Source of the DNA: Bacteroidales bacterium
GTDB taxonomy: Bacteria > Bacteroidota > Bacteroidia > Bacteroidales > F082
Length of the DNA: 34,484 nt
Reading direction: 5' to 3'
NCBI GenBank assembly: GCA_017549805.1
Contig: JAFYNJ010000023.1
Span: 1-34,484 of the forward strand
The notes beneath the pieces were generated by a model, which was given only the letters and a program-made list of their open reading frames with translations, was not told the origin of the DNA and searched no databases. This document shows positions 1 through 34,484 of this stretch, one piece after another. The position numbers and the translations under genes were made by a program. The stretch's first letter is position 1; each line of letters opens with the position of its first letter.

Positions 1-3000
1 CATGCAGTAGGCATAGCGGTTGAAGCCCATGGCACTTGTGGGATCCTGCACATAACGGTCGGCTGAGAGGAACGACGAGGTAACAGGGTCATACATCCTT
101 CCGTTCATGTTGATCAAGCTGAAATGGCAGAGATGCTCATGGCCGGTAAAGCCACGGTCGAACATGGGTTTCTCAATAATATCATTCAGCGTGTAGTTGG
201 CCCCATTGTTCGGGTTGCGCAAGTTGCCCCAGGCGTCGTAGCTCAACTGCTGCACCACAGCGCCGTTTTTGTCGGTGATGGCAACCCAGCTGCCAAGGTT
301 GTCCTTCAACACATAATGATACGCTTCATCGCCAGCCATCGTCACTACGGCAAACACGCCGAACGGACCAACAAGATAGGTGTTCAGCATCTGAGTGGTG
401 GTGTTTAGCAGTGTTTCGGTCACATACTCGCAACTCCCCACATAATCCTTTGTCCGGCTGGTCCCAATCCGCTCTTCCATGCGAATGCGTTGGTGGTCAT
501 AGCCGTAAGTGTAGCGGATGCTGTCGTTGCCATTCCTCACCGAACGGACTTTGTCGAATCCCGTGTAGGTGACAACCTGTGCCGACGAGAGGAACAGGTC
601 TGATGTGCTTTGGATTGTGGAAAGGGCATGGACCTTCGAGGCATTGAACGTGGGTTGTGAGAAAATGGTGGATACTTGAGGGACATTGCTTACTGCCGTT
701 ACGGCCTGTTTCGAAGTCATTCGGCCAAGGGCATCATAGACGACAGCACAATTAAGGTCCTGTCCCGAAGAGCGCTTCAGGGTGATGCCTGTCAGGCGGT
801 TCATGTCGTCGTATGTAAAGGTCTCCTCCAAGTTCTTCTTATGATCCTTTCTGGCTGCTAAGTTACCGAATTTATCGTATTCGTAAGTCAGATTCTGAAG
901 ATTTTTCTCTGTAACGATGCTTCGCAGCCTGTGCATCACCGTGTCGTAGGTGTGCCGTGTCACGGCACCATTGCCCAATTCCACTTCAAGAAGCTGGCCA
1001 CTGGCATCCATGTTTTTTGTTTTCCATAGCAGCTGGTCGTTGTCGTCGAAGACACTCTTCCAATAACCATTTTGATAGCCATACCTGACTGCAACGCCGC
1101 TGGGATAGACCATGCGACTGATTCTCGATTGCGTGTCGTATTCCACATTGGTTGTATAACTGCCCGTCGCACGTTGTTCAGTGGCACTCACAGGCCGCGC
1201 CAGCGTATCGTAGCTGTAGGTGATTCGTTGTATGTCAGCTCCTCCCTGCACCCTGAAACGCATCTCGTTCAACGTGCCCTTCGTCACTCCCGTTTCATTG
1301 TATGTGTAATCGGTCCTGGTGTTCTCCATGCCGTCAGTTGTCTGGATAAGTCTGTCGAATCCGTCGTAGAAGTTTGCCGTCTCGGTTTGTGCAGCCAACT
1401 CCCTTGGAGATACGCTCTGTTTCAGTCGCCCATAGGCATCGTATGACGTTGTCAGTGTACCGTAGTCGGGATCGACAAGCGTTGCCCTTTGCCGCGCGTT
1501 GTCATAACTCGCCGTTACTGTAGTCGCAGGATTGCCGTTTACCGTGGCGGTGGCCATGAGGCCGTCGGCATAATGGTCATAAACGACATACGAGCCGCTC
1601 GCGTCGTCGCTGCGCACCGTCCACCCCATGGCGTTTACTGTCACGGCACTTTCCTGTGAAAGCCCTTGCGGCGTAGTCACCGTGGTTTCGGTTCGGAAAC
1701 CGTCATAAACCGTGGTGGTGCAAGTGGTGTCGGGCGTGGTGACGGATGTCAGACGATCGATATTATCATAGCCGTAAACGGTCCACCTGACGGTCTCTCC
1801 TTCCTTGTAGGGCTCCGACACAGCCGAAAGCCTTCCCCTGTTGTCGTATTGCCTGTCGGTAAAAATGGGTTCGCCGCGCAGTCCGTATGTGACTGAACGC
1901 AGTTCGGCACCCGTTTTATGGTAGAAAGTCATCGTTTGCTTGCCATCTGAAGATCGGCTCCATCGGTAATAGGATGCACCGGAAGGCGCCAAAGGATGCC
2001 CCTGTGCCCATCGCAAGGCAGTGCACGACTTGGTGCTGTCGGCATTGTGTATCCACGAGGTAATCCCCATCGCGTCACTGTCGAAAGTCTTGGCAAGTCC
2101 GTTGGCTTCCGTCAATGTGTCGATACGGTCATAATCGTCGTATGTGTACGAAGTGGCATAGCTCAAGCCACCACTGCTTACCGTCTCGTTGGTGACAAGC
2201 CTTCTTTGTCCATCGGGTCCGTATTCATATTCGTAAGTCTTTTGCTGCTCACCGAATTGGCCGTATGGCACTAATACAACCTTTTCCCTCAGGTTGCCGT
2301 CACTGTAATACTCGTAGTCGGTTCGCAGCATCAGGGGATCGTGGTCGGAGATGTCGCTTGGGCTGTCATAGACACGGCTTGGCAGATAGGAGTTGGCAGC
2401 TGTGTATTCGTATTTTTCAAAATGACTCACATCGGGCTTCCCATTCCTTGATTGTAAACCGACAACGTCATGTGGTCTGTTGATAGTCCATGTGGAGTAG
2501 TTATTGCTATAGTAAGCAGTGCTTTTAACGTTTCTGAACTCACTAGTTCCAAAGGATGTGCTCGTTGGGCTGCCAACTCCAATCCTTGTTGAATCGCAAT
2601 GATATGTATGATAGTAAAGTCCGTTATTGTAATTGTAATAATTCTCAACAAATGTCTTGGATAAAATCTGCCCAGAGTCGTCCGGGTTGTAATTTATAGT
2701 GGTTTTGTTTGTGAGCGCAGGACAGACGACCAAATGATTGGGGTTTTGATTGCCAAAACTACTGCATGCCTTTTCGAATTGATAATTGGTTACAGAAGAA
2801 AGCACTTGGCTTCCGTTGTGGAAAACAAACGTCGTATCCTTTTCGGGCAGCAGCATGGCATGGCTTGTCATGGTTTCCAATGATTGAAGACTCACCATCC
2901 GAACGGTTTCTGTATAGTTCTCGATGGTTTTTCGAATTGTTTTACGAAATCCCAGCCATCCATGGCCATCGCGATGGTAGTACGGATCGGCATAGTCAAA

Positions 3001-5652
3001 CGTCACCTTAACTTCTTGTCCCGAGGCATTATCCGTGGCATAGGAACGCAATACCCGAAGTGGAACTGGCAATCTTTTTACACCATAATTCAAGTTCAGA
3101 TAAGGTTGCATCGCATAACCATAAACAAGTCTTGTTGCGTTGCCTAATCCGTCGACAATGCTTGAAACACTGTTCAGTTCGCTTGATGGTTTTAACGAGA
3201 AAACTCCTGGTTGATTGTGGGTATTTGTGGTGTTGCGGTATTCGAGTCCAAGGAAGGAAACATTCTCCTTGCCCAAATAATAACCGGGATGAAAATACTG
3301 TGTGCGGCAATTGATATAGTTTTGCCCACTAGTGCTGCCTCCCGAATAAATCGACTGGAATTTTCCTGAAAATTGATTGTAATGGGAATAGACTGACATG
3401 GAATAATAACCAACGCGCAAATGCGCTCCGAGCACATCGGTGACGCCATCGCCATCAAAATCGGCTACGCAAATGCTATGGCTCCATACCCCATTTCTTC
3501 CATTGCTTGCAAAGGCATCCATTACTTTTCGCAAAGAGTTTGAGAACAGGTTCCATGACGGAAGTTCATAGGTGCCTATCTGATCAACAAAATCAGTCGA
3601 CTGGAATGACAAGCCTGTGGAATAGAAAAACTTGTACCTAGTGTTATTATTGTTAATCTGAGCCCCATAAAGCAAATCGGTTTTACCATCACCATTAAAG
3701 TCGCCTGTGAAAACATGGTTCCATTTCCCTTGCGGATGATTAATCTCACTGGTAGCAAATATTTGTTGAAACGAAAGTGTGTTCCCTGTTATGTTTAATG
3801 AGTAAACTGTAGAACCTGTTTCCATGACGAACATCACATCCGTATGACCATCACCATCAAAATCTCCAGTTGCAATATCCAATACATCTTGAAAGAAACT
3901 GCTTGAAGGTGTTTGGGTCAGATTGCCATTTTCATAATAATAAAGCACTGGGAAAACCAATGATGGAAGAATTGGGGCAGTAGATACTGGCAACAATAAC
4001 AATTGAAGATCTCCCCTGCCCATAAAGTCTCCTGTGCGAACAAGAATGCGACCACCACCAACTGGGACTGAGTCCTTGAAAACAAAATGTGTTCCTGCAA
4101 CATTTTCGAATATCTTTATGCACATGGTATCCCTGCTCCTATTCGCAATGGAATCGTAGAAACAAGCTACCAAATCGTCCAATCCGTCATCATTCAGGTC
4201 AACAGGATAAAGCCAATCCAAATGCTTGTTGACATTTTGCATTGTCATGGACTGGAAAGGAGCGAATTGTCCTGGACTTGTTGGATTATTCAAGAAAAAC
4301 TTAATACTAACATTGTGCGTATAAACCGAATCCATATTGGGGACAACGGCCAAATCGGAATAACCGTCACCGTTAAAATCACCTACAAAAGGATAGTTCC
4401 TATAAATGGCAGTATCCGCCTCATTCATGAAAACGCTGTTTGTAGCAACACCACTACCATTACCACTCCAATTAATAATTGTTGGGTTCAAAGACAACCC
4501 GTCCTTTTCATACAACACTCTCTCCAGACGATGATGCATCTTTGCGGATACATAAGACTGACCAAGTACACAATCGTTATACTCAAACGAATACCGTTCA
4601 AGTTCACTATTGTCATCACAGCGACAAACGGCCAGATAATCCAATAGTTTTCTGCTTTGGACAAGATTTCCGGCCACGTAACTGAAATCAAAATCTTCCC
4701 TAAATCCAGATTTGTAATGAAAATTGATAGTAAATTCCGGTGTAACCACCACATTTCCATTTTCAAAATGTTCGGTGTAATTTATGGAACTGATATAGAA
4801 CTCTCCTTCGGAGACGTTTTTATTATAATGATAGACCATCGAGTTGCCATAGCGATCCGACACACGATTGAGGAGCCAACAAAGTGCGTTTGGATTTCCG
4901 TTTTGTGGATCAATACGTGAATCCGTGGATGTTCCATATTCCATTAATACACCATTGGCTTTCCACACCTTAAAATGTTCTAATACCTTTATGGTTCCAC
5001 TTCCGCCCTGCTCAAATCTGAAATATGCCATAATTCTCGACATCTCATCCTGCTCTGTCTTGAATTCTATGCTGTCGGTATAATCGGCCACTTCGATAAG
5101 CCTTTTGCCGTCAAGCATGTAACGATCCGTATTGTCGTTCAATGTTACGGCGCCCGTAGTGCCGTCGTGGTAACGCGTCCTTCCGGTCCGCTCAATGGAC
5201 GACAAGCCTGTCAAGTCCCATCCCCAGCCCAACAGGCCGTTGCCTGCCTGGCTGTTGTAGGTGATGGAAAGATTGGGTTGCATCCCATTGATGCCGGCCG
5301 GAAGGTCAATAGGGATGGAATAGATGGCGGCGCCCATCGAACCGACATCCACAGTGCCTCCTATGGCTCCCACCGCCCCCGTGTCGTATGAATTGGGACC
5401 TCCCGTGATACCTGTTTCCGGTGGATTGATGCCGTATGAATCAATTTGCAGAAGAGTGCTTTTGTCTACATTCGGTGCTGAATGGAATCCCCTATTTAGG
5501 TCGATGTAGCTGCTTGCCGTAAATTCATGGCTTTGGTTGGAAACCAGCGTTTCGTTTAACTCGAAGCTGTCCCCATAGTGGATGTTCTGAGAGTGGGCTG
5601 CCGCAACTAAGGACATGGCGGCAGCAAGGACGATAAGTGCCTTGGTCTTCAT
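1..5652 (-). CDS. Giant secreted SpvB/VCBS/RHS-repeat protein (C-terminus beyond window)
   Basis: An uninterrupted frame of 1884 codons starts at the ATG ending at 5652 and leaves the window at base 1. I checked every in-frame triplet and found no stop. Residues 1-22 form a signal peptide (MKTKALIVLAAAMSLVAAAHS). Around residues 90-180 is an SpvB/TcdB-type N-terminal region (GLLGWGWDLTGLSSIERTGR). Residues about 420-740 hold six FG-GAP/VCBS-like calcium-binding repeats of the type GDFNGDGYSDL, GDFDGDGHTDV and ADFDGDGVTDV. From about residue 1070 there are many YD repeats (YDDYDRIDTLTEANGL, YGYDNIDRLTSVTTPD). The visible end is the RHS core signature GRMYDPVTSSFLSADRYVQDP. RHS proteins form hollow shells that enclose a variable C-terminal domain, often a toxin; that part is not visible here. 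The start lies 16 bases after the stop of the upstream T9SS cargo gene, so it is probably the last gene of that operon. Confidence 0.95.
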   Translation of the reverse strand, partial: MKTKALIVLAAAMSLVAAAHSQNIHYGDSFELNETLVSNQSHEFTASSYIDLNRGFHSAPNVDKSTLLQIDSYGINPPETGITGGPNSYDTGAVGAIGGTVDVGSMGAAIYSIPIDLPAGINGMQPNLSITYNSQAGNGLLGWGWDLTGLSSIERTGRTRYHDGTTGAVTLNDNTDRYMLDGKRLIEVADYTDSIEFKTEQDEMSRIMAYFRFEQGGSGTIKVLEHFKVWKANGVLMEYGTSTDSRIDPQNGNPNALCWLLNRVSDRYGNSMVYHYNKNVSEGEFYISSINYTEHFENGNVVVTPEFTINFHYKSGFREDFDFSYVAGNLVQSRKLLDYLAVCRCDDNSELERYSFEYNDCVLGQSYVSAKMHHRLERVLYEKDGLSLNPTIINWSGNGSGVATNSVFMNEADTAIYRNYPFVGDFNGDGYSDLAVVPNMDSVYTHNVSIKFFLNNPTSPGQFAPFQSMTMQNVNKHLDWLYPVDLNDDGLDDLVACFYDSIANRSRDTMCIKIFENVAGTHFVFKDSVPVGGGRILVRTGDFMGRGDLQLLLLPVSTAPILPSLVFPVLYYYENGNLTQTPSSSFFQDVLDIATGDFDGDGHTDVMFVMETGSTVYSLNITGNTLSFQQIFATSEINHPQGKWNHVFTGDFNGDGKTDLLYGAQINNNNTRYKFFYSTGLSFQSTDFVDQIGTYELPSWNLFSNSLRKVMDAFASNGRNGVWSHSICVADFDGDGVTDVLGAHLRVGYYSMSVYSHYNQFSGKFQSIYSGGSTSGQNYINCRTQYFHPGYYLGKENVSFLGLEYRNTTNTHNQPGVFSLKPSSELNSVSSIVDGLGNATRLVYGYAMQPYLNLNYGVKRLPVPLRVLRSYATDNASGQEVKVTFDYADPYYHRDGHGWLGFRKTIRKTIENYTETVRMVSLQSLETMTSHAMLLPEKDTTFVFHNGSQVLSSVTNYQFEKACSSFGNQNPNHLVVCPALTNKTTINYNPDDSGQILSKTFVENYYNYNNGLYYHTYHCDSTRIGVGSPTSTSFGTSEFRNVKSTAYYSNNYSTWTINRPHDVVGLQSRNGKPDVSHFEKYEYTAANSYLPSRVYDSPSDISDHDPLMLRTDYEYYSDGNLREKVVLVPYGQFGEQQKTYEYEYGPDGQRRLVTNETVSSGGLSYATSYTYDDYDRIDTLTEANGLAKTFDSDAMGITSWIHNADSTKSCTALRWAQGHPLAPSGASYYRWSRSSDGKQTMTFYHKTGAELRSVTYGLRGEPIFTDRQYDNRGRLSAVSEPYKEGETVRWTVYGYDNIDRLTSVTTPDTTCTTTVYDGFRTETTVTTPQGLSQESAVTVNAMGWTVRSDDASGSYVVYDHYADGLMATATVNGNPATTVTASYDNARQRATLVDPDYGTLTTSYDAYGRLKQSVSPRELAAQTETANFYDGFDRLIQTTDGMENTRTDYTYNETGVTKGTLNEMRFRVQGGADIQRITYSYDTLARPVSATEQRATGSYTTNVEYDTQSRISRMVYPSGVAVRYGYQNGYWKSVFDDNDQLLWKTKNMDASGQLLEVELGNGAVTRHTYDTVMHRLRSIVTEKNLQNLTYEYDKFGNLAARKDHKKNLEETFTYDDMNRLTGITLKRSSGQDLNCAVVYDALGRMTSKQAVTAVSNVPQVSTIFSQPTFNASKVHALSTIQSTSDLFLSSAQVVTYTGFDKVRSVRNGNDSIRYTYGYDHQRIRMEERIGTSRTKDYVGSCEYVTETLLNTTTQMLNTYLVGPFGVFAVVTMAGDEAYHYVLKDNLGSWVAITDKNGAVVQQLSYDAWGNLRNPNNGANYTLNDIIEKPMFDRGFTGHEHLCHFSLINMNGRMYDPVTSSFLSADRYVQDPTSAMGFNRYAYCM

Positions 5653-5668
5653 GGCGACAATGTGTTGG

Positions 5669-7351
5669 TCAGTTTCTCTTGATGACTTTCCATGCCTTCG
5701 TCTCGCGCTCCGACGTGAGACGAAGCAGATAGATGCCCGCCGGTTTCCCGCCAAGGTCGAACGCTTCCAGGTCACTTGTCAGAAGCCGTTCTTCGATAAG
5801 CTTTCCGTCAAGCGTGCACAATGTGGCGGTAGCTTTCTCAGAGGCCTTTTCGCCCGCAAGCGACAGGATGAAACTGCCATCGGTAGGGTTCGGGAAAAGC
5901 GCCACTTCCCTTCCGACAAAAACATCGTGCAACTCGGCATGCCATTGTTCGGCATCGTCGGACGACACGCTGTCGTTGGGTGCAGGATCCTGACCGTCCA
6001 ACATGCTTTTGAACTCCAAGGTTCGGCTGGTGCGGTTGCCGCAGGCGTCATAGCCGAAATGCACCGTCACCATCGTCCTGAGCGAGTCGATCTCCTCCTG
6101 TTGCCTGATGACATGCAGCGTCAGCTCCTCAATCTTGCGCAACAGGGCTGCCTGCATCGTGTTTACGTCGTATCCGTCATGTTTCACTTCGGCCTCCGAA
6201 GGGATCTCCGGGAGATGCCCGTTGGCGGCGATGTACTCTTTGGTCTCGTGGAGCGGCATCAAGCGGTAGCCATCCCCGAACACATCGTCTGACCAATCCG
6301 TCACGTCCTGGATGTGGACCTTCGTGGTGAGGATGCCGCCATCCACCGCCAAGGCATAACTTGGATAGGTGTTCTCGATGTTGACACCCACCTTGCCGTT
6401 GAGAATCACGGATCCTCCAGGCGTCACCGTGATGGCATCCACCCAATTGTTGATGATTTCACCCCTCGGATCCTCATAAACCGCCGCCCGAATCTTCATG
6501 GCCGCGTCGCCAAACTCCAAGACGTAGGAAGAGCCAAATACTCCTCGCATATAGCCTCCATTTGACGGGGCGGCATTCACACCGATGGAGGGGGCGGCAC
6601 CAGAAAACACGGTAACATTTCGGTATCCACTCGCCCCCAAACTGATCAGACCGCCTTCCACATTGAAATTCGAAGAGCCGACATCCAACAAATTGCTCCC
6701 TGCACTGATGTCCATCACTCCATACTTATCCACCGCGATATGATGGAACGCATCGGCAAGCCGGATAAACGTCTCGTTTGCCGTCGGGGAGTTGGGTTCC
6801 AAGATGATGCCGGCATCCTCGTTTTGGTCGGAACGGATATGGAGTTTGGCCGTCGGCGTCACATTGCCGATAGCCACCTTACCTGTCTTCGTCGATCCTG
6901 TTGCTTTTGAAAGGAACAGCGTCGGATTGGTGCTGCCCATGCCCATCGTAATGCCAGCTGCTTTGCTGTTCAATGTACTGCTTGAACTGTAACCTGATCC
7001 AATTACGACGCTCGGATTGTATTGTGCTTTCACATACTTGCCTATGGCATAAGAGTAGGAACTCGTGGCTTGCGCATAATACCCCAATGCCATGCAATTG
7101 GAATTGGTGGCTTTGGTACGATAGCCAAAAGCGAAAGAGTTTAAGCCTTGCGCAAGGGTTGTGTCGCCTCCGGCAAATGAGTTCTGTCCTGTGGCATAGC
7201 ATCTCGATCCGATGTTTGATGAAACTATCGTATCGTAAGAAATCCCTCCAGAAAAATGAATGCCTCCCTCTCTCCCGCTTTGGGCTTTGGCCTGGAAACC
7301 CATTGCAAGCAACAGCAGGCTGAGCAAGGCAATGCCATACTTCCTAATCAT
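5669..7351 (-). CDS. T9SS cargo protein with YadA-head-like repeats and tail-fibre-like domain
   Basis: The product has 560 residues with a signal peptide ending near AQS (residue 25). Residues about 50-125 repeat an SxAxGxxxxA pattern (NSFAFGYRTKATNSNCMALG, SYSYAIGKYVKA), as in the left-handed beta-roll head of YadA-type trimeric adhesins. Residues about 330-430 resemble the fibre-like C-terminal region common in Bacteroidota surface proteins (VHIQDVTDWSDDVF, then NGHLPEIPSEAEV) and end in a short coiled coil (LRKIEELTLHVIRQQEEIDS). The last about 75 residues form a T9SS type A sorting domain (LFPNPTDGSFILSL to AWKVIKRN). The likely fate is export through the outer membrane and surface attachment or release. 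Its ATG overlaps the TGA of the DUF3244 gene by four bases (ATGA), which implies translational coupling. The ligand is unknown. Confidence 0.9.
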   Translation of the reverse strand: MIRKYGIALLSLLLLAMGFQAKAQSGREGGIHFSGGISYDTIVSSNIGSRCYATGQNSFAGGDTTLAQGLNSFAFGYRTKATNSNCMALGYYAQATSSYSYAIGKYVKAQYNPSVVIGSGYSSSSTLNSKAAGITMGMGSTNPTLFLSKATGSTKTGKVAIGNVTPTAKLHIRSDQNEDAGIILEPNSPTANETFIRLADAFHHIAVDKYGVMDISAGSNLLDVGSSNFNVEGGLISLGASGYRNVTVFSGAAPSIGVNAAPSNGGYMRGVFGSSYVLEFGDAAMKIRAAVYEDPRGEIINNWVDAITVTPGGSVILNGKVGVNIENTYPSYALAVDGGILTTKVHIQDVTDWSDDVFGDGYRLMPLHETKEYIAANGHLPEIPSEAEVKHDGYDVNTMQAALLRKIEELTLHVIRQQEEIDSLRTMVTVHFGYDACGNRTSRTLEFKSMLDGQDPAPNDSVSSDDAEQWHAELHDVFVGREVALFPNPTDGSFILSLAGEKASEKATATLCTLDGKLIEERLLTSDLEAFDLGGKPAGIYLLRLTSERETKAWKVIKRN

Positions 7352-7710
7352 AGCATGAAATCCCCTTCCACAAATCCAAATGCGTTACTCAGTTCCAAGG
7401 TATAGGTTCCGCTTGAGAACCCTGTGGTAGGGATAATCACCAGCTGCTGTACGGCAGTGTTGACCACGGTGCTGTAAACCAGAGCTCCATAACCGTTGTA
7501 AATCGAGATGTTGACATTACCGAAGTTTTGGTAGAAATGGATACAAATGGCATCTCGGCCGACACTTGCCTCAATGGAATTGGGGCCTGCGTTAAGGTCC
7601 AAAGAGCCTCTTAGTTTAATCTGTTCATTGCCAACAGGCACGTCGTTCTGTGTTGCACCCACGCTCGAAACAAGCATGAGAGCCATAATGAGAATAGCCT
7701 TACATTTCAT
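7348..7710 (-). CDS. DUF3244-family small exported protein
   Basis: The product has 120 residues and a signal peptide (MKCKAILIMALMLVSSVGA). The mature part is an all-beta domain with the pattern typical of DUF3244 (FYQNFGNVNISIYNGYGALV, then SGTYTLELSNAFGFVEGDF), an Ig-like or sandwich fold of unknown role in Bacteroidota. It is the first gene of the DUF3244-cargo-RHS operon, preceded by a -7 box at 7736-7743 that places a transcript start about 20 bases before the ATG. The family is often found beside surface and secreted proteins, so a periplasmic accessory role for the two downstream cargo proteins is plausible but is inference. Confidence 0.8.
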   Translation of the reverse strand: MKCKAILIMALMLVSSVGATQNDVPVGNEQIKLRGSLDLNAGPNSIEASVGRDAICIHFYQNFGNVNISIYNGYGALVYSTVVNTAVQQLVIIPTTGFSSGTYTLELSNAFGFVEGDFML

Positions 7711-7735
7711 TGTGTTTGAGTTTTAAAATCGCAAA

Positions 7736-7743
7736 CAAATGTA
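7736..7743 (-). promoter_or_regulatory. Bacteroidota -7 box (TACATTTG) for the DUF3244-RHS operon
   Basis: Read on the minus strand this is TACATTTG, an exact TAnnTTTG match. A TTTTGG stretch about 18 bases upstream can serve as the -33 element. The expected transcript start near 7730 leaves a leader of about 20 bases. Confidence 0.6.
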
Positions 7744-7866
7744 AGGGGTTGCATTTTCGTCCAAAACCGCATCCAAAAAATAAAGCCTATTGGTTTTTAT
7801 AACGAATTGAGTGTCAGAAAGAACACGAAATACACATCCAAAAAAATCGTATTATGAATCCAAAAA

Positions 7867-9393
7867 TCAATGCGCTGTCAGCTTTCGCACTCTTCCTCGC
7901 GCCTTGTCAAGAACACTGGTGCTCACTCCCAATATCGCTGCTTCGTCAGGTCTCGAAAGCTTAAAACGCGACAATAGGAATACTTTTTGTTCCAACTCAT
8001 TCATCATAGGATACTCATCCTTGATACGCTCAAACAATCCAGGATACACAGTGTGAATCACTCCCAACATCACCTCCCAATGGTCATGGCCGCCAAACAA
8101 TTGCTTTTCTAAATCGGTAAGTGCAGTAATGTCTTTGCGATTCTTCAAAAAGATATGCAATTTCTGCATCGCCTTGAGCTTTTCAGAAAGCGCAGAAGAC
8201 AGCTGTTCTGAAACAATATCATTCTTTTTCTTTTGCTCGTCGTTCTGTTTTAACAGTTCCCTATTCTGATTCATGAAACGAAGCAACACCGCGCTGAGCT
8301 CAGCCTCGTGAAGCTTTTTCTGAACATAGCGATAATATAGAACGAGCGAGAATCCTAAAATAACTGCCAACACCAAAATCAAAAGCATAATGACATGTCG
8401 TTTCCGGATTATCTTCTTGTCCAAATCATTTTGGAGCTTCCCATAATCATATCGCTGTTGTATGCGATAGACATTTCTCTGCTCAATCCTATCCCTTACA
8501 ATTCCAATGTATTGTTCAACCTGTTTCTCATACTCCAATGCCTTCATATAATCGCCCTGCCGTTCAGCAAAATCAGACAGCGCATCGTATGCCGTCACCA
8601 CGGTTTCGTCACAGGCATTGGCGTTGTTCAATTCTCTCTCCAAATCCCGAAAATAATAGGTTGCCGAGTCCATCGCACCACAGGCGAGAAATGCCTTGCC
8701 CATGTTCATCAAGAAAAGAGTAGACTTATCGGTATCGGTAATACGGCTGACTTTCCTAAGGCATTCTATTCCTTGTTCGTGGTCGCCCAACAAACGATAG
8801 AGGACTGCGTAATTGTTCCATGTCTTTCTTCTTGCCAGGTCGGAGTTCCCTTTTTCGGCATAGTCGAGGCTTCGATCCAAACAAACCATGGCACTATCGT
8901 ATTCTCCAAGCAACATGTAACAACAAGCAACAGCATTTTGTGCCAAGGCTTTTTCTTCATAATGATAGCCAAAGCACTGAATGGAATTGCTCAATACAAC
9001 GATAGCATCTTCATGCATGTAGTCGTCAACAAGCATCTTCCCCTCTTGGTATTGTGCCCTTGCAACGGTTAGGCTGTCGTTGGCCAATACACCATACTGC
9101 TCTGCCATAAGAAGCGACTCCATGGCGGCTGCATTGTCAAAACCCAGTTCGGAATAGCCATAATACAATGCCGCAAGTGCCGCCTTGCCGTATTGTCTCT
9201 TTTGTGCGAAATAACCGGAAACCTTGTCCAATTCTGGAATGAACAACAATGTATCGCTTTCACCATTGCCATAGACGAGCTTGGCCGTTTCAAAGGCATC
9301 CGACATGTTTTGCGAATCAATACGATAGGGATCGCATGACGCCATGACGACGACAGCGCAACAAAACAACAAAAACCTAATCTTTCTTCTCAT
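7867..9393 (-). CDS. TPR lipoprotein-type membrane regulator with C-terminal HTH
   Basis: The product has 508 residues. The N-terminus is a lipoprotein signal with Cys20 in VMASC. Residues about 60-300 are helical TPR-like repeats (ALAQNAVACCYMLLGEYDSA, YAVLYRLLGDHEQGIECLRK). A transmembrane helix follows at 334-354, then a coiled coil (about 360-420) and a C-terminal helix-turn-helix-like region at about 466-503 (ELEQKVFLLSRFKLSRPDEA, then AILGVSTSVLDKARGRVRK). The layout fits a one-component regulator with an extracytoplasmic TPR sensor and a cytoplasmic DNA-binding end. A lipid anchor together with a transmembrane helix is unusual, and the N-terminus might instead be an ordinary signal anchor. 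The ATG lies inside the last 17 bases of the symporter gene. It sits directly upstream of the DUF3244-RHS operon, a likely target by position. Confidence 0.8.
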   Translation of the reverse strand: MRRKIRFLLFCCAVVVMASCDPYRIDSQNMSDAFETAKLVYGNGESDTLLFIPELDKVSGYFAQKRQYGKAALAALYYGYSELGFDNAAAMESLLMAEQYGVLANDSLTVARAQYQEGKMLVDDYMHEDAIVVLSNSIQCFGYHYEEKALAQNAVACCYMLLGEYDSAMVCLDRSLDYAEKGNSDLARRKTWNNYAVLYRLLGDHEQGIECLRKVSRITDTDKSTLFLMNMGKAFLACGAMDSATYYFRDLERELNNANACDETVVTAYDALSDFAERQGDYMKALEYEKQVEQYIGIVRDRIEQRNVYRIQQRYDYGKLQNDLDKKIIRKRHVIMLLILVLAVILGFSLVLYYRYVQKKLHEAELSAVLLRFMNQNRELLKQNDEQKKKNDIVSEQLSSALSEKLKAMQKLHIFLKNRKDITALTDLEKQLFGGHDHWEVMLGVIHTVYPGLFERIKDEYPMMNELEQKVFLLSRFKLSRPDEAAILGVSTSVLDKARGRVRKLTAH

Positions 9394-10870
9394 ATTCTAC
9401 CATTAAAGCGTCCCGATGGGATGCGGCCATCAAACCTAAAAACGTCAACAATCCATTTACAATCAGGATTTCAAATCCGAACTGATAACCCCACAGCAAA
9501 TCCTTGGAATAGAACTTCAGCAGATAGCTGATGATGGGCGAAGCGATAGCGATAAAGGGCACCGCCTTGTCGTTGACTTTCCTGTTTTTGACGAAGAGAC
9601 CGAAGGTGTAAAGACCCAACAAGGGCCCGTATGTGAAGCCCGCAATGTCAAACACCATGTCGATGAGCGACTCGTTGTGGAAAGGCTTGAACAGGATGAT
9701 GACCAGCAGATACAGCAAGGCAAAACCCACATGGATCCATTTGCGGTATTTGGTCACTTGCTGCTCGCTGAAGCCTTTCTTCTCGAAATGCAGGAAATCA
9801 TAGCAGAAAGTGGTGGTCAAGGCCGTCAAGGTGCCATCGGCGCTGGAATAACCTGCCGCCACCAAACCGAGCACAAAGACCACCGCAGTGAACGAACTCA
9901 ACGAGAAAGCCACCGAGGGGAAGATCTTGTCGTTGACCACTACCCCATTGCTGTTCACAGGAAGCGCAAAGCCGGATTGCTGGGCGTAATAGATCAAGGC
10001 GGCACCGAGGCTCAGGAAAACGATGTTCACCAAGATGAACAAACCGCTCGAAGTCATCACGTTCTTCTGCGCGTCGCGAAGATTCTTGCAAGTGAGGTTT
10101 TTTTGCATCATGTCCTGGTCCAAGCCCGTCATGGTAATGGTAATGAAGGCACCGCTCAAGATCTGCTTCAGCCAAAACTTGTTATGCGTCCAGTCGGTCT
10201 CAAACAGCTTGGTGTAGCCCTTTTCGGCCGAAGCCTTCAGGATGTCGCCGATGCCCATGCCGAGGTTCTTGGTGATATAGACCACCGTCAGCACCGCCGC
10301 CAAAATCAAGAAAGTGGTCTGCAAGGTGTCGGTCCACACCACCGTCTTGATGCCGCCTTTGAAGGTGTAGAGCAAGATGATGACGATGAACACGATGGCC
10401 GGCACCCAGAACGGGATGCCCCAGGCCTTGAACACATATTCGTAGAGCACGAAAACCACTAAATACATCCGCAAGGCAGAGCCCAACAGCCTCGAGAGCA
10501 GGAAGAAGGCCGCTCCCGTGCGCTCGGAATGCACGCCGAAACGCATCTCCAAATAGGAATAGATGGAAGTCAGGTTGAGCTTGTAATACAAAGGCAACAA
10601 CACCAAGGCGATCACGGCATAGCCGATGACGTAACCCAACACGATGCCGATGTAGGTGAAATGCCCTGAATACACGCCACCCGGCACCGACATGAAGGTG
10701 ACGCCCGACAAGGAAGCGCCGATCATGCCGTAGGCCACCACAAACCATGGCGACTTGCGGTTGCCCTTGAAGAAGGCGTCGTTGTTGGACTTCCTCGAGG
10801 TGAAATGCGCGATGACGAACAGCAGCGCGGTATAGATGACGAAAACGGTGAATATGATGCCTGGGGTCAT
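9377..10870 (-). CDS. Sodium:solute symporter (SSS family)
   Basis: The product has 497 residues with about 13 hydrophobic segments. The N-terminal region matches the SSS family (ASLSGVTFMSVPGGVYSGHF, YYKLNLTSIYSYLEMRFG), as in the sialic acid/proline/glucose transporters of this family. It would import an unknown organic solute with sodium across the inner membrane. The start ATG overlaps the stop of gmhB as ATGA, and the downstream TPR regulator begins inside its 3' end, so the four genes look co-transcribed. The substrate cannot be read from the sequence; the heptose genes next to it suggest a sugar or envelope precursor only weakly. Confidence 0.9.
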   Translation of the reverse strand: MTPGIIFTVFVIYTALLFVIAHFTSRKSNNDAFFKGNRKSPWFVVAYGMIGASLSGVTFMSVPGGVYSGHFTYIGIVLGYVIGYAVIALVLLPLYYKLNLTSIYSYLEMRFGVHSERTGAAFFLLSRLLGSALRMYLVVFVLYEYVFKAWGIPFWVPAIVFIVIILLYTFKGGIKTVVWTDTLQTTFLILAAVLTVVYITKNLGMGIGDILKASAEKGYTKLFETDWTHNKFWLKQILSGAFITITMTGLDQDMMQKNLTCKNLRDAQKNVMTSSGLFILVNIVFLSLGAALIYYAQQSGFALPVNSNGVVVNDKIFPSVAFSLSSFTAVVFVLGLVAAGYSSADGTLTALTTTFCYDFLHFEKKGFSEQQVTKYRKWIHVGFALLYLLVIILFKPFHNESLIDMVFDIAGFTYGPLLGLYTFGLFVKNRKVNDKAVPFIAIASPIISYLLKFYSKDLLWGYQFGFEILIVNGLLTFLGLMAASHRDALMVEYEKKD

Positions 10871-11409
10871 GGTTGCAAGGTTTTGGCGAAGTCATACAAA
10901 GATGGGAAACTGTCGTCCGCAGCGGGATGCTCTTCGCCGATAAAAACGGTCTTGGTGCCGGCATTACGGCCAAATTCGATGTCGAGCTGTCCGTCGCCCA
11001 CCATGATGCAACGTTGCAGGTCGATGTCGGGACAGATCTCACAAGCCATGTAAGCCATGTCAGGGTTCGGCTTGCGGTAGTTGTCAGGCTCCGAAGCCAA
11101 CTGTGGGCAAACCAAGATGCCATCGATGAGGCCACCGTGCATCTCGATCTCCGTGCACATCTTGTCGTGGATGGCATCCACCTGCTCCATGGTCATCAGA
11201 CCCTTCCCTACGCCCTGTTGGTTGGTAATCAAGAAGATGTACTTGAACTTTTTGGAAAGGATTTCCATGGCTTCCAACACGCCAGGAAGAAACTCGAATT
11301 CCTCCCAACAGGTGACATAGCCGTCCACAATGCGGCGGTTGATGACGCCGTCGCGGTCGAGGAACAGGGTCCAATCGGGGTTGACGATATGTTTCCAATC
11401 CGGTTTCAT
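10867..11409 (-). CDS. gmhB: D-glycero-D-manno-heptose 1,7-bisphosphate phosphatase (HAD family)
   Basis: The product has 180 residues, a usual length for GmhB/HisB-N type HAD-IIIA phosphatases. HAD motif I is at 18-20 (FLDRDGVIN; Asp18 nucleophile, Asp20), motif II at Thr62 (LITNQQGVGKG), motif III at Lys113 (YRKPNPDM) and motif IV at 139-143 (GDGQLD, both Asp kept). It would remove the C7 phosphate from heptose bisphosphate in the ADP- or GDP-heptose pathway in the cytoplasm. The CxH...CxC zinc loop of classical GmhB is reduced here to CPQLASEPDN (101-110). It is coupled by ATGA overlaps to gmhA upstream and the symporter downstream, which supports the heptose assignment. Confidence 0.88.
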   Translation of the reverse strand: MKPDWKHIVNPDWTLFLDRDGVINRRIVDGYVTCWEEFEFLPGVLEAMEILSKKFKYIFLITNQQGVGKGLMTMEQVDAIHDKMCTEIEMHGGLIDGILVCPQLASEPDNYRKPNPDMAYMACEICPDIDLQRCIMVGDGQLDIEFGRNAGTKTVFIGEEHPAADDSFPSLYDFAKTLQP

Positions 11410-11990
11410 CCGAAGAGTTCCTTTTCGATGTTCTCACAGAGGATGTGGCCGATGAGGATATGGCTTTCCTGGATGCGCGGCGTGTCGGTGCTCGGCACGT
11501 TGAGCAGCACATCGCAATGGTCGGCAAGTGCGCCGCCTGTCTTTCCCGTGAGACCAATCACCTTGACATACATGGATTTCGCCGTCTTGACGGCTTCGAG
11601 GATGTTCTTCGAGTTGCCAGAGGTGCTGATGGCCACCAACACGTCGCCTTGGCGCGCACAACCTTGCAACAGACGGGCATACACCTTGTCGTAGCCATAG
11701 TCGTTGGCAACAGCGGTCATGAAGCTCGAGTTGACGTTCAAGGCCTCGGCAGGAAGGGATTTGCGGTCGAGGTAAAAGCGACCGCTGAGCTCGGCGGCGA
11801 GATGTTGGGCGTCGGCGGCACTGCCCCCGTTGCCGGCAAACCAGATTTTACCTCCTTTGCGCAAGGCATCGACACAGATGGAAATGGCACTGTCGATGCT
11901 GCTGAGGAACAGTTTGTCGTTGAGAATGAATTGTTTCGTGACAATGGAATCGTCGATGGCACGCTTGATATCGAAAAGGTGTTTTTCCAT
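11406..11990 (-). CDS. gmhA: Phosphoheptose isomerase (sedoheptulose-7-phosphate isomerase)
   Basis: The product has 194 residues with one SIS domain. It carries the GmhA signature FAGNGGSAADAQHLAAELSG (51-70), the sugar-phosphate loop STSGNS (122-127) and the residues expected for the active site and zinc: His63, Glu67, Gln174 and His182. It converts sedoheptulose 7-phosphate to D-glycero-D-manno-heptose 7-phosphate, the first step of heptose synthesis for LPS or surface glycans. The stop overlaps the gmhB start as ATGA. Upstream, a minus-strand -7 box (TATATTTG, 12005-12012) gives a leader of only about 10 bases. It is divergent from the acidic-protein gene at 12056. Confidence 0.95.
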   Translation of the reverse strand: MEKHLFDIKRAIDDSIVTKQFILNDKLFLSSIDSAISICVDALRKGGKIWFAGNGGSAADAQHLAAELSGRFYLDRKSLPAEALNVNSSFMTAVANDYGYDKVYARLLQGCARQGDVLVAISTSGNSKNILEAVKTAKSMYVKVIGLTGKTGGALADHCDVLLNVPSTDTPRIQESHILIGHILCENIEKELFG

Positions 11991-12004
11991 GATGGAATTT
12001 TTCG

Positions 12005-12034
12005 CAAATATATGAAAAAATAGACTTATCTTTG
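12005..12034. promoter_or_regulatory. Divergent -7 boxes for gmhA (minus) and the acidic-protein gene (plus)
   Basis: The minus-strand box TATATTTG occupies 12005-12012 and the plus-strand box TATCTTTG occupies 12027-12034. Both match TAnnTTTG exactly. Fourteen bases separate them, so RNA polymerase could hardly occupy both at once. Clear -33 boxes were not seen for either. Confidence 0.55.
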
Positions 12035-12055
12035 CCGCAAAATTTCAATGGCATT

Positions 12056-12499
12056 ATGAAATTCTATGATCTTGATGACGTCTTCACCTTTGGCAAGTAC
12101 GAAGGATTGACCATTGCAGAAGTCTATGAAAAGGATCCCAAATACATCAAGTATTGCGAGGAAAACATCGATGAGTTCTATGTCTCCCCTTCACTGAAGC
12201 GCGACCTGAAGTCGCTTGGCAGAGCCGTCAGCGACTCCGCCTTGCTGAACACCGACTTCGAAAAGATGAGCGATGACGAGATCGAAGCCTTCATGCACAA
12301 CATGGATGACGACGACGAGTTCAGCGAAGAGAAGTTGGATGAGGATTTCGACTGGGACAATGCCGACATCCCCGATGACAGCCCGTTCGACGAGTTTGAG
12401 GACGAGTTCGACGAAGACGAATTCAACGATTTCGACAACGAATTCGGCGATTCCTTCGGTGGCGACAGCTACGACGGAAGCATTGATGACCTTTATTAA
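12056..12499 (+). CDS. Small acidic protein with exonuclease-X-C-terminus-like N-terminal motif
   Basis: The product has 147 residues. I chose the ATG at 12056 because the in-frame ATG at 12032 lies inside the -7 box. Residues about 9-40 (FTFGKYEGLTIAEVYEKDPK, then YIKYCEENIDEF) look like the small FGKY-containing domain found at the C-terminus of exonuclease X and in DUF3820-type proteins. Residues about 85-147 are extremely rich in Asp and Glu (DDDDEFSEEKLDEDFDWDN) and probably disordered. The role is unknown. A nucleic-acid-related role or DNA mimicry is conceivable from the acidity but is not shown. Confidence 0.75.
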   Translation: MKFYDLDDVFTFGKYEGLTIAEVYEKDPKYIKYCEENIDEFYVSPSLKRDLKSLGRAVSDSALLNTDFEKMSDDEIEAFMHNMDDDDEFSEEKLDEDFDWDNADIPDDSPFDEFEDEFDEDEFNDFDNEFGDSFGGDSYDGSIDDLY

Positions 12500-12551
12500 A
12501 CGGAAAACTGAAAGTGGAAAACGGAAAACTCTCCGTTCTCCGTTTTCCGTT
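12499..12551. terminator. Bidirectional inverted repeat between convergent genes
   Basis: AACGGAAAAC (12499-12508) pairs with GTTTTCCGTT (12542-12551), with a further inner pair AACGGA/TCCGTT at 12520-12525 and 12532-12537. It covers the whole 50-base gap between the convergent acidic-protein and glycosyltransferase genes and overlaps both stop codons. The AAAACGGAAAACT wording is also low-complexity repeat-like. Confidence 0.55.
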
Positions 12552-13488
12552 AAATTCTTTCCGAAATAGAATAAACTCTCTTCTCCCGCTGCGTCGAGGT
12601 GATCATCTCGGCGAGGAAGCCTGTGCTGAACAGTTGCACACCGATGATCATGGCTAAGATGCCCAAATAGAACAAAGGCCTACGGGTCATGGAGATGTAA
12701 ACGTGGCCGAAATACTTGGTGCAGACCAGATAGATGGAGATGATGAAACCGGCTAAGAACGACAGCGTGCCCAGCACCCCGAAGAAATGCATGGGCCTGT
12801 TGCTGAACTTCGAGATGAAGTTGATGGTGATCAGGTCGAGATAACCACGCACGAAACGGCTCATGCCGAACTTGCTCTTGCCATACTGGCGCTTCTGGTG
12901 ATGGACCACCTTCTCCCCGATGTTGGAGAAGCCGTTCATCTTGGCGATGACGGGGATGTAACGGTGCATCTCGCCATACACCTGGATGCTCTTCACCACC
13001 TCTTGGCGATAGGCCTTCAGGCCGCAGTTGAAGTCATGGAGCTTGATGCCCGACATGCGGCGCGTGGTCCAGTTGAAGAACTTCGACGGGATGTTCTTCA
13101 TCACCTTCGAGTCGTAACGCACCTTCTTCCAGCCAGAGACCAAGTCGTAGCCCTCTTCCTTGATCATGCGGTAAAGCTCGGGAATCTCATCGGGACTGTC
13201 CTGCAAGTCGGCATCCATGGTGATCACCACGTCGCCCTGGACGATCTTGAAACCTTCGTTCAAGGCAGGCGACTTGCCATAGTTCTTGCGGAAACGCAAG
13301 GCATGGATGTTGGGGTTGTTTTTGGAAAGGTCCTGGATCACCTTCCAAGAGTTGTCGGTGGAACCGTCGTCCACAAAGACGATCTCATAGCTATAGTTTT
13401 CTTTTTCGACGACACGGCGAATCCAGGCTTCAAGTTCGGGAAGCGACTCGGCTTCGTTCAGCAGGGGGATGACGATCGACAGGTCCAT
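12550..13488 (-). CDS. Family 2 glycosyltransferase, DPM1/GtrB-like, membrane-anchored
   Basis: The product has 312 residues from the ATG at 13488. A TTG ten codons upstream falls on the -7-like box TATCTTTG (13505-13512), so the ATG is preferred. The GT-A catalytic domain shows LSIVIPLLNEAESLPELE at the N-terminus, VDDGSTD (about 39-45) and the metal-binding DADLQDSPDEI (about 92-102). Two transmembrane segments end the protein (GVLGTLSFLAGFIISIYLV; LFYLGILAMIIGVQLFSTGF). This layout matches polyprenyl-phosphate sugar transferases (DPM1, GtrB, ArnC), which move a sugar from a nucleotide to undecaprenyl phosphate. The donor sugar is not deducible. It is followed by the shared inverted repeat at 12499-12551. 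Confidence 0.92.
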   Translation of the reverse strand: MDLSIVIPLLNEAESLPELEAWIRRVVEKENYSYEIVFVDDGSTDNSWKVIQDLSKNNPNIHALRFRKNYGKSPALNEGFKIVQGDVVITMDADLQDSPDEIPELYRMIKEEGYDLVSGWKKVRYDSKVMKNIPSKFFNWTTRRMSGIKLHDFNCGLKAYRQEVVKSIQVYGEMHRYIPVIAKMNGFSNIGEKVVHHQKRQYGKSKFGMSRFVRGYLDLITINFISKFSNRPMHFFGVLGTLSFLAGFIISIYLVCTKYFGHVYISMTRRPLFYLGILAMIIGVQLFSTGFLAEMITSTQREKRVYSISERI

Positions 13489-13522
13489 GCGCTTGATATT
13501 TTTTGCAAAGATAAACAAAAAA

Positions 13523-13619
13523 GGGTAAGCTACTTACATCGCACCGCTACAACCACCTACCCTTGCTACCTTCCGGTCCTGGGGGATTTCAGCAGGAGCT
13601 GGTCGTATAAGACTTACCC
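13523..13619 (-). ncRNA. ffs: Signal recognition particle RNA, small bacterial type
   Basis: The minus strand carries the conserved SRP domain IV apical sequence CCAGGACCGGAAGGTAGCAA (GGAA tetraloop followed by the asymmetric internal loop for Ffh binding). The ends pair: GGGTAAG at the 5' end with CTTACCC at the 3' end. The RNA is about 97 nt, the length of a 4.5S-type SRP RNA. The 3' stem runs directly into TTTTTTG, which ends transcription. A strong promoter (TTG-N19-TACTTTTG) lies upstream. It would join Ffh for co-translational membrane targeting. The exact ends are my estimate from the closing stem. Confidence 0.93.
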
Positions 13620-13623
13620 GATG

Positions 13624-13653
13624 CAAAAGTACAATCTTTTCTTGAACTGGCAA
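13624..13653 (-). promoter_or_regulatory. ffs promoter (TTG-N19-TACTTTTG)
   Basis: On the minus strand TTG (13651-13653) is followed after 19 bases by TACTTTTG (13624-13631), an exact Bacteroidota -33/-7 pair. The first G of the SRP RNA closing stem comes four to five bases after the -7 box. Confidence 0.75.
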
Positions 13654-13670
13654 GTGATTTTCTGCTTTTT

Positions 13671-15080
13671 TCATTCATGCCCGTAGCTCGAACCATCGAA
13701 GCAATGGGTGCAGAGATCACATTTCGGCAGACCGATGGCATTCACCACACTCTCCAAGGTGTTGAATTTCAACGAATCCACCCCGACGTGTTGGCGAAGC
13801 ATCTCGATAAGGTTGGCATATTCTTGACTCGTCGGGTCGGCGTATTTCTCGATGTTGCGGTTGTCGTCGCCTTCCATCTCCTTGATGCAACGACGCGTGA
13901 TGAGCTCCATCACGTTTTTCGAGGCGGAGAAGTTAAGGAAAGGACATCCATAGAGCAACGGAGGACAGCTGATGCGCACGTGCACCTCCTTGGCGCCGTA
14001 GTCGTAGAGCATCTTCACATTGTCCCTGAGCTGCGTGCCACGCACGATAGAGTCGTCGCAGAAAGCCACCTTCTTCCCTTCCAGCTGGGCGCGGTTGGGG
14101 ATGAGCTTCATCTTGGCGACATGCTCACGCTGGCTTTGGTTGACCGGCATGAAGCTTCGCGACCAAGTAGGAGTGTATTTCACCACGCCGCGCTTGTACG
14201 GAATCTTGCGGATGTTGGAATAGCCCAAAGCCATGCCGATACCTGAGTCGGGAATGGCCGAAACATAGTCGAGATCGGTATAATCCTGCTTGCCCATCTC
14301 GCGGCCTTCGTTGTAACGGGCCTCCTCCACATTTATTCCCTCGTAATCGCATGCGGGATAACCGTAGTAAATCCACAGGAAGGAACAGATCTGCATCTTG
14401 GAGTTGGGTGCCAACAGCTGTTGTACGCCGTCGAGAGTGACTTTGACAATCTCGCCGGGACCCACATTGTAGCAGGTGGCATAGTCGAGGTTGATGAAGC
14501 TGTGGCTCTCAGAGGCCACCACATAGCCAGCCGCTCCTTTGCCGACCACGATAGGCGTACGTCCGTAGTAGTCGCGTGCTGCGATCACGCCGTCTTCTGT
14601 AAGGATCAGCATCGAACAAGATCCTTTCACCTTATTATAAACGTTGCGAATGCCGTCCACGAAATCCTCACCCTGAGTAATGAGCAAGGCTACCAGCTCG
14701 GTAGGATTGGTGAAGCCCATGCTCAGCTCGGCGAAATGCTGCTTGTTGGCAAGGCAATGGTCGGCCAACTCATCCAAGTTGTTGATCTTGGCCACTGTGC
14801 AGATGGCAAACTTACCCAAGTGTGAGTTGACAATGATGGGCTGTGCGTCGGTGTCGCTGATGACGCCGATGCCGTTGTTGCCCACGAACTTGTCAAGCTC
14901 GTCGTTGAACTTGGTGCGGAAATACGTGTTCTCGATGTCGTGAATGGAGCGATGGAAAAGCTCCCCGTCGTGCGTCACAATACCGGCTCGCTTGGTGCCG
15001 AGATGTGAATGATAGTCAATACCGTAGAAGAGATCCTTGATGCAAGGATCCTTAGAAATAGTTCCGAAAAAACCTCCCAT
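13671..15080 (-). CDS. PurF-family amidophosphoribosyltransferase-like protein lacking the glutaminase site
   Basis: The product has 469 residues. The C-terminal half is a clear type I phosphoribosyltransferase: SAIPDSGIGMALGYSNIRK, the loop region KYTPTWSRSFMPVNQSQR, and the PRPP motif VAFCDDSIVRGTQ (338-350). The N-terminal half has the class II glutamine amidotransferase fold pattern, but the catalytic residues are gone. The protein begins MGGFFG where active enzymes have Cys as the first mature residue; the RYST segment reads VISD (about 73-76); and the oxyanion NGN segment reads AKINN (97-101). PurF makes phosphoribosylamine from PRPP and glutamine. This protein may use free ammonia, have another substrate, or be regulatory. 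From memory, Bacteroidota commonly carry such a second PurF-like gene. A -7 box lies at 15104-15111. Confidence 0.85.
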   Translation of the reverse strand: MGGFFGTISKDPCIKDLFYGIDYHSHLGTKRAGIVTHDGELFHRSIHDIENTYFRTKFNDELDKFVGNNGIGVISDTDAQPIIVNSHLGKFAICTVAKINNLDELADHCLANKQHFAELSMGFTNPTELVALLITQGEDFVDGIRNVYNKVKGSCSMLILTEDGVIAARDYYGRTPIVVGKGAAGYVVASESHSFINLDYATCYNVGPGEIVKVTLDGVQQLLAPNSKMQICSFLWIYYGYPACDYEGINVEEARYNEGREMGKQDYTDLDYVSAIPDSGIGMALGYSNIRKIPYKRGVVKYTPTWSRSFMPVNQSQREHVAKMKLIPNRAQLEGKKVAFCDDSIVRGTQLRDNVKMLYDYGAKEVHVRISCPPLLYGCPFLNFSASKNVMELITRRCIKEMEGDDNRNIEKYADPTSQEYANLIEMLRQHVGVDSLKFNTLESVVNAIGLPKCDLCTHCFDGSSYGHE

Positions 15081-15103
15081 GATTGCTGCTTGTTTTGAAA
15101 GCG

Positions 15104-15111
15104 CAAAACTA
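15104..15111 (-). promoter_or_regulatory. -7 box (TAGTTTTG) for the PurF-like gene
   Basis: Exact TAnnTTTG match on the minus strand, 23 bases before the ATG at 15080. It predicts a leader of about 19 bases. Confidence 0.55.
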
Positions 15112-15143
15112 ATAAAAAATACAAACCTCCAACAAAAATGTTT

Positions 15144-16436
15144 TCAAATTAATGCGAGAGCCACAAAAAGTGTCGGAACAGCAACAGTAAAGCCGATTTT
15201 CAGGAACCGAAGGTACCCGAACCGCAAGCCATGCTCGTTGAGGATGGAGCTCCACATGATGCCCGCCAAGGCACCGATCGGTGTCAGGAAAGCGCCGATG
15301 TTGGACCCGATGACCGTAGCATACACGGCATCGTGGAGCGAGCTCGGATCGCACGACTTCATGATGGAGCAGAACAGCACGCTCATCGGGATGTTGTTGA
15401 CGACATTTGCCGTAAGGAACGAGGTGACGCCATATTTCAAGGCAGCATATTGCGATCCGAGAAATGTTCCGATGGCGGCCGTCACCCCCTTTTCGGAAAG
15501 CACGATGGTCATGACAAACATGGAGAGCACGAACGGAATCAGCTGCCACGGGGCACGCATGGCGCAGGCGATGAGCTCGTCAGGGAGATGGCGACGGCAC
15601 AGGTCGATGACCAGACAACAGAAAACGAGACTCATCACAGCTATGGCAGAGACCAGCCACATCTCCACGCCGATATAGGATGAAAGCGCCAACATCACGG
15701 TGCATACCGCCAAATGGACGATGCCCACCCAAAGGCTCAACTTGTCTTTGATGCGCACCCTCTCCGGCTCGCCATGGATAGGCCAACTCAACTTCTTGTG
15801 GAAGATGATAAACATCATCACGAAGGCAGTGATGCCAGCGCCCAGCGTAGGCAGCCACATGGTTTGGATGTATTCCACAAAGCCAATGCCGTAAGAGGTG
15901 CCCAAATAGATGTTGGTGGGGTTGCCGATGATCAATGCCATCGACCAGGTGTTGGCAGCCACAAACTCCGCCGACAGATACGGTATGGGATTGATATTGG
16001 CATTTTTGGCGAAATAGCAAATGAAAGGCGTGAACGAGAGGATGATGACATCGTTGGAAGTGAACACCGTCAACACCGACACAATAAGATAAAGATAGAT
16101 GAACAGCTTCGTCTGGCTCGTCCCTGCCCTTTTCAAGGTCTTGTTGGCCAGATAGCGGAAGAAGCCCAACTCATCAAGATAGATCGAAAGGATGGTCATG
16201 GAGATGAACAGCACCAAGATCTTCAGCGGGTTGATGGCCGTATCGCTAATCAGGGCGTTACCTATAGTGGGCAATGGCACTTGACCGGTGACCAGCAGCA
16301 GCAAAGCCCCTATCAGCGCCACCATCCAGTAAGTGCCCATCCTCAACGATCCGATGCGGATCTTGGGGAAAAACAGCACGCCTAAGATCATGACCAGGCA
16401 TGTTATAAAGCAAATACTTAGGGTCAACGCCATCAT
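15144..16436 (-). CDS. Ion transporter superfamily permease (SLC13/ArsB/CitMHS-like)
   Basis: The product has 430 residues with about 11-12 hydrophobic segments. I chose the ATG at 16436 because the upstream GTG at 16472 lies before the predicted transcript start (-7 box 16455-16462). Two features place it in the ion transporter superfamily: the first half-repeat signature VLTVFTSNDVIILSFTPFIC with NTWSMALIIGNPTNIYLG, and the mirrored second half FLTANVVNNIPMSVLFCSIM with ATVIGSNIGAFLTPIGALAG. Members move anions such as arsenite, citrate, sulfate or dicarboxylates, or exchange sodium for protons. The substrate is not deducible, and no arsenic-resistance genes are adjacent. It is divergent from the YciO/TsaC-family gene. 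Confidence 0.87.
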   Translation of the reverse strand: MMALTLSICFITCLVMILGVLFFPKIRIGSLRMGTYWMVALIGALLLLVTGQVPLPTIGNALISDTAINPLKILVLFISMTILSIYLDELGFFRYLANKTLKRAGTSQTKLFIYLYLIVSVLTVFTSNDVIILSFTPFICYFAKNANINPIPYLSAEFVAANTWSMALIIGNPTNIYLGTSYGIGFVEYIQTMWLPTLGAGITAFVMMFIIFHKKLSWPIHGEPERVRIKDKLSLWVGIVHLAVCTVMLALSSYIGVEMWLVSAIAVMSLVFCCLVIDLCRRHLPDELIACAMRAPWQLIPFVLSMFVMTIVLSEKGVTAAIGTFLGSQYAALKYGVTSFLTANVVNNIPMSVLFCSIMKSCDPSSLHDAVYATVIGSNIGAFLTPIGALAGIMWSSILNEHGLRFGYLRFLKIGFTVAVPTLFVALALI

Positions 16437-16454
16437 CGTGTTTTTTTCGGGCTG

Positions 16455-16489
16455 CAAAAGTAATAATTTCACGGCTTTTTGTAATTTTG
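16455..16489. promoter_or_regulatory. Divergent -7 boxes for the permease (minus) and YciO/TsaC-family gene (plus)
   Basis: Minus-strand TACTTTTG at 16455-16462 and plus-strand TAATTTTG at 16482-16489 are both exact -7 boxes, 19 bases apart. They predict leaders of about 14 bases for both genes. No good -33 box was found for either. Confidence 0.55.
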
Positions 16490-16508
16490 CGGCTTAAAAT
16501 TTCACAAG

Positions 16509-17123
16509 ATGTTTCTCAAACTCTATCCCACGAATCCCAATCCGCGCTATGTGAAGATGATCCTGGAATGCCTTCAGGACGGTGGCGTCATCATCTTCCC
16601 TACCGACACGATCTACGGCATGGGAGGCGACATCAACAGTCCGAAGGTATTGGACCGCATTTGCCAGATCAAGGGCATTCGCAAGGAGAAGGCCAATTTC
16701 TCCTTCATCTTCCACGACCTCAGCATGCTGAGCGAGTTTACCCGCCCCATCAGCAACCAGGTCTATAAGATGATGAAACGGAACCTGCCCGGACCGTTCA
16801 CCTTTATCTTGGATGCCAACAACAACATCCCGCGCATCTTCCAGAGTAAGAAGAAAACCGTGGGCATCCGCATCCCCGACCAGCCCATCATCACCAATCT
16901 GGTGGCGGAACTCGGACATCCCATCATGACCACTTCACTGGTCGATGAGGAGGACGAGATGGGCGGCTACCTTACCGATCCGGAGGAAATCAACGACCGT
17001 TACAAGGATCTGGTGGACATCATCATCGACGGCGGTGCGGGCGAGCATGTGGCCAGTACCGTGGTGGATTGCACCGAGGACGAGCCCATGATTGTGCGTC
17101 AGGGCAAGGGTGTGCTGGAATGA
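16509..17123 (+). CDS. YciO/TsaC (Sua5-YrdC) family protein
   Basis: The product has 204 residues forming one YrdC-like domain. It carries GGVIIFPTDTIYGMGGDI (about 25-42) and the KGIRKEK segment that binds the nucleotide and carbamoyl groups. LPGPFTFIL and VGIRIPDQPI follow, and the end is VDCTEDEPMIVRQGKGVLE. Relatives make threonylcarbamoyl-adenylate for tRNA t6A37 modification. The overall wording (CQIKGIRKEKANFSFIFHDL) and the short length without a Sua5 C-terminal domain are nearest to E. coli YciO, whose exact role is less settled than that of TsaC. The start at 16509 follows the -7 box at 16482-16489 by about 20 bases. A tRNA gene lies immediately downstream. Confidence 0.88.
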   Translation: MFLKLYPTNPNPRYVKMILECLQDGGVIIFPTDTIYGMGGDINSPKVLDRICQIKGIRKEKANFSFIFHDLSMLSEFTRPISNQVYKMMKRNLPGPFTFILDANNNIPRIFQSKKKTVGIRIPDQPIITNLVAELGHPIMTTSLVDEEDEMGGYLTDPEEINDRYKDLVDIIIDGGAGEHVASTVVDCTEDEPMIVRQGKGVLE

Positions 17124-17150
17124 GCGAAAGAAACTTTTTGAATTATTTCC

Positions 17151-17180
17151 TTGCGGAATGAAAAAAAAGGTGTAATTTTG
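17151..17180 (+). promoter_or_regulatory. tRNA-Lys promoter (TTG-N19-TAATTTTG)
   Basis: TTG at 17151-17153 is followed after exactly 19 bases by TAATTTTG at 17173-17180. The predicted start near 17185 leaves a 5' leader of about 12 bases for RNase P to remove. Confidence 0.7.
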
Positions 17181-17196
17181 CACCCGCAAAACGGTA

Positions 17197-17269
17197 GACT
17201 TGGTAGCTCAGCAGGTAGAGCATCACACTTTTAATGTGGGGGTCCTGGGTTCGAGCCCCAGCCAGGTCA
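17197..17269 (+). tRNA. trnK: tRNA-Lys (anticodon TTT)
   Basis: Cloverleaf of 73 bases. The acceptor stem GACTTGG pairs with CCAGGTC, with discriminator A. The D arm is GCTC/GAGC. The anticodon stem TCACA/TGTGG encloses loop CTTTTAA, with TTT at positions 34-36. The T arm is CTGGG-TTCGAGC-CCCAG. The CCA end is not encoded and must be added. It has its own promoter upstream and a strong hairpin terminator 14 bases downstream. Confidence 0.97.
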
Positions 17270-17282
17270 CAAAAACAAAAGT

Positions 17283-17320
17283 AAGTCCTAATTGATTTCA
17301 ATCAGTTAGGACTTTTTTCA
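17283..17320 (+). terminator. Rho-independent terminator after tRNA-Lys
   Basis: The 14-bp stem (17283-17296 with 17301-17314, one G-U pair) encloses a four-base loop and runs into TTTTTTC. AAGTCCTAA on the left pairs with TTAGGACTT on the right. It separates the tRNA from the converging TonB-receptor gene. Confidence 0.85.
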
Positions 17321-17403
17321 TTACCTCTCGTCAAGATCTATTTTCTCTTTTCAACATGGAGGTCACGGGAAATATACTTAGCAAGAACGAAAACCAGGTA
17401 GCA

Positions 17404-19644
17404 TCACCATCCCGCCCTAAGCGAAACATTAGGCAAAATTCCAAACATCGAGTAGGCGTATGCCCGCATCTCGCCTGATTCAATATCGGTCTCAAACTGA
17501 TAGCCGATGGGATTCAAACGGTTGTAGGCGTTGAACAAACCGACACTTGCGCTCCAATTGAAGCCGTTCCTATATTTCGGCGAATGATAGGCGCACGAAA
17601 GGTCGAGACGGTGATAGGCAGGCGTGCGGCTGGCGTTGCGCTCGGTGTAAACTGGGACGGTCTGCCCCATGTATTCGTAGAAGCCCACAGGCAAGGTGAC
17701 GGGATGACCGCTCGAATACTGCCAAGCCGCACTCGCACTCCAGCGCGGCGTGAACTGATAGCAGCCGTTGATGCGGAAGTCGTGCGGGATGTCTGACAAC
17801 GCCGAATAGGGATTGCCGTCGTTGATGCCGTCGATGGTATAAATCACACGTGAATAGGTGTAACTCATGGCTCCCGTGAACTTTCCGGCATTCTTCGAAA
17901 GGTTCAATTCCAGACCATAAGCCTTTGATTTTCCGCTTCTCACTTGGTTAATGACATTCGGGTTGCTGATGAGCTGCGCATGGTCGATGAAGTCGATTTT
18001 GTTTTGGCCTTTCTTGTAATAGAGTTCAGCCGAAGCGGAATACTGCCCACCGAAATCGAGGAAGCAACCACCCGAAACCACATCGGCAATGACTGGCTTC
18101 AATCCGTTGACCGCTGGGAACCAAGTTTCAAGCGATTGGTAGTCCAAGGCTGTGTTTTGCAGCACTTGGATATACTGCACATTCCGCGCATAGCCGGCTT
18201 TCAGTGAGGTGTTTTCGCTCAGCATGACGTTCATGCTCACGCGAGGCTCGGGATAGACCATCAGTTTCTCGTCGCTGTTCAAGGGCTGGAAGGCCGACAG
18301 GTGCAGGCCGTAGTTGAAGCCTAACCACGACAAGGGTTTCCAGTCGTTCAACACGTATGCGGAATACTCCATCGCCTGATAATGCGGCAGACTCATCCCG
18401 ATGCTGTCGGACTCTCCAGGAGTGAAGGCATGGCGGATGGCACCTGCGCCAATGCGGAGTTCACAATCAGGGGCGATGTAATAACTCAATGCGGCTTTCA
18501 GGTTGAGGTCGGAAATGCCTGTGCGCCAGTTGAACTTGCGTCTTTTGAATTGGTAGTCGAGGTCGTTGCTGTAATCGCTGACGATGAAGGCCGTGTTGAG
18601 GAACCAGCGGCTGCCGAAGTTGTGCGTCCAGCGCAAGGTGCCGGAAGCGTTGCCCCAGGTATTGTACATGCCTTGCGATTGGTCGATGCCGCCCATGGAC
18701 TCAATGACATCGTGGCCTCGATAGAACGAGAGATAAATGCGGTCGTTCTGCCCGATTTTGGTGTTGATTTTCGCGTTCAGGTCGTAAAACCTCGGGACAA
18801 GCGGCATGCTTTCATTGGGCTTCACGAAAAAGTCGATGAAACTCCTGCGTGCCGAAATCAGGTAAGAAGCCTTTTCCTTGACGATGGGGCCATTGGCGGT
18901 GAGTGTGGCGGCAAAAGGACTCAACGCCACCGAAAAATCATGGTGGTTCATGTTGCCTTCCTTCATCTTGCAGTCAAGAACGGCAGAGACGCGACCGCCA
19001 TATTGAGCGGGTATGTTGCTCTTGTAGAGCGTCACCTGGTTCACGGCTTCGGGGTTGAAGATGGAGATCATGCCGAAGAGGTGCGAGGGGTTATAAATAG
19101 GTGCCTCGTCGATGAGGATGAGGTTCTGGTCGTTGGTGCCGCCACGCACGAGCAGTCCCGACGAGGCGTCGCCGATGGTTTTCACACCCGACTGCATCTG
19201 TACCGCTTTGAGAATGTCGGCCTCGCCGAACACACTCGGCAGTTTGCGTATCGAGTTGATGGTCAGCATCTCGGCATGGAACTCGTTCTGCTTTTGCGGA
19301 CGCTCCACAGCTGCCGCCTCAACAGTGATTTCACCCAAACCCACAGCGTTTTCCTCTAACTTGATTTCCAAGGTTTGGTCTGCATTGAGCTGGATTTCAA
19401 TCTCCTTGGTATTGTAGCCCAAATAGGCGCATTGCAACTTGTGTTTTCCTGCTGGCAACCGCAACGAATAGAAGCCGTAGCCATTGGCCGAGGTGCCTGT
19501 TTGCGACGAAGCCTCATACAAGGTAGCTCCGATCAGCGTCTCGCCTGTGGCAGCATCAATGATGTGGCCGCTTAATGTATAGGTTTGTGCCTGAAGACAA
19601 ACAAAAGAGGCAAAGAATAATATGGTGATAAAGATACGTTTCAT
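17404..19644 (-). CDS. TonB-dependent receptor with carboxypeptidase-regulatory-like N-terminal domain
   Basis: The product has 746 residues. Residues 1-19 are a signal peptide (to LQAQ). Residues about 22-100 are a CarboxypepD_reg-like beta domain (LSGHIIDAATGETLIGATLY). The plug follows at about 115-230, with the line GLLVRGGTNDQNLILIDEAP and an NPEAV segment. A beta barrel runs to the end, closing with an aromatic terminal residue (SLRAGW). It would import an unknown compound across the outer membrane using TonB energy. The start lies 3 bases after the stop of a DUF4249 lipoprotein gene, the usual partner arrangement for this receptor type. It is the last gene of the run and faces the tRNA-Lys terminator. 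Confidence 0.93.
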   Translation of the reverse strand: MKRIFITILFFASFVCLQAQTYTLSGHIIDAATGETLIGATLYEASSQTGTSANGYGFYSLRLPAGKHKLQCAYLGYNTKEIEIQLNADQTLEIKLEENAVGLGEITVEAAAVERPQKQNEFHAEMLTINSIRKLPSVFGEADILKAVQMQSGVKTIGDASSGLLVRGGTNDQNLILIDEAPIYNPSHLFGMISIFNPEAVNQVTLYKSNIPAQYGGRVSAVLDCKMKEGNMNHHDFSVALSPFAATLTANGPIVKEKASYLISARRSFIDFFVKPNESMPLVPRFYDLNAKINTKIGQNDRIYLSFYRGHDVIESMGGIDQSQGMYNTWGNASGTLRWTHNFGSRWFLNTAFIVSDYSNDLDYQFKRRKFNWRTGISDLNLKAALSYYIAPDCELRIGAGAIRHAFTPGESDSIGMSLPHYQAMEYSAYVLNDWKPLSWLGFNYGLHLSAFQPLNSDEKLMVYPEPRVSMNVMLSENTSLKAGYARNVQYIQVLQNTALDYQSLETWFPAVNGLKPVIADVVSGGCFLDFGGQYSASAELYYKKGQNKIDFIDHAQLISNPNVINQVRSGKSKAYGLELNLSKNAGKFTGAMSYTYSRVIYTIDGINDGNPYSALSDIPHDFRINGCYQFTPRWSASAAWQYSSGHPVTLPVGFYEYMGQTVPVYTERNASRTPAYHRLDLSCAYHSPKYRNGFNWSASVGLFNAYNRLNPIGYQFETDIESGEMRAYAYSMFGILPNVSLRAGW

Positions 19645-19647
19645 GGC

Positions 19648-20556
19648 TTATTCGTTTTCGGGGGTGATGGCATCGTAGATTTCGTGGTAAGTAAAAGGTT
19701 GGCGTTGCACGTCGGAGGCGAAGAAATAGCCGTAGCCGTTCTTTACATTGCCACGCACGTTGCCCGAGATGGTGGCGAACAGCCCCAGACTCCAGTCGTC
19801 TTCGTTGAAAACATCCAACAGGAAGGTGTAGAATTCGGGCGAGACCGAACAAGTGATGAAAGTCTCGCTTTGGTCGAGATGATCTTCCGTGACATGATAG
19901 GAATACCAAAACAATCTGGCAGTAAACAGTGCCGAGAGCGACATATCGTTATGGACGAACGAAACGCTTTCGATGCTGTCGATGGGGAAATCCTCCGGCT
20001 GTCGGAAGGTTAGACCGCAAATCACAGGTTGTTCCCCGACGGTGTAGATATGTTTGTCAAACTGGAATTCATGCGCCATCTTGCCCGAGTTCATCTGATA
20101 ACTCCTCACTTTTGTGTTGTCCTTGATGATGGGGAGGTAATCCGTATCGCCCAAAGGCGTCAGATAGTCCTCGGCGGTGATGTCGCCCGTGGGTGTCTCG
20201 ATGACAAGTTTATAGGTCTTGCCCGTTTCGCCCTTGAAGGGGTGCTCCGAAACGAAAACCATACTGCTGCGGTCAGCTTCCTTTTCAATATAAGGAATCG
20301 TGTCGTTGCCGCAAAGCACAAAAACACGGTTGATTTCAGGCAAAACAGCTTGGTTGTCGCCCCATTGATGCACAGGTGAAATGGTGACACGATGCTGGCG
20401 CGTCTCGGTGGTCACATTGCCGAACACCGCGACATGGCCATTCAAAACCTCGCCATCCGGCTGGTTGAAGCTGTTGATGTCAACCTCATCGATTCGGCTG
20501 CAGGAAGCGATAATTAAAGCAGCCAAGAAGAATAAAACGAATCTGCAAACTCTCAT
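19648..20556 (-). CDS. DUF4249 outer-membrane lipoprotein
   Basis: The product has 302 residues with a lipoprotein signal (Cys19 in LIIASCSRID). The body has the DUF4249 pattern: an early VLNGHVAVFGNV strand, FVSEHPFKGETGKTYKLVIE, and a long beta-rich C-terminus. The function is unknown. DUF4249 proteins are typically encoded beside TonB-dependent receptors and, by analogy with SusD-type partners, may help capture or gate a substrate; that analogy is inference. It is paired with the receptor starting at 19644, three bases after its stop. A second DUF4249 gene lies at 23029-23976. Confidence 0.85.
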   Translation of the reverse strand: MRVCRFVLFFLAALIIASCSRIDEVDINSFNQPDGEVLNGHVAVFGNVTTETRQHRVTISPVHQWGDNQAVLPEINRVFVLCGNDTIPYIEKEADRSSMVFVSEHPFKGETGKTYKLVIETPTGDITAEDYLTPLGDTDYLPIIKDNTKVRSYQMNSGKMAHEFQFDKHIYTVGEQPVICGLTFRQPEDFPIDSIESVSFVHNDMSLSALFTARLFWYSYHVTEDHLDQSETFITCSVSPEFYTFLLDVFNEDDWSLGLFATISGNVRGNVKNGYGYFFASDVQRQPFTYHEIYDAITPENE

Positions 20557-20673
20557 TATGGTTATTATTTGGTTATTTACACTTTAATTGCTAATACTTT
20601 CAACGCTCAACGGAAATATTTATTGCCCCACTTCGTTAGCACGCCAGCACGTTATCACGCATAACGCCCTCCA

Positions 20674-23016
20674 CTAAAACCATACCTTATAACTCACCGA
20701 CGGGATCAACGGGAAATAGGTCCGTTGCCATAGCGAAGCTGGCTCCTCAGGATACATCCCCCAACTGACGGGATCGCCGTTATGGTCGCCATAGAAATAA
20801 TAGTAGGGATTGCGTCGACAATACACGTTGTAGAGCGAGAACGTCCATTCCACCTTGCGGTTTTTCTTGTCAGTGGTCTTGTAATGCGCCGAAAGGTCGA
20901 GCCGGTGATAGTCGCGCATCCGCTCACTATTTCGCTCACCGTAGATGAAGGTCTCATCAAACCCCACTTCACCATCGGGACTGACCACTGGGACGGTCTG
21001 CACACCCACCACAGGCGTGTAAGGCAATCCCGTCTGGTACGTCCATAAGGCACTCAATGACCAAGCCTCATCAATCTGCCAGTTCAAGTTGAGATTGATT
21101 GAATGAGGACGGTCGTACTCAAACACATAAGCCTTCCCGAAGTTAATGTCGTCGAACTGACGGGTGGTGTGCGAGTAAGTGTAGCCCAGATAGCCATCGA
21201 TGACACCAAAATCAGCTTTGACCATGGTTTCAATGCCGTAGGACTTGCCTTCACCGCCGCTTTCCACCTTGCTATGCCAGTCGGTATCGCCAATGAGGAT
21301 GTTGGCTCCCTCGCGATAGGTCGCTAGGTCGTGGAGCCGTTTATAGTAGCCATCCACCTCCACGTTGAAATGCCCATCGTAGAAACTGCGTTGCCATCCC
21401 AGCGACACCTGTTCCGAGGTGGCCGACTTGACACGGCTGTCGGCGGGAATCCAGATCTCGTTGTTCATGATGGAGCCTGGGGTCATCATCAGATGCGAGT
21501 TCTGCGTCACACGCATCGCCGTGGCGTTGAAAGTGCTTTGGGCAATGCGTACGTTCAAATTAAGCCTGGGTTCCCATGCCAGATGATGATAATCTTTATT
21601 AATATAACTATTAAATCTTATGCCAATACTGCCGTTGAACCAAGTGCCGAACTTGAACTTGTTGTCAAGATAAACCGAGTTGTCGAACACCGTGGAGCGG
21701 TCGGAGTTGCTCGCTGGAGCCACGCTGCTGGTGAAATGGTTGGGCTGGTAGGTCAGGTACGACGACTGCAAGCCATATTCCAATGTCCAAGCGTTGCCCA
21801 CGAACAGTTTCCAATCGGAACGCAGCGAGAGGTCACCCACGCGTGAGATCGACTTGTTGAAGAAATCAGTGGTGTCAATCATGTTGACCGTGTGGGTCTT
21901 CAGCTTGTTTTTGAGACGGTAATGTGTGAACGAGAGGGTGTTGGCGGTGAAGAGCCTTGAGGTCAGAGCGCTGTTCCATTGGCCTGACATGAGTAGGTTG
22001 CCCCAGACGTTGCTGATGCTGTTGCGTTCCAAACCGAATTGGTCGCTTTTGTTTTTCCAGACACGCAGGTAGTCATCGCCCTCGTAAAGGTTGAAGGCAA
22101 ACGAGTTCTTGGCATCGGGGTTCCAGGTATATTTGGCGTTGATGTCGTGGAAACCGTAGATGAGGCTGTTCTCCTGTCCGCCGCCGGCCTGGCTGAGTTG
22201 GCTTGCCCCAAAGAGCAAAGCCTCAGTCAAGGTCTTGCGTCCGGTGACGAGGAAACTGGTGTTCTTGAACCCACCGGGACCTTCCACGGCGAAGGCCACA
22301 TCCGTCAAGCCTGCGCTCAGCGAGCCCTTCAGCTTGGTGGGGTCGCCTTTCTTGGCGGTGAGATCGACAATGGAAGAAAGCTTGCCGCCGAAACGCGCCG
22401 GAAAGCCGCCTTTATACACATCCATCGTGTTGATCATGTCGGAGTTGAACACCGACATGAAGCCGCCCAAGTGATTCACGTAGATGAGCGGCACGTTGTC
22501 GAGCATATAAAGGTTCTCGCCCGGATTGCCGCCACGCACAATCATCAGGCTGGAGGCCTCGGTGGCCGCCTCGATGCCGGGAAGTTGCTGTGCCGCCTTG
22601 ATGATGTCAGGACGGCTGCCGATGGTGGGCAGCAGGTCAATGTTCTTGGAGGTCAGCGTCACGGTGTTGAAAGGCTTCCGCTCAATTCGTTCGGCGCTCA
22701 CTTCGACGGTGTTAAGCGTTTCCGCCGTGGGGCGCAAATTGATAGACAACGGTTGTTCGGGAACGCTATTCACGGTGAAACAGGTGTCGGCATAACCGAT
22801 GAACGATACACAGAGTGTGACTGGCAACTGAACGGCGAAGTTGAAGTAGCCTTTCTGGTCGGTGGCCACCCCTCGGCTGCGGTCTTGCACATACACGTTG
22901 GCCCCGATGACACGCTCCCCGTCCAAAGCATCCGAAACAAAACCTGTGATGTGGGTCTGCTGCGCCTGAGCGCCCAGGCAAGCCATCATAACAATCAAAC
23001 ACAATACTCTTTTCAT
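20674..23016 (-). CDS. TonB-dependent receptor with carboxypeptidase-regulatory-like N-terminal domain
   Basis: The product has 780 residues. The signal peptide ends at GAQAQ. A CarboxypepD_reg-like domain (about 22-100) begins ITGFVSDALDGERVIGANVY. The plug includes LPTIGSRPDIIKAAQQLPGI and SLMIVRGGNPGENLYMLDNV, followed by a large barrel that ends SYKVWF. It is homologous in layout to the receptor at 17404-19644 but clearly different in sequence, so substrates may differ. The start is 12 bases after the stop of its own DUF4249 partner. A 117-base gap to the next DUF4249 gene could hold an internal promoter, though I saw no exact -7 box there. Confidence 0.93.
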   Translation of the reverse strand: MKRVLCLIVMMACLGAQAQQTHITGFVSDALDGERVIGANVYVQDRSRGVATDQKGYFNFAVQLPVTLCVSFIGYADTCFTVNSVPEQPLSINLRPTAETLNTVEVSAERIERKPFNTVTLTSKNIDLLPTIGSRPDIIKAAQQLPGIEAATEASSLMIVRGGNPGENLYMLDNVPLIYVNHLGGFMSVFNSDMINTMDVYKGGFPARFGGKLSSIVDLTAKKGDPTKLKGSLSAGLTDVAFAVEGPGGFKNTSFLVTGRKTLTEALLFGASQLSQAGGGQENSLIYGFHDINAKYTWNPDAKNSFAFNLYEGDDYLRVWKNKSDQFGLERNSISNVWGNLLMSGQWNSALTSRLFTANTLSFTHYRLKNKLKTHTVNMIDTTDFFNKSISRVGDLSLRSDWKLFVGNAWTLEYGLQSSYLTYQPNHFTSSVAPASNSDRSTVFDNSVYLDNKFKFGTWFNGSIGIRFNSYINKDYHHLAWEPRLNLNVRIAQSTFNATAMRVTQNSHLMMTPGSIMNNEIWIPADSRVKSATSEQVSLGWQRSFYDGHFNVEVDGYYKRLHDLATYREGANILIGDTDWHSKVESGGEGKSYGIETMVKADFGVIDGYLGYTYSHTTRQFDDINFGKAYVFEYDRPHSINLNLNWQIDEAWSLSALWTYQTGLPYTPVVGVQTVPVVSPDGEVGFDETFIYGERNSERMRDYHRLDLSAHYKTTDKKNRKVEWTFSLYNVYCRRNPYYYFYGDHNGDPVSWGMYPEEPASLWQRTYFPLIPSVSYKVWF

Positions 23017-23028
23017 GGCAGTCGGGTT

Positions 23029-23976
23029 TTAACGGAGAAACACGGTATCGCAGGTCACGGGTGCGATGGCGGTGAACAGACCTCGGCCATTCTCCACGTT
23101 GGTGTATAGGTTTAGCGGCGTGATAGTGCCAAGGAAAAGGTTGGTGTAAGCATCGGGCGCCTGAAATGCTTCCTGGCTTTTGCGATATTGGTAGCACGAC
23201 TCAGCGATGCCCGACATCGACACCACTACATAGCCTCGCCGCACGATGGAATCGAACGCCACAGCCTGACCTGAAGATGAATAGCTGTGGCTGTTGAACG
23301 AGGCGTTCACCTTAAGCGTATAGGCGGTATCGGGGATGATTTCATTGCTGAACAGCAACAGGTCGGAACCCTCGTTGAGCAGCACGGGATCGTCGGTATT
23401 AATGGAATGGTTCATGGTACCTCTGGTACCAGTGGAGTTGTAAATCATACCGAGGTAGTAATAGTAGTAGAAAAATGCCGCGCCGATGCTCGACTGGTAA
23501 TACTGTCTTTTGTTAGGGTCGGTCTTGAAGGTGACCATGATAGCCGGACAAGCATTCCCCTCCTCGTCGAGGGTGGCGTTTTCGATGATGTTGACATCGG
23601 TCACCACGGGTCTTGTCGGAACTTCGGTACGAGCGTATAGTGTGTCATAACCAGGAATCGCCACTTTGCAGCTATATTCGTGCAAGGCTTCCGCCACGGT
23701 GGAGCCTTTGTAGCGTCCCTCACCATGGTGGGCCAGTTGCTCCACAAACTCCCCGTCCTTGTAAAGTAGCATCTCGGCATCGGAGCAAGGTATTGGGTGT
23801 ACCGAGTCGAGCCGTTGGGCCATCGACAGATACACCTGAATGGGTTCACCGTTGATCAGCACGGCGTTCATGGTCGGCTCGGGGTCAAAATCGGGGTATA
23901 TATAGCCGGGCACCTGCTTTCGGCACGAGGCGAGGCATAATGCTACCACCAATAACAATAGTAGGAATCTTTTCAT
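23029..23976 (-). CDS. DUF4249 outer-membrane lipoprotein
   Basis: The product has 315 residues from the ATG at 23976. Longer readings begin at a TTG inside the upstream gene and would bury the signal peptide, so the ATG giving MKRFLLLLLVVALCLASCRK (lipid Cys18) is correct. DUF4249-like features include MNAVLINGEPIQVYLSMAQR, the DAEMLLYKDGEFVEQL segment and a beta-rich remainder. It starts 4 bases after the stop of the small barrel gene and ends 12 bases before the TonB receptor at 23016. The role is as for the other DUF4249 protein: a surface or periplasm-facing partner of the receptor, inferred from position. Confidence 0.85.
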   Translation of the reverse strand: MKRFLLLLLVVALCLASCRKQVPGYIYPDFDPEPTMNAVLINGEPIQVYLSMAQRLDSVHPIPCSDAEMLLYKDGEFVEQLAHHGEGRYKGSTVAEALHEYSCKVAIPGYDTLYARTEVPTRPVVTDVNIIENATLDEEGNACPAIMVTFKTDPNKRQYYQSSIGAAFFYYYYYLGMIYNSTGTRGTMNHSINTDDPVLLNEGSDLLLFSNEIIPDTAYTLKVNASFNSHSYSSSGQAVAFDSIVRRGYVVVSMSGIAESCYQYRKSQEAFQAPDAYTNLFLGTITPLNLYTNVENGRGLFTAIAPVTCDTVFLR

Positions 23977-23980
23977 GATT

Positions 23981-24598
23981 TTATTTGACGATTGGAACAC
24001 GGACATTGATGCCAAATCGGTGGATTGGCTTGGTTCTAAATTCATATGAAGCACCACTGTTGACAACGGTCTTGTTGAGGTTATCGAAAGCGTATTCGTA
24101 GAAAACCCCGAAATATTTCAAAGGGTTGATGGCCAGACCCAGGCTTCCGCCGTAAAGGAAGTCATTGCGGACTGGTTCCGCTAAATAGCCTTCATATTGG
24201 GGCGTGTATCGTTCTGTGATTGTCCTCAATCCCAACTCACCACGGCAATAGGGATCCACCCAATGGAAATCAGGAAAGAAAGCGGCCAACGGATGCAGCT
24301 CCACATCTACGCCATAATAGTAGTCTCGCTCGTCCATGGTTCCCTCATATTCAACGATTTCATAGGAACCGGGAGCAAAGTATCTCACACTTCCTTGATG
24401 CCTTCCGTAGCTACCGAAAACGCCCGTCACGCACCAATCGGTGATTTCATAACCCGCTCCGACACGGAAGTCGGAATAGTCCCAAAGGCAATCTTTGTGT
24501 AGCATCCGCGAATAACCCAAGTCAATTTTCAGGTCGTGCTGGGCAAAAGCCGCCGTCATTGGCAGCATAAAAAGTAAAAGAATCCAATGTTTTTTCAT
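23981..24598 (-). CDS. Small predicted outer-membrane beta-barrel protein
   Basis: The product has 205 residues with a signal peptide ending at AAFAQ (about residue 20). The mature part alternates polar and hydrophobic or aromatic residues in barrel-like strands (DLKIDLGYSRML, FRVGAGYEITDWCVTGVFGS, YFGVFYEYAFDNLNKTVVNS) and ends INVRVPIVK. No family is recognised beyond a porin-like or OmpW/OmpA-like small barrel. It lies inside the TonB/DUF4249 operon, 4 bases before the next gene, so it probably acts in the same outer-membrane uptake or surface function. Confidence 0.7.
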   Translation of the reverse strand: MKKHWILLLFMLPMTAAFAQHDLKIDLGYSRMLHKDCLWDYSDFRVGAGYEITDWCVTGVFGSYGRHQGSVRYFAPGSYEIVEYEGTMDERDYYYGVDVELHPLAAFFPDFHWVDPYCRGELGLRTITERYTPQYEGYLAEPVRNDFLYGGSLGLAINPLKYFGVFYEYAFDNLNKTVVNSGASYEFRTKPIHRFGINVRVPIVK

Positions 24599-24652
24599 GA
24601 TTTCTGATGATGATTATTATAGAACGCACATTTATCTCTACGTATTGTATTC

Positions 24653-25219
24653 TTATAATTCATCCGTTACCTTCATCAGCCTCCCCTCCTCAAAAAAGTA
24701 GAATTGCCCTACCAGTTCTTCCGGCACATCCCGCTCTTTCGTCTTGCGTGGCAGCCCCACCAATTCGTTGGTGAAATAACGCACATAAAGCGGCTGCAAG
24801 GAAGTTCTATAATAATCGTTGTCGATGACAAACAGCGGAAACTCCGCCGATTGTGCAACCGCATCCCCCAGCCCTGCATAACTAATCATCACTTGGTATA
24901 GCACATATCCGTTTTCTTGCGCATACTGCTGAAACGACGAAAGCGGCTTGCAGGCATTGCCCCTACAGGCTGGATTGAAGACACGCACGATGGCTTTAGG
25001 CTGTTTCTCCAACTCTTCCTTAAGCATCGGCATGGTCAGTTTGTAAACCAAGCCTGGCTGTGCGTCTTCAAAACGCTCCAATGGACGCACCAACGCCTTT
25101 TGGCTTTCGGTCAAATCTTTGTAATCGTTTCCCAATCCATTGACTTCGATGATGGCGCATGAAGGAAACGCCAACGTCATCATCAGCGCAAGCAGGGCAT
25201 AAATTCTAATTGCTTTCAT
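24653..25219 (-). CDS. Lipoprotein with possible thioredoxin-like fold
   Basis: The product has 188 residues with a lipoprotein-type signal (Cys21 in LAFPSCAII). The central part reads AIVRVFNPACRGNACKPLSS, then a helix, then YVLYQVMISYAGLGDAVAQS and EFPLFVIDND. This strand-Cys-helix-strand pattern, with two Cys five apart, recalls thioredoxin-like proteins, but the spacing is not CxxC, so a redox role is uncertain. It starts 4 bases after the stop of the T9SS cargo gene and is followed by a 54-base gap. I do not recognise a named family. Confidence 0.65.
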   Translation of the reverse strand: MKAIRIYALLALMMTLAFPSCAIIEVNGLGNDYKDLTESQKALVRPLERFEDAQPGLVYKLTMPMLKEELEKQPKAIVRVFNPACRGNACKPLSSFQQYAQENGYVLYQVMISYAGLGDAVAQSAEFPLFVIDNDYYRTSLQPLYVRYFTNELVGLPRKTKERDVPEELVGQFYFFEEGRLMKVTDEL

Positions 25220-25223
25220 AGTA

Positions 25224-26873
25224 TTATTCTTTTATCCATTTTCCGTTTTCCGCTAATTTGCCGTTTGATATCACCTTCCAAACATAAACTCCCTCAGCCC
25301 ATTCCCCTGCATCAATCCCCGTCACATTCTCCGTAATATCCTGTCTATGAACCAGCCTCCCATTCAAATCATACACCTCCACCCAGGCATTTTGCAACCT
25401 CGTGCGGATATTCAGCACATTACTTCCGGGATTAGGATAAGCGATGGCAACCTTCAGTCCATTGTCATGCGCCTCCTCGATACCTACAAAAGCCTCGGCA
25501 GGGAATTTGGTGACAGTAGTCCAACATTGGTCGAGATTGTTGAGGTTTTGCGAATGGAAAACAAGCAGCAAACCTCCGTCGCGAGTCGCATTGATAGCAT
25601 TGCCAACGCTGTGAATACGTAAACCTTCAAGGTCGTAATATACGGTGAAAATCGTGTCAAAAGCTGAATCCAAATGTTCTATCATCAACCAAGAGTCAAG
25701 GTCTTCCCAAAAGCCTCTGTTCAAAGTGTATGCGAAGTATAAAGTGTTATCATCCAACAAATCAACGCCGCAAGGCCAATCCAAATCATTGGAAGTGCGG
25801 GTGATATATTGCAACGAGGGGACAAACGGCTCTGTGCCATTGATGTCATCGTCAAACTCATAAAGCCTGACATCGTAATCGGTCGCTTTGTTGTTGTTTG
25901 ATGCCAATTCCGCAGTAAAGTATGTTGTGTTGTGGCGGCTTCTCTTAATCCTGATGCCCTGGGTTACATCATCGGTCTGTGAAATCGGGTCAGGTTTATG
26001 GAAAGGTCTGACATTCAAGATATTCAAATCGTCATCAAAATAAACCACATGGTAACTGTTGCCATCATCAATGAAGCGGAACGGACAATAAAGCACATAT
26101 CCAGTATCGGCTTTGTACAAAAGGTTGACTTCCAAGAAGTGCCGCTGACTGCCGCCACCGTTGAATATCGGCAGAGGATAACCCTTCAAATCTATAAAGT
26201 TACCATCAAAGTCCATGCGAAACATGAATAACGAATCCTGTTCCAACGGCATATTTGACGGTTTGTGGCTGTGTGTTTTGACAAAGCCACCGACGATTTG
26301 GTTGTTGTCAACTATCGGCGATATGAGCGCCAGCGCCCCACAAAACTCAAGAGGTGAGACATTAAACTGAGCGTTATGCCATTCAAAGGTATCAATTTTG
26401 AAACGATGCTCATGGTTTTCCAAAACATTAAGCTGGTCATCGAGCTTGTATAACGCAAGGATGCAATCGTCTGGTGGATTGTCATAGTTTTGAAAATAAT
26501 TGAAAGACGAATTGTCGTGGTCGGGAGTGTAGGTGGTCATCATGAAAAGCTCGCCATTATCGTTTTCTAACATAAACGGACGGGTTCCGTAATAAGCCTC
26601 CTTGAAAAACGATTGTTCGGCCACCTGTTCGCCGTCAGCCGTGAACATTGTCAAAAAAGGATGCGGAGCGTAGAAATCGCCGTAACCACATTTGAAGTAT
26701 TGAAACGTTGAAACGGCGATATTTCCTGAAACGGTTTCGTAAACGTCATTATATCCTATGGATTCATCACTGGATTGAAAATATTCGTGGGAATGTTCCC
26801 ACTCCTGAGCAACGGCCTTGCCCCCGAAAACCAGCACAAGCGCAACCAGCATGTAAAGTCTTGCTTTTGTCAT
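25224..26873 (-). CDS. T9SS-sorted secreted protein, first gene of envelope operon
   Basis: The product has 549 residues with a signal peptide to AVAQ (about residue 23). The body is a run of beta-rich segments such as GNIAVSTFQYFKCGYGDFYA and GELFMMTTYTPDHDN, suggesting a propeller-like fold. The last about 75 residues are a T9SS type A sorting domain (YPNPGSNVLNIRTRLQNAWV to ENGKWIKE). The enzyme or adhesin role is unknown. It heads a seven-gene minus-strand run that continues to 17404. A -7 box at 26895-26902 gives a short leader, and a TPR membrane regulator is encoded immediately upstream. Confidence 0.87.
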   Translation of the reverse strand: MTKARLYMLVALVLVFGGKAVAQEWEHSHEYFQSSDESIGYNDVYETVSGNIAVSTFQYFKCGYGDFYAPHPFLTMFTADGEQVAEQSFFKEAYYGTRPFMLENDNGELFMMTTYTPDHDNSSFNYFQNYDNPPDDCILALYKLDDQLNVLENHEHRFKIDTFEWHNAQFNVSPLEFCGALALISPIVDNNQIVGGFVKTHSHKPSNMPLEQDSLFMFRMDFDGNFIDLKGYPLPIFNGGGSQRHFLEVNLLYKADTGYVLYCPFRFIDDGNSYHVVYFDDDLNILNVRPFHKPDPISQTDDVTQGIRIKRSRHNTTYFTAELASNNNKATDYDVRLYEFDDDINGTEPFVPSLQYITRTSNDLDWPCGVDLLDDNTLYFAYTLNRGFWEDLDSWLMIEHLDSAFDTIFTVYYDLEGLRIHSVGNAINATRDGGLLLVFHSQNLNNLDQCWTTVTKFPAEAFVGIEEAHDNGLKVAIAYPNPGSNVLNIRTRLQNAWVEVYDLNGRLVHRQDITENVTGIDAGEWAEGVYVWKVISNGKLAENGKWIKE

Positions 26874-26894
26874 AGCACAGAAGTTTTAAACTTC

Positions 26895-26927
26895 CAAAAC
26901 TATAACAAAAATCCATGAAAAAAGCAA
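26895..26927 (-). promoter_or_regulatory. Promoter of the T9SS/TonB operon
   Basis: Minus-strand TAGTTTTG at 26895-26902 is an exact -7 box, with TTG at 26925-26927 22 bases upstream. The predicted transcript starts about 16 bases before the ATG at 26873. Confidence 0.55.
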
Positions 26928-26998
26928 CTTCTCGGGCCAATCCACTATTTTCTCAAAGATTGACTTTGAAAATCAATAGATTACAACAATCCCATCCA

Positions 26999-28753
26999 CT
27001 AAATAAACCGCTGCATCAAGTCCTTTACAGCCTCAATTTGGGTCTTTTTCTTAATGTTGGAGCGGTGTTTTGCCACCGTATTCTCACGCAATTCAAGGAT
27101 GTCGGCGATCTCTTTCACGCGGAATGCGAAATGAGAGAGTACACAGACATCAACCTCCGTGTCGGTCAAATCAGGATAAGCCGCTTTCAGTTTCGCTACA
27201 GCTTCAGGATGTGCCTCGCTGAATGCCTCAAAAATGCGTTTCGCCTTGTTGCTGAGTTTGTCCTGATAGATGGCCGTCACCTTCGTCAAAAGAGCATCAT
27301 GCTCCTTCGCCTTCAAGGCATCCTGTGCCGCCTCCAGCTGTTTGCTCGATTCTTCTTGTTGAAGCTTTAGCCGTTTGCCATAGCCCCGCCGTGCCACCAC
27401 GAACGCAATGGCCGCCAGCAACAGCAGTCCCACAATCGCCATCCAAATCCACCGACTATGTCTTGCTGCTCGTTGGCGTTCCACTTCCTTGGCTCGATCC
27501 TGTTCCCATTGCAGATGCTGCTGATACAGTTCGTTGAGCGTTGAGACTTGGGCGTTGCTTTCGCCCTCAGTGGACGTGTTGTCCGCAATGTACCGCGCGC
27601 ACAGGGCGGCTTTCACCGTGTCGCCCGTGTTCAGGTAAATCTCGTGCAAATACGGGGCGACAACCTTTTGCCTGTAAGGATCCTTCTCGTTCTCAAACAC
27701 AGGGGTCAGATATACCAAAGCCGAGTCGTACTGGTTGTAGCTGTGATAGATGCCGCCGATGGCCAGATAACTGCACAACCTTTCGGTCTCGTCGAGGGTT
27801 TGGTCCGCCATGCGTTTCAAGACGATGATGGAGGGCTCGAAATCTTGTCCCATATTGATTTTCAGCAGTTCCCGCTGCGTGACCACATCGATGAAGAGCC
27901 GGTTGTTGGTGTCGGGCAGGTGCCTCAGGGCTTCGTTGAAATAATACTCGGAGGTGTCCGCCAGATACGGTTCTTTATTCAGCTCGTACAGTTTGTTATA
28001 CTGTAGTCCAAGGTTGAGGAATAGCGAAGGAGTGTTGTAGGGATCGATGGAACAGATGGTGTCGATGGCGAGGGCTCTTTTGCAGCAGACAATGGCCGGC
28101 TCCTGCATGAACTGCCTGGAGAACAGCCCTTCGAGGCGACAGTAGGTGAGATCCATGAACCAGAGGAGGCGGTTGGATGGCAGGGCGGTGGTGCCATACG
28201 TTGCTGTATTGCGCTGTAGGGCTAGGTCCGGGAAATGCGTCTCCATCAGCTCCAGGGCTTTCAGATACGCCTTGCAGGCCGCGATGATGCTGTCGCGCTC
28301 GTAGCAGCCCACACCATTCATATAATGCGCCCGGGCGGACAAAAACGCATTGTCGCTGTTGTCAAAGTAATCCACCGCCTTCAGCAAATCATGTCGATTA
28401 CTTTGTGCATAATTATTTTTATACAGCAGCTCCGAGATCAATAGCTGGCAATAATGCCCGTTATACTCATCCAGGCTATCCGCTGCCGCACTTGAAGCAA
28501 ACTCCTGAAGCATCGCAAAAGCACTATCCGGCTGCTGCCACATCAGACTATCGATGTTCTCCAGCATCCGTGAGGCCACTCCCTCTCCTCCAGGAGAGGG
28601 TCGGGGTGAGGTCGTCCCCCTCTGAGAGGGGGTGGCCGCAGGCCGGGGGAGTCCTTCCCCCTCTAAGAGGGGGTGCCCAACGGGCGGGGGAGTATTACAT
28701 CCCGCTAACACTGCCACCAGCAAAACAATCCCTATATAAAACCACCGTTTCAC
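26999..28753 (-). CDS. TPR lipoprotein-type membrane regulator with LuxR-like HTH
   Basis: The product has 584 residues. The only possible start that keeps the lipoprotein signal (MKRWFYIGIVLLVAVLAGCN, Cys19) is the GTG at 28753; an in-frame TAA lies four codons upstream. Residues about 26-60 are Pro/Gly-rich and encoded by repeat DNA. TPR-like helices fill about 65-410, followed by a transmembrane helix at 435-455, a coiled coil, and a LuxR-like HTH at about 525-580 (LTDTEVDVCVLSHFAFRVKE, IADILELRENTVAKHRSNI). The protein would sense something outside the inner membrane and bind DNA inside. It lies just upstream of the T9SS/TonB operon, its likely target, and mirrors the regulator at 7867-9393. 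Confidence 0.85.
   Translation of the reverse strand: MKRWFYIGIVLLVAVLAGCNTPPPVGHPLLEGEGLPRPAATPSQRGTTSPRPSPGGEGVASRMLENIDSLMWQQPDSAFAMLQEFASSAAADSLDEYNGHYCQLLISELLYKNNYAQSNRHDLLKAVDYFDNSDNAFLSARAHYMNGVGCYERDSIIAACKAYLKALELMETHFPDLALQRNTATYGTTALPSNRLLWFMDLTYCRLEGLFSRQFMQEPAIVCCKRALAIDTICSIDPYNTPSLFLNLGLQYNKLYELNKEPYLADTSEYYFNEALRHLPDTNNRLFIDVVTQRELLKINMGQDFEPSIIVLKRMADQTLDETERLCSYLAIGGIYHSYNQYDSALVYLTPVFENEKDPYRQKVVAPYLHEIYLNTGDTVKAALCARYIADNTSTEGESNAQVSTLNELYQQHLQWEQDRAKEVERQRAARHSRWIWMAIVGLLLLAAIAFVVARRGYGKRLKLQQEESSKQLEAAQDALKAKEHDALLTKVTAIYQDKLSNKAKRIFEAFSEAHPEAVAKLKAAYPDLTDTEVDVCVLSHFAFRVKEIADILELRENTVAKHRSNIKKKTQIEAVKDLMQRFI
28578..28693. repeat. Three short GC-rich palindromic repeat units inside a coding region
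   Basis: Units lie at about 28578-28611, 28616-28652 and 28657-28693. The last two are 37 bases, share CCCCCTCT-A/G-AGAGGGGGTG and CGGGGGAGT, and start 41 bases apart. Each contains a hairpin (CCCCCTC/GAGGGGG). Because 41 is not a multiple of three, the copies are read in different frames, yet none adds a stop. They encode the linker after the lipid-anchored Cys of the TPR regulator. Confidence 0.8.
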
Positions 28754-28757
28754 GCCA

Positions 28758-28765
28758 CAAAATTA
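28758..28765 (-). promoter_or_regulatory. -7 box (TAATTTTG) four bases before the TPR regulator start codon
   Basis: Exact TAnnTTTG match on the minus strand, with TTG 18 bases upstream (28784-28786). The GTG start begins four bases after the box, which would make the transcript leaderless if this is the real promoter. Confidence 0.4.
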
Positions 28766-28794
28766 CTCAAAATCCATCAAATTCAATCAAAAAT

Positions 28795-28856
28795 CTCCCC
28801 CTCTTCCCCCTTTTAAGGGGGCCAGGGGGATTGGGGGTGGCCGCAGGCCAGGGGAT
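28795..28856. repeat. Intergenic copy of the GC-rich palindromic repeat
   Basis: The run CCCCCTCTTCCCCCTTTTAA, then AGGGGGCCAGGGGG and GGTGGCCGCAGGCCAGGGGA, matches the units inside the neighbouring coding region, notably GGTGGCCGCAGGCC shared with 28631-28644. It lies 42 bases upstream of the regulator start. Confidence 0.75.
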
Positions 28857-29143
28857 TCCTACCACATCAAGAATGCATGTTTTGTGTCCCCAAATTCATA
28901 ATAATTGCGAATACCATAGAAAAATAGCAGCAACCACCATCCACTTTTCAATCGGAAAAATCGGCAATAATTCCGACCAAAAAGTTCAGTTTTAACACGT
29001 CACAACTTTTTCATGTTGTCACGGCGAGGATAATTCTTCACTGGCAAGCTTTAGAACATGTGACAATATTCATTAGTATTTCTCACAGCTGCCACCTTGG
29101 TGACTTAACCAAAATCAGCACATCACTACTTATTAACTATCAT

Positions 29144-30100
29144 TCAAATAATAATGTCAGATTCAAGCAAACTCTGATATTTCCTATACAATCGAACAAA
29201 AACTTCATCGATGAGTATCAACAACACAAAACGATAGAAATAATTCTGATTGCTGAATCCTTTATCAGCAATGGTTTTCAAAGAAGGTAAATCAGTTTGA
29301 TAAGAATTGGTATTATGAGCGCAGCGATTACGATGAACATAAACCACTTCTTCATAAAATTTTTGTAGTTTTGTTTCCAACAACCGGACATCGTTCATTG
29401 CTATCCATTCTGGTTTTAATATTTTGGGCCAACAGTTGCTAAACGCATCAAAATCAGCCTGCTTCCATAATACTATTTGAGTTGATGCCAGTCCGTTTTG
29501 AATAGAATGAATCAAACTATTAATAATAGCTTTCTTTTTCACACTAGCAATATGCTGGCGAAAATCCTCTTCAGGCAGGGATCTGCTTTTTAATCCGTTA
29601 ATAATTCTATCCTTCTCATCTTGGTTAATGCTCTTTCCCGTTTCTTTTTCTTTCTTTTTTATAATGGCTTGCGCTTGCTTTTTATTATTCTCCTCAATTT
29701 TCTTTTCCCATTTTTTTCTTTCCTTTTCCCATGTTTCCTGTTCGATTGTTATATCTTCCCAAAGTTGATACACCGAAAAGCCGGGCTGCATTTTTTGAAT
29801 TAGCTCTATAAGATCTTTGTAAATACTACATTTTTCATTGTAATTCGAGCATTCGCCGTAATTCTTCTTGTGCAACAAATCATAACGATAAGTATAATCG
29901 TTTGTAGCCAATTCCCAGGTAATGCACTTCATCTTCTGCTCCTGAGCTCCGGTCATACGGAGGAATAGCGACTGAAAAAAATACTCCCCTAACGGATAAG
30001 TTTCTACTCCTGTCTTAATTGAGGCACTTGCATTTATACCGTCACGCAGAATTTCTTTTAATGGCGTTGATATGAACTTGCCATGAACACTATTGTACAT
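29144..30100 (-). CDS. HEPN-domain protein (predicted RNase effector) paired with DUF262
   Basis: The product has 318 residues from the ATG at 30100; a TTG at 30118 is also possible. The C-terminal region shows the HEPN signature R-x4-H at Arg257-His262 within VYVHRNRCAHNTNS, followed by predicted helices (NYFYRFVLLILIDEVFVRLY), as expected for the second half of a HEPN bundle. HEPN proteins with this motif are metal-independent RNases used in toxin-antitoxin, abortive-infection and CRISPR systems. Residues about 120-175 form a highly charged coiled coil (WEKERKKWEKKIEENNKKQA). The start overlaps the end of the DUF262 gene by 11 bases, so the two are translated together. The DNA is visibly AT-rich compared with the rest of the window. 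The exact HEPN subfamily is not known to me. Confidence 0.75.
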   Translation of the reverse strand: MYNSVHGKFISTPLKEILRDGINASASIKTGVETYPLGEYFFQSLFLRMTGAQEQKMKCITWELATNDYTYRYDLLHKKNYGECSNYNEKCSIYKDLIELIQKMQPGFSVYQLWEDITIEQETWEKERKKWEKKIEENNKKQAQAIIKKKEKETGKSINQDEKDRIINGLKSRSLPEEDFRQHIASVKKKAIINSLIHSIQNGLASTQIVLWKQADFDAFSNCWPKILKPEWIAMNDVRLLETKLQKFYEEVVYVHRNRCAHNTNSYQTDLPSLKTIADKGFSNQNYFYRFVLLILIDEVFVRLYRKYQSLLESDIII

Positions 30101-31361
30101 GCTTTCCAACAATTTCAATTGATTTCAACAATCTTTCACGCAGATTCCCAAGGCGATTGGGTGATTTGGAATACTCCGCAGTATCACGTTTCTTTTTAAT
30201 CTCTTTAATCATTTGGTCAATCAATAAAGTTTTATCATCTTTAAGTTTTTTGCCGACAAACACCAAATAATAAATAAGCCCAAACAACCAATAATCGGCA
30301 TCAATCCACGAGGTGAAGGCATTGTCTTTATTCAGACCTAAACTTGGACTCAATGTGGAAATCGCATCATGAAGTTCAATAAAACGCTGTTTCCAGCATT
30401 CATCAGGGAATGTGGTTTCAAAATTAAATCCATCGAATTTCTTTTCATAGCTTTCTTGTTCCACACCAACAATGTACGATACATAGTCTGAATAGAATGA
30501 TTCTCGGGAAGAATAGGATGAATACCACTTCAATACTTTATCCTTATTCTTGGCATCTAAAATAGTGTATTGTGAAAGCACCGCCAAATACCTTACGAAG
30601 TCAATTTTTGTAAGTCTCATCTTTTCAAGCAATGTGATACCGCAAAGTACATCGGTTTCATCTTCAAGCTGACCTTCAAAATACTTCTGGTACTGCGACT
30701 TCATGTAATATAGCGATCGTCGACTTTCAACCACTGAAAGATGAGCACCTAAATAATTAATATTACGGAACAGTTGCGTATAGCTATTTTGTATTTCAAC
30801 CTCGTTATTACTTTCGGGAATAATATAGGAAAAGCCCAAATATGTTTTGTCGAAAAAATCGTCATTAAGACCAGCATAATTAAACTCATAGTATTTATCG
30901 TCAGAAGCCAGCCTTGCCCTTATTCGCTCAACTGTGTTCTCTGAAGGTTTATTTTCAAATAGTTTTCTAATAGTCCACTTGACTGGAATTTTCGACTTTG
31001 GAGCCGTTTCGGTCTCATCCACATCATCTTCAGAACTATCATCTCCAGATGCAATAACGTCATCTGTTTCGAACTTATCCAAATCAGGAACATAACCAAG
31101 AAACAGCAATAGAATAGTTGTAAGACGCTGTTGGCCATCGATAATCAAATTTGTGTGGACATTTTGAGCCTTTGAATTAAAGAGTGCCAAAGTAACTGGT
31201 GGAACAAACTGTTTCTCCGCAAATGACTTAATGAGTCGTTTCATGTCTGGCTCTTTCCATACAAAGCTTCGTTGGTATTGCGGCAGCACAATATTCTCGC
31301 TCAACATCAGTTGTAGCCAATGTTTCAATGAGTATTCTCCATAGTATGTTCTACTATTCAT
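30090..31361 (-). CDS. DUF262 domain protein (GmrSD N-terminal-like), no HNH domain seen
   Basis: The product has 423 residues. The DUF262 signature is at the N-terminus: IVLPQYQRSFVWKEPDMKRL (24-43) and NLIIDGQQRLTTILLLFLGY (71-90, with DGQQR). DUF262 is a ParB/Srx-like fold found at the N-terminus of GmrSD type IV restriction enzymes, where it binds or hydrolyses nucleotide. An acidic stretch follows (about 100-117). GmrSD-type proteins continue into a DUF1524 HNH nuclease, but no His-based HNH motif is evident in the C-terminal half. It overlaps the HEPN gene downstream, which suggests that this protein senses and the HEPN protein cuts. It is back to back with the primase/RT pair. Confidence 0.85.
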   Translation of the reverse strand: MNSRTYYGEYSLKHWLQLMLSENIVLPQYQRSFVWKEPDMKRLIKSFAEKQFVPPVTLALFNSKAQNVHTNLIIDGQQRLTTILLLFLGYVPDLDKFETDDVIASGDDSSEDDVDETETAPKSKIPVKWTIRKLFENKPSENTVERIRARLASDDKYYEFNYAGLNDDFFDKTYLGFSYIIPESNNEVEIQNSYTQLFRNINYLGAHLSVVESRRSLYYMKSQYQKYFEGQLEDETDVLCGITLLEKMRLTKIDFVRYLAVLSQYTILDAKNKDKVLKWYSSYSSRESFYSDYVSYIVGVEQESYEKKFDGFNFETTFPDECWKQRFIELHDAISTLSPSLGLNKDNAFTSWIDADYWLFGLIYYLVFVGKKLKDDKTLLIDQMIKEIKKKRDTAEYSKSPNRLGNLRERLLKSIEIVGKHVQ

Positions 31362-31733
31362 ATCAATTTCAAATTTAATACTATATATGTCCCCACGTTG
31401 AACTACTTATGTTTTTAGGTTAAATAGGCTCACACTTTGTGTGTTAATATGGCAAAAATACAAATTGTTTCTCATCTGGTAATGTTTTACCTGTTTTTTA
31501 CGTTTTAACTTTTAATGTGAAACAACGGCTTACCAGTACCTAGTTATAGACAATTCTCACGAGAATCTCAAGTTTTAGGATAACAGAATTGCCAAACAAT
31601 GGTTTATTACTATCTTTGCGGTCGGAAAAATCTGCATTACTCCGAGCAAAAATGACCAAATACCCCTTAAGAAAAGTTGGCTTGAATAATAAATGAACAA
31701 CTTATTTGACAGAAACCTGTATCCCATAATAGT
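31362..31733. promoter_or_regulatory. Divergent control region between DUF262-HEPN and primase-RT modules
   Basis: On the plus strand TTG (31589-31591), 19 bases, then TATCTTTG (31611-31618) is a perfect promoter for the primase/RT side. On the minus strand the best -7 candidate is TATTTTTG at 31453-31460, with no clear -33. Two short inverted repeats may be operators: CACAC-TTT-GTGTG at 31431-31443 and TTCTC-AC-GAGAA at 31554-31565, the latter 23 bases upstream of the plus -33 box. The transcript leader (about 31623-31733) contains a TCGGA/TCCGA pair (31622-31626, 31641-31645) and two small ORFs. Confidence 0.55.
31652..31696 (+). CDS. Leader ORF 1 (14 codons), coupled to leader ORF 2
   Basis: The ORF encodes MTKYPLRKVGLNNK and ends in TGA at 31694-31696, overlapping the ATG of the next small ORF (31693-31695) as ATGA. 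It begins about 28 bases after the predicted transcript start. Its first eight bases (ATGACCAA) are the same as those of the primase gene. It is basic and has no known family. It may regulate translation of the downstream genes rather than make a functional peptide. Confidence 0.35.
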   Translation: MTKYPLRKVGLNNK

Positions 31734-31737
31734 ATGA
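31693..31737 (+). CDS. Leader ORF 2 (14 codons), coupled to the primase start
   Basis: The ORF encodes MNNLFDRNLYPIIV. Its TGA (31735-31737) overlaps the primase ATG (31734-31736) as ATGA, and its own ATG overlaps the stop of leader ORF 1. Ribosomes finishing this ORF could restart on the primase. No homologue is recognised. Its codon content is ordinary, and it could be real or a chance by-product of the overlaps. Confidence 0.4.
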   Translation: MNNLFDRNLYPIIV

Positions 31738-32759
31738 CCAAGGAAGAATTACTTGACGTTTTGGTTTCATGGGTATCCTCCACTACCTCAAAACATATTG
31801 CCCATCAATCCCTGCGCGCGGCATTGGCGGCGATTCGCAACGGAGAAAAGAAGCAGGATATTCTACGTATGCGTGCTTCGGTAGAGGCCAATCACGACGA
31901 ATATGACCGCATAAAAAGCACCCTGCCAGCAAATATATTCGCAGGCAAGTTCGCAGGCGGCCATGCCGTCACTGACATTGTAGAGTACAATCGTCTGATG
32001 ACACTCGATATCGACAAACTGGATGCCAAGCAACTAATCTCGGTAAAGCAAAACCTTAAAGAAGATCCTTATGTGTTTGCCTTCTGGCTGTCGCCATCTG
32101 GCAAAGGTTACAAAGGGCTAGTGTTGCTTGATTATGGCAATATTGATTTAATGGATAAGAAATATTGGCACCGAGAGGCGTTTAACCAGCTGTCAAAATA
32201 CTTCAAGGGACATTACAACATTGAACTTGACATCAAGTGCAAGGATGTGCCGAGGCTTTGTTTCGTCTCCTATGACCCTAATTTGTGTGTGAAAGACGAG
32301 GTGGTGGCATTCCCTGTGGAGCCTATAGAAGAAGTGAAGGAAGCAAAGAAAGAGGCCGAACATCACCGCAAAGCCTTTAGAACATATAATGGGAACAACT
32401 ATCGACGTAACGAACCCGGACGTAACAATCAGTTTGCCCGAAAAACAGTGAACTCAATTATTAAATATCTTGAAAAGCGCAATATCTCCATCACCCATTC
32501 TTATTATGAATGGTTCAGCGTAGCTATGGCCATAGTGTCGGCCTTTAACTACGATGTGGGCGAGAACTACTACCTCCGACTATGTCGCCTCGACGGGCCT
32601 CGCCACGACGAGGAGGCAAGCCGTTCAATGCTGCGCTACTGCTACGAGCACAGTAATTATGAAATCACAATAGGAACACTCATTTATTTCGCACAATGTA
32701 AAGGATATAAAATGGCACAGAAGGCAGTAACCATAGAGGATACCACAACGGATGATTAG
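31734..32759 (+). CDS. BT4734-like primase-polymerase (PrimPol) protein
   Basis: The product has 341 residues. The N-terminal region (about 40-200) has the BT4734/VirE_N pattern related to archaeo-eukaryotic primases: LMTLDIDKLD with Asp92 and Asp94 as the probable metal ligands, FAFWLSPSGKGYKGLVLLDY (115-134) for nucleotide binding, and DVPRLCFVSYDPNLCV. A basic linker (about 208-240) leads to a C-terminal helical domain (YYEWFSVAMAIVSAFNYDVG, then RLCRLDGPRHDEEASRSMLR), as in primase C-terminal PriCT domains. No VirE-type P-loop helicase follows, unlike in many mobile-element relatives. It would prime or extend nucleic acid. It stands 134 bases upstream of the reverse transcriptase, on the same strand and probably the same transcript. 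Confidence 0.82.
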   Translation: MTKEELLDVLVSWVSSTTSKHIAHQSLRAALAAIRNGEKKQDILRMRASVEANHDEYDRIKSTLPANIFAGKFAGGHAVTDIVEYNRLMTLDIDKLDAKQLISVKQNLKEDPYVFAFWLSPSGKGYKGLVLLDYGNIDLMDKKYWHREAFNQLSKYFKGHYNIELDIKCKDVPRLCFVSYDPNLCVKDEVVAFPVEPIEEVKEAKKEAEHHRKAFRTYNGNNYRRNEPGRNNQFARKTVNSIIKYLEKRNISITHSYYEWFSVAMAIVSAFNYDVGENYYLRLCRLDGPRHDEEASRSMLRYCYEHSNYEITIGTLIYFAQCKGYKMAQKAVTIEDTTTDD

Positions 32760-32893
32760 TATCTGTTGAGGCCTACGTACGGGCGGGGTCAGCAAGTTTC
32801 TTCCACTTCTCCGCCAACAAAGGAAGAACATTTTTTGTTTCGGATTATCTCTTTTTTCGGTGATGTCGTCCTTTTGTGCCATTCTTTTCAAAC
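32760..32893 (+). other. Spacer between primase and reverse transcriptase genes
   Basis: These 134 bases have stops in the RT frame (TGA at 32861-32863) and no recognisable gene. The first 30 bases are GC-rich with a CGTACG palindrome; the rest is T-rich. No exact -7 box was seen, so the RT is probably read from the primase promoter. It could hold a structured RNA used by the RT, which is conjecture. Confidence 0.4.
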
Positions 32894-34484
32894 ATGCAAG
32901 CATTTCTTGATTACATATCATTTATGGCCGTTGCTGAAATCCTCATCAGCAAACGTGTTCAGTTGGCTGACAAGCGCCATAAAAAGCACATGCTTCACCT
33001 TATGTCGCCCAAGATGAGTTTGGGAATTCTTACAGAGGCTGATCGACAATTGCTGTCGTTGTTGCCATCAAGGAAACATTGGGTGACTCTTGGTGAAAAA
33101 GGTCGTTATCGCAAAACTGAAGACGGTGCTCATTTACAGCGTAGGTCTGCGTCGCAGTGTAACAAGATGGCCATCCAATGGACAATTGAAAAGGATATGT
33201 CTAGGGCAGTAAAGCCCGCTTATCTCCTAAAGTTGGAAACTTTTGTGACAAAACTTCAAAACCGCGTGAAGGACATTGAATTTAGGTTTGATGCCCCTAT
33301 GGTGTTCCCCGAAAAGAAAGACGAGTCGAGTTGCCGCCCTTTGTGCAAGTTTACTAATTTGGAGGATTCAGTTATTATCATCTTGGCAAACAAATACCTC
33401 ACAGAATTATTCAATAATCAATTCTACGATGAGTCACTTGCATTCCGCAGCAAACGCACATATCACGGCCAAAAGGATTATGTAACCTCTCATCACGATG
33501 CCATAGCCCGCATCAAGGAATACAGAAAGCAGATGTCGGATCGCAATCTTTATGTTTCAGAGTGTGACCTCAAAAAATTCTACGATACAGTGAGTCACAA
33601 CGTGGTCCGTAAGTGCTATCACATGCTGTTGCGCAAAGTAGCAAAAGAAAATCCAGGGCTGCAGTTCGATGAGATCAATCGAGTTTTTGAGGCGTATCTC
33701 AGATGTTACACCTTCCCAAAAAATGTATATTGCAAGAATCATTGTCCCGATTTTTGGGAAGAGAACCATATCGATGGAAAATGTCGTAGTTTCAAATGGG
33801 TGAAAGATGAGTTGCTGGACAACGGCATTGCCAAATCGCAGAGTGGTCTAATGCGAATGGGAATTGGCGTACCGCAAGGCGGTGCACTTTCGGGTCTGAT
33901 AGCCAACATGGTGCTCAACTCCGTTGACCACGAAGTGATGAGTCACACAAAAGAGAATGACTTGTATCTCCGCTATTGCGATGACATGATTATTGTTTCC
34001 ACTTGTCGCCAACGTTGCCACAAGTTGTTCTTTACATATTATAACGGAGCCAAGAAACTTAAGTTGGTGCCTCATGAACCAGAGAAACGACTTGAGTTCA
34101 ATAATCCAGAGTTTTGGAAAAGCAAAAGCAAAAATGCCTACCTGTGGGCAATGGGACAGACTGATGCCGCCGAGTGGATTGGCTTTGTAGGTTATGAGAT
34201 GCGACGTGATGGAATGATCCGTATCCGACACAAGTCGTTCCGTAAAGAGCTAGACAAGCAGAAGAGTGTTGTGTTTGAAAAAGTGTTGGATAAGATAAAT
34301 GGGAAAGATCGCGTTTCGGACGGTTCCTTGTATGGGTCACTTGAACGCAAGCTTGTATCAATGTCGGTGGGAAAAGTGGCTGTTTGGAATGCCAAATTTA
34401 TGGAAAGTGAAATGTGTTGGACTGACGGTTTTAGGGAATTAGAAATGAACCCAGTGCTTTCAAGGCAGTTGCATGAATTAGACC
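32894..34484 (+). CDS. Reverse transcriptase, defence-type or group II-like (C-terminus beyond window)
   Basis: An open frame of 530 codons runs from the ATG at 32894 off the right edge; I read each codon and found no stop. The RT core is complete and intact. An RPL...LANKYLTELFNNQFYDESLAF segment (about 143-175) resembles RT motif 2. Motif A is SECDLKKFYDTVSH (Asp225, Asp231). Motif B is GVPQGGALSGLIANMVLN (325-342). Motif C is LRYCDDMIIVS with the catalytic YCDD at 361-364. Motif D follows, and a thumb-side WIGFVGYEMRRDGMIRI. There is an N-terminal extension of about 140 residues. No maturase or HNH domain is seen so far. With a PrimPol next door it resembles the unknown-group (UG/DRT) antiphage RTs more than an intron RT, but the group is not assigned. 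M11 (32924) is an alternative start. Confidence 0.93.
   Translation, partial: MQAFLDYISFMAVAEILISKRVQLADKRHKKHMLHLMSPKMSLGILTEADRQLLSLLPSRKHWVTLGEKGRYRKTEDGAHLQRRSASQCNKMAIQWTIEKDMSRAVKPAYLLKLETFVTKLQNRVKDIEFRFDAPMVFPEKKDESSCRPLCKFTNLEDSVIIILANKYLTELFNNQFYDESLAFRSKRTYHGQKDYVTSHHDAIARIKEYRKQMSDRNLYVSECDLKKFYDTVSHNVVRKCYHMLLRKVAKENPGLQFDEINRVFEAYLRCYTFPKNVYCKNHCPDFWEENHIDGKCRSFKWVKDELLDNGIAKSQSGLMRMGIGVPQGGALSGLIANMVLNSVDHEVMSHTKENDLYLRYCDDMIIVSTCRQRCHKLFFTYYNGAKKLKLVPHEPEKRLEFNNPEFWKSKSKNAYLWAMGQTDAAEWIGFVGYEMRRDGMIRIRHKSFRKELDKQKSVVFEKVLDKINGKDRVSDGSLYGSLERKLVSMSVGKVAVWNAKFMESEMCWTDGFRELEMNPVLSRQLHELD

Follow-up and report, generated by a model that had tools for sequence, protein, structure and literature searches.

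A UG39 reverse transcriptase beside a primase-polymerase

What does a reverse transcriptase (RT) do next to a primase-polymerase (PrimPol), and are these two proteins the whole of the machinery? The locus that raises the question closes the window, by which we mean the complete 34,484-nucleotide contig (C26) of a Bacteroidales bacterium analysed here. A first-pass annotation had read its end as an intact PrimPol with DxD and SPSGKG-type motifs, followed on the same strand by an RT with intact motifs, and both open reading frames are present as described. The PrimPol gene (31734–32759, plus strand) encodes 341 amino acids with a BT4734-like archaeo-eukaryotic-primase domain (Pfam BT4734-like_N, E=1.9e-29) and a PriCT_2 domain (E=1.1e-4), and matches the PADLOC model RTasVirE-PriCT2 (PDLC03818) near full length (6.2e-114). 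Archaeo-eukaryotic primases carry the motifs hhhDhD/E (I), sxH (II) and hD/E (III) (PMC5862659). Asp92 and Asp94 of the DxD, which form motif I of the BT4734 family, are invariant in the 59 aligned homologues, as are motif III (D166) and SPSxxGxK; His146 is found in 57 of 59, and no canonical motif II was seen by eye in the aligned PrimPols. A related PrimPol domain is that of the CRISPR-associated PrimPol type B (NCBIfam NF040562), which scored 68.6 bits, below the cut-off of 200. A Pfam scan of 15 ORFs of the window found no Cas families, and PDB sequences searched with the PrimPol profile gave no credible match.

The RT gene (32894–34484, plus strand) has a start that agrees with those of its homologues and is cut by the contig end; the last 141 bases of the window open a second contig, C12, which supplies the missing codons through the stop (L003:1–305), and the joined protein has almost the same ending as the uncut, 98% identical RT of locus L011. 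The RT retains motif B (VPQGGALS) and motif C (YCDD), and Pfam recognizes an RVT_1 domain (E=9.2e-13). Among PADLOC profiles the best is RT_UG39 (5.6e-169, 561 bits, residues 10–536 of 536), the next being Drt2 at 2.5e-23, and RT_UG39 was likewise the top model for all 15 homologues scanned. The UG39 group reportedly goes back to Mestre et al. 2022. Leaving aside generic RT and CRISPR-RT models, the runner-up profiles listed were mostly Drt2, Drt9, UG17/DRT10, UG19 and Drt3a; two sources class DRT2, DRT9, DRT10 and Drt3a as RNA-templated class 2 enzymes (PMC12632851, PMC13174585).

The suggestion that this is a defence-type UG/DRT enzyme is thus borne out by the profile match, although group II type RTs outscore Drt2 in NCBIfam and PDB profile searches with the UG39 RT and head the latter. 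For the RT of L011, the NCBIfam group II maturase model reaches 77.8 bits against 68.4 for Drt2, which might suggest that the RT belongs to a group II intron and adjoins the PrimPol by chance. That score is, however, far below the family cut-off of 300 and the 561 bits of the UG39 profile, Rfam scans found no intron RNA at the window end or in positions 1–3000 of C12, and the PrimPol is linked to the RT across relatives (see below); we therefore rejected this explanation, to which we give practically no credence. In the C12 scan, two microRNA models appeared far below threshold and were taken as chance.

PrimPol and RT are linked across relatives

To describe the pairing in relatives we used 77 RTs placed in a tree, from which copies and near-copies (L001, L006, L012, L020, L024, L055, L066) and all of L171–L187 were excluded. 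Setting aside L060, L068 and L073, whose upstream sequence is missing, leaves 74 assessable loci. These stem from a set of 147 relatives, of which the 80 best were kept, and four of the five search seeds behind that set had a PrimPol. With this sampling, PrimPol adjoins the RT in 63 of 74 loci (49 tandem, counting L050 and L084, scored from a partial PrimPol at a contig edge, and 14 divergent), a frequency at which the adjacency is not due to chance. The link proposed from the single locus is therefore stable, and close RT homologues generally retain the primase. It is missing at the other 11 loci, and two UG39 clades have no PrimPol, so the protein is not essential to all UG39 RTs. Some genes are damaged: L026 and L058 have interrupted RTs, and in L052 the PrimPol is spread over two frames.

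The first-pass annotation had further suggested that the pairing may be a new arrangement, with both genes under one promoter. It is not new, since PADLOC-DB 2.0 already models both genes as DRT UG39 with RTasVirE-PriCT2, and both proteins of the window match these models near full length; the PADLOC models list proteins only, to which the present analysis adds a structured RNA, a divergent gene order and clades that lack the PrimPol. VirE_N domains are also reported to adjoin ~46% of UG28b RTs (PMC8934634). A single promoter is compatible with the tandem gene order but not with the divergent order of 14 loci.

Homology of the window with L011 and L012 begins only at 31763. Upstream, and outside the cassette, lies a divergent pair (29144–31361, minus strand), in which a GmrSD_N protein is joined by one that matches no recognised family. 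We also considered a phage-borne system and rejected it, as tblastn of phages at 1e-20 gave no match; viral contigs gave weak RT matches only (best 3e-10), and the plasmids searched gave one partial match.

A structured RNA precedes the RT gene

A feature that the first-pass annotation missed lies between and across the two genes, where we place a candidate structured non-coding RNA of the UG39 RT (32712–32883, plus strand, ~172 nt) on the basis of a terminal duplex, its folding z-score and the RNAs found at the same site in homologues. Its 5' part overlaps the final 48 bases of the PrimPol ORF. The closing helix P1 pairs ATGGCACAGAAGG (32712–32724) with CCTTTTGTGCCAT (32870–32882) through 13 pairs, one of them G-U, and an internal helix, supported by sequence and folds, pairs GGCGGGG (32782–32788) with CTCCGCC (32809–32815), all on the plus strand. 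At the internal-helix site L013, L016 and L017 seemingly have, by eye, a differently spelled helix. A weak candidate template region (32840–32859, plus strand), unpaired in the centroid fold and partly paired in the minimum-energy fold, occupies the place of a conserved UCAGUAU loop in other UG39 RNAs. The folding z-score of the window RNA is -2.91, or -3.32 with boundaries picked by best duplex, a choice that inflates the latter value. For the window's own copy, then, which neither of the two RNA models described below matches, the evidence consists of its position, the 13-bp helix and a z-score of about -3, and it stands as a candidate. Rfam gave no match for the upstream RNA, nor did a literature search turn up any conserved, structured RNA placed just ahead of UG39 RT genes, although the paper that defined UG39 may mention one.

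Among the relatives, computation shows the RNA element itself, covarying helices in 38 loci, its place before the RT whichever way the PrimPol points, and the linkage of the PrimPol and RT genes. At the RT-upstream site, 55 of 74 loci have a closing helix at least as stable as -20 kcal/mol, compared with 5/70 and 0/69 at two control sites given the same best-duplex choice of segments. Closing helix and folding were set against these control sites and also against shuffles and swaps in 73 loci (duplicates, L067, L068, L080, whose start is uncertain, and loci with <330 upstream bases having been excluded), and both count in favour of an RNA. Across the 38 loci, both partners had changed while pairing was kept in 184 pair cells, compared with 50 ± 8 in shuffled and at most 55 in slid controls; alignments A8 and A11 were fitted to RNA models, so structure is favoured in them, and an alignment not fitted to structure has both-side changes in 14 of 31 pairs. 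The divergent clade by itself shows them in 12 of 51. The UG39 RNAs measure 140–230 nt and combine several helices with unpaired loops that are conserved, and their sequence is conserved both in non-coding position and inside the PrimPol ORF.

Model searches point to the same site. Model R1, built from 16 loci and run against 81 chosen sources, matched the unseen RT-upstream sites of L085 (6e-8), L042 (6e-7), L029 (5e-6), L015 (4e-4), L023, L024 and L055 (0.003 each) and L026 (0.009), and in a separate search that of L172 (1e-9). Among the 81 sources, four weak on-site matches score worse than the first off-site one, in L063 (E=0.08). The top 24 matches of model R2 in 64 chosen sources were all RT-upstream, 11 of them from its own alignment or near-copies of its members (including L051) and 13 unseen, seven of these with E <0.02. 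L013, L016, L017 and every PrimPol-less locus escape both models, as do 12 of the 14 divergent ones; a shared origin of all these RNAs is a supposition. In the PrimPol-less clade, MAFFT/RNAalifold yielded five pairs with zero both-side changes, so the case for an RNA there comes from conserved sequence and from duplexes at individual loci.

The RNA as leader, bystander or retron-like element

How the RNA is transcribed and where it sits bear on what it may do. In tandem loci its start falls within the PrimPol ORF in 45 of 50 cases, and a TAnnTTTG box just before the RNA start, found in 7 of 15 divergent loci (12 of 15 if TTTA is allowed), is present in 0 of 55 on the tandem list; the tandem RNA is therefore probably part of the PrimPol-RT transcript. 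In all loci compared except L068, the 3' strand of P1 ends 0–19 nt upstream of the RT start codon, a position from which it could mask initiation. Both observations would suit a leader acting in cis on RT translation, for instance through an RT that binds its own leader, with no role as template or RNP scaffold. Several helices and conserved loops over such a length are, however, much for a switch, and DRT2 and DRT9 have working ncRNAs at the same place, so that we consider a leader rather unlikely.

The original proposal, that the PrimPol primes or copies cDNA for the RT and that the intergenic RNA lies outside the machine, draws on the invariant DxD and the frequent adjacency of the two genes. 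It accords poorly with an upstream RNA that is conserved and covaries, and that precedes the RT with its closing helix even where the PrimPol is inverted, as well as with the UG39 clades that have no PrimPol; we regard it as improbable.

Retrons, too, have an RNA that precedes the RT gene and is closed by complementary ends, and their RTs bear the signatures VTG and NAxxH. P1 could by this likeness be an a1/a2 helix and the RNA an msr-msd, yet VTG occurs in 2 of 66 UG39 RTs and NAxxH in 1 of 66, and the best NCBIfam retron model scored 38 bits against a cut-off of 235, which makes a retron-like element very improbable.

A possible RNA-templated, protein-primed system

On balance, we believe the cassette to be a UG39 defence-type RT system akin to DRT2, DRT9 and DRT10, composed of the PrimPol, the RT and a structured ncRNA that directly precedes the latter. 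Class 2 UG RTs have proved to write DNA from small RNAs, and PMC12632851 suggests that further members do likewise. DRT9 (UG28) is a class 2 RT, as UG39 may be, and resembles it in having an RNA immediately upstream and conserved tyrosines in the C-terminal tail (PMC12483538); it differs in consisting of RT and RNA, sometimes with a SLATT protein, and in its poly-U template, whereas UG39 has a PrimPol and a candidate template only. PMC12632851 describes DRT10 (UG17) as a class 2 RT with a C-terminal Ser or Tyr primer, a tripartite operon and a 137-nt ncRNA with a large central stem, features that UG39 shares or may share, but with a SLATT partner and the RNA upstream of the SLATT gene. DRT7 (UG10) shares an RT that works with a primase-polymerase; in the part of the preprint available (PMC13213688) it is a single-protein RT-PrimPol fusion with evidence of protein-templated synthesis, and that part names no ncRNA.

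The telomerase-like A-B-A' template pattern of DRT10 is weak in UG39: the direct-repeat test gave p<=0.05 in 9 of 82 loci, most clearly in L053 and in part of the clade that lacks a PrimPol, while the window copy fell short of significance (p=0.30). In the RT tail, Ser576 is conserved in 65 of 66 RTs and Tyr577 in 63, and this C-terminal Ser-Tyr resembles the protein-priming tails of DRT9 and DRT10. That tail and the two PrimPol-less clades make it doubtful that the PrimPol is the source of the primer, as had been proposed.

By analogy with these systems, the UG39 RT is probably RNA-templated and protein-primed, with the PrimPol as an accessory polymerase, and the cassette, judging from its sequence, is likely anti-viral. 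The RT would bind the upstream RNA as an RNP and copy one of its loops into cDNA, repetitively as for DRT2, DRT9 and DRT10, with synthesis primed from its own C-terminal Ser-Tyr; the PrimPol would act on the cDNA, most likely as a second-strand polymerase or extender, and the DNA product would block phage growth or kill the infected cell. The full version of this scheme, a tripartite immune polymerase in which protein-linked repeat cDNA copied from the RNA loop is made double-stranded by a separate PrimPol, is put forward tentatively, as a possibility that we would not yet bet on.

For the second strand, a cellular polymerase is credited in DRT9 and a second RT in DRT3 (PMC13174585). If the scheme is true, UG39 would be a DRT that is RNA-templated and brings its own primase-polymerase for the second strand. 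Its separate PrimPol also provides a natural means of testing how cDNA of this kind is made double-stranded. With a defined RNA, UG39 moves from two orphan genes to a system that can be reconstituted and tested.

A PrimPol gene adjoins most of the UG39 reverse transcriptases compared

Both genes reported by the first-pass annotation, a PrimPol at 31734–32759 and a reverse transcriptase (RT) from 32894, are present. The RT is truncated by the edge of the window, which is C26 of the 33 contigs in the assembly; contig C12 opens by repeating the final 141 bases of the window and then completes the RT with its tail and stop codon. The uncut RT of a near relative (locus L011), 98% identical to that of the window, is 584 codons long when read from the matching start, and its C-terminal tail, HSYYYQFAK, is the same. 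Pfam places BT4734-like_N and PriCT_2 domains in the PrimPol, while PADLOC matches it to RTasVirE-PriCT2 (6.2e-114) and the RT to RT_UG39 (5.6e-169), a defence-type group. Since PADLOC models name both proteins, the gene pair is already catalogued and cannot stand as the new arrangement that had been proposed. VirE_N domains are reported to adjoin 46% (elsewhere in the same paper 45%) of ‘UG28b’ RTs (PMC8934634), a group that we infer to be UG39.

The proposed link between the two genes was borne out in relatives. The genome scan kept the best 80 of 147 relatives, and these, together with L008 and the window and minus copies and near-copies, gave a tree of 77 RTs, in which PrimPol lies upstream in tandem in 49, is divergent in 14 and was not seen in 14. 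Setting aside three of the latter (L060, L068 and L073), whose upstream sequence is too short to judge, PrimPol adjoins the RT in 63 of 74 assessable loci from this best 80 of 147. Gene arrangement switches only four times across the tree, a number as low as which none of 200 shuffles gave; near relatives favour such clustering. The 11 assessable PrimPol-less RTs fall into two clades, and the seven that were scanned (L062, L074, L077, L079, L080, L088 and L089) are UG39 by profile. UG39 is uncommon in the sampled genomes: counting the window's own, it was matched at 1e-20 in 6 of 395 genomes of the phylum (one of them, L009, is a weak match and probably belongs to another group) and at 1e-60 in 4 of 393 of the order and 3 of 173 of the family. 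At the latter threshold the family of genome G012 gave 12 of 296 and the family of G629 gave 2 of 71.

A PrimPol-less UG39 clade, seen in L008, L062, L074, L077, L079, L086 and L090 (and in L186), has a strongly conserved sequence of its own, TTTCCATAA..ATACAA, within the 300 bases upstream of the RT, followed by a short TCGAT/ATTCG repeat (in part in L186) that is a candidate telomerase-like template. By eye, neighbouring genes vary among L077, L079 and L086, with an ATPase-like gene upstream of the RT in L079 and L086, and GIY-YIG-like and SMC-like ORFs downstream of it in L077.

L011 and L012, two near relatives whose labels are Bacteroidales bacterium and bacterium F082, resemble the window (92%) only from 31763 on, a point 29 bases past the start of the PrimPol ORF, and the similarity extends through the RT to ~30 bases beyond its stop, with patches on C12 thereafter for L012. 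The upstream neighbours differ: the window carries a divergent pair (29144–31361, minus strand) of a GmrSD_N protein and an overlapping 324-residue partner of no recognised family, possibly a two-gene defence unit, and L011 has a gene matching the defence models Orf5/HEC-06 and an ATPase-like gene (by eye). Downstream of the RT, an ATPase on C12 (L003:1176-2480) matches the PADLOC candidate defence family PDC-S01 (4.3e-112). The PrimPol–RT region appears to be a cassette within a defence neighbourhood.

A candidate structured RNA directly precedes the RT

The PrimPol–RT gap of tandem loci is long for an operon (mostly 100–180 bases, ranging overall from -17 to 227) and clearly conserved. In 61 of 73 loci a duplex of <= -20 kcal/mol joins the last 45 bases 5' of the RT to sequence farther upstream; shuffles reach this in 14 of 219 cases and swapped arms in 30 of 219, the swap count being raised by relatedness. 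The same procedure finds such a duplex in 55 of 74 loci at the site before the RT, in 5 of 70 when moved 350 bases farther up and in 0 of 69 when placed within the RT gene; fold z-scores fall below -3 in 52, 0 and 5 loci at these respective sites, and below -2 in 66, 11 and 19.

A MAFFT alignment of 16 loci, unfitted to structure, yielded 31 pairs in RNAalifold, 14 of them changed on both sides. The covariance model R1, built from this set after trimming and searched against 81 sources (0.8 Mb), matched all 16 training loci, the near-copy L020 and, right before the RT, unseen sites in L085, L042, L029, L015, L023/L024/L055 and L026 (E 6e-8 to 0.009). Its first off-site match was L063 (E=0.08), below which matches were weaker and mixed, the on-site ones being L043, L051, L032 and L018; R1 further matched L172 (1e-9) and the L015 copy L173. 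For the second model, R2, built from 27 matches, the best 24 matches were all on-site, 13 of them unseen, and the first elsewhere had E=1.8. The unseen matches were L176 (1.3e-20), L177 (1.9e-21), L034 (7e-7), L047 (8e-6), L018 (1e-5), L022 (9e-4), the divergent L058 (0.015), L084 (0.06) and five more at E 0.3 to 1.7. In alignments that lean to the model, 184 pair cells across 38 loci are altered on both sides yet paired, against 50.2 +/- 7.7 when shuffled and <=55 when slid; for 27 loci the figures are 110, 30.7 and <=27. Rfam returned no gathering-level match besides tRNAs in the 15 UG39 loci scanned and none up to E=1 in window 31300–34484, and no description of an RNA for the UG39 RT–PrimPol system was found in the literature searched, which most subscription papers lay outside.

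In divergent loci, too, a fold closed by a helix directly precedes the RT, on the RT strand; R1 and R2 recognise only L051 (in the R2 training set) and L058 among them. Of 15 divergent loci, 7 have the Bacteroidota-type -7 box TAnnTTTG right before the point where the RNA begins, or 12 with TTTA allowed. None of the 55 loci on the tandem list has it there; that list includes L186, where PrimPol was not found. In 45 of 50 tandem loci the RNA starts inside the PrimPol ORF. The 5' half of the element is PrimPol-coding in L019, L028, L036, L040 and L044, as is the entire element in L085, where the PrimPol ORF (L085:3830-5017) extends 17 bases beyond the RT start, and these coding stretches keep the sequence and pairing of their non-coding counterparts.

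The window's own candidate element spans 32712–32883 on the RT strand (z -2.91 and -3.32 in two folding tests), with a closing helix, P1, of 13 pairs (32712–32724 with 32870–32882) and an internal helix (32782–32788 with 32809–32815). Segments picked by the closing duplex in L011, L013, L016, L017, L014 and L015 fold with z of -2.7 to -4.8. Because both models miss the window, L013, L016 and L017, although R1 matches L015 (4e-4) on the same RT branch as the window (support 85), it is probable rather than proven that the window's RNA is homologous to the modelled family.

Relation to known RT–RNA defence systems

The named runner-up PADLOC profiles for UG39 RTs are mainly class 2 DRTs; because group II type RTs outscore Drt2 in NCBIfam and PDB profiles, class 2 stays the best guess. 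In DRT9 the RNA directly adjoins the RT on its upstream side, and C-terminal tyrosines serve for priming (PMC12483538); DRT10 has a partner protein as well as an RNA, and its primer is a Ser or Tyr at the C-terminal end (PMC12632851). The tail of UG39 RTs is divergent, yet a Ser-Tyr is kept near its end (Ser in 65 and Tyr in 63 of 66 RTs). A DRT10-like repeat template is poorly supported (9 of 82 loci), the clearest cases being a 6-base repeat in L053 and 5-base repeats in L077, L079, L086 and L090.

On the simplest reading, RT and RNA would form a particle in which the RNA is copied into cDNA, the RT would be self-primed, and PrimPol would add or extend DNA. The gene pairing is known and the system would fall within a known kind of RT–ncRNA defence; the RNA and its anatomy are the part that is new to us.
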